Below, in pieces: positions 1 to 64,000 of a stretch of DNA of 64,000 nucleotides (position 1 is its first letter; every line of letters starts with the position of its first letter). The notes under the pieces were generated by a model. The model searched no databases and was not told the DNA's origin. It was given only the letters and a program-made list of their open reading frames with translations. The DNA comes from Nostoc sp. JL33. GTDB taxonomy: Bacteria > Cyanobacteriota > Cyanobacteriia > Cyanobacteriales > Nostocaceae. The position numbers and the translations under genes were made by a program. The stretch lies in contig NZ_JABXKP010000008.1 in NCBI RefSeq assembly GCF_017114985.1, forward strand, positions 1-64,000, written 5' to 3'.

Positions 1-748
1 AAAAATGCAGCGTTTATACCCGAATTTAACCTAGCAAAGTTAGCTTGGCAGACTACTAGATGAAGCTCTGCAAAGAGACGATACTGCTAAAGAAGGTCAG
101 TTTCGCATCGCAACATCAAAAGGGGGAACCTCCAATACTTTTTCACAGCCAGGTACGTTTCACGGACAGGGAAGCCCTGACAGGGATAAACACCAAGAAG
201 ACATCCTCCAATTCTTTCAAACTGTCGATCGCGCATTACACGACAAACTGAAATTGCAAAAAGCGCCTTTGGTGCTGGCTGGGGTAGAGTATCTCTTACC
301 TGTGTATAGACAAGCAAATACTTACCAGCATTTGATGGATGAAGCTATCACCGGGAATCCAGAAATTCTCAGCGCCCAAGAGTTACATGACCAAGCTTGG
401 CCGATTGTCGAGGCTGATTTCCAAAAGTCACAGCAAGCAGTTTTGGAGCAATTTCACGAATTGTTTGGTGGTGATACTGGTAAAGCATCTAACAAGCTCG
501 AAGAAGTTGTCTCAGCCGCTTATTACCAACGAGTGGATTCATTACTAGTTGCAGTTGGTCAGCAACAGTGGGGTTTATTCGATCCAACCTCAGAAACGGT
601 TTATTTGCACCCAGAAAAAGAAACTGGTGATGAGGATTTGTTGGATTTTGTTGCTGCTCATACTTTATTAAACGGTGGCACGGTTTACGCTGTTCCCTTT
701 GAAGAGATTCCATATAGTACAGCCGTTGCGGCAATTTACCGATATTGA
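1..748 (+). pseudogene. baeRF7-like protein, partial at window edge and apparently frameshifted
   Basis: The C-terminal part resembles the bacterial archaeo-eukaryotic release-factor family 7 (baeRF7), eRF1-related proteins of unknown cellular role. The frame ending at 748 is open from about 44. It reads LDEALQRDDTAKEGQF, an FSQPGTFHGQGSPDRDKHQ segment and then APLVLAGVEYLLPVYRQ, and it ends with VPFEEIPYSTAVAAIYRY. That frame has stops at 32-34 and 41-43. The -1 frame upstream (1 to about 45) reads PEFNLAKLA, which would run naturally into GRLLDEAL if one base near 44-50 were skipped. I infer a single-base frameshift: either a real lesion or a sequence error. The only in-frame start-like codon downstream is TTG at 254, inside the conserved domain, so it is probably not a start. 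The N-terminus lies outside the window. The family assignment is moderately secure. Confidence 0.6.
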
Positions 749-798
749 CATTTTGATGGTGTTGTATAAAGTTAACATTGCTATATACAACACCAACG

Positions 799-1641
799 AT
801 GATTAATATTCGCTCCTTTATCAGTCAATCTCTAATCGGTTTAACTCTTTTGAGTGCAACGGCTGTATTTACCCAGACTGCAACAGCAGAAACAATAACT
901 GGGCAATCGGGGAATGTCCGAGCAGAAATATCCTACGAAAAACCAAAAGAATATCAGTATAAAAATGTGCGGCTGAAAATTATCCGGGCGGGTAAAACTG
1001 TTTTGGATCAAAAACTGCCGCAAGAAAATGAATATGACAGACCTGTGGGGAACATATCTGGACAAGAAAATAACTTACCAGTGCAAGACTTGGACGGTAA
1101 CAAAGAACCAGAAATAATTGCCGATTTCTATACAGGTGGAGCGCACTGTTGTACTTATTCATTGATTTATCACTATGACAATAAATCCCAAAAGTATATT
1201 AAAATTCGTCATGAATGGGGCAATGGTGGCTATCGGCTCAGAGATTTAGACAAAGATGGACTGCCAGAGTTTGATAGTCAAGACGATCGCTTTGCCTATG
1301 CTTTTACAGCTTATGCTGGTTCTGGCTACCCCCTGCAAATTTGGCATTATCGCCAAGGGAAAATGGTTGATGTGACTCGTCGCTATCCTAAATTAATCTC
1401 CAATCATGCCTCAGAGCTATGGCAAACTTATACCCAGGTACGGCAACAAGGCGATGATGGCAAGGGCTTTTTAGCAGCTTATTTGGCAGATAAATATCTG
1501 ATGGAGCAAGGACAAGATGGTTGGAAGCGAGTGCAGCAAGCTTACAAAAACAGCGAATCTCCTTCGGAGACGCTTCGCGATCGCACCAAATATTTCGCAG
1601 ATTTACGGAAGTTTTTGCGCGAAACTGGCTACATTAAATAA
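799..1641 (+). CDS. Secreted FG-GAP/VCBS-like hypothetical protein
   Basis: This is a predicted exported protein of 280 residues with no known function. I chose the ATG at 799 over the in-frame TTG at 778 because it gives a clean signal peptide: a hydrophobic core at residues 10-25 and likely cleavage after TATA (residue 30). Two Asp-rich loops, DLDGNKEPEI (97-106) and DLDKDGLPEF (149-158), look like calcium-binding FG-GAP/integrin-type repeats, and a GGAHCC motif follows the first. Such proteins are common in cyanobacteria and usually uncharacterised. Near the C-terminus the reading frame runs through a dispersed-repeat-like segment containing a HIP1 site (about 1557-1590, encoding SPSETLRDRT). 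That suggests a short in-frame repeat insertion. The gene converges on the PEP-synthase-like gene, with a heptamer repeat and hairpins between them. Confidence 0.7.
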   Translation: MINIRSFISQSLIGLTLLSATAVFTQTATAETITGQSGNVRAEISYEKPKEYQYKNVRLKIIRAGKTVLDQKLPQENEYDRPVGNISGQENNLPVQDLDGNKEPEIIADFYTGGAHCCTYSLIYHYDNKSQKYIKIRHEWGNGGYRLRDLDKDGLPEFDSQDDRFAYAFTAYAGSGYPLQIWHYRQGKMVDVTRRYPKLISNHASELWQTYTQVRQQGDDGKGFLAAYLADKYLMEQGQDGWKRVQQAYKNSESPSETLRDRTKYFADLRKFLRETGYIK

Positions 1642-1644
1642 TTT

Positions 1645-1727
1645 GTAATTCGTAATTCGTAATTCGTAATTAAGTTTTGTGACGGGGATTTAGACCCCGA
1701 CCCAAAACTTACCGGTTATTGAACCGG
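1645..1727. repeat. Heptamer tandem repeat (GTAATTC)n and hairpins between convergent genes
   Basis: The unit GTAATTC is repeated three times and followed by a partial copy (1645-1672), a typical short tandemly repeated repetitive sequence of heterocystous cyanobacteria. Two small inverted repeats follow: CGGGG/CCCCG (1683-1699) and CCGGTT-ATTG-AACCGG (1712-1727). The block separates two convergent genes and may act as a bidirectional terminator, although no clear T-run follows the hairpins. Confidence 0.6.
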
Positions 1728-1751
1728 GGGACTTAAACCCACGGTACTCGG

Positions 1752-4115
1752 TTAAATAAAATTACTTTTTTCCTCTTTTAATTTACGTCGTGCAGCTTCT
1801 AAAATTAAGCGTTGTTCAGCACGAGCGATCGCCTGATATGTCCGCTCGACTGCTTCCGGTTCAACAGAAATAGAAGTTATGCCCCATTCCACTAACTTAT
1901 CGATGATTTCGGGATAGAGGGCTGGTGCTTGACCGCAGATTGAACAAGGTATGCCGGCACTTTTAGCCATTTGGATGAGTTGAGCGATCGCACTCATAAC
2001 TGCCGGATGACGTTCATTAAATACTTTTGCTAACTGTCCTTGTTCTCGATCCACTCCTAGCAGTAATTGGGTCAAGTCATTTGTACCAATAGAAATTCCA
2101 GCTGCACCTGCCTTAACATATTCTGGCAGTAAAAACAGTACACTTGGCACTTCTGCCATCATCCATAATTGAAACTGTGACACCTCAGTTAAAAGAGCTT
2201 GCTCAACTTTGCGACGGCAAAAGACAAATTCTTCCACAGTCCGCACAAAAGGCAACAGTAGGTTGACATTGCTGTAACCAGCTTGCTGCACACTCGCTAA
2301 AGCTTTCAGTTCCAACTCAAATACTGCGGGATTTTGTAAATAGCTAAAAGTGCCGCGTTCACCCAACATCGATTGTGTTGAAGATTGTAAACTATCACTC
2401 AATGATGTTAAATCTTGCGGCCAATCTAAAGAACGATAAAAAACTGGTCTTGGTGCAAAAGCACGGGCAAACTGCATAATCTGCTCAGACCATAGCTCTA
2501 ACAATTCTGCCTGACGTCCGCCTAAAATCCAACTATTGGGATGTTGCCCAGACAATATATTTAGTACCATCAATTCTGAGCGCAACAATCCCACCCCATC
2601 TACAGGGAAGCTTTGCACTTGTTCTATTAAACTGGACTGACTCAAGTTAACCAGCAGTTGGGTAGCAATCATCGGTAGATGAGAGGTAACAGGAGGATGG
2701 GACGCTTTCGGGTTGGGGCGATGGGGGGAAAGAAGATTTTTTTCTCCCCCTTTTTCCATCTCCTCCTTTGAGTCTCCTTTGATCCGATAAACTTCTCCTC
2801 TGTCGCCATCGAGCAGCAGTCGTTCGCCAGTTTTGATTAAGCTTGTAGCAGATGTTGCGTTTACTACTGCTGCGATACCTAATTCTCTGGCAAGAATTGC
2901 AGCGTGGCTGGTTAATCCGCCTTGTTCAGTAATAATACCACCAAGTTGGTGCAGTAATGGTAGCCAATCAGGGGCGATCGCTGTTACTACTAAAATCACT
3001 CCCTTGGGTAATTGTTCGGGTTTCTGTTGCGGATTAATAATTACCAGGGCAGTAGCTACAACACGTCCCCCGGCTGCCCCTAGTCCCCTGATCAAGTGCC
3101 CGTGGGGAATTAGAGATTGGGGAGAACTAACTTGTGTGATGTACAGCTTGTCAGATGTAGTTTTCCCGGCGATAGTCCATTTAAAGGTAAAAGTTTTACC
3201 TAGTTCACTCACCAGTTGAGTTCCCAGAGCAATTATTTGTTGTAAGTATTCTTCTTGTAAAGCGTACTGTTTTTGTTGGGCTGGCTCAATTAGGTAAGTA
3301 CTCAGACAACTGTGATCTGGTGTTAGCACTGAGTTCGGCAGAGCTTGCGAAAAAGCTTCAGGTGCGGCATGATCAACACCATAAGCCAGCATTTTATTGC
3401 CCAGCTGTTGCTCAAGCACAACCCCAGTTTCCTGTTGAATGTAGTAGACATCTGGCTGGACTTCGCCAAGAGCGATCGCAATTCCTAATCCCCAAGTAGC
3501 TTGAATTTCCCACCCAGAGGAGTTGGCTTTCAGCAAACCACTGGCGATCGCATTCTCAACAGGTTGCACCAAAACTGCGAGATTTATTTGTTGCAGGTCA
3601 ATTCCGGCTCGCTGCCAATATAGTAGACTTCTAGCACGAAATATCTGGCTCCAGGTACGCTTTAATGCCAGTGCGATCGCTTCGGGTTCGCACTCGCAAA
3701 ACACCGACTCCAGCAAACCAGATATATTCTTCATCCCTACCTTAGCAGTATCAACTGCTAAGGTAGGTCGAAGAATCAAACAGCCAGTTTGCCATTCTCT
3801 AGCTGCTTGGAAAATTGTACTCACCCACTGCTGTGGCACAGCCGCAGTCAGAATTTCTTGGCGCAAGCGACCAGCTACCTGCTGAAGTTGACGCCAATTA
3901 GCTACATTCAGGTGTAACGAAGAATAGGGTAAGTCAGCCACTAATGACTCTGAACTATTCAGATTTTCGAGAAATTGTCGCAAAATATCTGCCGAAACGA
4001 CAAAACCAGGCACGACCGGATAGCCACGCTGCATGATTCTGCTCAAGTAAAACGCTTTGTCACCTACTTTGGCGCGGTCTTGTAGTTTAATTTGGTGTAG
4101 CCAGTATTTGTCCAC
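1752..4115 (-). CDS. PEP synthase-like (PEP-utilising) protein with divergent N-terminal domain
   Basis: A 787-residue protein with the three-part layout of phosphoenolpyruvate synthase (pyruvate, water dikinase): an ATP-grasp-like N-terminal part, the mobile phosphohistidine domain and a C-terminal PEP-binding barrel. The phosphohistidine motif is intact (GGLTSHAAILAR, His404). The barrel keeps VDGVGLLRSELM, GTNDLTQ and the catalytic-type Cys in CGQAPALYPE (Cys727). The N-terminal part is unusual: the nucleotide-binding motif normally found as RSSA-EDL-SFAGQ reads LILRPTLAVDTAKVG here. A low-complexity stretch at residues about 448-482, rich in Glu, Lys, Pro and His, sits between the second and third domains. 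It may be an expanded linker or a captured repeat. The family is clear, but PEP synthase activity is uncertain because of the altered ATP site. An alternative is a regulatory or degenerate paralogue. Confidence 0.75.
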   Translation of the reverse strand: MDKYWLHQIKLQDRAKVGDKAFYLSRIMQRGYPVVPGFVVSADILRQFLENLNSSESLVADLPYSSLHLNVANWRQLQQVAGRLRQEILTAAVPQQWVSTIFQAAREWQTGCLILRPTLAVDTAKVGMKNISGLLESVFCECEPEAIALALKRTWSQIFRARSLLYWQRAGIDLQQINLAVLVQPVENAIASGLLKANSSGWEIQATWGLGIAIALGEVQPDVYYIQQETGVVLEQQLGNKMLAYGVDHAAPEAFSQALPNSVLTPDHSCLSTYLIEPAQQKQYALQEEYLQQIIALGTQLVSELGKTFTFKWTIAGKTTSDKLYITQVSSPQSLIPHGHLIRGLGAAGGRVVATALVIINPQQKPEQLPKGVILVVTAIAPDWLPLLHQLGGIITEQGGLTSHAAILARELGIAAVVNATSATSLIKTGERLLLDGDRGEVYRIKGDSKEEMEKGGEKNLLSPHRPNPKASHPPVTSHLPMIATQLLVNLSQSSLIEQVQSFPVDGVGLLRSELMVLNILSGQHPNSWILGGRQAELLELWSEQIMQFARAFAPRPVFYRSLDWPQDLTSLSDSLQSSTQSMLGERGTFSYLQNPAVFELELKALASVQQAGYSNVNLLLPFVRTVEEFVFCRRKVEQALLTEVSQFQLWMMAEVPSVLFLLPEYVKAGAAGISIGTNDLTQLLLGVDREQGQLAKVFNERHPAVMSAIAQLIQMAKSAGIPCSICGQAPALYPEIIDKLVEWGITSISVEPEAVERTYQAIARAEQRLILEAARRKLKEEKSNFI

Positions 4116-4709
4116 TCAATTTGTTAGTGTCAGTTGTCTATTTGTAGCCACAGCTATTTCCTCGTGATAGGTTATCAGTCGTCAATCCCCTTAAGAGGAG
4201 TTTCCAGCATTTACATTTAAATTGCTAATTACACGATGTATTGCTGTAATTCGACTCGTTTATAAATCTAATTTTTTCCTTCATTCGCCTCCTTCACTGA
4301 AACCGGGGGTTTAGTTCTTTTACGAGATTGTAGATGGCGGTATCATAATTTAATTATTGAGTCTATGGCTTAAATCTAGCAATTTCAGGTAAAATATTAT
4401 AGTTTAAGTGATTTTAAATAGCCAAAAAACTATTTAATAAAGTTAAAAGTCATGTCGTTTGCCCAGATTATGATTATTGTCATAATTTAAGAATGCAAAC
4501 CTTAATTTATTATTCGTCAAAATAATATCTTCTGGGAAAATCATAAAAACCTCAAATATGATCTCGGCTATTAAATTACACCCGTTAAATTAGACTCCAT
4601 CAATAAAAGATTAAAATATTTTTGCACTATTTTTATAAAAATATTACTAATTTAGTACACTGTGTACACAGTGTACTACTATATAAAATTATCTATACCA
4701 GATTAAGCA
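4116..4709. other. 594 bp divergent intergenic region upstream of mgtC
   Basis: No gene is visible. The region is AT-rich and lies between two divergent genes, so it should hold both promoters. It contains an inverted repeat ATTATGA-TTATTG-TCATAAT (4467-4486) and, close to the mgtC start, a perfect 26 bp palindrome that is listed separately. Confidence 0.6.
4653..4678. promoter_or_regulatory. Perfect 26 bp palindrome, candidate operator of mgtC
   Basis: The left half TAGTACACTGTGT is exactly reverse-complementary to the right half ACACAGTGTACTA, with no spacer. It ends 31 bp before the proposed mgtC start and has no T-run after it, so it looks like a dimeric repressor site rather than a terminator. 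The NtcA spacing (GTA-N8-TAC) is not met. The binding protein is unknown. Confidence 0.6.
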
Positions 4710-5168
4710 TTGCCAAACACTTACTACCTTGCAACTAATGATTGGCTAAATATCAGCCTCAGGCTATGCCTTGCATTGGTTATTGGAGCAATTATCGGCT
4801 TAGAACGCCAAATTAGGGGCAAACCAGCAGGTTTAAGAACTCATATGCTCGTGAGTTTAGGTTCAGCCATGTTTACTCTCATAATTATCCAAACAGGTGG
4901 GCCACAGTCGAGTCATGATGCACTCAGCCGCGTGATTCAGGGGATTGCTGCCGGTGTGGGATTTCTCGGTGCTGGAGAAATTGTGCGCCAATCTACCCAA
5001 GAATCACAGCAGCTTAAAATTCACGGACTAACATCAGCAGCAGCTATTTGGGTTTCGGCTGCTTTGGGAATTGCTGCCGGCTGTGGTTTGTGGCAGTTAG
5101 GATTAATTGGTACTCTGCTGACTTTTCTGGTTCTCAACGTTTTTCAAAGGTTAGAAAAACGTGATTAG
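4710..5168 (+). CDS. MgtC/SapB family membrane protein
   Basis: A 152-residue integral membrane protein of the MgtC/SapB family, whose members are linked to magnesium homeostasis and growth at low Mg2+. Diagnostic motifs are GAIIGLERQIRGKPAGLRTH near residues 26-45, with the Arg/Glu pair that marks the family, then GVGFLGAGEI and LTSAAAIWVSAALGIAAG. At least four hydrophobic helices fill the sequence. The length fits the short MgtC form without the C-terminal ACT-like domain. No good ATG lies upstream of the first conserved helix, so the TTG at 4710 is the best start I see; its ribosome-binding site is weak. The perfect palindrome just upstream suggests specific transcriptional control. The family is certain; the exact transported or regulated partner is not. 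Confidence 0.85.
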   Translation: MPNTYYLATNDWLNISLRLCLALVIGAIIGLERQIRGKPAGLRTHMLVSLGSAMFTLIIIQTGGPQSSHDALSRVIQGIAAGVGFLGAGEIVRQSTQESQQLKIHGLTSAAAIWVSAALGIAAGCGLWQLGLIGTLLTFLVLNVFQRLEKRD

Positions 5169-5521
5169 TCACACAATGCAAGGGTTTTAGATTGGAAAGA
5201 CTAATCAAGTCACTAGCTCTGTTATTTAATTTTAGATTTGGGATTTTGAATCTTCTCTTCTTAGGCTCCGCCAACAATTTCATTATCCAAAACTTCAAAG
5301 CGTTCGACTGAGCGCTCACGCCGTACCCCTCCGGGGAAGCAAGCTACGCGTAGCGTTCCGCAGGAAAGTCTAAAATTCGGTCAATAACAGGCGATTAAAG
5401 TTTTAGGTTAATACATAAATTTTTAATCCCCTGATTTTTTTGCTAATAACGCTTGTAAATCGGCACCTTTTTAGGGAATTAAATAGCCCTGCTCTCAGCA
5501 AAGGCTGTCTTTTGTACCATA
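5169..5521. other. 353 bp intergenic region with dispersed repeat
   Basis: There is no gene. Around 5300-5370 lies a dispersed palindromic repeat of the kind common in Nostoc genomes. Its modules are CCCCTCCGGGG and GCTACGCGTAGC, the latter self-complementary. Related modules recur elsewhere in the window (13166-13190, 33870-33983, 46200-46335, 52290-52335). No promoter is recognisable. Confidence 0.5.
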
Positions 5522-6640
5522 TTATGCTTGGGAAAACTTTTTGCGTAGCCTTCCCAATGGCAACTCTATAAACTTGTGAATCATAAAGGCTAATCCAAAA
5601 GAAATTAATAGAGAAATTCCTGCTTGGAGAACTTTATCTAATTGGGGTAAATGCTTCCAAACAGCGAAAAGAACAGTGTAATGGACAAGGTACAAAGAGT
5701 AAGATAGCGCACCAAGAAAACGCATCCACTTTAAATTTAGCACTGCGAATAATCCCCAACTGGGAAAGCGAATAGCGGTAATAAAGACTGGGTATAAGGC
5801 AATTCCCTGTATAGTATAACGAATAGTTTGTCGAAACTCAGGTGAGCGAGATAGGCATGAAAAAAGAATCAAGATTATTCCGGCAGGCAGAAAGAAATAC
5901 TTCCAGAGTTTATTAGAGTAATGTTGTTGTGTATCCAGCATTGGATTATTATTGACTGCCAATGCACAACCAAAGAGAATACTATCTATCCGGGTATCTG
6001 TTGAACAAAATACACGTAGTTCAGGTACTTCAAAACCATAAACTAGAATACACCGCCAAAGTAAGACAGCTAAACATAATCCCCAAAAAATTAGCATTTG
6101 TCTGCGTGAACTCACGCGCAGTTTACGTAGAGCTAGATAAAGCAGTGGAAAAAGTAAATAGAAGTGTTCTTCAACAGCGAGAGACCAATATACCCAACTA
6201 CCGGCGACAAATCCATGGCCAAAAAAAATTCCATAGTAGTTGGTATAGTGCAAAGACTGAGCCAAGAAGGCTGGTAGGAGACTTTTTCCCGGAAGTAATC
6301 CTAAGATAGTTAAGCCAGCTCCTAACCCCAAAACTAGATAAAATGACGGCCAAATACGCAGGATTCGTCTTAGATAGAAGAATTTAAAATCAATAGTCTC
6401 ATAGCGATCGTACTCTTGCCTGAGAAGAGTTGTAATTAAGTAACCACTGAGAAAGAAAAATACCGTTACGCCGAAACTTCCCGGAAAAGCCTTCGCAAGT
6501 CCTGTATGGGATAAAAAAACAACTATGAAAGCAAGAATTCTCATTCCATCAAGGGATGGTATATACATCTTTGAGTGTGCATTTACACCCAACGAAGCCT
6601 GTAGATTAGTTTCAGGCGAAGATGTTAAGGATTTTTCCAC
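5522..6640 (-). CDS. Acyltransferase 3 family protein (OafA/YrhL type)
   Basis: A 372-residue polytopic membrane protein of the acyltransferase 3 family, which O-acylates sugars of surface polysaccharides or lipids in the cytoplasmic membrane. After about 25 polar residues the family start YIPSLDGMRILAF appears. The conserved catalytic-type His follows at residue 45 (FLSHTG), then FFFLSGYLIT (61-70), the RR-IL-RIWPSFYL segment and the SWVYWSLAVEEHFYLLFPL motif. About ten hydrophobic segments run to the C-terminus, which ends in a short basic tail. Length and motif order match the plain family form with no SGNH domain. The acceptor is unknown. It lies apart from the hps block, so a role there would be speculation. 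Confidence 0.88.
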   Translation of the reverse strand: MEKSLTSSPETNLQASLGVNAHSKMYIPSLDGMRILAFIVVFLSHTGLAKAFPGSFGVTVFFFLSGYLITTLLRQEYDRYETIDFKFFYLRRILRIWPSFYLVLGLGAGLTILGLLPGKSLLPAFLAQSLHYTNYYGIFFGHGFVAGSWVYWSLAVEEHFYLLFPLLYLALRKLRVSSRRQMLIFWGLCLAVLLWRCILVYGFEVPELRVFCSTDTRIDSILFGCALAVNNNPMLDTQQHYSNKLWKYFFLPAGIILILFSCLSRSPEFRQTIRYTIQGIALYPVFITAIRFPSWGLFAVLNLKWMRFLGALSYSLYLVHYTVLFAVWKHLPQLDKVLQAGISLLISFGLAFMIHKFIELPLGRLRKKFSQA

Positions 6641-6818
6641 AAATCTTTGCTCCTTGACCGTGCGACAGAATAGTTTGTATTATTTAATACTCCCAAAAAA
6701 TTCTATTCTCATGTAAGCAACCTGTCAAGGAAATAATAGTGGTTACAGCCTCCAAACAGGAATTGTTTGTATTAGCGCCCAAGCACCTGGAGGAAAAGCA
6801 GCAGATTTTCAACCGAAA

Positions 6819-7946
6819 TTATGATAAATCTCGAATTATTTCTCCTGCTTTCACAAACAGAATTTGGGAAGACTTCAACCACTGGGAATCAAAAGAACCC
6901 AAGTGAGTGGTAGTAATCAGGGTTTGAAAGCGGTCTTGAATCGCATCCAGTAATTGATTTTGGCGGGATAGATCAAGTTCGGCAAGAACATCATCAAGTA
7001 ATAGCAACGGTGGCTCTTTGACGACTTCTTCAATTAATTGTAATTCTGCTAATTTTAAGGCTAGAACCAGCGTTCGTTGTTGACCTTGAGAACCATATTG
7101 ACGAGCGGGTGTTTGGTTAATAGTTAATTCTATTTCGTCTCGATGAGGGCCGACAAGGGTAGTGCCTTGGTGCATTTCAGCGATCGCTCGCTGCTGAATT
7201 TTTGCTAAAAAAGCTTGCTGCACTTCTTCTGGATGGTTATCCTCTAAAGGAATATTAGGCAAGTACTTAATTTGCAGAATTTCTGTACTGCCACTGATAC
7301 TGCTGTGCCAAGCATTAGCAATGGGAGCTAGTCTTTGGATAGCGCGATCGCGTCGTCTAATTACCCTGGTTCCTATGGTAGCTAACTGTGCATCCCACAC
7401 CGCTAGTTCTGAGCCTAGAGACGTTGCATTTAACGTCTCTACATGGCGCTTCAAAAAAGCATTGCGCTGGCGTAACACATGGTTATACTGCTGCAAAATG
7501 TGAGCATAAACTGGTTCGAGTTGAATTAAGAGTGTATCTAACCAGTTACGGCGACCTTCCGGGCCGCCGCGTACTAATTCTAAATCCAAGCTGGAAAACT
7601 GTACTGCATTGAGAACGCCGAGAAAATCCATTTGACGGCGGATAGATTCACCATTGAGAGCAACACTACGGCGACCATTGCGGCGTAGCGTTAAGGTCAG
7701 GTCACTAACGCCTGTTTGTCGCTCAAGGGTAGCATGAATTTGGGCTATGACTTCCCCTTCTTGAACTAAATCGCGATCGCGCCCCATTCGGTGCGATCGC
7801 AATGTCGCCAGCAACTCTACCGCCTCCAACAAATTCGACTTTCCCTGAGCGTTATTACCTACCAAAATCGTTTTGGCAGCAGTAAACTCAACCTTTTGGT
7901 CTTGATAATTGCGAAATTGTCGGAGGTTTAGAGTTTTGAGGTACAT
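6819..7946 (-). CDS. recF: DNA replication and repair protein RecF
   Basis: RecF is an SMC-like ABC ATPase that helps load RecA at single-strand gaps, acting with RecO and RecR. The 375 residues show the N-terminal signature [14 protein letters not shown], a Walker A motif GNNAQGKSN (30-38), the ABC signature region [18 protein letters not shown] and a Walker B motif [12 protein letters not shown] followed by the D-loop and TTTHLGSF. The length is normal for the family. The start ATG at 7946 places the invariant N-terminus exactly. Unlike in many bacteria it is not next to dnaA, dnaN or gyrB, which is usual in cyanobacteria. The flanks carry heptamer repeats and no clear promoter. Confidence 0.95.
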
Positions 7947-7952
7947 AAGTCA

Positions 7953-8202
7953 ATTTTGGATTTTAAATTTTGGATTTTGGATTGAAGATAATAGGACTAA
8001 CCTTTTCAAGGTGGGTAAAAATTTTGGTTAAGAAATTGCTCTTTAATCTCTTTACTCTGTGTTCTCTGCGCCTAATAAGGTTGAATAAATTACTTTTAAA
8101 CCGCAGAGAGCGCTGAGAGAAAAAGGGATTTTACGAGTCAACTTGAAAGGGCTAGTTCTAGATAAATCTAAAATCTAAAATCTAAAATCTAAAATTTCCT
8201 TT
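7953..8202. repeat. Paired heptamer repeats between recF and the P-ATPase gene
   Basis: Near 7953-7990 the unit TTTTGGA/TTTTAAA is tandemly repeated, and near 8160-8200 the complementary unit AAATCTA/AAATCTAA is repeated four times. The two blocks are inverted relative to each other and could pair across about 170 bp. The sequence between them contains no ORF of note. Confidence 0.55.
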
Positions 8203-11061
8203 TCACACGGCCTTCTTGCCCATAATCCGCAAAAATATCTTCTCCGCTTCAATCCAGACAAACATTAAGGCACTGAAGCCAATACAAACCCCCAACTCTT
8301 GCATATTCAGGTAATGAGTACCAAAGAAATCTCGCAGGGGCGGGACGTAAACTAGCATCAACTGCAAAATCGTGGTGACAACAACAGCCGCTAGTACAAA
8401 TATATTGGAGAAGGGATTCATCTCGATAGTCAGTCGGTTGTTGGAGCGAATCGCGATCGCATGACCCATTTGGGCAATACACAAGGTAGTAAATACCATT
8501 GTTTTCCAAGTATCGCGATCGCCCTGATATTCTGGGGCATGGGTATGTTGATAAGCCCACCACATCAAGGCAATGGTGATAATCGCAAATATTATCCCAA
8601 TGCGAATCATATAAGAACCCAATCCCCTAGCGAAAATACTTTCGCGGGGACTAAAAGGCGGACGTTGCATCACATCTGGTTCTGGAGGTTCCACAGCTAA
8701 TGCCAAGGCTGGTAAACCGTCTGTCACCAAGTTCATCCAGAGAATTTGTAAGGGAGTCAAGGGAACGCCTCCCAAACCAATTAGGGGTGCGGCGGCAATT
8801 GTGAGAACTTCCCCAATGTTACTGCCCAAGATGTATTTGATAAAGCGGCGGATATTGGTGTAAACAACTCTGCCTTCTTTGGTGGCGCTGACAATGGTGG
8901 CGAAGTTATCATCAAGTAACACCATGTCGCTGGCTTCTTTACTGACATCAGTGCCAGTAATGCCCATTGCAATCCCGATATCAGCTTGTTTGAGGGCTGG
9001 GGCATCGTTGACACCATCGCCTGTCATCGCTACAAATCGACCTCGGCGTTGGAGTGCTTGGACAATTCGCAATTTGTGTTCTGGGGAAACCCTGGCATAG
9101 ATGCTGACCAAATCAACATTTTCCTCTAATTCCTGGTCACTCATCCGTTGCAATTCTTGACCTGTGAGGACGCGATCGCCTTCTTGGGCAATTCCCAAAT
9201 CGGTAGCGATCGCTCGTGCTGTTAATTGGTGGTCGCCAGTAATCATTACTGGGCGAATACCTGCATCCCGGCACTCTTGGACTGCTAACCTTACCTCTGG
9301 GCGTGGTGCATCTAGCATTCCTACCAATCCCAGCCACACCAAGCCTTGTTCGGATGTTTCATCGGAACGTTCCGGTGGGTTCTGCGCCAGGGGTTTGTAG
9401 GCAAAACCTAGCACCCGCAAACCTTTACTCGCCATTTGGTCATTTTCTGCCAAAATTTTCTGGCGTTGTTGTTCGGTCAAGGGGGCTGTGTCATTACCCA
9501 AATGAATCTGAGTCGAACGTGCCAAAATTAACTCTGGAGAACCTTTGGTAAACATTAAGTAAGGTTCAGATTGTAATAAACTAGCGATCGCTGGGTCAAC
9601 GCCTCTCGAAGCCGCTTCAAGAGTTGCAACTTTCTGCACCTGAAAAATCACGCTCATCCGCTTGCGTTCCGAGGAAAAGGGGAACTCCCCAACGCGAGGT
9701 AACTTACTGTTCCACTGGTCTTTTTCGATTCCAGCTTTTGCCGCCAGTGTTAACAATGCCCCCTCTGTGGTATCTCCCAAAATCGCCCATTCACCTTGTT
9801 CTTTTTGCAACACTGAATCATTACAAAGGGCACAGGCGACTGACAACGCCGAGATTTCTGGAGACTCCTCTAGGGAAATTTTTTCACCATTTAACTGAAA
9901 GTCCCCTGTGGGAGCATAACCTTCGCCGGTGACGCGAAAAGTTTTGTTATTCGTGTAAACCGATTGCACCACCATTTTATTTTGAGTCAGGGTGCCGGTT
10001 TTATCAGAACAGATAGTAGTTACAGAACCCAATGTTTCCACTGCGGGCAATTTGCGAATCAAGGCATTCTGGCGCACCATTCGCTGGGTTCCCAGTGCCA
10101 GGGTGACAGTAATTACAGCTGGTAAACCTTCTGGCACCACAGCAACCGCCATACTCAAGGAAACTTCCAAGAGTTCTTGGATGTTTTTAAAACCTCCGTC
10201 CTTGATTACACCACCGACGACGACGATCGCCACGAGAATCAAAGAACCCGTAACCAGGACATTACCCAGTTGAGTCATTCGCTGCTGTAAAGGCGTAGGC
10301 TCACTTTCTACCGCCTGCAACATGGTGGCAATTTTGCCTAGTTCTGTTGTCATGCCGATGTTAGTCACCAGAACCTTCGCCCGTCCTTGGACTACTTCAG
10401 TTCCTTGATACACGACATTTAGGCGATCGCCTAAATCTGTTTCTGCTGGCAATTGTAGTGATGCCTGTTTATTTACCGCTTCGGCTTCACCAGTCAAGGC
10501 CGACTCACGCACTTGTAAATTCGATTGTTCTATCAAGCGGCCATCTGCGGCGATCTGCATCCCAGCTTCCAGCAGCATAACATCCCCTGGAACTAGTTCC
10601 TTGGCTGCTATCTCCACCTGTCTGGTGTCGCGGATCACTCGCACTATGGGAGAGGTCATTTTTTTCAGGGCTGCCAAGGCTTTTTCGGCACGGCTTTCTT
10701 GGACGTAGCCGAGTATGCCATTGAGGATGACAATTGCTAGAATAGCGATTGTATCTTTGAATGGCACTTCACCAGGCTTCAAATGCCCTGACTGCAAACG
10801 CATCAGGTCTAAAAACCCAGAAATCAGAGCTACGCCAATCAGCATCAACAACATAATGTTCTTGAACTGATCTAGGAGAATTTCCCAAGTACTACGGCCA
10901 GCAGTTTCTTGTAATTCATTGGGGCCGTATTTTTGCAACCTCTGTTGAATTTCTTGGGGTGTTAAGCCAGTGTTTGCATTACTATCAAGCAGGTCTAGCG
11001 CTTTATCAACTTCTAAACTATGCCAAACGGCGGCAGCTTCAGGCAGAGAATTAGCAGACAT
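8203..11061 (-). CDS. Cation-translocating P-type ATPase (P2A, PacL/SERCA-like)
   Basis: A P-type ATPase of about 952 residues, most likely exporting Ca2+ (possibly Mn2+) across the cytoplasmic or thylakoid membrane. Motifs in order: a cation-ATPase N-terminal domain, [10 protein letters not shown] in the actuator, PEGLP in the fourth membrane helix as in SERCA-type pumps, [11 protein letters not shown] with the phosphorylated Asp at residue 353, FTKGSPE in the nucleotide domain, TGDHQLTA, and [23 protein letters not shown]-terminal cation-ATPase domain of several helices follows. An in-frame GTG at 11073 could also serve as the start. I prefer the ATG at 11061, which opens with [14 protein letters not shown] close to the conserved domain; neither has a strong ribosome-binding site. 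The P2A group is certain; ion selectivity is inferred. Confidence 0.88.
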
Positions 11062-11401
11062 CGTGTAGGTCACAGCAAATGGTTACAAAATTCGATCATA
11101 ATTTAGTGATGGCAGGAATTCCATCTTTTAAAGTTAGATTAAGGCAATCGCCCAGTTGGATGAATGTAAATATTATTTTTAAGATTTGTAAATTCCTCCT
11201 CTTTTGAGATAGTGTTATTGTTATTTATCACGAAAGAGTTTTTCGGAACAAATTTTACCGATAATTGTCAGTACCCCGCTTTAAACGTGGCGATTCCGGA
11301 TCAAGCAATTGGCGTGACGGTGGTTAAAACCGCTCGCTTGAGTCATCTTTCTTCCTCCCTTACCTCAACGTGAGGGTTTTTTACACTTCCCACAAGGTTC
11401 T
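11062..11401. other. 340 bp divergent intergenic region with structured RNA candidate
   Basis: There is no protein gene. On the + strand, 11301-11341 can fold as nested stems (TCAAGC/GCTTGA around CGGT/ACCG). About 20 bp later comes the terminator-like hairpin listed separately. This could be a small RNA or an attenuated leader of the transglutaminase gene that starts at 11402. Confidence 0.4.
11363..11382 (+). terminator. Intrinsic terminator-like hairpin just before the transglutaminase gene
   Basis: CCTCA-ACG-TGAGG is followed at once by G and six T residues. It ends 19 bp before the ATG at 11402, so it terminates either an upstream small RNA or the leader of that gene. The stem is only five base pairs. 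Confidence 0.5.
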
Positions 11402-13069
11402 ATGAGTTTTGCACTCCCCACGACCGCAAGCCATATGTTTGGGCAAAAAACAATTCGACCGCTTACTGCTGCTACCCTGTGTGGCATTGCTTTCATTAAA
11501 GATAAACTGATTGCCATTGACAGTATTAAAGGGCATCTACTGGAGATTGATCCCACCTCTGACAACAGCAAAATTCTCAATCCCCATCAAGTTAAAGAAT
11601 TTACCGATGCCACTGGTCTAGCGGCGTGGTCAGATAGCCTGTGGGTGAGCCGAGAAAATAGTGTTTACTTGTGCAAGCTCAATGCTTTGGATCTGGAACA
11701 TTTTGTGACATTGCCTTATCCTGCTGATGGCGTTGCTGTTTGGGAAACAACAGTTTATGTCAGTTGCCAAAGGCTGGGCTACATTCTGGTTTTTGATCGC
11801 GAAACCCGAAAAGAGATTACCAAATTTTATGCCCCTGGAGTTGGGATAGAGAATTTGGCAGTGAGTCAAGAAATGCTGTGGATTTGCGATCGCACCGAAC
11901 AATCAGTTTACGCGATGGATAGGGCGACAGGAGAAGTTCAATTCAGTGTCCTGACACCCTTTGAATGTCCCACAGGCATAGCGATACATAAAAATGGCGA
12001 AACAGGCAAAGAAAGTATTTACGTCGCTTACGCCTCAGAGGAGGCTTATATTCGGGACAACCCAAATGCTGATCCGAGTCATGAGCTAACATTCCGCGAT
12101 CGCACTTTTATTCACCCTTTGTATTATCATTACCAGCCAGATAAGCGCTACGCCCTTTCTAATGGCTATCTGATTGAAATGTCCTATGCTGAGGAAATCG
12201 CTCCCTTAGACGAGGTTTATTTACCTGAGGTTGAATGGCGCATCGCCCTACCATCCGAAACTGAGCGTCAAAAGGTGAAACACGTTGAACCCATTGGTAT
12301 ACCCTTTACCGAAGAAGTGATTGAGGGGCAACGTGTAGCAGTCTTTAAATTTGATTCTCTTGCCCCAGGAGAACGGCATATATTTGGCTGGAAAGCACTT
12401 TTGGAAGTTCGCGGGATTAAGTATCGCATCACACCCAGAGATGTAGAAAATATCCCTGAACTGTCAAGAGAATTAGAAACACGCTACCTAGTGGATGACG
12501 ACGATTTAGCAATGGATACTACCATTGTTCGCCGTGCCGCCAGAGAAGGGATTGGTTCTGAAACCAATGTGCTGCGAAAAATGCACAGCATCCGCAACTA
12601 CGTCTACGATCAGTTATCATACGGTATTAAACCTTACATTGACACGCCAGATATAGTTTTAGAACGGGGCGTTGGTTCCTGTGGCGAATATGTCGGCGTC
12701 TTACTTGCCCTATCCCGTTTAAATGGTATCCCCTGTCGCACCGTAGGTAGGTACAAATGTCCTGCCCATAGTGACTTACAAGGTGTGCCGCTACAACCCG
12801 ACTTTAATCATGTTTGGCTGGAGTTCTACGTCCCGAATTTTGGCTGGTTGCCAATGGAATCAAATCCTGACGATGTGGCTGAAGGTGGGCCTTATCCGAC
12901 GCGCTTTTTTATGGGCTTATGCTGGTATCACATTGAAATTGGCAAAGGTATCACCTTTGAAACCGTGACAAGTCAAGGTGCGCGGCTAACCAAAGAAGAT
13001 ATCCCCATCGGTGATTTGGCAATTAATCATATTCGGTTTACGATTCTTAAAGAATTGCCGCCCTTTTGA
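11402..13069 (+). CDS. Transglutaminase-like protein with N-terminal beta-propeller region
   Basis: A 555-residue protein. Residues about 20-200 show repeating hydrophobic and Gly/Asp patterns (GIAFIKDKLIAID, GLAAWSDSLWVS, GVAVWETTVYVS, NLAVSQEMLWI) like an NHL or PQQ-type beta-propeller. A middle region follows. The C-terminal transglutaminase-core domain has a visible catalytic triad: Cys427 in GVGSCGEY, His470 in FNHVWLEF and Asp490 in ESNPDD. Such domains act as cysteine proteases, amidases or crosslinking enzymes. There is no signal peptide, so it should be cytoplasmic. It is monocistronic, with a terminator-like hairpin in front and a strong terminator behind. The substrate is unknown; the domain call is firm for the C-terminal half and softer for the propeller. 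Confidence 0.8.
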   Translation: MSFALPTTASHMFGQKTIRPLTAATLCGIAFIKDKLIAIDSIKGHLLEIDPTSDNSKILNPHQVKEFTDATGLAAWSDSLWVSRENSVYLCKLNALDLEHFVTLPYPADGVAVWETTVYVSCQRLGYILVFDRETRKEITKFYAPGVGIENLAVSQEMLWICDRTEQSVYAMDRATGEVQFSVLTPFECPTGIAIHKNGETGKESIYVAYASEEAYIRDNPNADPSHELTFRDRTFIHPLYYHYQPDKRYALSNGYLIEMSYAEEIAPLDEVYLPEVEWRIALPSETERQKVKHVEPIGIPFTEEVIEGQRVAVFKFDSLAPGERHIFGWKALLEVRGIKYRITPRDVENIPELSRELETRYLVDDDDLAMDTTIVRRAAREGIGSETNVLRKMHSIRNYVYDQLSYGIKPYIDTPDIVLERGVGSCGEYVGVLLALSRLNGIPCRTVGRYKCPAHSDLQGVPLQPDFNHVWLEFYVPNFGWLPMESNPDDVAEGGPYPTRFFMGLCWYHIEIGKGITFETVTSQGARLTKEDIPIGDLAINHIRFTILKELPPF

Positions 13070-13102
13070 ATTTCTTCGATTTATTGAGCCAGTTTTCTAG
13101 AG

Positions 13103-13130
13103 CCTCAGCGATCGTATCGCTGAGGTTTTT
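13103..13130 (+). terminator. Strong intrinsic terminator after the transglutaminase gene
   Basis: A perfect 10 bp stem (CCTCAGCGAT / ATCGCTGAGG) with a three-base loop is followed by TTTTT, 34 bp downstream of the stop codon. Confidence 0.8.
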
Positions 13131-13165
13131 ATCTTTGAGAGTCGCTACGACTACAACCTATAATA

Positions 13166-13190
13166 GCGATGTCTACGACGGGCTACGCCA
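13166..13190. repeat. Short dispersed repeat, related to the copy inside the GT4 gene
   Basis: A 25 bp segment starting GCGATGTCTACGACGGGC. It matches 19 of 25 positions with 18785-18809, which lies inside the family 4 glycosyltransferase gene. It is a member of a dispersed cyanobacterial repeat family. Confidence 0.5.
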
Positions 13191-13257
13191 CCACCAACGC
13201 TTAATAGCGATCGTCTCTGATGAGATACATTGAATATAGTTAGCAGTCGGCAATTCG

Positions 13258-13485
13258 ATGAATATTCGTCAAGAACTTCTAAGTTTGATTGAACAACTGA
13301 ATGATGAGCAGTTATCAGCATTGCTTGATTTAGCTCTTTCTTTCAAGAATGGCGAAAAACCGGTTAATTCTGCTGTTGAATCTCAGGCTTATCAGGATTG
13401 GGTAAGCCCTGAAAATGATATTTACGACGAAGTATTTGCTGATGAACTTACCCCAATTCTCTTGATGGAGAGACGGTTTCGTTAG
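13258..13485 (+). CDS. Small antitoxin-like protein without a visible toxin partner
   Basis: A 75-residue protein. Its first half, IRQELLSLIEQLNDEQLSAL, resembles the N-terminus of small cyanobacterial antitoxin-like proteins (DUF2281 and similar) that usually precede MazF- or PIN-type toxins. The acidic DIYDEVFADEL near the end fits that group. No toxin ORF follows: the gene ends inside the 3' end of the convergent DUF4126 gene, with 38 bp of overlap. The last residues (TPILLMERRFR) may therefore be a run-on tail created when downstream DNA was lost. It is also possible that this is a functional stand-alone protein. The family assignment is tentative. Confidence 0.5.
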   Translation: MNIRQELLSLIEQLNDEQLSALLDLALSFKNGEKPVNSAVESQAYQDWVSPENDIYDEVFADELTPILLMERRFR

Positions 13486-14077
13486 TTTGAGAAGATGGTT
13501 TATTCAAGAAGAAATTCCAGAGTCTTGGAATAGCTATTATTAGAAAACCAATCACAATCACTCCTGCTAACACTGGTAAAGCTAGCGCCAGCACAGATAG
13601 TCCGATTGCGATCGCCAACTCAATGGTTGACACAACTGGATTGGTTAATCCACCTGAAACGCCTGTAGAACTTATCCGCAATATATTCGTTAATCCCTGA
13701 GTTAATCCTGCGGTTCCACCACCAGCAATTAAAGCTAACGTCCATTGCGCCAATGGATTCATCTCTGGAGCAACAGATGCTGTTACGATTGTCCCAGTGA
13801 TAAATGCCGCAGGTGTGGCAACAATATCCAGCAGATGATCCAACCAAGGAATGTAATAACCGATAATTTCTAGTAAACAAGCGACTGCAAATACAATTAC
13901 AGCTTGAGGTGTTTCCAGCCAATCAAAGTTAGTCGGCAAATCTAAATGTCCAAAAACTGAAGCCACACTCAATGTTAGCAGTGGTACAAATACTCGAAAG
14001 CCAGCCGCCGCGCTCAAACTAATCCCCAGTAATAATTCAATAAATGTATTTAGATTGAACAAAGAATTTAAATCCAT
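13448..14077 (-). CDS. DUF4126 domain membrane protein
   Basis: A membrane protein of about 209 residues matching DUF4126, a family of unknown function in cyanobacteria and other bacteria. It has five or six hydrophobic segments. The conserved Gly/Ala-rich first helix reads LLGISLSAAAGFRVFVPLL, and the central segment is GTIVTASVAPEMNPLAQW followed by GGGTAGLTQG. I use the ATG at 14077 (MDLNSLFNLN); the frame extends to a TTG at 14137, but that adds a polar, unconserved stretch. An AGGAG lies 18 bp before the ATG, a rather long spacing, so the start is not settled. It overlaps the convergent small ORF at its 3' end. Confidence 0.75.
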   Translation of the reverse strand: MDLNSLFNLNTFIELLLGISLSAAAGFRVFVPLLTLSVASVFGHLDLPTNFDWLETPQAVIVFAVACLLEIIGYYIPWLDHLLDIVATPAAFITGTIVTASVAPEMNPLAQWTLALIAGGGTAGLTQGLTNILRISSTGVSGGLTNPVVSTIELAIAIGLSVLALALPVLAGVIVIGFLIIAIPRLWNFFLNKPSSQTNETVSPSRELG

Positions 14078-14682
14078 AGTAAGACTCAAGTTATACTCCT
14101 GGTGTTTTTTCCATCTTTGAGCTGAACGGAGTAACAACTCTAAGCTGTGATCCTAAGATAAGAAACTTGGCGAAAATATTTCATCTGACTATGTGTAGAA
14201 TCAGTGAAACCCCACCTGTGTCAATACTGCGTAGGTTTTGCCTAAAAAATAACTCCAAAGTAGGTTGCGTTTCGTTCCTCAGTGAATTACCCCCCTTAAT
14301 CCCCCCTTATAAAGGGGGGAAATAGAAAATTTTGTTCCCTCCCCTTTATAAGGTCCGGGTTAGGGTGGGGTAAAACCTTGTTTAATCAGCTATTTCAGAC
14401 TTGTGTGTAAACCGTAGGCTTGCGGGGAGGGGAAATAAAGCGCAGCTTTGGCTCTTTGGGGTTCTTCGAGTTTAATAACCAATCAAGCGACACGACATGA
14501 GGACGCTTTTGCATAATTCTATCATCGCCAATCTTGATAAATCAGGTCAAAATGAGCCAATGGTGAGTTTCAGCAAAACAGACTTTATTAAAAGGTGCCA
14601 AAAATATCATAATTTTGGAAAATAATAAAGTAAGTCGAGTATCACATGACTCACTTGATATCCTCATTTCTTCTAGGAAAAT
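14078..14682. other. 605 bp intergenic region upstream of metH
   Basis: No gene is seen. The sequence 14289-14373 is a C-rich/G-rich inverted repeat with inner stem CCCCCCTT-ATA-AAGGGGGG (14301-14319), a MITE-like repeat that has relatives at 27187 and 34151. Given the metH neighbour I looked for the cobalamin riboswitch B12-box and found none. SAM-type leader motifs were not recognised either. AGGAAA directly precedes the metH start. Confidence 0.5.
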
Positions 14683-17600
14683 ATGACTCATTCTTTCCTT
14701 GAACGCCTACGTAGTCCAGATAGACCAGTCCTCGTCTTCGACGGGGCAATGGGAACCAACTTACAAACGCAAAACTTGACTGCTGAAGACTTCGGCGGCC
14801 CACAGTATGAAGGCTGTAACGAATACTTAGTCCACACGAAACCCGAAGCTGTTGCTAAGGTTCACCGTGACTTTCTCGCTGCTGGTGCAGATGTGATTGA
14901 AACCGATACCTTTGGCAGTACGTCCCTGGTGCTGGCAGAATATGACTTGGCAGACCAAGCCTACTACCTCAGCAAGACAGCCGCAGAATTGGCCAAGCGT
15001 GTGGCTGCGGAATTTTCCACGCCAGAAAAACCCCGGTTTGTGGCTGGTTCCATCGGCCCCACAACGAAACTTCCTACCTTGGGACATATTGACTTTGATA
15101 CCATGAAAGCTACTTTTGCTGAACAAGCAGAAGCGCTGTGGGATGGTGGTGTCGATTTATTTCTGGTGGAAACTTGCCAAGATGTGCTGCAAATTAAAGC
15201 GGCGCTAAATGGAATTGAAGAAGTGTTTGCCAAAAAAGGCGATCGCCGGCCGTTGATGGTGTCTGTGACAATGGAAAGCATGGGCACAATGTTGGTAGGT
15301 TCAGAAATCAGCGCGGTGGTGACAATTCTGGAACATTACCCAATAGATATTCTCGGTCTAAACTGCGCTACAGGCCCAGACTTGATGAAACCACATATCA
15401 AGTATCTGGCAGAACATTCACCTTTCATCGTTTCCTGTATTCCCAACGCGGGTTTACCTGAAAACGTCGGTGGTCAAGCGCACTACCGCCTGACACCGTT
15501 AGAATTACGGATGTCATTGATGCATTTTGTTGAAGATTTGGGTGTCCAAGTGATCGGGGGTTGCTGTGGGACGCGTCCAGAACACATTCAACAATTGGCA
15601 GAACTTGCTAAAGACTTGAAGCCAAAAGTTAGACATCCTAGCTTAGAACCAGCAGCAGCATCAATTTACACCACTCAGCCTTACGATCAAGATAATTCCT
15701 TCTTGATTGTTGGTGAACGTCTCAACGCCAGTGGTTCCAAGAAGTGCCGTGATTTGCTAAATGCAGAAGATTGGGATGGACTCGTTTCAATGGCGAGGGC
15801 GCAAGTAAAAGAAGGCGCACACATCCTTGATGTCAATGTCGATTATGTCGGACGCGACGGCGTGCGGGATATGCACGAATTAGTTTCGCGCATTGTGAAT
15901 AATGTGACACTGCCTTTAATGCTTGACTCCACCGAATGGGAAAAAATGGAGGCAGGTTTAAAAGTTGCCGGTGGTAAGTGTTTGCTGAACTCCACCAACT
16001 ACGAAGATGGAGAACCGCGCTTTTTGAAGGTGCTGGAGTTAGCGAAGAAGTACGGTGCTGGTGTAGTCATTGGTACTATTGATGAAGATGGGATGGCGCG
16101 GACAGCAGACAAAAAGTTTGCGATCGCACAACGCGCATACCGTCAAGCTGTAGAATATGGCATAACTCCCACAGAAATATTTTTTGATACCCTCGCGTTA
16201 CCGATTTCCACCGGGATTGAAGAAGACCGAGAAAACGGCAAGGCGACAATTGAATCCATCCGGCGAATTCGTCAAGAATTGCCTGGATGTCATGTAATTT
16301 TGGGTGTTTCCAATATTTCCTTTGGCTTGAATCCAGCCTCGCGGATGGTGCTGAACTCAGTGTTTTTGCACGAGGCGACGACGGCGGGAATGGATGCAGC
16401 CATTGTCAGCGCTAACAAGATTTTACCGCTCTCCAAGATTGAGGAGCGCCATCAAGAAATTTGTCGCCAGTTGATTTATGACGAGCGGAAGTTTGATGGT
16501 AACGTCTGCGTGTATGATCCCTTGGGAGAGCTTACCACAGTATTTGCTGGGGTGACAACTAAGCGCGATCGCTCCTTAGATGAAAGTCTCCCCATCCCAG
16601 AACGTCTCAAACGCCATATCATCGACGGCGAACGCATTGGCTTAGAAGAACATCTCACAAAAGCCTTAGAAGAATATCCCCCCTTAGAAATTATCAACAC
16701 CTTCCTGCTAGATGGCATGAAAGTTGTCGGGGAATTATTCGGTTCTGGACAAATGCAGCTACCCTTCGTCTTGCAATCTGCGGAAACCATGAAAGCGGCG
16801 GTGGCGTATTTAGAACCGTTCATGGAAAAATCAGAATCTGGCAACAATGGTAAGGGAACCTTTATCATTGCCACAGTCAAAGGTGATGTCCACGACATTG
16901 GTAAAAATTTGGTGGATATCATCTTGTCCAACAACGGCTACAAGGTGATTAATCTGGGAATTAAACAGCCAGTGGAAAACATCATCAAAGCTTACGAACA
17001 GCACAAAGCTGATTGTATAGCCATGAGTGGTTTGCTGGTGAAATCCACCGCTTTCATGAAAGAGAACTTGGAGATATTCAACGAAAAGGGAATTAGTGTA
17101 CCTGTGATATTAGGTGGTGCAGCGCTGACTCCCAAATTTGTGCATGAAGATTGCCAAAAAACCTACAAAGGTAAAGTTGTTTATGGCAAAGATGCCTTTT
17201 CTGACTTGCACTTCATGGATAAATTAATGCCAGCAAAAGCTACTGGTAACTGGGAAGATTTGCAGGGATTTTTGAACGAAGTCGAAACTGCTGAAGTTTC
17301 GACAAATGGTCACAAAGAATCAGTAACTACAACTGCCGAAAAAACAGTATCTGCTGAACCAAAAGAAGTAGATACAAGACGTTCGGATGCAGTAGCGATA
17401 GATATTGAACGCCCAACACCGCCTTTCTGGGGAACCAAGTTATTGCAGCCTATTGATATTCCCATCGAGGAAATATTTTGGCACTTGGATTTACAAGCTT
17501 TAATTGCTGGACAGTGGCAATTCCGCAAACCAAAGGAACAATCTAAGGAAGAATATCAGGCTTTCTTAGCTGAGAAAGTTTACCCAGTTTTGGAAACTTG

Positions 17601-18213
17601 GAAACAGCGAATTATTGAAGAGAATCTGTTGCATCCGCAGGTGATTTATGGTTATTTCCCTTGTCAAGCTGAGGGGAATTCTCTACATATATATGACTCA
17701 GAGAACCAATCACAACAGGTTGCAACTTTTGAGTTTCCTAGACAAAAGTCTTTAAGGCGGCTGTGCATAGCAGATTACTTTGCACCGAAGGAATCGGGAA
17801 TTATTGATGTCTTCCCAATGCAGGCGGTGACTGTGGGTGAAATTGCCACAGAGTTCGCCCAAAAGCTGTTTGCTGCCAATCAATACACCGATTATCTGTA
17901 TTTCCACGGTATGGCAGTGCAGGTAGCGGAGGCGATCGCTGAGTGGACACACGCCAGAATTCGCCGGGAGTTAGGTTTCACTGCTGAAGAACCCGACAAT
18001 ATTCGGGATATATTGGCACAACGCTATCGTGGCTCACGGTATAGTTTTGGGTATCCAGCTTGCCCGAATATCCAAGACCAGTATAAGCAACTGGAGTTAT
18101 TGCAGACTGACAGAATTAACTTGTATATGGATGAAAGTGAACAACTTTATCCAGAACAATCTACCACTGCAATTATTGCTTACCACCCGTTAGCAAAATA
18201 CTTTAGTGCTTAA
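14683..18213 (+). CDS. metH: Cobalamin-dependent methionine synthase MetH
   Basis: MetH (1176 residues) transfers a methyl group from 5-methyltetrahydrofolate to homocysteine through cobalamin. Its domains are in the classic order. The homocysteine domain starts with DGAMGTNLQ and carries the zinc ligands Cys228 (GLNCATGP), Cys294 and Cys295 (GGCCGT). The pterin-binding domain ([24 protein letters not shown]) comes next. The B12 cap and B12-binding domains carry GDVHDIGKN with the cobalt ligand His737. The C-terminal activation domain contains [17 protein letters not shown] linker rich in Thr and Glu lies between B12 and activation domains. It stands alone with a long upstream region. AGGAAA before the ATG supports the start. 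Confidence 0.97.
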
Positions 18214-18252
18214 TCTATATCTCCTCTCCTTAATAAAGAGAGCTGTTAGTAC

Positions 18253-18474
18253 TTAATCCATATCCCCTCTTCTTAATAAGGAGAGGGGTAAACCAACAGT
18301 ACTATCCTTGAATACCGTTGCTAACTCCCTTTGAAAGTCTGGGTCAAATAATTCGTGTCGTACTAGCCTCAAAAATACAAACAACTTAGCTTTGCGTATA
18401 CGTTTCGCTACTTTTTCTTCTTTGCTTGACAGTTCTATTGGAGGTTCCCAGATCAATGGACGCATAGCTTGCAC
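18253..18474 (-). pseudogene. N-terminal remnant of an IS1182-like transposase
   Basis: The 73 residues include KLFVFLRLVRHELFDPDFQR and ELATVFKDSTVG. They match my recollection of the N-terminus of IS1182-type transposases, which continue into a long DDE domain. Here the similarity stops after the TVG motif and the frame runs into a short repeat and a stop. No DDE part follows on either side. C-rich/G-rich stem sequences (about 18221-18292) flank the 3' end. I regard it as a decayed insertion-sequence fragment; expression is unlikely. Confidence 0.55.
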
Positions 18475-18698
18475 TCCTCATACCTTATTCTCCTATAAAT
18501 TAGCCTCTGCAAAAACTATACATCTTGTCAACTACTTCTACTGGACTGGCGCTCTAGCTGTGCCCCACTAAGAAGCGACTGTATTTAACCCAATTGAGAA
18601 CCTCTATGGTTCTTACTGAAGCATAGCTATTATTGGGTAATTCATAATACAGCGCGTAAAATAGCAAGAGCAGATTTACTGTCTTGGAGACTCCTATT

Positions 18699-20096
18699 AT
18701 GAAAGTAATTCAAGCTCTTGCTCGTTATTTCCCAGATAAATGTGGTGGTATTCAAGTAAACCTCACCGAGTTACTGCCAGAATTGCGATGCCTATGGCGG
18801 GCGGAGCCATCGCTCTTAGCTTTGGCGGAGCCTACGCATGATATTGATATCCAGATAGCAGCAGCTAGTAACGGTTCCCAAAAAGAAGAAACTTATAAAT
18901 ATAACGACGTAGAAGTTTATCGATATCCTGTATTTCCTGCACCCAAAACAGAACCAAATCATGGACAATTCCCGCATGGTAAATTTGAGTATTTCGCTAA
19001 TTGGTTAACTAACCAAAAAGCAGACATATATCATCAGCACCATTGGGAAGTATATTGTGGTTTGCCTCATTTGCGATTAGCTAAAGAATTAGGCATGGCA
19101 ACAGTGTTGACAGTACACTATGCCATACCCATTTGCCAGCGAACTACTTTGATGTTCAATGGACAACAGGCTTGTGATGGCAAAATAGATGTGGTGCGTT
19201 GTTCCCAGTGTGCTGATACTTTGAGCAAAAAGCTACCTGCTGCAATGGTCAATAGTTTGAGTCATTTGCCCTTGGATCTTTTAGGGAGAGTGCAATTGCC
19301 TGTAAGTGCCTATCTTCCAGCCTCAGTAGACGATGGTAATCTGGGAAGGTTTGTCCGTCCTTTTGTCGTGCCTGGTTATGTTGCTGCCCGAAAAAAAAGC
19401 TTGCTAAAAATGGCAAAATATGCTGACCGCATTGTGACAGTGTGTGATTGGCTTTATAAAGCTCTACTCATCAACGGCATACCTGAAGAAAAACTCATTC
19501 TCTCTCGACATGGAATTTCTTATACTGCACAAGAAAAATTACCACAGACAAAACAGCAATCAGACCCTTTAAAAGTAGTTTTTTTAGGACGCTGGGATAT
19601 ATATAAGGGTATCGAAATTTTAGTACAGGCAGTTAAAGATTTACCGCCTCTTGTCAAGATTGAGTTGGTCATTTATGGAATAACGCAGGATGAACGATAT
19701 CGCCAAAAAATCTTTAATTTGATAGCAAACGATCCTCGGATTCGTGTGAATAAACAACTACCAAGAGAAGAACTCCCCCAAACTCTAGCTAACTATGACT
19801 TACTGGCTGTACCTTCCCAATGCTTGGAAACTGGGCCTTTGGTTGTATTAGAAGCCCACTCTCTATCTGTACCTGTTATCGGCTCTAACTTGGGGGGTAT
19901 TGCTGAACTTGTTAGACATGGCATTGATGGTTGGTTAGTGACTGCTAACGATACTAAAGCTTGGAGTGAAGCTCTTGAGAGATTAGCAACTGATACTAAT
20001 TTACTGTGGAAATTGCGCCAAGGTATTAAACCTGTTCGTACAGTAAATATGCAGGCAGCAGAGTTAGCAGCCATATATAAAAACCTACAACGGTAG
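18699..20096 (+). CDS. Glycosyltransferase family 4 protein
   Basis: A GT4 (GT-B fold) glycosyltransferase of 465 residues. It has a Gly-rich N-terminal acceptor domain (KCGGIQVNLTELLPEL), an acceptor-side HHWE motif and the C-terminal donor site, seen in VVFLGRWDIYKGIEIL and in LETGPLVVLEAHSLSVPVIG and NLGGIAELV. The ATG at 18699 is chosen because GGAG sits nine bases upstream; an in-frame TTG at 18684 is less likely. Between LLPEL and DIDIQIAAAS the frame contains about 18 extra residues (RCLWRAEPSLLALAEPTH) encoded by a dispersed repeat, so the protein apparently tolerates a captured repeat. The gene is followed after 60 bp by a PIG-L deacetylase and lies upstream of the hps block, which suggests a role in exopolysaccharide synthesis. 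Confidence 0.85.
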   Translation: MKVIQALARYFPDKCGGIQVNLTELLPELRCLWRAEPSLLALAEPTHDIDIQIAAASNGSQKEETYKYNDVEVYRYPVFPAPKTEPNHGQFPHGKFEYFANWLTNQKADIYHQHHWEVYCGLPHLRLAKELGMATVLTVHYAIPICQRTTLMFNGQQACDGKIDVVRCSQCADTLSKKLPAAMVNSLSHLPLDLLGRVQLPVSAYLPASVDDGNLGRFVRPFVVPGYVAARKKSLLKMAKYADRIVTVCDWLYKALLINGIPEEKLILSRHGISYTAQEKLPQTKQQSDPLKVVFLGRWDIYKGIEILVQAVKDLPPLVKIELVIYGITQDERYRQKIFNLIANDPRIRVNKQLPREELPQTLANYDLLAVPSQCLETGPLVVLEAHSLSVPVIGSNLGGIAELVRHGIDGWLVTANDTKAWSEALERLATDTNLLWKLRQGIKPVRTVNMQAAELAAIYKNLQR

Positions 20097-20156
20097 TTTC
20101 TTTTTCTAGGTAGATAAATCAGAATAAAATATAACTCACGAGTCAATATTGTAGAG

Positions 20157-21044
20157 ATGAATGAAACCGATTTTCAGAGATGCAATAAAGGAATGAAGAG
20201 AATGCTGAACGTCAAACATTTCCTTCATCGAGTACAAAACAAGATTTGGCGACTATACAATCATAAATTGCCAGAGTTTCTGAGTAGCGTGCAGTTTCTT
20301 TGGCTATTGCATATTGGTAGTAAGCCAATGAAAGTTAATCAGAAATCTGCAATGATAATTGCACCACACCAGGATGATGAAGTTTTGGGGTGTGGTGGTT
20401 TGATTAGACTCAAGCGAGAACAAAATGTGCCAGTCCAGATTGTTTTTGTCACGGATGGAGCAGCAAGTCATGGCAAACATCCCAAATTTCAATCTGGTGA
20501 AATAGTTCCAATTCGTAAGCAGGAAGCGCTTTGTGCTTTAAGCATCTTAGGTGTAGACAAGAGCCAAATTTACTTTCTCGACAAACCAGATAGTCAGCTT
20601 CAATATCTAGATGCAAGCAAGCGCCAACAAACAATTGAACAACTTGCTCAACTCTTGAAATCCTTCCAGCCTGGGGAGGTTTATGTGACTCACCGCCAAG
20701 ACCGCATTAAAGACCACGAAGTAACTTATGAATTACTGCTAGCGGCGATTCAATACTCTGAAATAGAGGTTGATATTTTCCAGTACCCTATTTGGATTCT
20801 CTGGAAATCTTTACTCTTCCGTGACCTGAAACTAGGTGAATTAGCATCTGCTTACCGTATATCTATCCATTCTGTTCAAAGTAAGAAGATGGAGGCGCTT
20901 GAAGCCTATCGTTCTCAGTGCTTACCTATTGATGCTGAAACTTCTGCTGTACTAAAGCCTGGTTTCCTGCGGCGATTTCTCGTACCGTATGAAATTTTTT
21001 TCAAGCCAACTTCTATGTTGTCAAATCAATATCCTAATAGATAG
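20157..21044 (+). CDS. PIG-L family deacetylase
   Basis: A 295-residue protein of the PIG-L/LmbE family, zinc-dependent enzymes that remove N-acetyl groups from glucosamine-containing substrates. The metal-binding signature APHQDDEVLGCGG is at residues 69-81 (His71, Asp74). Further motifs are FVTDGAASHG, RKQEALCALSILG and, near residue 180, VTHRQDRIKDHEVTYELL, which contains the downstream His. About 60 residues precede the domain, longer than in minimal members. It probably forms a transcription unit with the glycosyltransferase 60 bp upstream. Its position before hpsA suggests that it modifies an amino sugar in a surface polysaccharide; that part is inference. Confidence 0.85.
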   Translation: MNETDFQRCNKGMKRMLNVKHFLHRVQNKIWRLYNHKLPEFLSSVQFLWLLHIGSKPMKVNQKSAMIIAPHQDDEVLGCGGLIRLKREQNVPVQIVFVTDGAASHGKHPKFQSGEIVPIRKQEALCALSILGVDKSQIYFLDKPDSQLQYLDASKRQQTIEQLAQLLKSFQPGEVYVTHRQDRIKDHEVTYELLLAAIQYSEIEVDIFQYPIWILWKSLLFRDLKLGELASAYRISIHSVQSKKMEALEAYRSQCLPIDAETSAVLKPGFLRRFLVPYEIFFKPTSMLSNQYPNR

Positions 21045-21637
21045 TCTGTACAAACGACTGTGTAATTCAGCTATTGACTATTAAACTTAATTAGTGCGTA
21101 TTTGCTTGATATTCAAAATATTTACTCTGCCGCCTCCTCACTACAGCTAGATTTTAAAGTTTTCATATTATTTTGCCCATAACTGATATTTTTGCTTTAA
21201 CAGGTGGGTACTATAACTTTAGTATGCTGACAATATGTTCATAAAGCTATCTTTGGATGAAATAGATTTCTACAATTTTAGTTTTAAATCATACTATTTC
21301 TCTATGAAAGAGAGCTTAATTCGCCTGTGAATGCAGGTTTTGTTTCTGTGACATAAGTCTTCTATAGAAGGATAAATTTTTATTTCATAAGCAAGCAGAA
21401 ATTAAAGGATTTTTAAAATTTCAGTATTCTTCGGTATTTACTAAAAATGAACCCATGATATAAATTTAATAGATCAGATTTATTAATGTACTACTGCATT
21501 TTTAACAATGTTCACAGAGGTTGATTTTTATGAAAGTCAAAAGTCTCACCTTTAATTAAAATCTACATAATAGGCTGAGTCAACTATAAAACCAATATCT
21601 TCAAATCTGGAAACAAACATTTGACAGGGAAGCTTCT
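21045..21637. other. 593 bp region upstream of hpsA
   Basis: AT-rich, without an ORF, RNA gene or clear repeat that I can recognise. It should contain the promoter and leader of the hps block. I could not assign -10/-35 elements or sigma-factor boxes with confidence. Confidence 0.5.
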
Positions 21638-24600
21638 ATGTCTATAAAACGCAAGTTATTCAAGGCAGTAAGATTTTATTTTAAAAAACTTACATACCAG
21701 TTTTTATCTATAATAAAAAAGCAAATGGTTTGGCTACTAAAAACCATTTTTACCACAAATAGAAGACGTGGTAGCGGAAATGCTGGGTTTTTGTTGCCGA
21801 CAGTGGCGATGGTATCTTTAGTTGTTGTTCTGTTAACAACTGCGATTTTATTTCGGTCTTTTGAGCGCTCAAAAAATGCTAGTAATGTCCGCGTGAATCA
21901 GGCTGTACTTAACGCCGCAGCACCAGCCCTTGACAGAGCAAGAGCAAAATTAGACAAGCTATTTGCTGACAGCCGACTACCACGAGCCGTACCTTCAGAT
22001 AAAGTTTTAGAGGATACCTTAAGTAATACTGCTAATTTACCTGAATTTACTTTTGGAGACGAAACTCCATTAAAAGTACATTATAACTATACAACTGTAC
22101 CAACAGGAGAAAGTCAGCCAGCAGATATGGCAACTGCATGGATGTTCCCCATTGATACAAATAACAATGGGAAATTTGACTCCTATACTCTTTATGGAAT
22201 TTACTTCCGAACTCCGCCTATAACTAGTGGCACATACAGCCGCCCTAGAAATCCTCTAGAGGCAAGAACTCCGCCCATGACTTCTGGTAGTGTAAGCAGC
22301 AGTTGTAAAAATATTGTGGCGACAAGTGCTGCTTTGGTGGGGAGTACGGGCTGGGTTAGTATTGCTAGTCAGCTCCAAAAAAGCTTTTTTGTCTATACTG
22401 CTAATGTTCCTATCACTATTCAACCAACCACTGCTAATGATCCAGGTAATAATTACGAAACTTTTAAAGGGAATAAAGGTTTTTCAAGTTTAGAGTATCA
22501 ACAAGACCGTGTACAAGTACCGCTAGTTAACAATGCGGTGGTTTATAACGATGATATAGACATTACCCCTGGTCCCGCATTTAACCTAAATGGACGGATC
22601 TTGACTAATAGTAACTTGCTGACTGGTGACAATAATGTGAGACTTTATCAGGTTAGTAGTGTAAATTCCTGTTTCTATAATGAGGACAATGCCAAAATTA
22701 TTGTAGGTGGCAATTTAGGAGCTGGTGGTTTCACTAGTACTGGAGGTAACGGTACTGGAAGTAACGGTACTCTAGTGGATTTATTCAAAGGACAAGGAGT
22801 TACTCCTAGTCAAAATGGTAATACTAGCGCTAACACATCAGTCACTGAGGGATCGAATAATATTGCCTACAATAGCCTAGCTTATGCACAGCGTATCAAT
22901 CTTTTGGTGCTAGCACAAACGGCTAAGGCTGCATCTACTGACCCACAGGAAGTTCAAGATGCCATTACACAGCAACTACAACTATTAAATCTAACTACAG
23001 CTACTGCCAGTGCAGCGCAACTATCCACTGTCCGTAATAACCAGTTAGTACTTTACTTTCAACAACGTACCCGCCGTGTACCCTATGGTGAAGTTGGTTT
23101 TGGTGGAGATGCAATAATAAATCCTACAACTAGTATAGATTATACGACTACTACAGTCTTACAAGGAAGTGGTCAGTCACTGCGTCCACAAGACACTTGG
23201 GTTTATCCGTTTCTTGCTAGTGATGGTAAAACTAAAACTAATTATTCCAAGTTAACACTTAACATTAGTAGTTCTAAGCTGCTACCTGGTGCTACACAAC
23301 CAACTAAGCAGCAAACAGATGGTAAAGAAACATTCGTCGGCGATCGCATTTTGCTTGGCAATAACCTACCTGCATTGTGGTGGAACGGAACGACATTTGT
23401 TGGTGGGGATACTACTACAGATACCCAAAATATTAAAGATGTTAACTGGGATAGTGGAAGTGGAACTCGCACTCGCAGCAGTCGTGTACAGCAACTAGCT
23501 GATTTAGGAACTGTTGACCGAGATGGAGATTGGGAATCAGCAGCAGCCACAGTACCAACTACTGTCGGCGCTCCTGTGGGTGGTTTACGGGTAGTCACTG
23601 GTGCAGGGATTTATTTACCTCCACTTTTTACTGTTAGTAGTACCCAAGCTGCTTTGAACCTTGCGGCGGCAGCTACAAATAGAATTTGGTCAGATATGAT
23701 GCCCGTGCCTAATACTCTTGCTAGTGGCATTAATCCAGATACTTACAACACTAATATAGTATTACCCAATCTTCTTTATACGCCGTATTTACGGATGCGG
23801 GCTACAGCTGTTTATCACTACCAAGCGAGTGGCTACAGTGCGATAAACCCTAAACCTATTGCTTGTATAAGTAGCTTCTACGACCCTACAAATAGCACTA
23901 CAGCTAAGAACCTTGCAACTCTTCCATATAACGGCAGTACGGGTGGCAACTCCCATAATGGTATTGTCTACGCAGCTCCAACAAAGGCTGTTTCTGACTA
24001 TTCAGCTTTACTAAAATACCAAGCTAATTTAATGTATCCCAATGGGCGGTTGGTAAATCCAACACTGAACACCGCTATGGGGCTAGTCGCTGCCTCTGGG
24101 ACACTCACAATCTCAGAGCAGTCTGCTATTGATGCTTCTATTTGTGCCATCCAAATATTAGATGGTACTATCGGTTCTCCAAGTATTAGCGTCATCCCTC
24201 ACGGCGCAATTTCCGAAAACGCTTTTTTAGATGCGAGACAGATTAAGGCAATTCATAAAGATGTATCAACTGGTGTAGAAACATTCACCAACGCTGATGG
24301 TGTAAATGGAAATGGAACTGGGACATCAACGCTTTGTTACTTTCAATATCCCTGTACTATTGCAACTGGGACACCAGCAAACGTACCAAATCCATCTACT
24401 GGTTCCACGGCTCCAGACTATGAACTCGCCAAAGAAACCCGCCAACCTCTGGAAATTCGCGCCACTGTATTAGACTATAATGCGCTGCGGAAAAAACCAT
24501 ATGGCACAGCAACACCACAAGAATACTTAATTCCCAATAGCGGTATTATCTACGCTACTCGTGATGATGCACTGCCAGATTTGAGTTATGCTGCTGGAAT

Positions 24601-26368
24601 TGTAGCAGCAGATACAGCAACACAAATACAAACAAAAAAAGATACTCAAAAATCACAAAGCCCAGTAGATTATAAACTTGACCCAACTCGCCGTCCCAAC
24701 GCCATTATGTTGATCAACGGCGACCCCACCAACAACCCCAACGGAAGCATCTGGCGTGTTCAGGCTTACACAGATGCAGAAAAAGGCTTGGTTCTAGCTT
24801 CTAACTTGCCTGTATATGTTCTAGGCAACTTTAATAAACATACCCAAGAAGAGTTTATAACAGGTCTAGCTGTTGATTTGGGCAATTTTTACTCTCGCTC
24901 AGACCTTAATCCAAACTTTGCTTGTCGTACTGGTGATCCTAGACTAATCACATCTTGCACCACTGGGGACGCATGGCGACCTGCCAGCGTATTGTCAGAT
25001 GCGATCACACTTCTTTCTACTACCTACAAGACGGGTTATCGCAGCGATGGAGACTATGACCTGAATAATAACTTGGGGGATAACACTTCTATTACCGCAT
25101 TTAAGAACAATGGGTTTGCTTTTGTCAATAGTAATACTGTCGTTACTACCAACAACAGTAATGTCGTCAATGCTCTCTGGTATGACAGCGCTAATAGTGA
25201 CTTGCCCCTTTCCACTAAAAACAGTTCTTACCTCAATAACCTTGTTACACCCATCCAGCGAAGGAGATCAGCCCCAGAGTATTTAATGGAAGTCTGTCAG
25301 AAACTACCTGTTTCAGCTTGCAATTCGGGTAATGATTGGTGGGTAACACTACCTGGTGATGCTACATATCCATTAGGTGTAAAAGCCTCGGATGCTACTA
25401 ACTCTCTCGGCCTTACATTTGACATTACTAAGCACAAGGCTGGTACAACAGCAGTTTCACCCAATGCCAGTTATCTGAACTATCCTCGCCGTGTTGCCTT
25501 TCTCCGTAGTACAACATCTGGAGCTACATATGGACAACTCATGCCTGATGCTAATACTAAACCAATCATTATAGGTATCAAAGGTGGGAAAATAACTCAA
25601 TTCCCACTGAGTACTTTTGATACCAGTAGGCCAGATTCTAGAGCTGATGCTCTATGGTTTTTAACAACTTCATCAACCGATGATTCTACTACCAATGATA
25701 ATTTTCCCCCAATATTTTTACCAACAACTACAGGTACAACAAACCAACCAGCTTTATTGCCAATGTTACAAATTCAAGTGGCTTTCGGCACTAATCAAAA
25801 TATATCTTATGACGCTGGCAAAGTCGGTGCTGGCGGTCAACAGGGTAGTTACTGGATGCAAAATGCACCAACTAATGGTACCACCTTTAACTTAGTCGCA
25901 GCAGGGGGAGACACCCCAGCTCGTCCTACAGAAGATAATGGTGGTTTACACAACTTTGTCCGCCTCTTAGAAAATTGGAACCCAACTGGAGGGTCAAACG
26001 ATGCTTTTCCAGCTATAATTAACGGCTCTTTTATCCAAAGAACTCGTAGTGCCTATGCTACTGCACCACTTGTAGCATACTTAAATGGCTCATCTCTCGC
26101 ACAATATCCAATCTCTAATTCTAGTGGTCAAGTACCTTTTTACATAGCTCCTAAACGACAGTGGGGTTATGATGTCGCCTTGCTGTCACAATCACCAGAC
26201 GCATTTTCACAAAAGTTAGCGATAACGCCAACTAACAAACCCAATGAGTACTTCCGGGAAGTTGGTCGAGATGATACATGGGTGCAAACGTTGTTATGTG
26301 CCAAAAAAGCCTCAGACAGTACTTATGCCGTCGATGCCGATCAACGTCCTCCCTCTGGCTGTAGTTAA
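21638..26368 (+). CDS. hpsA: Hormogonium polysaccharide biosynthesis protein HpsA
   Basis: A very large protein (1576 residues) matching HpsA, which in Nostoc punctiforme heads the locus needed for the polysaccharide secreted during hormogonium gliding. About 50 mostly basic residues are followed by a prepilin-like junction (GNAG|FLLPT at residue 50) and one hydrophobic helix (51-72), then FERSKNASNVRVNQAVLNAA. The +5 position carries Thr instead of the usual pilin Glu. The remaining 1450 residues are a Ser/Thr/Asn/Gly-rich extracellular region with few charges and several paired Cys. The topology is consistent with a pilin-associated surface protein. It is the first gene of an eleven-gene same-strand block, with hpsB 30 bp downstream. 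Identity rests on size, N-terminus and gene order. Confidence 0.9.
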   Translation: MSIKRKLFKAVRFYFKKLTYQFLSIIKKQMVWLLKTIFTTNRRRGSGNAGFLLPTVAMVSLVVVLLTTAILFRSFERSKNASNVRVNQAVLNAAAPALDRARAKLDKLFADSRLPRAVPSDKVLEDTLSNTANLPEFTFGDETPLKVHYNYTTVPTGESQPADMATAWMFPIDTNNNGKFDSYTLYGIYFRTPPITSGTYSRPRNPLEARTPPMTSGSVSSSCKNIVATSAALVGSTGWVSIASQLQKSFFVYTANVPITIQPTTANDPGNNYETFKGNKGFSSLEYQQDRVQVPLVNNAVVYNDDIDITPGPAFNLNGRILTNSNLLTGDNNVRLYQVSSVNSCFYNEDNAKIIVGGNLGAGGFTSTGGNGTGSNGTLVDLFKGQGVTPSQNGNTSANTSVTEGSNNIAYNSLAYAQRINLLVLAQTAKAASTDPQEVQDAITQQLQLLNLTTATASAAQLSTVRNNQLVLYFQQRTRRVPYGEVGFGGDAIINPTTSIDYTTTTVLQGSGQSLRPQDTWVYPFLASDGKTKTNYSKLTLNISSSKLLPGATQPTKQQTDGKETFVGDRILLGNNLPALWWNGTTFVGGDTTTDTQNIKDVNWDSGSGTRTRSSRVQQLADLGTVDRDGDWESAAATVPTTVGAPVGGLRVVTGAGIYLPPLFTVSSTQAALNLAAAATNRIWSDMMPVPNTLASGINPDTYNTNIVLPNLLYTPYLRMRATAVYHYQASGYSAINPKPIACISSFYDPTNSTTAKNLATLPYNGSTGGNSHNGIVYAAPTKAVSDYSALLKYQANLMYPNGRLVNPTLNTAMGLVAASGTLTISEQSAIDASICAIQILDGTIGSPSISVIPHGAISENAFLDARQIKAIHKDVSTGVETFTNADGVNGNGTGTSTLCYFQYPCTIATGTPANVPNPSTGSTAPDYELAKETRQPLEIRATVLDYNALRKKPYGTATPQEYLIPNSGIIYATRDDALPDLSYAAGIVAADTATQIQTKKDTQKSQSPVDYKLDPTRRPNAIMLINGDPTNNPNGSIWRVQAYTDAEKGLVLASNLPVYVLGNFNKHTQEEFITGLAVDLGNFYSRSDLNPNFACRTGDPRLITSCTTGDAWRPASVLSDAITLLSTTYKTGYRSDGDYDLNNNLGDNTSITAFKNNGFAFVNSNTVVTTNNSNVVNALWYDSANSDLPLSTKNSSYLNNLVTPIQRRRSAPEYLMEVCQKLPVSACNSGNDWWVTLPGDATYPLGVKASDATNSLGLTFDITKHKAGTTAVSPNASYLNYPRRVAFLRSTTSGATYGQLMPDANTKPIIIGIKGGKITQFPLSTFDTSRPDSRADALWFLTTSSTDDSTTNDNFPPIFLPTTTGTTNQPALLPMLQIQVAFGTNQNISYDAGKVGAGGQQGSYWMQNAPTNGTTFNLVAAGGDTPARPTEDNGGLHNFVRLLENWNPTGGSNDAFPAIINGSFIQRTRSAYATAPLVAYLNGSSLAQYPISNSSGQVPFYIAPKRQWGYDVALLSQSPDAFSQKLAITPTNKPNEYFREVGRDDTWVQTLLCAKKASDSTYAVDADQRPPSGCS

Positions 26369-26398
26369 TCTTTAATTCTTAGAAACTGGTGAGTAACT

Positions 26399-27124
26399 AT
26401 GATTAAGCACAAACAACAGCAAGTAAGTCAACCATCTGATGAGTCTGGTTTCACGATTATTGAGTCACTGGTAGCAATAATCGTAGTTGCTATTTTACTG
26501 GCAGCGATCGCGCCTACAATTGTGATTGCAACAGCAACTCGCGTCCAATCAAAACGCGTGGAACTAGCCACACAAGCTGTCAGAACTTTCATTGATGGTG
26601 TGAAAACCGGAGCAGTGACAACCCCTGCTACCACTATTACATTGCTTCAATCAACCGATGCAACCAGGAGTTTAGCTGATAATTTACTTACCACCGGTGC
26701 CACCGGAAATATGCCAGTTCCTACAGCATCAACATCGTTATATTGCGTGACAAAAGACGTAAACAACAACCTAACTATTAGTCCCCCAAACTGTACAAGC
26801 AACCTATTTTACATTCAGGCTGTAAAAATTATAGGAGCAGGAAGTACCCCAATTGATACCACAACAGGTCTACCAATCGATGGTTACGGTTTAGGAATTC
26901 GAGTTTATCGATCAGATATTGACTTTACTAAAACTGTCAACGCTAGCGACAGTAGTAACAATAAAAGACAAAACACTTTTACTGGGACTTTAGGCAATAC
27001 CCAATCCCCACTAGTGGAAATGACCACTGTAATTGCTTCTAAAAACACTTCCTTCAATGCTCTGTGTCAGCGTCTTGCTATTCCTCCCACCAATCCTGTT
27101 ACTAGTAACACCACTTGTAATTAA
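26399..27124 (+). CDS. hpsB: Prepilin-like protein HpsB
   Basis: A 241-residue pseudopilin or minor pilin. The type IV prepilin peptidase site is explicit: a 17-residue polar leader ending in SG, then FTIIESLVAIIVVAILLAAIAP with Glu at +5 (residue 22). A globular Thr-rich domain follows, containing a Cys pair and ending close to Cys. PilD-type processing and assembly into a pilus-like fibre is the expected role. The assignment as hpsB comes from its position directly after hpsA, 30 bp downstream. A 360 bp repeat-rich gap separates it from hpsC, unusual inside an operon. Confidence 0.85.
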   Translation: MIKHKQQQVSQPSDESGFTIIESLVAIIVVAILLAAIAPTIVIATATRVQSKRVELATQAVRTFIDGVKTGAVTTPATTITLLQSTDATRSLADNLLTTGATGNMPVPTASTSLYCVTKDVNNNLTISPPNCTSNLFYIQAVKIIGAGSTPIDTTTGLPIDGYGLGIRVYRSDIDFTKTVNASDSSNNKRQNTFTGTLGNTQSPLVEMTTVIASKNTSFNALCQRLAIPPTNPVTSNTTCN

Positions 27125-27484
27125 TCCTATGCAGTCAGGTTGAAAGCTGACTTTTCAGGTTATGTGGAAAAACCAACGCGAAACCTAACCCCCTAGCCCC
27201 CTTCCCTACAAGGGAATGGGGAAAATTCAAAGCCTCTCTCCTTTTAGGAGAGAGGTTTGGAGAGAGGTTTTCCAGATATGTAGTAGTGAATATAATTCGC
27301 CTGGGCGACTAGAAGTCGCGGCTACACAGACAAAACCTGCCTCCGCAGGTTAACAAACCCTTGAATTTGTATTAGTCCACGGAGGCGGTCACTGAGCTTG
27401 TCGAAGTGTGGACTTTAGTTATGTAGTAATGAATTATATTCGCCCAATACTTTTAAAATATCCTCTAAGGGGCAGACCGAAGTT
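27125..27484. repeat. Composite dispersed repeat between hpsB and hpsC
   Basis: The gap holds two repeat types. The stretch 27180-27270 is a C-rich/G-rich foldback with stem CTCTCTCC/GGAGAGAG. The stretch 27277-27444 is an element of about 120 bp bounded by two imperfect 25 bp direct copies (27277-27301 and 27420-27444, 21 of 25 identical) beginning TATGTAGTA. Internal inverted modules include AACCTGCCTCCGCAGGTT and AGTCCAC...GTGGACT. It looks like a non-autonomous MITE-type insertion into the hps block. Confidence 0.6.
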
Positions 27485-28543
27485 ATGAAGAATGTACTCA
27501 AATTTATTCTCAGCATTCAGCTGAAACGCTCTAAGTTTGTTCAGCAAGTTAATGGTTTTACCCTGATAGAACTTTTGGTAGGCTTATTGATAGCATTCCT
27601 CGTGCTGACACCACTGCTAGGATTCATGGTTAATATTCTCAGTACAGATCAGAAAGAGCAAGCAAAGGCAAATTCTGAACAAGAAATCCAGACAGCAGTT
27701 GATTACATTGCCAATGATTTACAACAAGCTGTCTACATATATAATGGAGCTGCACTGACTACCAATTCAAACACTACCCCAGCAAGCTCAGGAATTCAAG
27801 ACCAAATACCCCCTGTTAAAAAAGCTGGTATTTGTGATTCTTCTAATACTACTGTTAGTTGTCAACCAATTCTGGTGTTTTGGAAACGCAAGTTTCTCTC
27901 AGGTGCAATTACACTTTCCAGCAGTACTACAGGCAGCACTACAGCAAACAAAATAGATGACACTTTTGTTTACTCATTAGTTGCCTACTATTTAATCAAA
28001 GATAGTAGTACTACTTGGTCAAAAGCGGCTCGTATTGCCAGATTTGAAATTAGCGATGGAGTCCTGGCTGCTAGTGGTACTACTACTGGTACTGCTGGGA
28101 ATTGTGGTACTGACTATCCCAATGACAAATATATTGACACCAGCCACTGCCCCGATGCAGGTTTTCAGCGTTTTAACCTGAATCTAGCAAGTGCCACAGG
28201 TCTAACTCAGAAAATGAATTCATGGAAAACAGCCTCAACAGCTTACGGTCAACAACCTTTAGTACTAATTGATTATATCGATCAAACCTCTATTGGTTCA
28301 GCAACTCTTACTTGCCCGACGGCAGTACTTAACTCAGCCATAACTCCAACACTTAGCTCAGGTACTTTTATGGGCTTTTATACTTGCGTTGATGTTCCCA
28401 ACACGACAGCACAGGTGTTTTTACGAGGTAATGCACTAGCGCGGTTGCAAACTAGCAATTTTGATTACTCTTCAAATAACCAAACTTACTTTCCAACAGC
28501 AAATGTCCGCGTGCAGGGACATGGATATTTATTTAGTAAATAA
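27485..28543 (+). CDS. hpsC: Prepilin-like protein HpsC
   Basis: A 352-residue pilin-like protein with a 24-residue leader ending in VNG, then FTLIELLVGLLIAFLVLTPLLG (Glu29 at +5). The extended globular part resembles PilW or GspJ-like minor pilins in size and contains several Cys residues. It is the third gene of the hps block, 37 bp ahead of hpsD. The predicted role is a minor component of the type IV pilus-like apparatus that supports polysaccharide secretion in hormogonia. The family is clear from the N-terminus; the globular domain itself is not diagnostic. Confidence 0.83.
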   Translation: MKNVLKFILSIQLKRSKFVQQVNGFTLIELLVGLLIAFLVLTPLLGFMVNILSTDQKEQAKANSEQEIQTAVDYIANDLQQAVYIYNGAALTTNSNTTPASSGIQDQIPPVKKAGICDSSNTTVSCQPILVFWKRKFLSGAITLSSSTTGSTTANKIDDTFVYSLVAYYLIKDSSTTWSKAARIARFEISDGVLAASGTTTGTAGNCGTDYPNDKYIDTSHCPDAGFQRFNLNLASATGLTQKMNSWKTASTAYGQQPLVLIDYIDQTSIGSATLTCPTAVLNSAITPTLSSGTFMGFYTCVDVPNTTAQVFLRGNALARLQTSNFDYSSNNQTYFPTANVRVQGHGYLFSK

Positions 28544-28580
28544 ACTTGATAATACACAGCACAACTAATGATGGGGCATT

Positions 28581-29300
28581 ATGGGCAATCTAACTTTAAA
28601 GTTATTCCACGCTAAGATGTGTAATAAAGACACCAAGGAGCAATTTTATACTCAACAAGATGCCGGATTTACCTTGATAGAATTAGTAGTAGTAATACTG
28701 ATGATTGGAATTTTATCAGCGATCGCAGCTCCTAGTTGGCTTGCCTTTGTAAATCGGCAACGGGTAAATAAGGTTAATGACGCTGTTTTCGCCGCAATGC
28801 AAGAAGCACAGAGCCAAGCTAAGAAAACTAAACTTAGCTACAGTGTCAGTTTTCAGAAAAATAGCGCAGATCAAGGTATATACGTTGCTATTTATAGTAC
28901 TAATGCTGGAATCAGCAGCATCAGCACATGGAAACTTTTAGGGGCAGATGTGGGAGCCAATTCTAATCAATTACTGCTGGGCGCAAATCTCAGTAGTACA
29001 AATATTGTCAATTCTACTTCTAAAGTATCCAACCCTGGTTCAAGTGTGTTAACAACTTCAAGTCCATCAGCAACGATTACCTTTGATTCTACGGGAGCTT
29101 TAGCAACTTCAACATCTCCATCAGCTCCAAACTTTGGAACACCTATAGCCCCTTCGACAGATCCACCTGGCTTAAAAATAGTGGTAGCTGTACCAAGCTC
29201 TGCAAACTCTACAACATTGCCTAGTACTGTGCAGCGATGCGTGATTGTGGAAACTCTCTTGGGAACAATGGTAACAGCAAAAGACTCCCAATGCAATTAA
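28581..29300 (+). CDS. hpsD: Prepilin-like protein HpsD (GspH type)
   Basis: A 239-residue GspH/FimT-type pseudopilin. The leader is long (29 residues, ending DAG), followed by FTLIELVVVILMIGILSAIA and the GspH-like helix APSWLAFVNRQRVNKVNDAV with AMQEAQSQAKK. Its C-terminus RCVIVETLLGTMVTAKDSQC is closely echoed by hpsH (RCIFVSTILGTMRTAKE), so the two are paralogues. It is encoded 37 bp after hpsC and is the last pilin gene before the glycosyltransferases. It probably acts as a minor pilin near the fibre tip or priming complex. Confidence 0.85.
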   Translation: MGNLTLKLFHAKMCNKDTKEQFYTQQDAGFTLIELVVVILMIGILSAIAAPSWLAFVNRQRVNKVNDAVFAAMQEAQSQAKKTKLSYSVSFQKNSADQGIYVAIYSTNAGISSISTWKLLGADVGANSNQLLLGANLSSTNIVNSTSKVSNPGSSVLTTSSPSATITFDSTGALATSTSPSAPNFGTPIAPSTDPPGLKIVVAVPSSANSTTLPSTVQRCVIVETLLGTMVTAKDSQCN

Positions 29301-29494
29301 GGAGTTTTTATAGCAAAATTTTATAAAAATACGTAATAATACTGTATATAAAACTGCACATTGATAGCAAAATTGAAACATCATGTGCAGTTTTAATGTT
29401 TGATAGATTTATTTAAAAACCACTGATAAATTAGCCATTGGCTGAACATATAAAAAGCGTCCTAATCAAAACCTCAAAATGTAACTTTTGTCAA

Positions 29495-30475
29495 ATGACT
29501 GAAAACCTTGACTTTACTGTAGCTATCCCAACTTATAACGGTGAAAGTCGTTTGCCTGAACTACTAGAACGACTACAAAACCAACTTCACACCGAAAATT
29601 TATCTTGTCTGCAACACGCTTTGCGATGGGAAATTATAGTTGTAGACAACAATAGCACTGATAACACAGCTAAAGTTGTCCAAAGCTATCAACAAAATTG
29701 GCAGTGTCCTTACCCTTTAAGGTATTGCTTTGAAGCGCGACAGGGAGCAGCTTATGCCCGAAAAAGAGCAGTTGCAGAAGCTAAAGGTAGATTCATCGGT
29801 TTTCTAGATGATGACAACTACCCACTATCAAATTGGGTAGCCGCAGCTTATGCTTTTGGTGAAAAATATCCCAAGGCGGGAGCTTATGGCAGCCAAATTC
29901 ACCCTGACTGGGAAGTAGAACCACCAGAAAATTTTGCTCGAATTGCTCCATTTTTGGCAATTACAGAGCGAGGTAATTTACCGCTATTATATGAAGCAGC
30001 CAGAAAATTACTACCCCCCTCTGCTGGACTTGTTATTCGCAAACAAGCGTGGTTAGAAAGTGTCCCAGATAAGTTTATTTTAACTGGGAGAGTTCAAGGC
30101 AATATGCTTACCAGTGAAGACTTAGAAATGTTGTCTTACATCCAAAAATCAGGATGGGAAATTTGGTATAACCCAGAAATGGAAATTTTTCACAGAATAC
30201 CCAAGTTTCGTTTACAAAAAGACTATTTAATTCCGTTTTTTCGAGGTATCGGACTTAGCCGTTATGTAACTAGAATGGTTAATATAAAACAGGTGTATAG
30301 ACCAGTTGCTCTTTTATCTTATATGATAAATGATTTACGTAAAATTACTTTACACTTACTCAAATATCGAACAAAACTAAAACATGATTTGGTAGTTGCT
30401 TGCGAAATGGAACTTTTTTTAAGTAGTTTCATTAGTCCTTTTTATCTTTGGAAAAACGGATATTTCAAAAAATAA
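29495..30475 (+). CDS. hpsE: Hormogonium polysaccharide glycosyltransferase HpsE
   Basis: A family 2 (GT-A) glycosyltransferase of 326 residues. The nucleotide-sugar site is visible as DFTVAIPTYNGESRLP, IIVVDNNSTDNT and the DxD-type motif FLDDDN near residue 110, followed by GAYGSQIHPDWEVEPPENF. The ATG at 29495 puts the GT-A fold six residues from the start; the frame continues upstream to a TTG at 29438, but that adds unrelated sequence. It is soluble or peripherally membrane-bound. It shares extensive motif order with the next gene, hpsF, so the pair arose by tandem duplication. HpsE is predicted to add a sugar to the hormogonium polysaccharide; donor and acceptor are unknown. Confidence 0.87.
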   Translation: MTENLDFTVAIPTYNGESRLPELLERLQNQLHTENLSCLQHALRWEIIVVDNNSTDNTAKVVQSYQQNWQCPYPLRYCFEARQGAAYARKRAVAEAKGRFIGFLDDDNYPLSNWVAAAYAFGEKYPKAGAYGSQIHPDWEVEPPENFARIAPFLAITERGNLPLLYEAARKLLPPSAGLVIRKQAWLESVPDKFILTGRVQGNMLTSEDLEMLSYIQKSGWEIWYNPEMEIFHRIPKFRLQKDYLIPFFRGIGLSRYVTRMVNIKQVYRPVALLSYMINDLRKITLHLLKYRTKLKHDLVVACEMELFLSSFISPFYLWKNGYFKK

Positions 30476-30500
30476 ATTATTAAAAATTTAGGTATTATGT

Positions 30501-31502
30501 ATGAGTGAATTATTAGTTGAAAATTTAGATGTGAGCGTAGCCATTCCTGCATATAATGGAGCAACCCGTTTACCTAAAATTTTGGATAAGCTATTAACCC
30601 AGACAGGAGTAGAACAACTTAACTGGGAAATTATTATTGTGGATAACAATAGTTCTGATAACACATCTGAAATCATCCAGAATTACCAAAAAATATATGA
30701 TGAAAGTTGTCATTTAAGATATTTTTTAGAAACCGAACAGGGAGCCGCTTTTGCACGACTGCGAGCAGTACGTGAAGCCAGAGGCCAGCTAATCGCATTT
30801 TTAGATGATGATAACTTACCTGCTTCTGATTGGTTAGCCCAAGCATATACCTTTGGATTGGAGCATCCTCAAGCAGGTGCTTGGAGTGGACAGATTCATG
30901 GTGATTTTGAAGTAAAACCACCAGAAAATTTTGAAAGAATTCAAGCTTTTTTAGCTATCAGAGAACATGGTTCAAATCCACATTTGTTTGATGCAGATAA
31001 TCTAAGACTTCCTCCTGGTGCGGCGCTTGTTGTTCGCAAACAAGTATGGTGTGATAATGTACCACAACGACCTACTTTAAGTGGGAAGTTGCCTGGTATT
31101 TTAGTGCAGGGTGATGATTATGAACCATTGCTTTACATACATTATGCAGGTTGGCAAATTTGGTATAACCCTACTATGCATACTTATCATCAAATACCAC
31201 ATTGGCGACTTGAGAGAGATTACCTCCTAACTTTGGCACGCGGCTGTGGCTTGTGTATTTTCCAGTTACGTTTGATAAATACTAAAAATTGGCAAAAACC
31301 AATAGTGTTTGTGAAAACTATTTTGGGGAATCTACGCCGAGTATTACAGCACCTCATTCAGTATAGAGGGCAATTGAAAACTAATCTAATTGCACTTTTT
31401 GAGATGGAGTTTTACTTGGCTAGTATGATGAGTCCTTTTTACTACTTAAAATGTAATCTAGGCAGAGGCTCAAAAAAGAAACCAGTCCTATTAAATGATT
31501 AA
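30501..31502 (+). CDS. hpsF: Family 2 glycosyltransferase HpsF
   Basis: A 333-residue GT-A glycosyltransferase, paralogous to hpsE: DVSVAIPAYNGATRLP, NWEIIIVDNNSSDNT, QGAAFARLRAVREARG and the DxD-type FLDDDNLP all align with the neighbour. The C-terminal half carries the same PPGAALVVRKQVW and IWYNPTMHTYHQIP segments. It starts 25 bp after hpsE, and its last eight bases overlap the hpsG start (ATGATTAA), which indicates translational coupling. It is predicted to act in hormogonium polysaccharide assembly with hpsE and hpsG. Confidence 0.87.
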   Translation: MSELLVENLDVSVAIPAYNGATRLPKILDKLLTQTGVEQLNWEIIIVDNNSSDNTSEIIQNYQKIYDESCHLRYFLETEQGAAFARLRAVREARGQLIAFLDDDNLPASDWLAQAYTFGLEHPQAGAWSGQIHGDFEVKPPENFERIQAFLAIREHGSNPHLFDADNLRLPPGAALVVRKQVWCDNVPQRPTLSGKLPGILVQGDDYEPLLYIHYAGWQIWYNPTMHTYHQIPHWRLERDYLLTLARGCGLCIFQLRLINTKNWQKPIVFVKTILGNLRRVLQHLIQYRGQLKTNLIALFEMEFYLASMMSPFYYLKCNLGRGSKKKPVLLND

Positions 31503-32550
31503 AAACAACAAAAGGTTGCCCATAGTTTCTGTAGTTATACCAGCTTATAATAGCGAAAAAACTATTAAAGAAACAATTCAATCTGTTTTGAACCAAACTT
31601 TTACTGACTTTGAATTAATTGTAATTAATGATGGTTCAAAAGACTCAACTTTAGAACTTGTTACACAAATCCAAGACTCACGAATAAAAGTATTTTCCTA
31701 TTCTAATGCTGGCGGAAACGTCAGCCGTAACCGAGGGCTACACCGTGCAGTTGGCGAATTTGTTAGTTTCTTAGATGCAGATGATCTTTGGACACCTGAT
31801 AAACTTCAGTCTCAGTTAAAAGCTCTGCAAGAAAACGTTACTGCGAAAGTTGCTTATAGTTGGACTGATTATATTGACACAAAGGGTCAATTTCTATTTT
31901 CAGGTAAGCGCATTAATGTAAATGGAAATATTTATGAGAATTTATTACTAAATAACTTTCTAGAGAATGGTTCTAATCCCTTAATTTGTAGAAAAGCTTT
32001 AATTACATTAGGTGGCTTTGACGAATTTTTAACTGCGGCTCAGGATTGGGATATGTGGCTGCGATTAGCTTCTAAGTTTGATTTTATCTGTGTACCATCT
32101 GTACAAATTTTATATCGCATAAGTCCTAATTCAGTTTCTTGCAATCTTCTCAGGCAGGAAAAATCGTGCCTGCAAGTGCTTGAGAGAGCGTACAAGGAAA
32201 GACCTTCCACACTTAAGAATACTTGGAATATCAGCCTAGCAAATTTATACAAATATCTGACCTGCAAAGCCCTACAAACGCCGTTTAATCGACAAAAAGG
32301 TTTAACTGCTGCAAAATTTATATGGAAGTATTTTCTTAACGACTCTTCAAGATTTCAGAATATAAATTTCACCTTAAAAATGTTATTGAAAATTGTCATA
32401 ATTTTTACCTTACCCTCTTTGCTCTCCAGTATTACTAACCAACGCAAAGCAAGAAACCCAGAACCGGAAAGATTGCTCAACAGATGGGTAGCTGAAAAAC
32501 GACCAGAAAACAAAAATGGATATTCAAGTGCATCTACCGTCTCTATTTAA
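31495..32550 (+). CDS. hpsG: Family 2 glycosyltransferase HpsG
   Basis: A 351-residue GT2 enzyme of a different subgroup from hpsE and hpsF, with the typical start SVVIPAYNSEKTIKETIQSV, the LIVINDGSKDST motif, DxD as FLDADDLW and the acceptor-side QDWDMWLRL. The C-terminal 80 residues include a hydrophobic stretch (KMLLKIVIIFTLPSLL) that may anchor it to the membrane. It overlaps hpsF by 8 bp at the start and hpsH by 35 bp at its end, so expression of the three genes is tightly coupled. Function is inferred from the hps context. Confidence 0.86.
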   Translation: MIKNNKRLPIVSVVIPAYNSEKTIKETIQSVLNQTFTDFELIVINDGSKDSTLELVTQIQDSRIKVFSYSNAGGNVSRNRGLHRAVGEFVSFLDADDLWTPDKLQSQLKALQENVTAKVAYSWTDYIDTKGQFLFSGKRINVNGNIYENLLLNNFLENGSNPLICRKALITLGGFDEFLTAAQDWDMWLRLASKFDFICVPSVQILYRISPNSVSCNLLRQEKSCLQVLERAYKERPSTLKNTWNISLANLYKYLTCKALQTPFNRQKGLTAAKFIWKYFLNDSSRFQNINFTLKMLLKIVIIFTLPSLLSSITNQRKARNPEPERLLNRWVAEKRPENKNGYSSASTVSI

Positions 32551-33082
32551 TGCAAAAAATCTCTTGAATAAGCACTCTAACAGTGGTTTTACCTTACCAG
32601 AGATGTTAATAGTTATTGTATTAATTGGTATATTAGCTACGCTGGGAATACCCAACTGGCTAGCTTTTGTGGACACTCAACGCCTTAACACTGCCCGAAG
32701 CGAAGTTCACCTTGCTATGCGCCAAGCCCAAAGCCAAGCTGCCAAAGAAAAATTGACTTGGCAAGCTAGTTTTCGTGAACAAAACGGTATTGTTCAATGG
32801 GCGGTTCATCCTGTTACAGTCAACCCATCTGATGCTAACTGGAATAATCTACATTCTAATGTGCGTTTAGATGCGGAAACAACCCTACAAGAAACAAATG
32901 GCATCAGGCAAATCCAATTTGATTACAGAGGTAATGTTAAGCAACCACCGCTAGGACGAATAACACTATCTAGCAAGTCTGGTGGTAAAGCTAAACGTTG
33001 CATTTTTGTTTCGACGATTTTAGGAACAATGCGAACAGCAAAGGAGCATACTACAACTGATGACGACAAGTATTGCTATTAA
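32516..33082 (+). CDS. hpsH: Prepilin-like protein HpsH (GspH type)
   Basis: A 188-residue GspH/FimT-like pseudopilin with a 24-residue leader (NSG), then FTLPEMLIVIVLIGILATLG (Glu29 at +5) and IPNWLAFVDTQRLNTARSEV. It resembles hpsD in the helix, in AMRQAQSQAAKEKL and in the terminal RCIFVSTILGTMRTAKE. Its first 35 bp lie within the end of hpsG in another frame, so it probably depends on hpsG translation. It separates the three glycosyltransferase genes from hpsI. Expected to be processed by the prepilin peptidase. Confidence 0.85.
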   Translation: MDIQVHLPSLFNAKNLLNKHSNSGFTLPEMLIVIVLIGILATLGIPNWLAFVDTQRLNTARSEVHLAMRQAQSQAAKEKLTWQASFREQNGIVQWAVHPVTVNPSDANWNNLHSNVRLDAETTLQETNGIRQIQFDYRGNVKQPPLGRITLSSKSGGKAKRCIFVSTILGTMRTAKEHTTTDDDKYCY

Positions 33083-33118
33083 AATATTTTTTGTTGAGTT
33101 AATTAGACAAGGTATTGT

Positions 33119-33766
33119 GTGCTGAACTTACCAGCAAACCCAAAACAGCACTTGATTATTTTCACTCGCTATCCAGAACCAGGTAAGACAAAAACTCGAT
33201 TGATACCTGCTTTGGGAAGCGTTGGCGCTGCTAATCTTCAACGCCAGATGACTGAATATACAATATTTCAGATTCAAGAATTGCAAAAAGCCATTGCCAT
33301 ATCTGTGGAAGTGCGCTTTGCAGGTGGCGATTCGCAACTCATGCAAGACTGGCTGGGGTTGGATTTCGTTTACCAGTCTCAAGGTGAAGGCGATCTAGGT
33401 TTGCGGATGGCGCGATCGCTTGGAAATGCTTTTCAATCTGGTGCAGAAAATGCAATTATCATCGGTACAGATTGTCCGGGAGTGAATGCCCAGATTCTAG
33501 CAACAGCCTTTGAGAAGTTACACGCCTTTGACCTCGTACTTGGCCCTGCGATCGATGGTGGATATTACTTAATTGGTTTGCGCCAACCCATCCCGGAGTT
33601 ATTCGTTAACATCGAGTGGGGAACTGCTCAAGTATTCCAGAAAACCGTGGATATTGCCGACAAACTGAATTTATCACATGTCAACTTGTCGCCTTTAGCT
33701 GATGTTGACCGACCAGAGGATCTGCCGATTTGGGAACAAGCGCTTGCAGGGGAGATGGAAAAATGA
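33119..33766 (+). CDS. hpsI: DUF2064/TIGR04282-type protein HpsI
   Basis: A 215-residue protein of the DUF2064 (TIGR04282) family, GT-A-fold proteins annotated as glycosyltransferase-like. It shows FTRYPEPGKTKTRLIPALG near residue 14, GEGDLGLRMARSL, IIGTDCPGVN (the DxD-like metal site) and LGPAIDGGYYLIGL. It starts with GTG at 33119 and lacks an obvious Shine-Dalgarno sequence. It is 36 bp after hpsH, which fits the ninth position of the hps order. The biochemical role is unproven: a nucleotidyl- or glycosyltransferase is the best guess from the fold. Confidence 0.85.
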   Translation: MLNLPANPKQHLIIFTRYPEPGKTKTRLIPALGSVGAANLQRQMTEYTIFQIQELQKAIAISVEVRFAGGDSQLMQDWLGLDFVYQSQGEGDLGLRMARSLGNAFQSGAENAIIIGTDCPGVNAQILATAFEKLHAFDLVLGPAIDGGYYLIGLRQPIPELFVNIEWGTAQVFQKTVDIADKLNLSHVNLSPLADVDRPEDLPIWEQALAGEMEK

Positions 33767-34545
33767 GGGAGATATAAGGGACTGACAAATAAAAAAATAC
33801 CCAAAAAACTGGCGAAAAAACTCTCTCCTCTTTATTCCTCTGTGTTCTCTGTGCCTCTGTGGTAGCCTACGGCAAGCCCTTCTCCTGTCGGAGACCCTAC
33901 GCGAACGGGTGACGCTCCTACGCTAACGCTTCGCTAACAGCAGTCGCTCATGGGGGAAACCCCCTGTTCCCGCGCTGCTTCACCGCTCCGCGTCTACGTT
34001 TATTTGGGTAATTTATTTCTTGGAAGTCCCTAACAATTTTTCTATAAATGCAAGACAGACTAGAGGCGCAGCATCTGTCATTGGTGTGAACTTAAGGTTA
34101 TGACCCTACAGCATAAGTCTTTGGGGTTCGTCCTAGTACACTAAACTTTTGATCCCCCCTAACCCCCCTTAAAAAGGGGGTTGGGGGATCTGATATTTTT
34201 GTCAACTAACGTTTTCACGTTAAGTTGACACCAATGCACATTTGTGCAGCCCTACAAAAGGACTGTATTACGACCGATTGAGAACTGTAATAAGTGAAAT
34301 CGAGTAACTAATGAGTTTTTTCTTACAGCACCGTATTAAAGTAGTATTTTAAAACACTAATATTTTCCTGAAGACACTGTAGATAACAAATGTTACTGTG
34401 GCCTAGTTGAAAACCAAGAGGCAGATAGCCTTTACCAGTATTGAATCTGCTTTGTGTTTCTACACAAATGTTACGCTCATGGGCACAATATTCAAGTAGC
34501 TTGAAATATGAAAATCACTCGTATTCACCGCCAGTTTGAAAAACT
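33767..34545. repeat. 779 bp repeat cluster between hpsI and hpsJ
   Basis: There is no gene. The stretch 33870-33983 is a mosaic of dispersed palindromic modules. One of these (33938-33983, CAGCAGTCGCTCA ... CGCGCTGCTTCAC) recurs inverted at 59009-59053. The sequence 34151-34190 is a G/C foldback (GATCCCCCC ... TTGGGGGATC). The sequence 34200-34230 is a further inverted repeat (TGTCAACT ... AAGTTGACA). It may separate the hpsA-I transcript from hpsJ-K or supply a new promoter; I could not identify one. Confidence 0.55.
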
Positions 34546-35388
34546 ATGGTTAACCGTTTTACTTCCGTGAGTACTGCCCTCACACTTAAGGTAGTTGGAA
34601 TAATCTGCATTTTGTCCTTTTTCGTTGACTTTTTGATTCTATTGTTACCCTTTCAACCTACTGATCGGGTATGGCAAATCAACTTGGCAACAGCGCTAGT
34701 TGATCGGGGAATTGTTCCTTTAGTAGGTTTGGGGCTTCTGTTTGCTGCCTATTGGATTGATAGTGCTGATGCCGGAAGCGATCGCCCCGAAGGTATGGAT
34801 TTAAGATTTCCTGCTGTGATCATCTCAAGTATTTTAGGGTTGATGTTCTTACTGATTTTTCCCCTGCACCTCAATAACGTCAATCAAGCTAAAACTCAAA
34901 CAGTCAACCGCATCACCCAAGAAGCAGATCAGGCAGAAAATCAACTGAACACTCGGTTATCGCAATTGCAAGCACAACTGACTACTGAGCAAGGAAAAGC
35001 TCAACTAGAGCAGCTGCGAAACCAAACCAAAGCTCAGTTTAGTGAAATCCTCAAAGATGATCAAAAATATAAGCAAGCCCTTGAAAGCCCTCAAATTCCC
35101 GCAAATATCAAAGAGTTACTGAAGAAGGCTAAAACAAATCCCCAAGTACTTGACAAAGCTATCGAACAACAAACAGATATTCAGACGCTGCAAACTCAAC
35201 AACTGAGCCAAGTTCGTCAGCGCAGAGACGAAGCACAACAACAAGCTAAAGATACTGCTTGGAAGTCTGGATTACGGATTGGGATTAGCAGTTTGCTGTT
35301 GTCCATTGGTTACATTATCATTGGCTGGACAGGCTTAAGAGGTAGAGGTGCTGTACAAGGTGGTAAACCTAGAGCTACCGCACGCTAA
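34546..35388 (+). CDS. hpsJ: HpsJ family membrane protein
   Basis: A 280-residue membrane protein matching the HpsJ family of cyanobacterial exopolysaccharide loci. It has two or three N-terminal helices (VVGIICILSFFVDFLILLLP, IVPLVGLGLLFAAYWI and VIISSILGLMFLLIFPLHL), then a long charged coiled-coil region (about residues 125-235, rich in Gln, Glu and Lys), and a last helix IGISSLLLSIGYIIIGW before a short basic tail. The topology suggests a membrane-anchored periplasmic coiled coil with a scaffolding role. The mechanism is unknown. It is separated from hpsI by a 779 bp repeat cluster and followed after 119 bp by hpsK. Confidence 0.85.
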   Translation: MVNRFTSVSTALTLKVVGIICILSFFVDFLILLLPFQPTDRVWQINLATALVDRGIVPLVGLGLLFAAYWIDSADAGSDRPEGMDLRFPAVIISSILGLMFLLIFPLHLNNVNQAKTQTVNRITQEADQAENQLNTRLSQLQAQLTTEQGKAQLEQLRNQTKAQFSEILKDDQKYKQALESPQIPANIKELLKKAKTNPQVLDKAIEQQTDIQTLQTQQLSQVRQRRDEAQQQAKDTAWKSGLRIGISSLLLSIGYIIIGWTGLRGRGAVQGGKPRATAR

Positions 35389-35507
35389 TTCACTATTGGC
35401 ATGGCAGTAGGGCATATCCAATAATTGTTGACGGCTGATACTGCCATGCGCCCAATAAGAGTAAAAAGGCAATTATCACTGAGTAAAATCACTATAAAAC
35501 TTGGCTA

Positions 35508-36416
35508 ATGTTCTCAATTTACATACTGACATATAACGAAGAACTAGATATTGCTGCTTGTATCGAATCGGCGATGCTATCGGATGACATCATTGTTGTG
35601 GATTCATGCAGTAGCGATCGCACTATGGAAATCGCTAGTCGCTATCCCATCCGCGTCGTCCAACACGCTTTTGAAAGCCACGGACGCCAACGCACCTGGA
35701 TGTTAGAGTCTATCCCCCCGAAGCATAAATGGGTTTACATTCTCGAAGCTGACGAGCGCATGACACCAGAACTGTTCGCGGAATGCGAAAAAGCAAGTCA
35801 GAATCCAGGCTACATCGGTTACTACGTGGCTGAACGTGTGATGTTCATGAATCGTTGGATTCGCTACAGCACACAGTATCCCCGTTACCAAATGCGACTC
35901 TTCCGCCACGGTAAAGTGTGGTTTACAGACTACGGTCATACTGAGCGGGAAGTTTGTGAGGGTGCAACTAGCTTTTTAAAAGAAACATACCCACACTACA
36001 CTTGTAGCAAAGGCTTGAGCCGTTGGATTGAAAAGCACAACCGTTATTCTACAGATGAAGCTCAAGAAACATTGTATCAATTAGAGCAAGGAAAGGTTAA
36101 CTGGGGAGATTTATTCTTTGGCAAATCGGAAATCGAAAAACGCCGCGCCCTGAAAGATTTGTCTTTGCGTTTACCCGCCAGACCGTTCCTACGGTTTATA
36201 TACATGTATTTTATCTTAGGCGGCTGTTTAGATGGACGCGCTGGACTTGCTTGGTGTACATTGCAGGCATTCTACGAATATCTGATTTTGCTCAAAGTTT
36301 GGGAAATGAAGTATCTACCAAAACCTAATTTAGACGCAACAGCAATTCTGGCACAGGAGAGTATCCAACAGTTGCAGTGCGTGGATTCTGAAACTACACA
36401 GGCTGATGTGGCGTAA
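35508..36416 (+). CDS. hpsK: Glycosyltransferase HpsK (family 2, WaaE/KdtX-like)
   Basis: A 302-residue GT2 enzyme with the WaaE/KdtX-type layout: SIYILTYNEELDIAACIES, DDIIVVDSCSSDRTMEIA, HGRQRTWMLE, the metal site ILEADERMTP and the acceptor-side YPRYQMRLFRHG and HTEREV motifs. The C-terminal part (RFIYMYFILGGCLDGRAGL) is semi-hydrophobic and probably associates with the membrane. It is the last gene of the block and fits hpsK by order. Downstream lies a TnpB element rather than further polysaccharide genes. Confidence 0.86.
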   Translation: MFSIYILTYNEELDIAACIESAMLSDDIIVVDSCSSDRTMEIASRYPIRVVQHAFESHGRQRTWMLESIPPKHKWVYILEADERMTPELFAECEKASQNPGYIGYYVAERVMFMNRWIRYSTQYPRYQMRLFRHGKVWFTDYGHTEREVCEGATSFLKETYPHYTCSKGLSRWIEKHNRYSTDEAQETLYQLEQGKVNWGDLFFGKSEIEKRRALKDLSLRLPARPFLRFIYMYFILGGCLDGRAGLAWCTLQAFYEYLILLKVWEMKYLPKPNLDATAILAQESIQQLQCVDSETTQADVA

Positions 36417-36517
36417 AGGGAACTGGAGATTAGAACGATTCCCAGTAAAATCAAAAAGCAGCGATCGGGCGGGTAGGCGATCGCAAAATCAGTACGGGCG
36501 CATAGATGTGCTAGACA

Positions 36518-36548
36518 GATCCCCACCTTCTTTGAGAAGTCGGGGATC
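36518..36548 (+). repeat. Imperfect hairpin after hpsK (terminator or IS200/IS605-type end)
   Basis: GATCCCC-AC-CTTCT and AGAAG-TC-GGGGATC form a 12 bp stem with a two-base mismatch around loop TTG. It lies between hpsK and tnpB. It could terminate hps transcription or form the left-end hairpin of the TnpB element. The T-run that would favour a terminator is missing. Confidence 0.5.
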
Positions 36549-36653
36549 TTGGCTCAAATGTGAGTGACTGACCAGATAAAATAATTCCTCAGTTTACCCG
36601 GTGGTACTTTCACAATCATCAGTGTCAACTAGAAACAACCTGGAATATAAGTT

Positions 36654-36687
36654 CTTTTCGCTATACAATTAGATGTACAGCGAAAAG
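36654..36687 (+). repeat. 9 bp inverted repeat overlapping the tnpB start
   Basis: CTTTTCGCT (36654-36662) pairs perfectly with AGCGAAAAG (36679-36687). The right arm contains most of the AAAAGG that would serve as the ribosome-binding site of the ATG at 36694, and the ATG at 36673 lies in the loop. Folding would hide translation initiation. Confidence 0.6.
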
Positions 36688-36693
36688 GTTTTT

Positions 36694-37935
36694 ATGTACC
36701 TGACTCAAAAGAACCAAATTCGTGATCTGAATAAGACTGAGTTTCTGGCTCTGCGAGAACTGTGCCGGCTGAGTAAAAATCTCTACAACGTAGGGCTTTA
36801 CACAGTTCGGCAATACTATTTTCAGGAACGCAAGCACTTACGCTATGAGTCTGTTTACCACTTGTGCAAAGGAAATGAGAACTATCAATTTCTCAACACC
36901 GATATTGCCCAGCAAACGCTGAAAGTGGTAGACAGGACGTTTCACAGTTTCTTTGGGTTGATTAAAGCCGTCAAGTCTGGGAGTTATCAGCAGCAGGTGA
37001 AACTTCCTCAGTACTTGCCTAAAGACAGCTATTTTGTTCTCATAATTCCTCGGTTGAAAGTAAAAGATAGGAAGTTTAAGATTCCAATGTCTGCTGCTTT
37101 CAAAAAGCAGTTTGGCGAGGTTTCCATTGCATTCCCTGACAGGCTTGACAGCAAAGCAGTCAAAGAGGTTAGGATTCACCCAAGATATGATGCTCGATTC
37201 TTTGAAGTTGAGTTCGTCTCTAAAGTTGAAGTCGAACGTGTAGAAACTGTTCCAGATAGTGCCATTGCCATTGATTTTGGACTGGACAATCTGGCAACTT
37301 GTATTGATACCAATGGGGCATCCTTCATTGTGGATGGTCGCAAACTCAAATCTATTAACCAATGGTTCAACAAGGAAAATGCCAGATTGCAATCTATTAA
37401 AGATAAACAGAAGATTGAATGTCTTACTGAGCGTCAATGCAGACTTTTTATCAATCGTGGGAATCAAGTTAGGGATTATCTCAACAAGTCGGCACGGCTG
37501 ATTATTGCCCACTGCATTGAGAACAAGATTGAGCGAGTTATCGTCGGATTCAATCTTGGCATGAAACAGCAAATCAATATCGGCAGTCGCAACAACCAGA
37601 ACTTTGTTCAAATTCCTTTTTACAGTTTGAGAGGCAAGCTTAAAGCTCAATGCGTGCGATACGGTTTGATTTATCAAGAGCAAGAGGAATCTTACACCAG
37701 CAAGGCTAGTGCTTTGGATAGTGACGAGTTGCCCGTTTACAACGCTGATAAACCTGCTACATACGAGTTTTCTGGTAGGCGAGTAAAAAGGGGGTTGTAT
37801 CGGACTGCATATGGACATCTGGTTAATGCGGATTCAAATGGGGCTGCGAATATCGGAAGAAAAAGTAAGCAGAATGGTTTTACCGGACTGTCTAGAGGCT
37901 GTTTGGCACAGCCGTTACGAATCAAGATCCACTAG
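36694..37935 (+). CDS. tnpB: TnpB-type RNA-guided endonuclease of an IS200/IS605-like element
   Basis: A TnpB protein of about 413 residues, an RNA-guided nuclease ancestral to Cas12, with no tnpA beside it. The start at 36694 (MYLTQKNQ) has AAAAGG five bases upstream; an ATG at 36673 is in the same frame. The RuvC-like core has Asp194 (AIDFGLDN) and Asp380 (NADSNGAANI). The position of the second acidic residue is non-canonical: RVIVGFNLG has Gly285 where IED-type motifs carry Glu, while the EESYTSK motif downstream offers Glu331/332. The zinc-finger cysteines of standard TnpB are absent (SKASALDSDELP instead of the CxxC type). The 3' end should encode the guide (omega) RNA. The element probably inserted between hpsK and the DUF502 gene. 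Confidence 0.9.
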   Translation: MYLTQKNQIRDLNKTEFLALRELCRLSKNLYNVGLYTVRQYYFQERKHLRYESVYHLCKGNENYQFLNTDIAQQTLKVVDRTFHSFFGLIKAVKSGSYQQQVKLPQYLPKDSYFVLIIPRLKVKDRKFKIPMSAAFKKQFGEVSIAFPDRLDSKAVKEVRIHPRYDARFFEVEFVSKVEVERVETVPDSAIAIDFGLDNLATCIDTNGASFIVDGRKLKSINQWFNKENARLQSIKDKQKIECLTERQCRLFINRGNQVRDYLNKSARLIIAHCIENKIERVIVGFNLGMKQQINIGSRNNQNFVQIPFYSLRGKLKAQCVRYGLIYQEQEESYTSKASALDSDELPVYNADKPATYEFSGRRVKRGLYRTAYGHLVNADSNGAANIGRKSKQNGFTGLSRGCLAQPLRIKIH

Positions 37936-37953
37936 GGTTTTATCTCTTAAGAA

Positions 37954-37977
37954 TCTCAGTTACCAAGCGTGCTGAGA
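37954..37977 (+). repeat. Hairpin downstream of tnpB, candidate right end/omega-RNA 3' stem
   Basis: TCTCAG (37954-37959) and CTGAGA (37972-37977) form a 6 bp stem with a 12-base loop, 18 bp after the tnpB stop. A second stem, GGCTGT/ACAGCC (37897-37913), is inside the coding end. Both lie where TnpB guide-RNA scaffolds usually reside. The element boundary itself is not defined. Confidence 0.4.
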
Positions 37978-38179
37978 GTGTCAATTACAAGTCTTACAAA
38001 AAAAGTAATATGCTCTGAGAAAAACCAGTCGCCATCGGATTAGTTGATGTCTATGTGTATGCTGTAAGAAAATAGCTGATTTCCAGCAACAAGTACGTGT
38101 TTTTGTGGCAGCAGCCAACTTGCTAGCCTTTTAGACAGTTACTTACAGCAGAAGCTGCCAAAGTTAAAGTCTTCGGAAT

Positions 38180-38962
38180 TTGACGAATCTGCTGGTATAC
38201 ATAACCAATAACAAAAGTTCCTCTAGCTTAAAACAGGAGAATCGAGGCTTGGTAATCGATCGCCTAAAACAGGACTTAAAAAACGACCTGATTGCTGGTT
38301 TGTTGGTAGTAATTCCCCTAGCAACCACTATCTGGCTGACAATTACCATTGCTACTTGGGTAATCAACTTCCTTACCCAAATTCCCAAACAACTAAATCC
38401 CTTTGATGGGTTAAACCCAATTTTAGTAAATATACTGAATTTATTAGTAGGATTAGCTGTACCACTACTAAGTATACTATTAATGGGATTGATGGCTCGG
38501 AATATCGCAGGGCGGTGGTTGTTAGATTTTGGTGAGCGATTATTACAGGCAATTCCCTTAGCGGGACAAGTATACAAAACTCTCAAACAGCTTTTAGAAA
38601 CAATCCTAAAAGATTCTAATGGGAAGTTTCGCCGTGTAATTTTGGTAGAGTATCCCCGCCGAGGAATTTGGGCGATCGCCTTTGTCACTGGTGCAATCAG
38701 CAGTGATATCCAAGCCCAGATGTCTCGCCCCGTGCTAAGTGTTTTTATCCCCACCACCCCGAATCCGACTACTGGATGGTACGCAGTCGTTCCTGAAGAC
38801 GAGGTGGTAAATCTCTCCATGTCCATTGAAGACGCTTTTAAAATAGTTGTATCAGGTGGCATTGTTGCCCCCAATACGTCCTTGGTTTTCGCCAAAGAGT
38901 CCACACGGGAAGTGAAATACGACGAAATCAAGCAGGAGGTTATTCCCGTTGAAGAAACGTGA
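38180..38962 (+). CDS. DUF502 family membrane protein
   Basis: A 260-residue protein of the DUF502 family, widespread membrane proteins of unknown function. After about 35 polar residues comes the conserved RLKQDLKNDLIAGLLVVIPL, the first helix, a second helix around NILNLLVGLAVPLLSILLMG, and a soluble C-terminal domain with IPLAGQVYKTLKQLLETIL, RRVILVEYPRRGIWAIAFVTG and PTTPNPTTGWYAVVPEDEV. The start is uncertain: TTG at 38180 is the first in-frame start codon and gives a plausible length. The gene lies about 300 bp upstream of nusB on the same strand. Confidence 0.85.
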   Translation: MTNLLVYITNNKSSSSLKQENRGLVIDRLKQDLKNDLIAGLLVVIPLATTIWLTITIATWVINFLTQIPKQLNPFDGLNPILVNILNLLVGLAVPLLSILLMGLMARNIAGRWLLDFGERLLQAIPLAGQVYKTLKQLLETILKDSNGKFRRVILVEYPRRGIWAIAFVTGAISSDIQAQMSRPVLSVFIPTTPNPTTGWYAVVPEDEVVNLSMSIEDAFKIVVSGGIVAPNTSLVFAKESTREVKYDEIKQEVIPVEET

Positions 38963-39259
38963 AGAAGGCAGCTATGCTGGAGTTTGGAATAAAGATAGCG
39001 GCTTCACACCCCATCTAATTCCAAGCCATCAACTCGGAGATTTTAACGCTCTTGACTTAAACTCCAAGAAAAGCTCTGGTTGCGACAAGACATACAAGAC
39101 ATATATATAGGATTCCTTCTGCCTCCTGCCTCCCCCGAATCAATCTGGCAAAGTCATAAGCAAATGCGTAATGTTGTTGTTTGACTGTGCAAAAATTGAT
39201 ATAATTGTAAGTTTGGCCCGCCTAGTTAATCAGTTCTCGCACAATCACCCCTCAGTTTT

Positions 39260-39901
39260 ATGCAACCTCGTAAACCCCAGCAAATTGCTCGTGAATTGGC
39301 GCTTTTAAGCCTTAGCCAATTACCAGTCAACCCAAAAAAATTAGATAAATTGGAAGACGATCAATTAGTATCCAAGTTGGTGCTAGGAGCAGTACGCACT
39401 CTAACCTCAGAAGTGCAAGATACCCTTGATAATGCCGCAGGTGAACTGCAACGCAGTAACGATCGCCTCTTAAGTAGCCAAACTCGGGCTTCCGACATCA
39501 ATACTGCCAGAACAATGCTGCAAGAAGCGATCACCTGCACCCAGACAGCAATCAATCAGTTGGGTACGGCAGTTGATTTCCCAGTATTGATTCAGTTAGC
39601 TAATCAGGATAAGGGAGTCCGTAATTACGCTAAAGAGCTTGTGATTACCGTCAACGAAAATCGACACATTATAGATGAACTCATTTCTAGTGCCTTAGTA
39701 GATTGGCAAGTAACTCGCCTGGCTCAAATTGACCGCGATATCCTCCAAATCGCTGTGGCAGAAATGAAGTTCTTAGGAGTTCCAGACAGTATCGCCATCA
39801 ACGAAGCTGTGGAGCTAGCCAAACGCTACAGTGGAGACGATGGTCATCGGTTTATTAACGGTGTTTTGCGCCGAGTCAGTGACCAGAAGAAAAGTGCATA
39901 G
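39260..39901 (+). CDS. nusB: Transcription antitermination factor NusB
   Basis: NusB binds boxA RNA with NusE (ribosomal protein S10) and supports antitermination of rRNA transcription. The 213 residues begin with [20 protein letters not shown], the helical RNA-binding start of the family. They end with [28 protein letters not shown] and [27 protein letters not shown], which are strongly diagnostic. A central insert of about 70 residues makes it longer than the enterobacterial protein, which is normal for cyanobacteria. It is followed after 170 bp by ftsY on the same strand. Confidence 0.95.
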
Positions 39902-40071
39902 TATTTTATACTTATCTCCCTAGTGAGGAGGATGAGGGAGATGAGGGGGATGTAGCTTTAGCTGACCGCAGGATGGGAGACAAGGAGAATAACCCCCTGT
40001 TTGGCCAATACCCCAAGTTAAATTAAACTCATAGCTTATAACTTATAACTCATATAACCAATATTGCTGCA

Positions 40072-41727
40072 ATGGTTTTTAATTGGTTCCGTCGTCAATA
40101 TAACGATTCCTCTAGCACTCCCTCTGATCAGAAACAGGAAGAAACTTCTCCTGCACCAGAACCCCAACCAGAGCCAGCCGAAACGTCAACACCAACTGCT
40201 GAAAGTGCGCCAGAAACAACGGCAGACTTGTTGGCGTTTGCTAAAGCTGCCTACAAAAACATTCAGCAAAAACAACAAGCTGAGGTAGTAGAAACCCCGC
40301 CTGATTCAGCAGATACCCCAGCACCATCAGCACAACCTGAAACCGCAATTGCCCAAATCACTGAACCAGAAACAATTGAGGAACCTGTTAGTACAACCTT
40401 AGAAACAGCACAGCCAGAAGTTATCCAAGCTGCTACTGAGTCAGAAATTACAGAAGATTCCTCAGTGGCAGCAATTGCTAAACAGCCAGATGTTAAAAGC
40501 CCAGAAGTAACCGCAAATGAAGTTGAACCAACACCCACCGAACCACTAGCTACGCCAGAGGCAACAGCACCAGTCACATTATCCTTCTTAGAACGGGCAA
40601 AGGCAGAACGGCAAGCCAAGCTGGAACAACTAGTAGCCACCGCCATTGAAGTCCCAGAACCGGAGGCAGCACAGCCCATAGCTGCAACCTCAGAGACAGG
40701 AGAGGAAATTCCCGAACTGATATTTGATGATGGATTTGTCTGGTCGGTGAAAGTCCTAGCAGCTCAAGGTAGAAGTCCAGAAGACGTTTCTATGGAAGAA
40801 ATTACCTGGCTGAAAAAGCTCCGACAAGGGTTAGACAAAACTCGCCGTAGTATTCTCAACCAACTCAAAGCGATCGTTGGTCAAGGGCCGCTAAACCTTG
40901 CTGCTGTTACCGAAATTGAGGCATTGCTGCTGCAAGCTGATGTGGGTGTAGAGGCGACAGACTTTATTATCAATGCTCTACAGAAAAAACTTCGAGAAGA
41001 AGTTACCGCACCAGAAGAAGCGATCGCTTACCTGAAAAAAATCCTCCGGGATATGCTGGATGCCCCAAGCAAAACATCCCACAAAACTAACTTTACTCCA
41101 GAAAAAGAAACCTTAAACATTTGGTTAATCACTGGGGTGAATGGTGCCGGTAAAACCACCACCATCGGCAAAATTGCCCACTTGGGACAAAAATCTGGCT
41201 ATAAATGCTTGATTGGGGCAGCAGATACCTTCCGCGCCGCCGCCGTGGAACAGGTAAAGGTTTGGGGTAGTAGAAGTGGTGTGGAAGTAATTGCCAATCC
41301 TGGAAAGAATACAGATCCGGCAGCAGTTGTATTTGATGCGATCGCTGCCGCCCAAGCACGTCAAACAGAATTACTTCTGGTAGATACAGCTGGGCGACTG
41401 CAAAACAAGAAAAATTTAATGGACGAACTCAGCAAAATCCGGCGAATTATTGACAAAAAAGCCCCAAATGCCAAAGTAGAATCACTCTTAGTTCTAGATG
41501 CCACTTTAGGTCAAAATGGACTGCGACAAGCCGAAGTTTTCTCCCAAGCTGCCCAACTAAGTGGCGTTGTCTTAACCAAGCTAGATGGCACCGCTAAAGG
41601 CGGCGTTGCCCTTGCCGTTGTGCAACAGCTAGGTTTACCCATTCGCTTTATTGGTGCTGGCGAAGGAATTGAAGACCTGCGCCCCTTTTCTAGCTATGAG
41701 TTTGTCGAAGCTCTCTTGAGTGGCTAG
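40072..41727 (+). CDS. ftsY: Signal recognition particle receptor FtsY
   Basis: FtsY is the SRP receptor GTPase that docks ribosome-nascent-chain complexes at the membrane. Residues 1-230 are an acidic region rich in Pro, Glu, Thr and Ala, variable in the family and involved in membrane interaction. The NG domain follows: a helical N part (TRRSILNQLKAIVG, EALLLQADVGVEAT), the P-loop GVNGAGKTTTIGKIA near residue 355, DTFRAAAVEQ, the G3 motif DTAGRLQNKKNLM, TKLDGTAKGG and the closing GAGEGIEDLRPF. At 551 residues it is typical of cyanobacteria. It lies downstream of nusB; a large gene-free region follows. Confidence 0.95.
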   Translation: MVFNWFRRQYNDSSSTPSDQKQEETSPAPEPQPEPAETSTPTAESAPETTADLLAFAKAAYKNIQQKQQAEVVETPPDSADTPAPSAQPETAIAQITEPETIEEPVSTTLETAQPEVIQAATESEITEDSSVAAIAKQPDVKSPEVTANEVEPTPTEPLATPEATAPVTLSFLERAKAERQAKLEQLVATAIEVPEPEAAQPIAATSETGEEIPELIFDDGFVWSVKVLAAQGRSPEDVSMEEITWLKKLRQGLDKTRRSILNQLKAIVGQGPLNLAAVTEIEALLLQADVGVEATDFIINALQKKLREEVTAPEEAIAYLKKILRDMLDAPSKTSHKTNFTPEKETLNIWLITGVNGAGKTTTIGKIAHLGQKSGYKCLIGAADTFRAAAVEQVKVWGSRSGVEVIANPGKNTDPAAVVFDAIAAAQARQTELLLVDTAGRLQNKKNLMDELSKIRRIIDKKAPNAKVESLLVLDATLGQNGLRQAEVFSQAAQLSGVVLTKLDGTAKGGVALAVVQQLGLPIRFIGAGEGIEDLRPFSSYEFVEALLSG

Positions 41728-43150
41728 TTGAAAAATTTGGGGTTAAAAATTTTTCTTGACAAACTGATGAATTTAGTGCTGACTGATCTGCTATCATCAC
41801 TTGAACTAATTACAAACAAAATACTGCAAACAAATCAACTCCTAAAATCATGAATTTGTCATAATCAATGCGTGGCTTTTGCTAAAATTTCAAGCTAATG
41901 CCCTTTTTCATACCCGGAATAGGCTTTTTAAATGTAGCAGCACGGGCATTTAGTTGCGACATCCAAAAGGCCGTCAACTCGCATCTTGCAGCAATTTAAA
42001 GGGCAGGTGAGATGCTCACCCCCACAAATACAACTATTGTGGGATGGAGAGCAGTCTAAGCAGTCAGCAGTGCATTGGCGAACCAGCGCGAAGTTCGTAG
42101 TAAGGACTTTAGTGCTTATTTTATAAGCCCTTTATTAGTAGCTTGACAAAGTAGTAGGGGTATGAACCTCAGCTGTTTGCCCAGCGCCTACCTCAAGAGA
42201 AGGAGGGATTGGAACCATCAGGACTTCGGAGAATCGTCCACAGTGGACTCAAAAAATGAATTGGTGTAAGTAAGCTGGTTCAACACTCGCAGGTGTATTC
42301 TCAACTCCTATTTGCGAAAGTATCTAGAAATATTTTATCTAGGAAATCGAGAGGTTTGAACTTTGATGGTTAAACGACAAGACTCTTTCTAGCTTTTGAC
42401 TTAAAGTTCTTGGAGGATATTTTTTCTAGATTTAGTGTCATCTTTTCTATTCATATCTTACACTTACCAAATGACTCCCACCTAAAATCAATTACAGGCT
42501 AATGGTTTAAGTCTGTTATCTCTGACTCAAAAGATAGGGTTATCTCATTTTTATGCCCTTTCAATGGGTTTAAGTTTTGCATCTTCAGCAACTCAAAATT
42601 CGCAAAATGAGAAATTCAAAATCGAAAAGCTCAATCTTGGCGATTATCCCGGCAATTATGGTATACAAATTAAGTATTTGAAGACTTATTTACATATTCT
42701 CAGGTTTGGGAATGAGTTTAAGTCTGGTTTTTACCAAACCAAGCTCGATTTGAGTGCTTCTAGAGGTTTTCACTCAAAAAACTTCTAGTCTCCTACTTGC
42801 CTCTGCCTAAACAGGCACTCTGAAAGCGTGATGAATTATTCTTTGAGTAGAGTATTTTTATGACTTTAGAGATATGCTTTGGGAATTAAGTTATGAAAAA
42901 ATGAAAAGCTTTCTTAACTATCACCAAAACTAGTAATTTTTACGGGTTGGGTTTGGAGTAAAAATAGATGATTTGAAATTACTAATATTCCATTAGAAAT
43001 AGAATAAGCAAATAAAATACTTATAAAATTTGCCTGTTACGTCTTTATACTCTTGCTAAAATGACAAGTCTTGTCTAAATATGGTTTAGCAATGCCAAAG
43101 CAAAAAGATTTATAAGTAATCTAAAATCTGCCAATATAAAGTGCAATACT
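41728..43150. other. 1.4 kb gene-poor, repeat-containing region
   Basis: No convincing gene is seen; a 74-codon ORF near 42564 lacks any family features. Two back-to-back hairpins occur at 42006-42043 (GGTGAG-ATG-CTCACC, then CCCACAA ... TTGTGGG). Other repeat-like modules include AAGGACTTTAGTGCTT around 42100 and GTCCAC-A-GTGGAC around 42237. I looked for tRNA, SRP RNA, 6S RNA and RNase P RNA signatures and saw none. A non-coding RNA remains possible. Confidence 0.45.
42006..42043. repeat. Tandem hairpin repeat element
   Basis: Two adjacent perfect stems: GGTGAG/CTCACC with loop ATG, then CCCACAA/TTGTGGG with a nine-base loop. Similar double-hairpin units are, to my recollection, frequent between genes in Nostoc genomes. 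Confidence 0.5.
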
Positions 43151-44539
43151 GTGCCTGTGTCTCAACTGCCCTCTCAACCCACTGAAAACAATAGTAGTGC
43201 CGCGACGGATGTCACACCAGTCGTGGCACTCAAAGAACTTGTAGCAAGGTTGCACCGGGAACAGAACAAAATTCAAGATTTGCTAAGTTCTTTAGGATTT
43301 GCCCTGAGAAGTTTCAATAATTTGAATCAGTTTTTGGAACTAATCCCCTTGATGGCAACAAGAGTGACAGATGCAGACGGCAGCGCCCTGTTTCTCTACA
43401 AACATGGTCAAGTCAGGTTAGAGCAGTTACATTGGCAAGATAGTCGCCAGCGAAAAAATATCCGCAAAGCGCTAGAAATAGCCAGCAGTCAAATCACGCT
43501 TATACCCAATAGTGCCCCTCTAGCGAATGCTACGGGGATTTTGGATGACCAGATGCATCGCTATTTAGGGCCAGATGTGCAAATCTTTGGTACGGCGATT
43601 CTGGTGAAGCATACAGAACGGGGATGGCTTTACGTCTTGAGTCGCGATCCAGAATATAGTTGGACAGAAACTAGGCAAAAGTTAGTTAGGTTAGTAGCAG
43701 ACCAAACAGCAGTAGCGATCGAAAACGATGAACTAGCTGTAGAACTAAGAAAAAAAGAACGCCTAGACCAAGAACTAGAAATTGGCGCAGAAATTCAACG
43801 GCGACTTCTACCACGTCAATGCCCGATAATCCCTGGTGTAGTGTTGGCGGCACGCTGTAAACCTGCCAATCGCGTCGGCGGAGACTACTACGACTTTATT
43901 GCTACCAATCATAATAAGATTCAGCCCAAGACCAAAGGCGGCACGGAAACTAGTCGCTGGGGTTTGGTTATTGGAGACGTCATGGGCAAAGGTGTCCCGG
44001 CTGGGCTAATTATGACAATGATGCGGGGAATGCTACGGGGAGAAGTGCTACATGGTAATTCCCCAGCCGGAATTCTGCAAAACTTAAATAGAGTTATGTA
44101 TGCGGATTTGGAAAATTCCCACCGCTTTATAACGCTATTTTACTCAGAATATAATCCCCATAACCGAATTTTGTCTTATAGCAATGCGGCACACAATCCT
44201 CCTTTGTGGTGGCACGCAGCGACAAAAACTGTCAGCCGTTTAGATACTCTAGGAATGTTAATCGGTTTGGATGCTAACAGCCAATATGAAGATGCCCAGG
44301 TACAGTTAGAGCCTGGGGATACAATTATTTACTATACAGATGGCTTGACCGATGCTGCTGCTGCTGGTGGCGATCGCTTCGATGAAGATAATTTTGTCGC
44401 TGGCTTCAATACGGCTTGCAAGTACTGCAATGGGCCACAGGAGATTGTGGATTACCTATTTGACCAAGTTCAGCAATTCATCGGTGCTGATAAGCAAAAC
44501 ACTGATGATATGACACTAGTTGTTCTGCAAATTTTATAG
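43151..44539 (+). CDS. GAF-PP2C (SpoIIE/RsbU-type) serine phosphatase
   Basis: A 462-residue cytoplasmic regulator. Residues about 55-200 form a GAF-like sensor (MATRVTDADGSALFLY, LVRLVADQTAVAIENDELA). A short coiled linker ends in EIGAEIQRRLLP, and the C-terminal SpoIIE-type PP2C phosphatase has RVGGDYYDF, GDVMGKGVPAGLIM, YSNAAHNPPL and YTDGLTDAAA with the metal-binding Asp residues in place. Such proteins dephosphorylate anti-sigma-factor antagonists in partner-switching pathways. No antagonist or anti-sigma gene is adjacent. The start is GTG at 43151. Stress signalling is the default guess; a link to hormogonium control is conceivable but unsupported here. Confidence 0.87.
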   Translation: MPVSQLPSQPTENNSSAATDVTPVVALKELVARLHREQNKIQDLLSSLGFALRSFNNLNQFLELIPLMATRVTDADGSALFLYKHGQVRLEQLHWQDSRQRKNIRKALEIASSQITLIPNSAPLANATGILDDQMHRYLGPDVQIFGTAILVKHTERGWLYVLSRDPEYSWTETRQKLVRLVADQTAVAIENDELAVELRKKERLDQELEIGAEIQRRLLPRQCPIIPGVVLAARCKPANRVGGDYYDFIATNHNKIQPKTKGGTETSRWGLVIGDVMGKGVPAGLIMTMMRGMLRGEVLHGNSPAGILQNLNRVMYADLENSHRFITLFYSEYNPHNRILSYSNAAHNPPLWWHAATKTVSRLDTLGMLIGLDANSQYEDAQVQLEPGDTIIYYTDGLTDAAAAGGDRFDEDNFVAGFNTACKYCNGPQEIVDYLFDQVQQFIGADKQNTDDMTLVVLQIL

Positions 44540-44626
44540 TCATTAGCCAATTTTGCTTGGTCAAGTCATGAGTCAATGCTAACGCGAAACCTAACCCCCC
44601 AGTACCGCAAGGCGGAAGTCAAAAGT

Positions 44627-44646
44627 CAAAAGTCAAAAGTCAAAAG
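44627..44646. repeat. Heptamer tandem repeat (AAAAGTC)n
   Basis: The unit AAAAGTC (read as GTCAAAA in other phases) is repeated about three times between two convergent genes, consistent with the heptanucleotide STRR pattern seen elsewhere in the window. Confidence 0.55.
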
Positions 44647-44789
44647 TTTTGTATATCAAGGCTTTTGCAAGTTTTAAAATGGTAGCTTGATTTACGCCCT
44701 GCTGTACTAGGGTGTTGACTTTCAAAGGAAATCGTCCAAAAACATTAGGCTTCTGGTTCAACACCAAGCGATCGCACTTTGGAGTAATC

Positions 44790-46076
44790 TCAAAGTACAC
44801 GCAGTATGCTAGGAATGCTTTCGATCGCTGACAAATTCCGAATTTCTGCCAAAGCTTGCCGAAAATTACCTTCCCGCACATCATGGGTAACAACCACAAT
44901 CTCTGCCAGTTCCCCTTGAAAGCCAGTTTGGACAATTGACTCTAAGCTAACGCCATAGTTACCAAAGCAAGTACCCAATTTACCGATAACTCCCGGTTGG
45001 TCATTGGTGAGGAAACGGGCGTAAAACCGAGTTATCAATTCTGCCATCGGCGCAATTTCGCAGTATTGCTGATGTCCACAAGCTAATAATGGATTTGGTA
45101 CTGCTGTATTGGTTTTAAGGACAGCAACTAAATTCAAAATATCCGATGTCACAGCACTGGCGGTTGCACCAGCACCAGCACCGGGGCCAAAAAACATTAC
45201 CTGACCGATGGGTTCTCCTTCTACAAGAATGGCATTGTAAACGCCGTTGATGCTAGCCAAAGGGTGGGCTTGAGGCACTAAGGTAGGATGAACTCTGACG
45301 GAGAGGGGAGATGAGGGAGTATCACGTTTAGCGATCGCTAACAATTTAATCACAAATCCCAATTTTTCGGCGTAGGCAATATCTGTCTTGCTTACTTGCC
45401 GAATCCCCTCAGTATAAACATCTTGCAGGTTGATCCGTCCACCAAAGCTTAATGATGCGAGGATGGCAATTTTATCGGCTGCGTCTAAGCCTTCAACATC
45501 AGCTGTCGGGTCAGCCTCAGCATAACCCAGACGTTGGGCATCAGCTAAGACATCGCTGAAGTTGCTGCCTTCTGTTTGCATCCGCGTCAGAATGTAGTTA
45601 GTTGTACCGTTAACGATGCCCGTTACAGTGTGAATACGGTTAACACTTAAAGACTGCTTTAGGGGTTGAATCACCGGAATCCCACCACCCACAGAGGCTT
45701 CTAGCATGACGTATACGCCGGCTTGATTGGCAGTTGTGAAAATTTCCGCCCCAAAGCGGGCGATCGCTGCTTTATTGGCGGTAACTACGTGTTTACCATT
45801 ACTTAAAGCTTTGAGAATGAGCGATCGCGCCGGCTCCAGTCCACCCATCACCTCGACAATTATATCTACCGCCGGATCGTTGACAATAGCTTCTAAATCT
45901 GTAGTTAAGACTTCCGTAGACAATTCTACTGCACGGGGTTTATCTAGCGATCGCACTCCCACCCGATAGATTTCTATCTCTTGCAACAATGGGTGACGCC
46001 CAGCGCTATCTTGCAACAACTGCACTGTTCCCGTTCCCACGGTGCCTAATCCCAGTATTCCTAGTTTCACACCCAT
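44790..46076 (-). CDS. hom: Homoserine dehydrogenase
   Basis: Homoserine dehydrogenase reduces aspartate semialdehyde to homoserine, the branch point to threonine and methionine. The 428 residues start with the NAD(P)-binding GILGLGTVGTGTVQLL. They then show VDIIVEVMGGLEPA, HVVTANKAAIA, EASVGGGIPVIQPLKQSL and GIVNGTTNYILTRM, and the substrate motif RLGYAEADPTADVEGLDAADK. The C-terminal 80 residues form an ACT domain (DQPGVIGKLGTCFGNYGVSLESI), implying feedback control by threonine. It is a monofunctional enzyme, with no kinase fused. The upstream 288 bp to petH is filled with dispersed repeats. Confidence 0.96.
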   Translation of the reverse strand: MGVKLGILGLGTVGTGTVQLLQDSAGRHPLLQEIEIYRVGVRSLDKPRAVELSTEVLTTDLEAIVNDPAVDIIVEVMGGLEPARSLILKALSNGKHVVTANKAAIARFGAEIFTTANQAGVYVMLEASVGGGIPVIQPLKQSLSVNRIHTVTGIVNGTTNYILTRMQTEGSNFSDVLADAQRLGYAEADPTADVEGLDAADKIAILASLSFGGRINLQDVYTEGIRQVSKTDIAYAEKLGFVIKLLAIAKRDTPSSPLSVRVHPTLVPQAHPLASINGVYNAILVEGEPIGQVMFFGPGAGAGATASAVTSDILNLVAVLKTNTAVPNPLLACGHQQYCEIAPMAELITRFYARFLTNDQPGVIGKLGTCFGNYGVSLESIVQTGFQGELAEIVVVTHDVREGNFRQALAEIRNLSAIESIPSILRVL

Positions 46077-46181
46077 TTTGCACCCAATTTCACCAATAAC
46101 AATTGTAGGTAGAGCGTTTGCCCTACCTACTGATTATCCTGCTTCCTTTGTCATTTGTCCTTCGCCCTTCGTCCTTTGTCT

Positions 46182-46358
46182 AAAACTAATGACTAATCAC
46201 CCTTCGGGTGACGCTCCTGCCTCTCTACGAGACGCGCAAGGGACGCTAACGCCAGTTACTCATGGGGGGAAACCCCCAACTCTTGGAGACGCTCCTTCGC
46301 GTTGGCGCTAGCCTCTCCCTTTGGGAGAAGACCGCACCGGTGAACCAATGACTAATGA
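46182..46358. repeat. Dispersed repeat mosaic between hom and petH
   Basis: This contains ACTAATG-type tandem units at both edges (about 46184-46198 and 46344-46360) and palindromic modules between them. CATGGGGGGAAACCCCC (46261-46277) matches the cores at 33949-33964 and 59027-59042. No ORF is supported. Confidence 0.5.
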
Positions 46359-46364
46359 CTAATT

Positions 46365-48865
<2,501 letters not shown>

Positions 48866-49870
48866 ATGACAAATAAGCCGGAACGCGTGGTACTGATTGG
48901 AGTAGCCGGAGACTCTGGGTGCGGGAAATCTACGTTTTTGCGTCGTTTGATAGATTTGTTTGGTGAAGATTTAATGACAGTCATCTGCTTAGATGATTAT
49001 CACTCCCTCGATCGCAAACAGCGCAAAGAAACTGGGATAACGGCACTAGACCCGAGGGCGAACAATTTTGACCTGATGTATGAGCAAATTAAAGCGCTCA
49101 AAAGTGGTCAAGGCATTGATAAGCCGATTTACAACCACGAAACCGGCTTGCTTGATCCGCCAGAGCGGGTGGAGCCGAATCGGATTATAGTTGTTGAAGG
49201 GCTGCATCCTTTATATGATGAGCGGGTGCGATCGCTAATCGACTTCAGTGTTTATTTTGACATTAGCGATGAAGTCAAAATTGCCTGGAAAATCCAGCGA
49301 GATATGGCTGAACGCGGTCATCGCTACGAAGATGTCTTAGCGCAAATCAATTCCCGCAAACCTGACTTTGAAAAGTTTATCGAACCACAAAGAGAATTTG
49401 CCGATGTGGTTCTCCAGGTATTGCCCACAAACTTGATCAAAAACGACACGGAGCGTAGAGTCTTAAGGGTACGTATGCTCCAGCGCGAAGGTAAACAAGG
49501 CTTTGAGCCAACCTACCTATTTGATGAAGGTTCAACAATTAATTGGACTCCCTGTGGACGCAAGCTGACCTGTTCTTACCCTGGGATGCAACTGTACTAC
49601 GGTTCAGATGTTTACTATGGTCGCTATGTCTCAGTACTAGAGGTAGATGGTCAATTTGACAACTTGGAAGAAGTAATTTATATCGAAACCCATCTCAGCA
49701 ATACATCCACTAAATATCAGGGTGAATTGACTCACTTGTTACTCCAGCACCGCGAGTATCCAGGTTCCAATAATGGTACTGGTTTCTTCCAAGTGCTTAC
49801 AGGTTTGAAAATGCGTGCTGCCTATGAGCGGTTGACAGCTACGGAAGCAAAGTTAGCAGTTCAGGTTTAA
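48866..49870 (+). CDS. prk: Phosphoribulokinase
   Basis: Phosphoribulokinase makes ribulose 1,5-bisphosphate with ATP, the committed step feeding Rubisco in the Calvin cycle. The 334 residues show the P-loop GVAGDSGCGKST (12-23), the redox-active Cys19 and Cys41 (VICLDDYHS), the catalytic region LDPRANNFDLMYEQ, VVEGLHPLYDERV and a second Cys pair (Cys230, Cys236). The Cys arrangement is the one by which thioredoxin and the CP12/GAPDH complex switch the enzyme off in darkness. GAGGAG a few bases before the ATG supports the start. A terminator hairpin follows 31 bp downstream, so it is probably monocistronic. Confidence 0.97.
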   Translation: MTNKPERVVLIGVAGDSGCGKSTFLRRLIDLFGEDLMTVICLDDYHSLDRKQRKETGITALDPRANNFDLMYEQIKALKSGQGIDKPIYNHETGLLDPPERVEPNRIIVVEGLHPLYDERVRSLIDFSVYFDISDEVKIAWKIQRDMAERGHRYEDVLAQINSRKPDFEKFIEPQREFADVVLQVLPTNLIKNDTERRVLRVRMLQREGKQGFEPTYLFDEGSTINWTPCGRKLTCSYPGMQLYYGSDVYYGRYVSVLEVDGQFDNLEEVIYIETHLSNTSTKYQGELTHLLLQHREYPGSNNGTGFFQVLTGLKMRAAYERLTATEAKLAVQV

Positions 49871-49901
49871 AGCTAAAGCAGCAGTGTTTGTGTCAAAGCT
49901 T

Positions 49902-49932
49902 ATGGGGGCGCTTCAGGGTGTCCCCATTTTTT
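49902..49932 (+). terminator. Intrinsic terminator after prk
   Basis: ATGGGG and CCCCAT (extended by a G-T and a C-G pair) enclose a loop, followed by a run of six T residues. It is placed 31 bp after the prk stop codon. Confidence 0.75.
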
Positions 49933-50122
49933 GTATTATTATATACATTGTAGCTACAAAATAATTAGCATATATTTATCTTATTTACACATACTTAGCT
50001 TATAGTTAGTGGTTTTTATCAATATCAAGAAGATACTACTACTGAGGTATAAATATTGTTATGATTTCATAAATTAGATAGTTGAACTAAATACCAACAT
50101 TTAGTCAGCGAAAAAACTCAAT

Positions 50123-50141
50123 AAAGGAGGAATTTCCTTTG
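50123..50141 (+). promoter_or_regulatory. metK ribosome-binding site inside a small hairpin, with TTG start
   Basis: AAGGAGG (50124-50130) lies eight bases before TTG (50139-50141), which fixes this rare start codon. AAAGGA (50123-50128) is complementary to TCCTTT (50135-50140), so the Shine-Dalgarno sequence and start could be masked in a 6 bp stem with loop GGAATT. Confidence 0.6.
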
Positions 50142-51413
50142 TCTCGTCGATATTTATTTACCTCCGAGTCAGTAACCGAAGGTCATCCAGATAAAATCTG
50201 CGATCAGATTTCTGATACCATTCTAGATGCCCTACTGACACAAGACCCCAGCAGCCGTGTCGCCGCTGAAGTAGTAGTTAATACTGGTTTGGTGCTAATC
50301 ACTGGTGAAATAACCACCAAAGCCAATGTGAATTTCGTCAATCTCGCCCGCAAAAAAATTGCCGAAATTGGCTATACCAATGCCGATAATGGCTTTTCTG
50401 CTAACAGCACCAGCGTTCTGCTGGCTTTAGACGAACAATCACCCGATATTGCCCAAGGCGTTAACACCGCTCAAGAAACCCGCGAGCAAGATAGTGATGA
50501 ACAATTCGACAAAATTGGTGCGGGCGATCAAGGTATAATGTTCGGTTTTGCTAGCAACGAAACACCAGAACTGATGCCCTTACCCATCAGTCTCGCCCAC
50601 CGCATTGCCCGCCGATTGGCAGCAGTCCGCAAAACGGGTGAACTACCATACCTGCGTCCTGACGGTAAAACCCAAGTAACTGTGGTCTACGAAGATGGAC
50701 GCCCCGTAGGCATTGATACTATTCTAATTTCCACCCAGCATACAGCGACTATTGGGGAAATTACGGATGAGGCGGCGGTACAAGCCAAGATTAAACAAGA
50801 CCTCTGGTCAGCAGTGGTCGAACCTGTTTTTGGCGACATTGAAATTAAGCCTAATGGGGAGACACGTTTTTTAGTCAACCCCACTGGCAAATTTGTCGTT
50901 GGTGGCCCTCAGGGAGACTCTGGTTTGACAGGACGGAAAATAATTGTTGACACCTACGGTGGTTATTCACGGCATGGTGGCGGCGCTTTTTCCGGCAAAG
51001 ACCCCACGAAGGTAGACCGTTCTGCTGCCTATGCGGCTCGCTATGTGGCGAAAAATATTGTCGCCGCCGGGTTGGCAGAAAAAGTTGAAATCCAGCTATC
51101 CTATGCTATTGGCGTAGCGCGACCAACAAGCATTCTGGTGGATACCTTTGGCACTGGCAAAGTGGATGAAGAAACCTTACTGGAATTAATCAACCAGTAT
51201 TTTGAACTGCGTCCGGCGGGGATTATCCATACCTTCAACTTACGCAACTTGCCAAGTGAACGTGGCGGACGTTTTTATCAGGACGTCGCGGCTTATGGTC
51301 ATTTTGGGCGGGCTGATTTAGACTTGCCTTGGGAACAGACCGATAAAGCCGAATTGTTGAAGCAAGCGGTAAAGGAATCACTTTCGGCAGTAGTTGCTCA
51401 GGCAGTAACTTAG
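50139..51413 (+). CDS. metK: S-adenosylmethionine synthetase
   Basis: MetK makes S-adenosylmethionine from methionine and ATP. The 424-residue sequence carries the N-terminal signature [43 protein letters not shown] (the hexapeptide-type loop), [29 protein letters not shown] (seen as adjacent blocks) and the terminal HFGR/DLPWE region. The start is TTG at 50139, supported by a near-perfect AAGGAGG at eight-base spacing. A hairpin could mask it. The upstream 268 bp region shows no recognised SAM riboswitch. A clear terminator follows the gene. It completes the methyl cycle with metH in this window but is not linked to it. Confidence 0.97.
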
Positions 51414-51449
51414 ACTTATACGTTAGTGCAAAAACTTAATTTATCTACG

Positions 51450-51494
51450 TGAGGGTATTGGCAACTTGACAAGTTAGCTATGCCCTCATTTTTT
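51450..51494 (+). terminator. Intrinsic terminator after metK
   Basis: TGAGGG and CCCTCA enclose an inner stem (AACTT-GAC-AAGTT) and are followed by TTTTTT, about 36 bp after the metK stop codon. Confidence 0.8.
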
Positions 51495-51590
51495 GCTAGC
51501 CGACTGAATATCGAAAAGTAAAACTACCAATAAAAATTCAAATGTAATATAAAAGTAATTTAATTAATACAGAGTGCTAACCACAATCAA

Positions 51591-52136
51591 ATGAATGATT
51601 CTCGCCTCCTTAAAATCAGCAAATATCTCAGCAAATATCTGCGACACACACCAGATGCAATTGGAATTAAACTTGCTCCGGGTGGTTGGGTTGCTGTTGA
51701 TGAACTACTTACCGCTTGTGCTAAAAACAAATTTCCGATCGCCCGTCAGGAATTACAGGTGGTAGTTGAATACAACGACAAACAACGCTTTTCTTTTGAC
51801 TCTACAGGTACTCTTATTCGTGCTAACCAAGGACATAGTGTAAAAGTTGATTTACAATTGGAGCCTGCTGTCCCCCCAGATGTGCTTTATCACGGCACGG
51901 GACACAAATCTGTAGAGTCAATTATGCAAACAGGACTTTGCAAAATGTCCCGACACCATGTCCATTTATCTACGGATATTCCTACAGCACAAACTGTAGG
52001 CGCAAGACATGGAAAACCAGTGATTTTTACTGTATATGCTGCGGCAATGTATCAGGTAGGTTACATTTTCTATTGTTCCGATAATGGTGTTTGGTTAGTG
52101 GATCATGTGCCAGTTAAGTATCTAGAAAAGATTTGA
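51591..52136 (+). CDS. kptA: RNA 2'-phosphotransferase (KptA/Tpt1 family)
   Basis: KptA-type proteins transfer an RNA 2'-phosphate to NAD+, giving ADP-ribose 1'',2''-cyclic phosphate; the yeast homologue Tpt1 finishes tRNA splicing, while the bacterial role is unclear. The 181 residues include ISKYLSKYLRHTPD at the N-terminus (with the conserved Arg/His pair), GGWVAVDELL, the winged-helix part ending in RFSFD and IRANQGHSV, and the NAD-binding part LYHGTGHKSVESIM, RHHVHLSTD, KPVIFTVYAAAM and NGVWLVDHVP. Length and motif order match the family. It lies downstream of metK beyond a terminator, with ATG at 51591. Confidence 0.93.
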   Translation: MNDSRLLKISKYLSKYLRHTPDAIGIKLAPGGWVAVDELLTACAKNKFPIARQELQVVVEYNDKQRFSFDSTGTLIRANQGHSVKVDLQLEPAVPPDVLYHGTGHKSVESIMQTGLCKMSRHHVHLSTDIPTAQTVGARHGKPVIFTVYAAAMYQVGYIFYCSDNGVWLVDHVPVKYLEKI

Positions 52137-52661
52137 ATCTTAATAGTTTGTTGAGATATATAGCGGTTCTCAAGTACATGAAGTACATATAAAAACCTCA
52201 CCGAATTTTAGATTTTAAATTTTGGAAAATGGAATTGTTGGGCGTTGCCTAAGAAGAGAAGATTCTTGCGTTCCATTATTTAAAAAAGTCTGAACGCGAG
52301 AGCGTCTCCTTGGCGCAGCCTCTCGTAGAGAAGAGTTGCCCCCGAATTTAAACGCGAGAATAATTCTTTAATCCGTCTTGGAAAGTTTGCTCAAGTCGGC
52401 AGAGCCGCCCACGCAACTTTCCGCAAAATCTAAAATTAAATGACTTGCCCCTAACTTGATTGCTCTTTTCAATTCTTTAATTCTTCAATCCAAAATCCTT
52501 GCATTGTCTGACCACCAGCCCCTCTCCTTATTAAGGAGAGGGAAGATAAAGCACAGCTTTATTGGGGTGAGGTTAAGCTGTACATCGCTCTTATTAGGAA
52601 AGCTATACTAAATTTAAATCAGAATATTAATAACTGCTAACTCCTACTTTCTAACTAATGA
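52137..52661. other. 525 bp intergenic region with repeats
   Basis: There is no gene. A dispersed repeat of the GAGCGTCTCC/GAGACGC type occurs around 52290-52335. A strong stem CCCTCTCCTT-ATT-AAGGAGAGGG occurs at 52520-52542 and is followed by a C-rich/G-rich foldback. The genes on both sides end here (convergent), so transcription termination is the likely function. Confidence 0.5.
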
Positions 52662-53846
52662 CTAAATCCAATAATAAGCCAGGATGAGAGTCAGCACAGT
52701 TAGCGGTAGACCAAAACGTAAATGTTCCCAGAATGACAACTGATAACCAAGTTTTGCAACAGCCTCAGCAACAATTAAATTAGCAACGGAACCTAACAAA
52801 GTTAGATTACCTGCCAAAGTAGAACCTGCTGCTAATAATAACCAGGTTTTTGTGTCTGGATGGGGAAGTAAATGTTGTAATAACAATACTGCTGGAACAT
52901 TAGAAACTAAATTTGAAAGCAGAGCAGTAACTCCTAATATGCTCAGGGGAGTATGAACTAAACCGCCAAATAAATTCAATATTCCTAATTTTTGCACTCC
53001 AGCAGTCACAATAAATAGTCCAGAAAACATCACCAGTAAATCCCAATCTACTTTATTTAAAACTCGTTGCGGTTTTATTCGCCTAGTAATAAACAGTAAA
53101 CTAGCAGCTACAAGTGTTGCTTGGGCTGGGGGCATTCCAATTAAGAATGCAATTAATAGTCCTCCGGTTATCAATAGGCTTTTAGTAAGTAACGGTTTAA
53201 ATATGCGGTAACGCACGGGGATTACACTCGGACAAGACTTAGTAGAACGGACATCAGGATAAAGCCACCACAGTAACCCAACTTGTATCAACAAACTTAC
53301 TAATGCGATGGGAGTCAATGCTTTAGCAAAATCGAGATAGCTGATACCAGAGAAGGAACCAATCAGAATATTTTGCGGATTACCACTTAAGGTAGCCACT
53401 GAACCCAGATTAGTTGCTCCCGCCAAGGCAAGTAAGTAAGGAATAGGATTGAGGTTCAAAGTTTGGGTTAAGCCGAGAACCAAAGGAGTCAAAATTAGAG
53501 CGATGGTATCATTCAGAAAAAAAGCGGAGAGAATCCCACTGCCAAAAGTTAAAACAATCAGCAAACCCAAAGGGCTGCGGGTAAAGTGTGTAACTGTGTC
53601 AAGGGTTAGTTGAAAAAAACCAGCGTAAGCTAAGTTTGTGCTGATTATCATCATGCCAAACAGGAAAATCAGCGTTTTATAATCTATGGCTTCCCATGCT
53701 TCTTTGAGGTCTAATACCCCGAATGCCATCAGCAAAGATGCACCAACTAAAGTAATACTGGCTCGGTTCATCCGCAAACCAGGTAGATATCCTAAACCCA
53801 AACCTATATAAGTCAGCCCAATGATGATGTATCTGAAAACAATCAT
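52662..53846 (-). CDS. SLC13/ArsB-type anion permease
   Basis: A 394-residue polytopic membrane protein of the ion-transporter (CitMHS/ArsB/NhaD-like) superfamily, with about eleven hydrophobic segments. Characteristic motifs are RASITLVGASLLMAFG, TLIFLFGMMIISTNLAYAG, the intramembrane loop ALAGATNLGSVATLSGNPQN and, in the second half, DWDLLVMFSGLFIVTAGV and LAAGSTLAGNLTLLGSVAN. The paired hairpin loops rich in Ser, Asn, Gly and Thr are the substrate and Na+ binding sites. The substrate could be dicarboxylate, sulfate or arsenite; the sequence alone does not decide. It follows the MFS gene after only 17 bp on the same strand, so the two are probably cotranscribed. Confidence 0.82.
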   Translation of the reverse strand: MIVFRYIIIGLTYIGLGLGYLPGLRMNRASITLVGASLLMAFGVLDLKEAWEAIDYKTLIFLFGMMIISTNLAYAGFFQLTLDTVTHFTRSPLGLLIVLTFGSGILSAFFLNDTIALILTPLVLGLTQTLNLNPIPYLLALAGATNLGSVATLSGNPQNILIGSFSGISYLDFAKALTPIALVSLLIQVGLLWWLYPDVRSTKSCPSVIPVRYRIFKPLLTKSLLITGGLLIAFLIGMPPAQATLVAASLLFITRRIKPQRVLNKVDWDLLVMFSGLFIVTAGVQKLGILNLFGGLVHTPLSILGVTALLSNLVSNVPAVLLLQHLLPHPDTKTWLLLAAGSTLAGNLTLLGSVANLIVAEAVAKLGYQLSFWEHLRFGLPLTVLTLILAYYWI

Positions 53847-53863
53847 GATTTCGCTAGATTCTT

Positions 53864-55111
53864 TTAAGGTGATGCCTTTCTATTAACTCCTGTTTTTGTT
53901 TCAGGTACACAGAACCAAAAAACTCCTAAAGCTACAACTGCGATCGCTGCTAAAATCAAAAAACCAACATTGTAACCAGCATTTTTAACCACAAACCCAG
54001 CTAATACATTGCTCAAACCAGCACCAACGCCAATGGCAGTGTTGAGCATCCCTTGGGTAACATTAAAGCGCCCTGTCCCTTTAGTCAAATCAGCTACCAT
54101 CAACACGGAAAGCACACCAAAAATCCCGGCTCCAATACCATCCAGAATTTGCACAGAAACGAGAAAATAGGGATTGTCCGAAAGCGTATACAGCACTCCG
54201 CGAATCGGTAAGACGGCAAAGCCAAGCAGAAATATGGGTTTTCGGGCTGCATGTGCGAAACGCCCAGCCAAGTTGGACACTGGAATCATCACTAACTGAG
54301 CGACAATGATACAAGCAGACATATAAACTGTGTCACTTGTCCCTTTACCCTGGGCCAATTCTTGACCAACTAGCGGTAACATAGCAGCATTGGCAAAGTG
54401 AAACAGAACTACTGCAACAGTAAAAAAAAGGATTTTGCGATCGCTTAATAATTGCAATATGCCTTCATAGCGCTGTTGATGTTTTTCTTTATCTTCCTGT
54501 TCGCCCTCTTCTCCATCTCCACGCGCTAGTTCGTGGTCAATCTCTCTTTCACGAATCATTCTCACCGAAATAATACTGCCCACAGCCATAGCTGCAACTA
54601 GGAAAAATATTGCCTTGCGTGCAATAAAGTAACCTGCTAAACCAGCGAGAACAGCAGCTAGCAGATTACCTGCATGGTTAAATGTTTCATTACGACCTAC
54701 CCGCCGATCTAATCTCTCATGTCCTACCAGTCCCAGAGTAATAGCAGTAATCGCAGGTGGGAAAATTGCTGCTGCAATCCCGATCATGATCTGAGAGCCG
54801 ATGACAACAGGCAAATTGGGGAACAAGCCTATAGCAATACAGCCGATAGAAACAAACACAGCCGCCAGTACAATCAACATCCGTTTCTGACGTACCCTGT
54901 CAACCAATGCACCAGCTGGTGTTTGGACAATAACTGTGGCAATTGTTGAAACTGACATCGCCATTCCAATCTGGGCTGGGTTCCAATTTTCTGAAGCTTT
55001 CAGATAAATGCTCAGATATGGCCCAACACCATCGCGCACATCTGCGAGAAACACATTCAAGTAATCAAGCGATCGCAAACTCTTCTTACTTGGTCTTCGC
55101 TGTTTTTGCAT
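53864..55111 (-). CDS. MFS transporter
   Basis: A 415-residue major facilitator superfamily transporter with twelve predicted membrane helices. The loop between helices 2 and 3 shows the MFS motif A form GALVDRVRQKRMLIVLA, and the N-terminal part includes GPYLSIYLKASENWNPAQIG and GHERLDRRVGRNETFNHAGNLLAA. A central acidic linker (GDGEEGEQEDKEKHQQ) separates the two six-helix halves. It resembles transporters of unknown substrate found in many bacteria, sometimes annotated as drug or arsenite exporters. It is encoded 17 bp upstream of the SLC13-type permease, suggesting a shared export or tolerance function. The start ATG at 55111 is well placed. Confidence 0.85.
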   Translation of the reverse strand: MQKQRRPSKKSLRSLDYLNVFLADVRDGVGPYLSIYLKASENWNPAQIGMAMSVSTIATVIVQTPAGALVDRVRQKRMLIVLAAVFVSIGCIAIGLFPNLPVVIGSQIMIGIAAAIFPPAITAITLGLVGHERLDRRVGRNETFNHAGNLLAAVLAGLAGYFIARKAIFFLVAAMAVGSIISVRMIREREIDHELARGDGEEGEQEDKEKHQQRYEGILQLLSDRKILFFTVAVVLFHFANAAMLPLVGQELAQGKGTSDTVYMSACIIVAQLVMIPVSNLAGRFAHAARKPIFLLGFAVLPIRGVLYTLSDNPYFLVSVQILDGIGAGIFGVLSVLMVADLTKGTGRFNVTQGMLNTAIGVGAGLSNVLAGFVVKNAGYNVGFLILAAIAVVALGVFWFCVPETKTGVNRKASP

Positions 55112-55399
55112 AAGTCTTTAGTGATATTTGGTCAGCTATGGAACAATACGCCCAAGAATATTGGGCTGAGGTAACAATACTCTTATGCAAAAATCGTGCC
55201 AAATCTATTGGGCAGTAGTACTAAGTACTACTAAATTGTTAACTATTTCGAGAGAAAATTATACAAGAGACTCCATGATCTGCGCTCACAAGGAGCAATA
55301 AAAATTTCTTTTCCCTACTCCCCACTCCCTACTCCCCATTCCCTATTATCAAGATATCCTTCAAAGAGGAAGATAGCAGGAAGCCCTAGCACTGATAAA

Positions 55400-56569
55400 A
55401 TGCGAACAATTGCAGAAATTAACGATAAAATCAGCCGCCAACGTGCGGTAGTATTGACAACTGAAGAATTAAAAGCACGAGTTGTAGAAATCGGTGTTAC
55501 TAAAGCTGCTAAAGAAGTTGATGTAATTACCACTGGCACCTTTGAGCCGATGGAATCAAGTGGTGCAATTATCAATCTGGGACACACTGACCCCCCGATA
55601 AAAATTCGCCGTTGCTGGTTAGATGGCGTGCCAGCATACTCTGGTTTTGGAGCAGTAGATTTATATTTGGGTGCGAGTTCTGCGATGGAAGCGATGGACG
55701 GGGAAGAAGTCCGAGAACGCGGCGGCGGTCATGTAATCGAAGATTTGATCGCTGGTAAACCTATACACGTAAAAGCGCAAGGACAAGTAACAGATTGTTA
55801 CCCCAGAGCAAATTTTGAAACTACAATTACCAGTGACACAATTAATCAGTTTTATCTATTCAATCCGCGCAATCTTTATCAAAATTTTATTGTTGGTGTA
55901 AATGGTGGCGATCGCCCCCTCTTCACCTATCTGGGCCCTTTACAACCGCGTCTGGGGAATGCCGTTTACTCTAACCCCGGCGCTATTTCCCCCTTACTCA
56001 ACGACCCAGATTTGCAACTTGTTGGTATAGGTACTCGAATTTTTTTAGGCGGTGGTGTTGGCTATGTCGCCTGGGAAGGCACTCAGCACTTCCCCTTACA
56101 AAAGCGTTTGGCTAATCGTACACCGATTGGGCCTTCCGCCACTTTAGCTTTAATTGGTGATGCCAAGCAAATGGATGCTCATTGGGTGCGGGGGTGTTAC
56201 TTCAAAAGTTATGGCCCCTCATTGATGTTAGGCGTTGGTGTACCACTCCCTGTATTGAATGAACAAGTAGTTGAACACTGTGCTGTGCAAGATCAAGACT
56301 TAGTAGCCCCAATAGTGGATTTTTCCATTCCCCGGCGCGTCCGTCCCACCTTTGGTTTGGTGAGTTACGCCCAACTCAAATCTGGGCGGATCACCATTGA
56401 GGGCAAAGCAGTACGCTCTGCCCCCTTAGCGAGTTTGTTTTTTTCTAGGCAAGTCGCCCTAGAGTTGAAAAAGTGGATCGAAGCAGGTACCTTTACCCTC
56501 ACAGAAGCAGTTTCCCCAATTCCGATGGAGCGATCTTTTCTACCCCAAGATCGTCGGACGGATTTTTGA
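55400..56569 (+). CDS. DUF39 family homocysteine-biosynthesis protein
   Basis: A 389-residue DUF39 protein. In methanogens the homologue, together with a NIL/ferredoxin-domain partner, converts aspartate semialdehyde to homocysteine (L-aspartate semialdehyde sulfurtransferase). Here the DUF39 core is complete: TEELKARVVEIGVTKAAKEV, VITTGTFEPMESSGA, RRCWLDGVPAYSGFGAVDLY with Cys72, TDCYPRANFET with Cys133, and GGVGYVAWEGTQHFP. No CBS domains follow and no NIL/ferredoxin gene is adjacent. The conserved Cys residues support sulfur transfer. The same window encodes the classical route genes hom and metH, so an alternative homocysteine supply would be redundant. The reaction in cyanobacteria is inferred. 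Confidence 0.85.
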   Translation: MRTIAEINDKISRQRAVVLTTEELKARVVEIGVTKAAKEVDVITTGTFEPMESSGAIINLGHTDPPIKIRRCWLDGVPAYSGFGAVDLYLGASSAMEAMDGEEVRERGGGHVIEDLIAGKPIHVKAQGQVTDCYPRANFETTITSDTINQFYLFNPRNLYQNFIVGVNGGDRPLFTYLGPLQPRLGNAVYSNPGAISPLLNDPDLQLVGIGTRIFLGGGVGYVAWEGTQHFPLQKRLANRTPIGPSATLALIGDAKQMDAHWVRGCYFKSYGPSLMLGVGVPLPVLNEQVVEHCAVQDQDLVAPIVDFSIPRRVRPTFGLVSYAQLKSGRITIEGKAVRSAPLASLFFSRQVALELKKWIEAGTFTLTEAVSPIPMERSFLPQDRRTDF

Positions 56570-56582
56570 TACTGGGGAGTGG

Positions 56583-56662
56583 GGAGTAAGAATTTTAGAT
56601 TTTAGATTTTGGATTTTAGATTGAAATTTAATCCAAAATCTAAAATCCAAAATCCAAAATTG
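56583..56662. repeat. Inverted heptamer repeats between convergent genes
   Basis: TTTTAGA/TTTTGGA units on the left and their complements (TCTAAAA, TCCAAAA) on the right form a long hairpin just after the DUF39 stop and just before the end of the convergent gene. It probably works as a bidirectional terminator. Confidence 0.6.
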
Positions 56663-56676
56663 AATTGCCCCATGCC

Positions 56677-57705
56677 CTAATCTTGAGTCGGTTTTGGTCG
56701 CTTGATCGGCTTAGGAGCGGGTGTTTTTGGTATAGGCTTCGACACCACAGAGGGGTCGCCGCCTGCGCCTGTTTTCTTGATGGGACGAGGGGTTTCGCCA
56801 CTACTGCGTCTGGGGGGGAATGGTTTTCTACCACCAGCACCACCAGGGCCACCAGCACGAGGGGCGCCTTTGAATGGTGGTTTGCGTTTTTTGGGCAAGT
56901 CAGCGATCGCCTCAGCTTTTTCTACTACCAAAACGTCAGCTTCCCGCTTGGCTTGGAAGTCCCAAAATTTTCCCACTGCTTTGGTGGTCAGCACACCCCT
57001 CAATTTCAACTTAAAATACTTGGGTTTGTCAGTTGATTTCCGTGGAGCCTGCCTAATTTTAACTACCAAGCTTTTAGCATCAAAAGACTGGTATACTACT
57101 TCACCACGAACAGAAAAACCACCATCTACAACTTCTGATGAGGGTATCAGGGCAGTTGTACTTAATTCAGAGTTTTCGGATAAGCCATCATCGGGTGTCT
57201 GTAACTCTTGCAACTCCAAATCTGACTCGTCCTCATCTGTTGAGTTTTTAGCCAGATTTTCTGGCTCCCAAACTCCGACGATTTGGATGTGCAAGGTATC
57301 ATTTTCTTGTCTTGTTCGTGGATATACTACCCACAAGTGTTCTTTTTCTAAGTCTAGGTGATTCTTGACTAAGCTCATAATCCGGCCTAGGAGGACGGCA
57401 TTGAGTTCTACACCATCTGCGGTCAGCAGCGTACCCTGGGTAAATTGTTCGCTGCTAGCATGATAGCGGCCCCGGACTAACCCGATCGCTCGATATTGCA
57501 TCGGCTCACTGGGAGGCGGAATCGGTTGCTGTCGATTGACTAAGTTTCCATTTGAGTCAGTCTCAATGGGGTTGACAGGCGAATTTTCTTTTTGAGAGGA
57601 CTGGGCTGCTATATGAATATTAGCGGCTGCCTCTACATTAGTTGGGCCCTGGTTAGAGGCAGAAGAATTGGAGGATTCAGGCAACGGCATCAGGTCGGAA
57701 TTCAT
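56677..57705 (-). CDS. Conserved cyanobacterial protein with Pro/Gly/Lys-rich tail, function unknown
   Basis: I do not recognise a named family. The start is set at the ATG at 57705, which has AAGGAG five bases upstream; the frame extends further but adds unrelated residues. Of about 342 residues, the first 80 are low-complexity (Ser, Asn, Pro, Gln). A folded part follows, with YRAIGLVRGRYHASSEQFTQ, LTADGVELNAVLLGRIMSLV and HLWVVYPRTR, then an acidic stretch and a second folded part (FSVRGEVVYQSFDAKSLVVK, KYFKLKLRGVL). The last 80 residues are rich in Pro, Gly, Lys and Arg, as in nucleic-acid-binding disordered tails. Such a layout would suit an RNA- or DNA-associated protein, but that is a guess. 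It is divergent from the TPR gene across a region with a nested palindrome. Confidence 0.65.
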   Translation of the reverse strand: MNSDLMPLPESSNSSASNQGPTNVEAAANIHIAAQSSQKENSPVNPIETDSNGNLVNRQQPIPPPSEPMQYRAIGLVRGRYHASSEQFTQGTLLTADGVELNAVLLGRIMSLVKNHLDLEKEHLWVVYPRTRQENDTLHIQIVGVWEPENLAKNSTDEDESDLELQELQTPDDGLSENSELSTTALIPSSEVVDGGFSVRGEVVYQSFDAKSLVVKIRQAPRKSTDKPKYFKLKLRGVLTTKAVGKFWDFQAKREADVLVVEKAEAIADLPKKRKPPFKGAPRAGGPGGAGGRKPFPPRRSSGETPRPIKKTGAGGDPSVVSKPIPKTPAPKPIKRPKPTQD

Positions 57706-58083
57706 AAAAACTCCTTGCGGCGGAGACACATCCCATTGTGGGATTTTACAAAGGCAGCTGGAAAGAGCATTTGTGCGACTGATGAAAGTATATTTACTTT
57801 TAACAAATTCACACCAGAGTGCTCTAGACAATCCTAAAGGCGCTAAATTTAGTGTATATACACTAAATGTGTAATTTAGCGCGTTAACACTAGTTTCGGA
57901 AGCATATCATAGCTACAATTCTGACGGCTCCTCCTAAAGTCATCACTTACTTTAGCAGTGTGGATAGTTAATTGTTATAAAATTCACAGGCAATTGGCGG
58001 TATTCCGCAAAGTTTTGGAAATTTTTAGCTTTAGGATTTGTGTAAATGATAATGTCATTAAAGTTCAGGAGAAAGACAAAACT
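57706..58083. other. 378 bp divergent promoter region
   Basis: Lies between two divergently transcribed genes and contains the nested palindrome listed separately at 57840-57882. No ORF or RNA gene is supported. Confidence 0.5.
57840..57882. promoter_or_regulatory. Nested palindrome, candidate operator between divergent genes
   Basis: The outer arms GCGCTAAATT and AATTTAGCGC (10 bp each) are perfectly complementary. Inside them sits a perfect 20 bp palindrome TTTAGTGTATATACACTAAA (57848-57867). No T-run follows on either strand. The position in a divergent promoter region suggests a binding site for a dimeric or tetrameric regulator. Confidence 0.55.
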
Positions 58084-58977
58084 GTGTCTCAACCGCGCAA
58101 TCGTTGGATAGTTCAAGTCGTCTTGGCGCTGGCAATTCTTGCTTTTGTGGGTGTTTCGGTGATTCCCATAATTGGAGCATTTAATAATACGCCACCGTCA
58201 AACCAGAATAGCGTTAGCACCAGAGGCAGTTTGTCCTCTGCTGACCAAAAATCAAAACTGGAAGACGAAGTACGGGGTTACGAACAGGTTTTGCAAAGGG
58301 AACCAGAAAATCAGACTGCGCTTAAGGGCTTATTGCGGGGGCGGCTAGAATTACTGAGCCAAAAAGAAAAAAGTGAGGTTAAGCCAGCTGATATCCAAGT
58401 TGTCATTGAACCCTTAGAAAAGCTAGCGAAGCTGAATCCCGAACAGTCAGAATATTCAGTGCTACTATCTCAAGCCAAAGAGCAAATTGGCGATCGCGAA
58501 GGAGCTGCTGAAGCTTATCGCTCGATTTTGTCCACAAAACCTGGTGATTTGAAAGCTTTGCAAGGAATGGTGGCTCTGTTGATCAGACAGCAACGCCCTG
58601 AGGCGGCCATTGGTTTGTTGCAAGAAACCCTTTCTAACGCAGCCCAAATAAATAAAATTCAGCCTGGAAGTCTAGATACAGTAGCCGTGCAGGTGCTGTT
58701 AGGTTCTGTTCACGCTTCCCAGAAACGCTATGCTCAAGCTAGCTCTGCATATGACCAGGCAATTAAGAAAGATCCCAAGGATTTTCGCCCCGTTGTGGCA
58801 AAAGCGATGCTCCTGAAACAACAGGGTAAAGACGCAGATGCAAAACCTTTCTTTGATCATGCCGCAGCTTTAGCACCTGCTCAATACAAAGACGAAATTA
58901 ACAAGGCAGCGACGTTTTCCCCGATTCCTAATCCTGCTGCATCTCCCACGCCTTCATTGGAAAGTACGCCTAAGTAA
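58084..58977 (+). CDS. Membrane-anchored TPR-repeat protein
   Basis: A protein of about 297 residues with one N-terminal helix (WIVQVVLALAILAFVGVSVI) and a periplasmic or lumenal part made of tetratricopeptide repeats (YEQVLQREPENQTALKGLLRG, YRSILSTKPGDLKALQGM, YDQAIKKDPKDFRPVVAKAM). It ends in a Pro/Ser tail. TPR domains mediate protein contacts, often in photosystem or pilus assembly, but no specific partner can be named. I prefer the GTG at 58084 (AGGAG 12 bases upstream); a GTG at 57958 in the same frame would add a basic, unconserved 42 residues. It converges on the GDT1 gene, with heptamer repeats between. Confidence 0.75.
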   Translation: MSQPRNRWIVQVVLALAILAFVGVSVIPIIGAFNNTPPSNQNSVSTRGSLSSADQKSKLEDEVRGYEQVLQREPENQTALKGLLRGRLELLSQKEKSEVKPADIQVVIEPLEKLAKLNPEQSEYSVLLSQAKEQIGDREGAAEAYRSILSTKPGDLKALQGMVALLIRQQRPEAAIGLLQETLSNAAQINKIQPGSLDTVAVQVLLGSVHASQKRYAQASSAYDQAIKKDPKDFRPVVAKAMLLKQQGKDADAKPFFDHAAALAPAQYKDEINKAATFSPIPNPAASPTPSLESTPK

Positions 58978-58991
58978 TGGGCATTGGGCAA

Positions 58992-59120
58992 TTCAATTTT
59001 AGATTTTGGTGAAGCAGCGCGGTCTTGGGGGTTTCCCCCATGAGCGACTGCTGAACCCGAAGGGATTGAGGATTTTGGATTAAATTTCAATTTAAAATCC
59101 AAAATCTAAAATCTAAAATT
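58992..59120. repeat. Heptamer repeats flanking a dispersed palindromic element
   Basis: TTTTAGA-type units (about 58997-59010) and their complements (about 59090-59120) bracket the element at 59009-59053. That element is the inverted counterpart of 33938-33983: the arms GTGAAGCAGCGCG and TGAGCGACTGCTG match, with a different loop. It separates convergent genes. Confidence 0.6.
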
Positions 59121-59143
59121 CTTACTCCCCCTGCTTCTTCCCC

Positions 59144-59761
59144 TCACGCTCCTTCAATGGCAGCAACGACACCAAAGACCAAAAACAGGCAGCCGCCAAT
59201 CAGGGTGAGTTGACGCTCAGAAATGCGTCCGGCAATCATTTTGCCGCCGATAACAGCGATCGCAGCACAAATGGCATGTCCTAGAATTGCACCTATTGTG
59301 ACTCCAATTGGATTATTACCTGCTGCTAGGGCAATGGTGGCAATTTGCGTGCGATCGCCCCACTCTGCCATAAATGTCAACACAAAGGCTTCTATTATAA
59401 TTGCTAAGGAAGTCTTTTGCTTTGGTAGCTGCAAATCTGCTTTTTTCACCGCAGCTTCGGCTTCTTCTACAACTTCTGTATCACAAGCAGCAGACATCTT
59501 ACTAGCGTCATACAGCAGCTTGATACCAAAGGCAATAAATAAAGCTATTTCGGCGTAATGAATATAAATTTTTGGTAATAAAGATACCGCTTGTCCAAAT
59601 AACACCGAAAGGATTGTCATCGCAGCTAAAGCAGCTGTCACACCTGTAAATACCAGCCGCCGCGGGTGGTGCATTGCCAAAATCACAGCAATAAAAAATG
59701 TTTTATCGCCTAGTTCTGAAACTGTAATTAGTAATAAAGCTGCGGTAAAAGCTGTTAACAC
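59144..59761 (-). CDS. TMEM165/GDT1 (UPF0016) family manganese exporter
   Basis: A 205-residue membrane protein with six helices arranged as two homologous halves, each with the UPF0016 signature: ELGDKTFFIAVILAM near residue 16 and EWGDRTQIATIALAA near residue 136. The E-x-G-D-K/R-T motifs form the cation-binding site of GDT1 proteins, which export Mn2+ (and Ca2+). In Synechocystis the relative Mnx keeps cytoplasmic Mn2+ low. An insert of charged residues (AACDTEVVEEAEAAVKKADL) sits between the halves. The start is GTG at 59761, supported by GGAG seven bases upstream. A yybP-ykoY Mn2+ riboswitch lies directly in its leader, which strongly supports manganese export as the function. Confidence 0.93.
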   Translation of the reverse strand: MLTAFTAALLLITVSELGDKTFFIAVILAMHHPRRLVFTGVTAALAAMTILSVLFGQAVSLLPKIYIHYAEIALFIAFGIKLLYDASKMSAACDTEVVEEAEAAVKKADLQLPKQKTSLAIIIEAFVLTFMAEWGDRTQIATIALAAGNNPIGVTIGAILGHAICAAIAVIGGKMIAGRISERQLTLIGGCLFLVFGVVAAIEGA

Positions 59762-59814
59762 TCTCTCAAGCTCCTGAAGAATCGTTTACCGATGTGAAGC
59801 TTGATGAGAGCCAA

Positions 59815-59853
59815 AAGACCTCACCAAGTTTACACTTTTCGGTGTGAACTTAG
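59815..59853 (-). terminator. Expression-platform hairpin of the Mn2+ riboswitch
   Basis: On the minus strand a 19-20 bp imperfect stem (GACCTTCACTAAG ... CTTGGTGAGGTC, loop CGAAAA) is followed by TTTT. It lies between the aptamer and the GTG start, the position of a regulated terminator. Confidence 0.6.
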
Positions 59854-59985
59854 TGAAGGTCTCGCTTTCAAATATTGATTATTTGCCACCTGAACCAGGC
59901 TCATCGCCAGTATGTTGATTCAGATGTACTGGCTTTTTATTTTTTTGCCAGCAGCTACTCCCCTTCTACGCGATCTTGAACATAC
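59854..59985 (-). promoter_or_regulatory. yybP-ykoY (Mn2+) riboswitch aptamer
   Basis: The minus strand upstream of the GDT1 exporter gene carries the hallmark segments of the yybP-ykoY class in order. GGGGAGTAGCTGC (59964 down to 59952) comes first. A variable helix with arms GCCAGTA and TACTGGC follows, then CGATGAGCCTGG (within 59911-59895), which supplies the second half of the metal-binding core, and TTCAGGTGG after it. This class binds Mn2+ and switches on Mn2+ exporter genes such as mntP, alx and UPF0016 members. The outer boundaries, including the closing P1 helix, are approximate. Confidence 0.88.
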
Positions 59986-60072
59986 ATCTTTTACAGCTAT
60001 AAGTCAAGAGTAGGGAACGGAGAGGTATAACTGTACAGAGAATGAAGCGAAACATACAGTCCGATTCAGTGC

Positions 60073-60537
60073 TTACTGAGGTAAAAACTCATCATCTGTA
60101 ACTTCTGGTAGCTGATATGGACACACCAGAGGAAAGGATTCCACGAACAAACCAGTTTCAGCTTTTGCTTGCTTAACCGCTTGTGCATAACACTGGGCAA
60201 AGACGCTCTCAAGATAGGATTTGAGACTAGGCGAATCATCTAGAGCTTCTTTGACACGTCTACGATGTTCAATGATGCTTCCTTCCCAGCTACCACTTCT
60301 CTTTTCAGGCTGAAACTGCCATTTGAGCAAATGCACCAGAATTACAATCAGATTACTCTTGAGACTCCGACGCTCACTCCTTCCCATGTCGGCAATTTCT
60401 TCGATGAGGTTTTCCCAGTCCACGTTTGGGTAGTCGTGACTTTGCAATTTTTCCACAGTCGTTTCTATCCATTGCAGGTAATCCGTGTTATATAGCGTTT
60501 GGGAATGCGCCTTTAGGGAAGACATGGCAGTTTCCAT
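60073..60537 (-). CDS. DUF29 family protein
   Basis: A 154-residue DUF29 protein, a family expanded in cyanobacteria with no known function. It shows the typical layout LYNTDYLQWIETTVEKL, NVDWENLIEEIADMGRSERR, SNLIVILVHLLKWQFQPEKR, SWEGSIIEHRRRV and SPSLKSYLESVFAQCYAQA. It is predicted to be all-helical and soluble. The ATG at 60537 is the longest choice; a second ATG at 60525 (MSSLKAHSQ) is equally possible. No conserved neighbour explains it. Confidence 0.85.
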   Translation of the reverse strand: METAMSSLKAHSQTLYNTDYLQWIETTVEKLQSHDYPNVDWENLIEEIADMGRSERRSLKSNLIVILVHLLKWQFQPEKRSGSWEGSIIEHRRRVKEALDDSPSLKSYLESVFAQCYAQAVKQAKAETGLFVESFPLVCPYQLPEVTDDEFLPQ

Positions 60538-60617
60538 AAGAAATGGTTAGATAATTTCTCGCATATCTTTACGATTAACATCGGTGCGTTAACAGAGTGT
60601 AACGCACCTAACGGATT

Positions 60618-61262
60618 CTAGGAATTGGAAGGTATTAATTTTGTCAGAGGTGTAGTCTCGCGTTCTAGTATGTAAATTTTGCGATGTTCTGTTGATTCTT
60701 CAGCATCGAGTGGAACGGTGAACACTAGATGAGCATAGTTTGTCTCTTCCTCTGCTTCCGTGAAAGGAACAGCATGACAAATGACTGGAAACCTATCTTT
60801 GCTATGCCGAATTAAAGGTTCCGCTAATCTAGCAATAATTCCAGTCCCTCCAAAAATATAGCTACGCTCTTGAGCAACTTTTAACTCAGAGAGAGTCCAC
60901 CAATTGAAAACCATATCACCGTCACTTTTATCAGCAAGTTTCCATTTTTGCCGATAGCTTTTCGGGGTTAAAGTTAACAAACCTTTACCTTCTTCAAGCC
61001 TCCTTCTTCTTGCTAAGTTCACTAAAGATGATTCAAATGCAGCGCCAATAGCGACTCTAAAATTTGAGAATTCGTCATTCAAATCATTGTAGGTTAGGAG
61101 CCTAAACATATCTCCAATCCCTTTAACTGGATCTGTAATTGCGTTGGCTACTAAGATTTGTTTGCCGTTAACAAGTTCTTCAAATTCAAACGAATCATCA
61201 ATATCAGATGGCTTAGGTGGTTTGCCAAAACCTTTTCCACCAGAGCGTTTTTCCTTTGCCAT
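60618..61262 (-). CDS. Unknown conserved-looking cytoplasmic protein
   Basis: I do not recognise this 214-residue protein. The start is the ATG at 61262 (MAKEKRSGGKGFG), with GAGG six bases upstream. It opens with a basic Gly/Lys/Pro stretch and has no signal peptide or membrane helix. It then has a folded region with DSFEFEELVNGKQILVANAI, GIGDMFRLLTYNDLNDEFSN and VNLARRRRLEEGKGLLTL. Further on are VFNWWTLSELKVAQERSYIF and GGTGIIARLAEPLIRHSKDR, and it ends with a beta-rich part. Codon use resembles the neighbours. It lies between the DUF29 gene and LPOR on the same strand, with a 59 bp gap to LPOR, so it may be cotranscribed. Confidence 0.65.
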   Translation of the reverse strand: MAKEKRSGGKGFGKPPKPSDIDDSFEFEELVNGKQILVANAITDPVKGIGDMFRLLTYNDLNDEFSNFRVAIGAAFESSLVNLARRRRLEEGKGLLTLTPKSYRQKWKLADKSDGDMVFNWWTLSELKVAQERSYIFGGTGIIARLAEPLIRHSKDRFPVICHAVPFTEAEEETNYAHLVFTVPLDAEESTEHRKIYILERETTPLTKLIPSNS

Positions 61263-61324
61263 CACTCACCTCACTTTTCTAAATCATTTATTAAGTAAAA
61301 ATGAAATTATTGCATTTTTTTCCA

Positions 61325-62299
<975 letters not shown>

Positions 62300-62518
62300 T
62301 TAATCGCCTTTTCCTATCTTCAGGATTTTACATCACTGAGTTGTACCAATATTTATTTTTGTAAATATAAGTTTAATATTTGGTAATAAATAAGCATTTA
62401 AATCAAGGTTTCTAGATAACTTGTTTGCGAAATATTAAGCTCATATTCATCTTGATACTCAATGCTCACAGATAACTTTTAGGTAGGCGATCGCTGTTCT
62501 TGTTTGTGAAGATTGTTC

Positions 62519-64000
62519 TTAATTTTCTAATTCGGCATCGTTAAAACACCACTCCTTGTGCTTTTCAGCTAATGAGAGAGGTAAAGGATACTCACATTCA
62601 GCAGAAGTCCACCAATGACGGGATCTGAGATAGTGTGTAATTACATGATGAAGTTGAAATTTATCTGGTGATGGCGTTGCTAGGATATTGTGAGCGCGTG
62701 GCTGCGGAGCTTTCCAATCTTTTCTTGGAGATGGATTGTGAGCATTATTTTTGATAATGCATTTGCCTGTTTTTGCATCACGTTTGTTTATTAATTTACC
62801 ATCTTTGTTAGTTTCTTTTTCGTATGTTCTCGATATCCAAGCTTGATAACGGCTCATCTCCTTAGCTAATTTATTAGTATCAGACTTTTCAGCAATGCTT
62901 AGGATAGTTTGAGTAAACCCAGTTACATCGCAATTTTGTGGAATGAAAATTCCTTTTGTAAAAGAAGCTGCACCTTTTATGAATGTTTCCTGTTTTGTCG
63001 CCAGTCCATATCCCTGTGGAACTTCATTGTTCATATTGTCACGTATACGAATAATGTGAATTTTGTTTGTCGGTGGTTTATCTGGCTCGAACTTGCTGTC
63101 TTGTAACCAAGTCCAATAGCTCCGAGCATTTTGACCGTGAACAAATAGATATATATCGTCAGCAGCAGAGTATGTCTGGCTCAATGTAGTCAGCATATTA
63201 CTGATAACTTGATCCCAATTAAGCTTAGATGTTCTGTGCTTTGCTAATTCGCAAATTGTATCAGGCATGGTTCTAAAATGCAGATCCCTCTGAGGTAATA
63301 ACACTCTGACTTCATTCTTATAAATTGCCACCACAATTGGCTCATTAAAACTTTGGCTTGCTGTTCTCTGGTTCCGCCGACTTACATACAAAGCAGCGTA
63401 GACGGTGTTATCGTCAGGAGTTGATAAAGGATAATTTAGGTCAAATGGCAAAATCGCATCCAAAATTGCAGCAAGAGCACGATTATAAAGATTCTGTTGC
63501 AAATCTTCGTCTGTTCTGGCTTCCCCAGTTTCATTATTATCTGCCTTCTCTGTGGACAAGATGCACTGAGGAATAAAATTATATTTAGGTAAAATAGATT
63601 TTAGATAAGGTTTTGGATCTTGATTACCACGATATCTAGGATGGTCTGGAGATAGAATTTCTACGATCATCGGCATTGGATGTTCGGGTTGATTCTGCTG
63701 CCCAAATTCTCGAATATGACGGTCAATGATAACTGTTCGACCGTTTCTTTCTATCTCTACTAGAGGATCGGCTAAACCTTCGGATGTATAAAACTCTAGA
63801 TTGAGACTGTCCCCAAAGTAATGCTTGGCAACTAATGCAAGAGCATCTCGGACTTCTTCTGTGCGGTAACGTACTTGAATAGTTAAGTTATTTGCTCGCT
63901 CAGTTAGGAAGACTTTTAATTCCTTTTCAATATTAGGAAGTTCATTTTTAGAAGATTTAGGTCTAGAAATGTTTGGCGTGTCCTTAAATCGTTGCTTAAT
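62519..64000 (-). CDS. pPIWI_RE-family protein, C-terminal part (5' end beyond the window)
   Basis: The frame stays open to the right edge, so at least 494 residues are encoded and the N-terminal domains are missing. The last 385 residues match the RNase H/PIWI-like domain of the prokaryotic pPIWI_RE family (DUF3893). Visible landmarks are an alpha/beta start (TVYAALYVSRRNQRT), DDIYLFVHGQNARSYW, the signature RIRDNMNNEVPQG with the Arg and Glu that give the RE name, and GIFIPQNCDVTGF. The C-terminal block is LHHVITHYLRSRHWWT with PLPLSLAEKHKEW. Burroughs, Iyer and Aravind proposed that such proteins work with a nuclease and a DinG-like helicase in RNA-guided conflict with plasmids or phages. 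Partner genes would lie beyond 64000. No other defence genes are seen in the window. Confidence 0.75.
   Translation of the reverse strand: MKQRFKDTPNISRPKSSKNELPNIEKELKVFLTERANNLTIQVRYRTEEVRDALALVAKHYFGDSLNLEFYTSEGLADPLVEIERNGRTVIIDRHIREFGQQNQPEHPMPMIVEILSPDHPRYRGNQDPKPYLKSILPKYNFIPQCILSTEKADNNETGEARTDEDLQQNLYNRALAAILDAILPFDLNYPLSTPDDNTVYAALYVSRRNQRTASQSFNEPIVVAIYKNEVRVLLPQRDLHFRTMPDTICELAKHRTSKLNWDQVISNMLTTLSQTYSAADDIYLFVHGQNARSYWTWLQDSKFEPDKPPTNKIHIIRIRDNMNNEVPQGYGLATKQETFIKGAASFTKGIFIPQNCDVTGFTQTILSIAEKSDTNKLAKEMSRYQAWISRTYEKETNKDGKLINKRDAKTGKCIIKNNAHNPSPRKDWKAPQPRAHNILATPSPDKFQLHHVITHYLRSRHWWTSAECEYPLPLSLAEKHKEWCFNDAELEN

Follow-up and report, generated by a model that had tools for sequence, protein, structure and literature searches.

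Organization of the Locus

The window, the whole stretch of DNA that was analyzed, covers positions 1-64000 of contig G000:C88, which is 143,478 bases long and belongs to the 7.1 Mb genome of Nostoc sp. JL33. At its right end lies a minus-strand frame (62519-64000), which is open at the window end and encodes the C-terminal 493 residues of an 849-aa ORF. The frame is real. On the extended contig it continues to 65068, and the whole gene for the pPIWI-RE protein occupies 62519-65068 on the minus strand (numbering run on past 64000), with a TTG start. The initial annotation assigned this frame to the pPIWI_RE family and predicted a DinG-like helicase and a REase upstream on the minus strand. Both were found there on the extended contig, beyond the window: a DinG-like helicase with domain Z (1110 aa, 65065-68397, minus strand) and a REase (347 aa, 68394-69437, minus strand), which is the operon's first gene.

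The genes are arranged on one strand in the order REase-helicase-PIWI, read from right to left, and all three frames are open. Each neighboring gene pair overlaps by 4 bases (GTGA and TTGA), and because of these overlaps the genes are probably one translation-coupled unit. A simple scan of 221 bases including the sdhA-REase gap (L002 15400-15620) found no sigma-70-like promoter, compared with 0.9 expected by chance. The accessible text of the 2013 description (Burroughs, Iyer and Aravind 2013, PMC3702460) calls the REase-helicase-PIWI order strictly conserved. Cyanobacterial members were already known, since an Acaryochloris REase was used as a query in that work (PMC3702460). Judged from its reading frames and profile matches, the cassette is a complete, intact three-gene pPIWI-RE unit. 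Its type was already described in 2013, and the Nostoc locus is a further example.

Domain Architecture of the Three Proteins

The 849-aa protein matches the Pfam profiles pPIWI_RE_X (5.6e-24) and RNaseH_pPIWI_RE (9.5e-21), while its match to MID_pPIWI_RE (2.4e-5, 25.1 bits) is slightly below the cut-off of 26.6. With PADLOC it matches PprPIWI (9.7e-90). These profiles and the X, MID, and RNase H layout bear out the family call. Domain X comprises protein residues 32-375, and its end is found at 63944..64000 of the window; this and all following residue positions are on the minus strand. The MID domain (residues 445-539) is encoded at 63452..63736 and includes Q501 (63566-63568), a residue that 32 of the 35 aligned rows share. 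The matched portion of the RNase H/PIWI domain (residues 616-839, 62552..63223) covers Pfam profile positions 73-284, the first 72 being unmatched. An insert of about 40 residues (744-783, 62720..62839) precedes the C-terminal block and is missing in the relatives G167 and G180.

The helicase matches Pfam pPIWI_RE_Z (1.3e-33) and PADLOC PprDinG (5.8e-99), and the REase matches Pfam pPIWI_RE_REase (1.3e-27) and PADLOC PprRE (2.7e-19). The PADLOC profile pPIWI_RE_Y shows a weak match in the cassette (1.4e-4). No HTH domain was matched by Pfam in the REase protein, and NCBIfam gave no match for the PIWI protein or the REase. For the PIWI protein (P0001, P0005) and for the REase, a sequence search against solved structures with E up to 1 revealed no credible relative; for the helicase it gave only weak JetC matches around Walker A (0.04-0.11) and one match, due to chance, with alanine dehydrogenase.

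The motifs of the two partner proteins are conserved. The window REase has a D..D..DAK site and a CxxC zinc ribbon; among 13 hand-picked aligned REases, D..D..DxK is kept in all 13 and the CxxC ribbon in 12. The window helicase has four Cys of the Fe-S cluster type, Walker A (GPTGSGKS), Walker B (DEVD), and motif VI (QLIGRSTR). The four Cys and GK[ST] are kept in 12 of 12 hand-picked helicases, and QxxGRxxR is present in all 10 helicase rows long enough to include the motif.

Active-Site and Family Residues of the PIWI Protein

The residues of the PIWI protein were compared in a set of 35 rows. Initially 32 pPIWI-RE proteins were aligned, with 13 near-duplicates or fragments taken out and 13 plasmid proteins included; as the last changes, one second Azospirillum ORF was removed and 4 Streptomyces proteins were added. 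The rows are pPIWI-RE proteins, and partner genes were checked for part of them. The counts are of rows and not of independent events, as the set still includes close relatives; G274 and the TCL26-01 plasmid (both 48,712 bases), for example, look like one replicon. For Azospirillum ramasamyi, the aligned ORF is shortened and gapped at the position of the glutamate; in this species the frame seems to be split within the PIWI region.

Both catalytic Asp residues are lost in the window protein. The place of the first, corresponding to D525 of PsPIWI-RE, is occupied by Y561 (63386..63388), and that of the second, corresponding to D610, by H644 (63137..63139). Tyr and His at these places are invariant across the five aligned sequences of the window clade. 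At the first catalytic place none of the 35 aligned pPIWI-RE rows has an acidic residue (D/E); Y is observed in 9, W in 8, H in 6, T in 5, S in 4, C in 2, and R in 1, and the 13 excluded rows likewise have no Asp there. The second place has D in 16 of the 35 rows and D or E in 25.

According to the accessible text of PMC10991935, the residues D525, D610, R639, and E718 of PsPIWI-RE, which are separated by 85, 29, and 79, were mutated; the D mutants showed no cleavage, while the R and E mutants still cleaved. The corresponding gaps are 83, 30, and 118 in the window protein and 83, 30, and 83 in its insert-free relative G167, and this closeness in spacing supports the mapping of Y561 and H644. 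A structure prediction for the 493-residue window part, run with two homologues, gave a mean pLDDT of 33.5; since this model is poor, the mapping of the residues depends on the alignment, the spacing, and published work.

The family arginine, which belongs to the beta-sheet extension, is R674 (63047..63049) and is kept in 34 of 35 rows. The initial annotation had recognized an arginine-glutamate signature in RIRDN...NEVP, and the strings that it quoted, RIRDNMNNEVP and HHVITHYLRSRHWW, are both present. The arginine of this signature holds, as R674 is that of RIR, but the glutamate of NEVP (E682), which 21 of the 35 rows share, is not that of the family. The place of the family glutamate is A792 (62693..62695), where the family motif hLE(I/L) reads RAHN in the window protein and RAHN or RSHN in the clade. 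Of the 35 rows, 26 have E at this place; the four rows of the clade have Ala or Ser (A in the window protein; A, S, and A in the others), and the remaining five have Q, D, or R or are gapped. The glutamate was described in 2013 as absolutely conserved (PMC3702460); in the aligned sequences it is not strict in the family as drawn by the profiles. The window protein lacks it and is placed in the family by the profiles and the operon. The loss of the Asp pair is compatible with membership, since the family includes both active and inactive members (PMC3702460).

Insertion Site and Neighboring Genes

The cassette is placed between sdhA, a gene for a succinate-dehydrogenase-type flavoprotein, and an SDR/LPOR-like gene. 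The name LPOR comes from the initial annotation; Pfam gives short-chain dehydrogenase models only. Twenty sdhA-LPOR regions of the genus were fetched. In 17 of them the cassette is absent and the two genes are 111 to 2623 bases apart; two are rearranged and also lack the cassette (L058 and L059), and one has a deleted copy (L060). On the sdhA side, similarity ends in 19 regions at L002 15523-15524 (9 regions), 15588-15590 (9), and 15509 (1), and on the other side at L002 8293-8342, corresponding to window positions 62293-62342. In Nostoc sp. TH1S01 the cassette likewise lies directly after sdhA, with a different gene beyond PIWI. Most other strains have varied small ORFs in the sdhA-SDR/LPOR interval (L045-L064), some of them toxin-antitoxin- or TIR-like by eye, and this variety indicates an accessory, variable site.

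The boundary of a defence island, which had been suggested for the window, was not found. None of the ten flanking proteins (seven on the left side of the cassette, three on its right side) matches PADLOC at 1e-3, and those with a Pfam match are products of ordinary genes or contain a DUF. The cassette therefore appears to be isolated and not the edge of an island. At 60618-61265 on the minus strand, the window encodes a 215-aa protein with no Pfam, PADLOC, or NCBIfam match at 1e-3.

Distribution in the Genus, the Phylum, and Plasmids

Across the order, a search at E<=0.001 detected relatives of the PIWI protein in 12 of 291 genomes; this count includes the source genome, and several of the matches are distant or partial. 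Within the genus, 37 of 53 genomes gave matches in a helicase search. Among the 52 other genomes, a close helicase (96% identity) is present only in G333; the next best by score shows 29% identity, and one short piece 39%. The wider family PF13032 was found in 35 of the 53 genomes, some matches being fragments or containing stops. In a sample of the phylum it was found in 12 of 386 genomes, 3 of which are members of the genus; 3 of the genomes listed as negative are members as well. Outside the genus this leaves 9 of at most 380, against 35 of 53 inside it (Fisher p ~7e-30, which is descriptive since the genomes are related).

The source genome has three pPIWI-RE loci, on contigs C88 (the window), C46, and C100. 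C46 (L085) has a complete set of PIWI, domain-Z helicase, and REase genes. C100 (L086) has a PIWI gene and a 358-aa frame overlapping the helicase match at C100:20252-21208, and a PLD/ResIII gene adjoins. No similarity among the three PIWI proteins was detected by phmmer at E 1e-5, and these proteins thus look like old, separate lineages. With the matches in 35 of 53 genomes and the three loci of the source genome, Nostoc looks like the genus of choice for studying pPIWI-RE.

In the six plasmid loci examined for all three genes, the REase motif, the helicase, and PIWI lie side by side. These loci belong to Cyanobacteriota, Alpha- and Betaproteobacteria, and Actinomycetota. One further plasmid locus has an IS element at the place expected for the helicase. 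The window PIWI protein itself has no match in plasmid or phage records at E 0.01, and a pattern-seeded scan of viral contigs revealed no relative of it.

Two giant pPIWI-RE proteins were recognized, one of 3100 aa from the Bradyrhizobium elkanii plasmid pUSDA31-1 (L154:5289-14591) and the other of 3394 aa from a plasmid of Microvirga sp. VF16 (L155:738-10922). The X, MID, and RNase H domains are within the first 960 residues, followed by a long stretch that matches nothing in Pfam; an AAA_22 NTPase domain is found at residues 2417-2543 (Bradyrhizobium) and 2704-2843 (Microvirga). Each of these loci has a separate AAA ATPase gene after the giant gene, and upstream of it a WYL regulator, a helicase-like gene, and one other gene.

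Selection and Decay

Of 11 gene comparisons tried, 8 were computable and gave dN/dS values of 0.05-0.23. The values are 0.16-0.23 for three genes compared with Nostoc sp. CHAB 5715, 0.11-0.16 for two genes compared with TH1S01, and 0.05-0.14 for three genes compared with G167, for which dS is 1.5 to 2.3 and near saturation. For G135, dS was not computable.

The two nearest relatives have broken copies. CHAB 5715 (contig = G333; draft assembly) lacks ~770 bases across the helicase-PIWI junction. In TH1S01 (draft MAG), ~730 bases are missing, the first ~870 helicase residues are in frame with PIWI (1718-aa frame), and the REase is split over at least 2 frames. The two deletions are located at L043:4483 and L044:9000 (~770 and ~730 bases, respectively). 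The 1718-aa frame was considered as a natural helicase-PIWI fusion and rejected, because the deletion removes the helicase C-terminal core, the assembly is a draft MAG, and the REase is split. In G135 and G167 all three genes are open, while G180 and G285 have fragments alone in the stretch fetched. The G167 cassette is adjoined by a gene for a 1020-aa reverse transcriptase (L106:1054-4116, RVT_1 1.6e-16), and its second neighbor is DNA-methylase-like (L106:4828-6120, slightly below the Pfam cut-off).

The broken copies indicate that the cassette is dispensable. A pattern of kept, lost, and broken copies is usual for defence genes. The pattern of the cassette would fit defence and does not prove it.

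Proposed Function of the Cassette

The best explanation of the cassette, to which a probability of about 0.6 is given, is that a non-cleaving, guide-loaded PIWI sensor acts with the helicase and with a REase that cuts foreign DNA. It is favored by the profile matches to all three proteins, the gene order, and the 4-base overlaps; by the Asp losses in PIWI next to conserved REase and helicase motifs; and by low dN/dS, patchy presence, and plasmid-borne relatives. The lack of defence neighbors, the broken copies in the two nearest relatives, and the missing promoter-like site are counted against it.

In this proposal, a short guide would be bound by the PIWI protein through the MID pocket, and the PIWI protein would detect, but not cut, either a matching strand or an RNA-DNA hybrid on foreign DNA that is being transcribed. 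The helicase would then open, or move along, the foreign DNA, and cleavage by the REase would restrict phages or plasmids. Guide binding, hybrid recognition, helicase recruitment, and REase cleavage are proposed from the family and the literature, and RNA guidance of the window protein is a prediction from PMC3702460 and from the reported in-vitro data on an Asp-bearing relative (PMC10991935). The best supported of these proposed steps is that the REase, and not PIWI, makes the cut; the REase is probably the cutter, since the PIWI part seems unable to cut with both Asp lost. Inactive PIWI modules as sensors were already allowed in the 2013 model (PMC3702460), and the window clade looks like a clear case of such a module.

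The main alternative, which is considered unlikely, would give the cassette a housekeeping or DNA-repair role, as an aid to replication or R-loop removal, and not one in immunity. Deletion of the gene in P. stutzeri was reported to lower ciprofloxacin survival ~15-fold and to produce filaments (PMC10991935), and R-loops are acted on by DinG-type helicases (PMC3702460). The 0 of 10 scanned neighbors that are defence genes point in the same direction, but a repair module agrees poorly with patchy presence inside one genus, relatives on plasmids, and the tolerance of broken copies, and the cassette also lacks a methylase gene.

It is quite improbable that the cassette is a functionless, decaying remnant. 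The junction deletions in the two nearest relatives, one of which has a broken REase frame as well, and the fragments alone in the stretches of two other genomes of the order (G180 and G285) would suit decay, but the frames are open and the REase and helicase motifs intact both here and in G135 and G167, and dN/dS is far under 1 where computable. Least probable is that the PIWI protein still cleaves via acidic residues outside the canonical pair: landmark spacing close to that of the active PsPIWI-RE nuclease, itself reported to cluster with helicase and restriction-enzyme genes (PMC10991935), would allow it, but the invariant Tyr and His of the clade occupy the very places of the catalytic Asp.

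A wider reading is only tentative and rather doubtful. The Argonaute-like subunit of three-gene systems would usually be a non-cutting sensor and the REase the effector, and Nostoc species would stack several divergent systems as one main line of nucleic-acid-guided immunity. A non-cutting PIWI as the general rule is suggested by the acid at the first catalytic place in 0 of 35 PIWI rows, compared with the REase motif in 13 of 13. The window clade would be the extreme of PIWI loss in this wider reading, as the second Asp and the family glutamate are gone too. A stricter version, in which the PIWI of three-gene systems would be dead without exception, was given up because PsPIWI-RE is active and its reported gene cluster includes a helicase and a restriction enzyme (PMC10991935).

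The pPIWI-RE systems are a known but under-studied kind. In a search with thin preprint and subscription coverage, the PsPIWI-RE study was the only experimental work found since the 2013 prediction. Since the window cassette is intact and its PIWI has neither of the known catalytic Asp, it could serve as a direct test of the split between PIWI sensor and REase cutter.

Comparison with Known Systems

The relation of the window system to the inactive prokaryotic Argonautes that act with partner effectors is distant; it has domain X instead of PAZ/APAZ, and a DinG-like helicase as a third partner. In those Argonautes, a non-cleaving MID-PIWI sensor is likewise combined with a separate effector (short-pAgo, PMC12948488).

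The PsPIWI-RE protein of Pseudomonas stutzeri is similar to the window protein in landmark spacing. It differs at the active site, as PsPIWI-RE has D525 and D610 and catalyzes RNA-guided cleavage of ssDNA and DNA-guided cleavage of RNA (PMC10991935), while Tyr and His take these two places in the window protein.

The closest counterpart in design is the three-gene pPIWI-RE system, as set out in the accessible text of PMC3702460 and in the PADLOC models PprRE, PprDinG, and PprPIWI. The window clade departs from it by the substitution of the glutamate with Ala or Ser and by the loss of both catalytic Asp, and the window cassette by the ~40-residue insert of the PIWI protein and by a REase without a matched HTH. 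The cassette shares with it the gene order, the gene overlaps, the patchy distribution, and the architecture of all three proteins: X-MID-RNase H in the PIWI protein, domain Z with a DinG-like helicase, and a zinc ribbon with the REase, together with a weakly matched domain Y.
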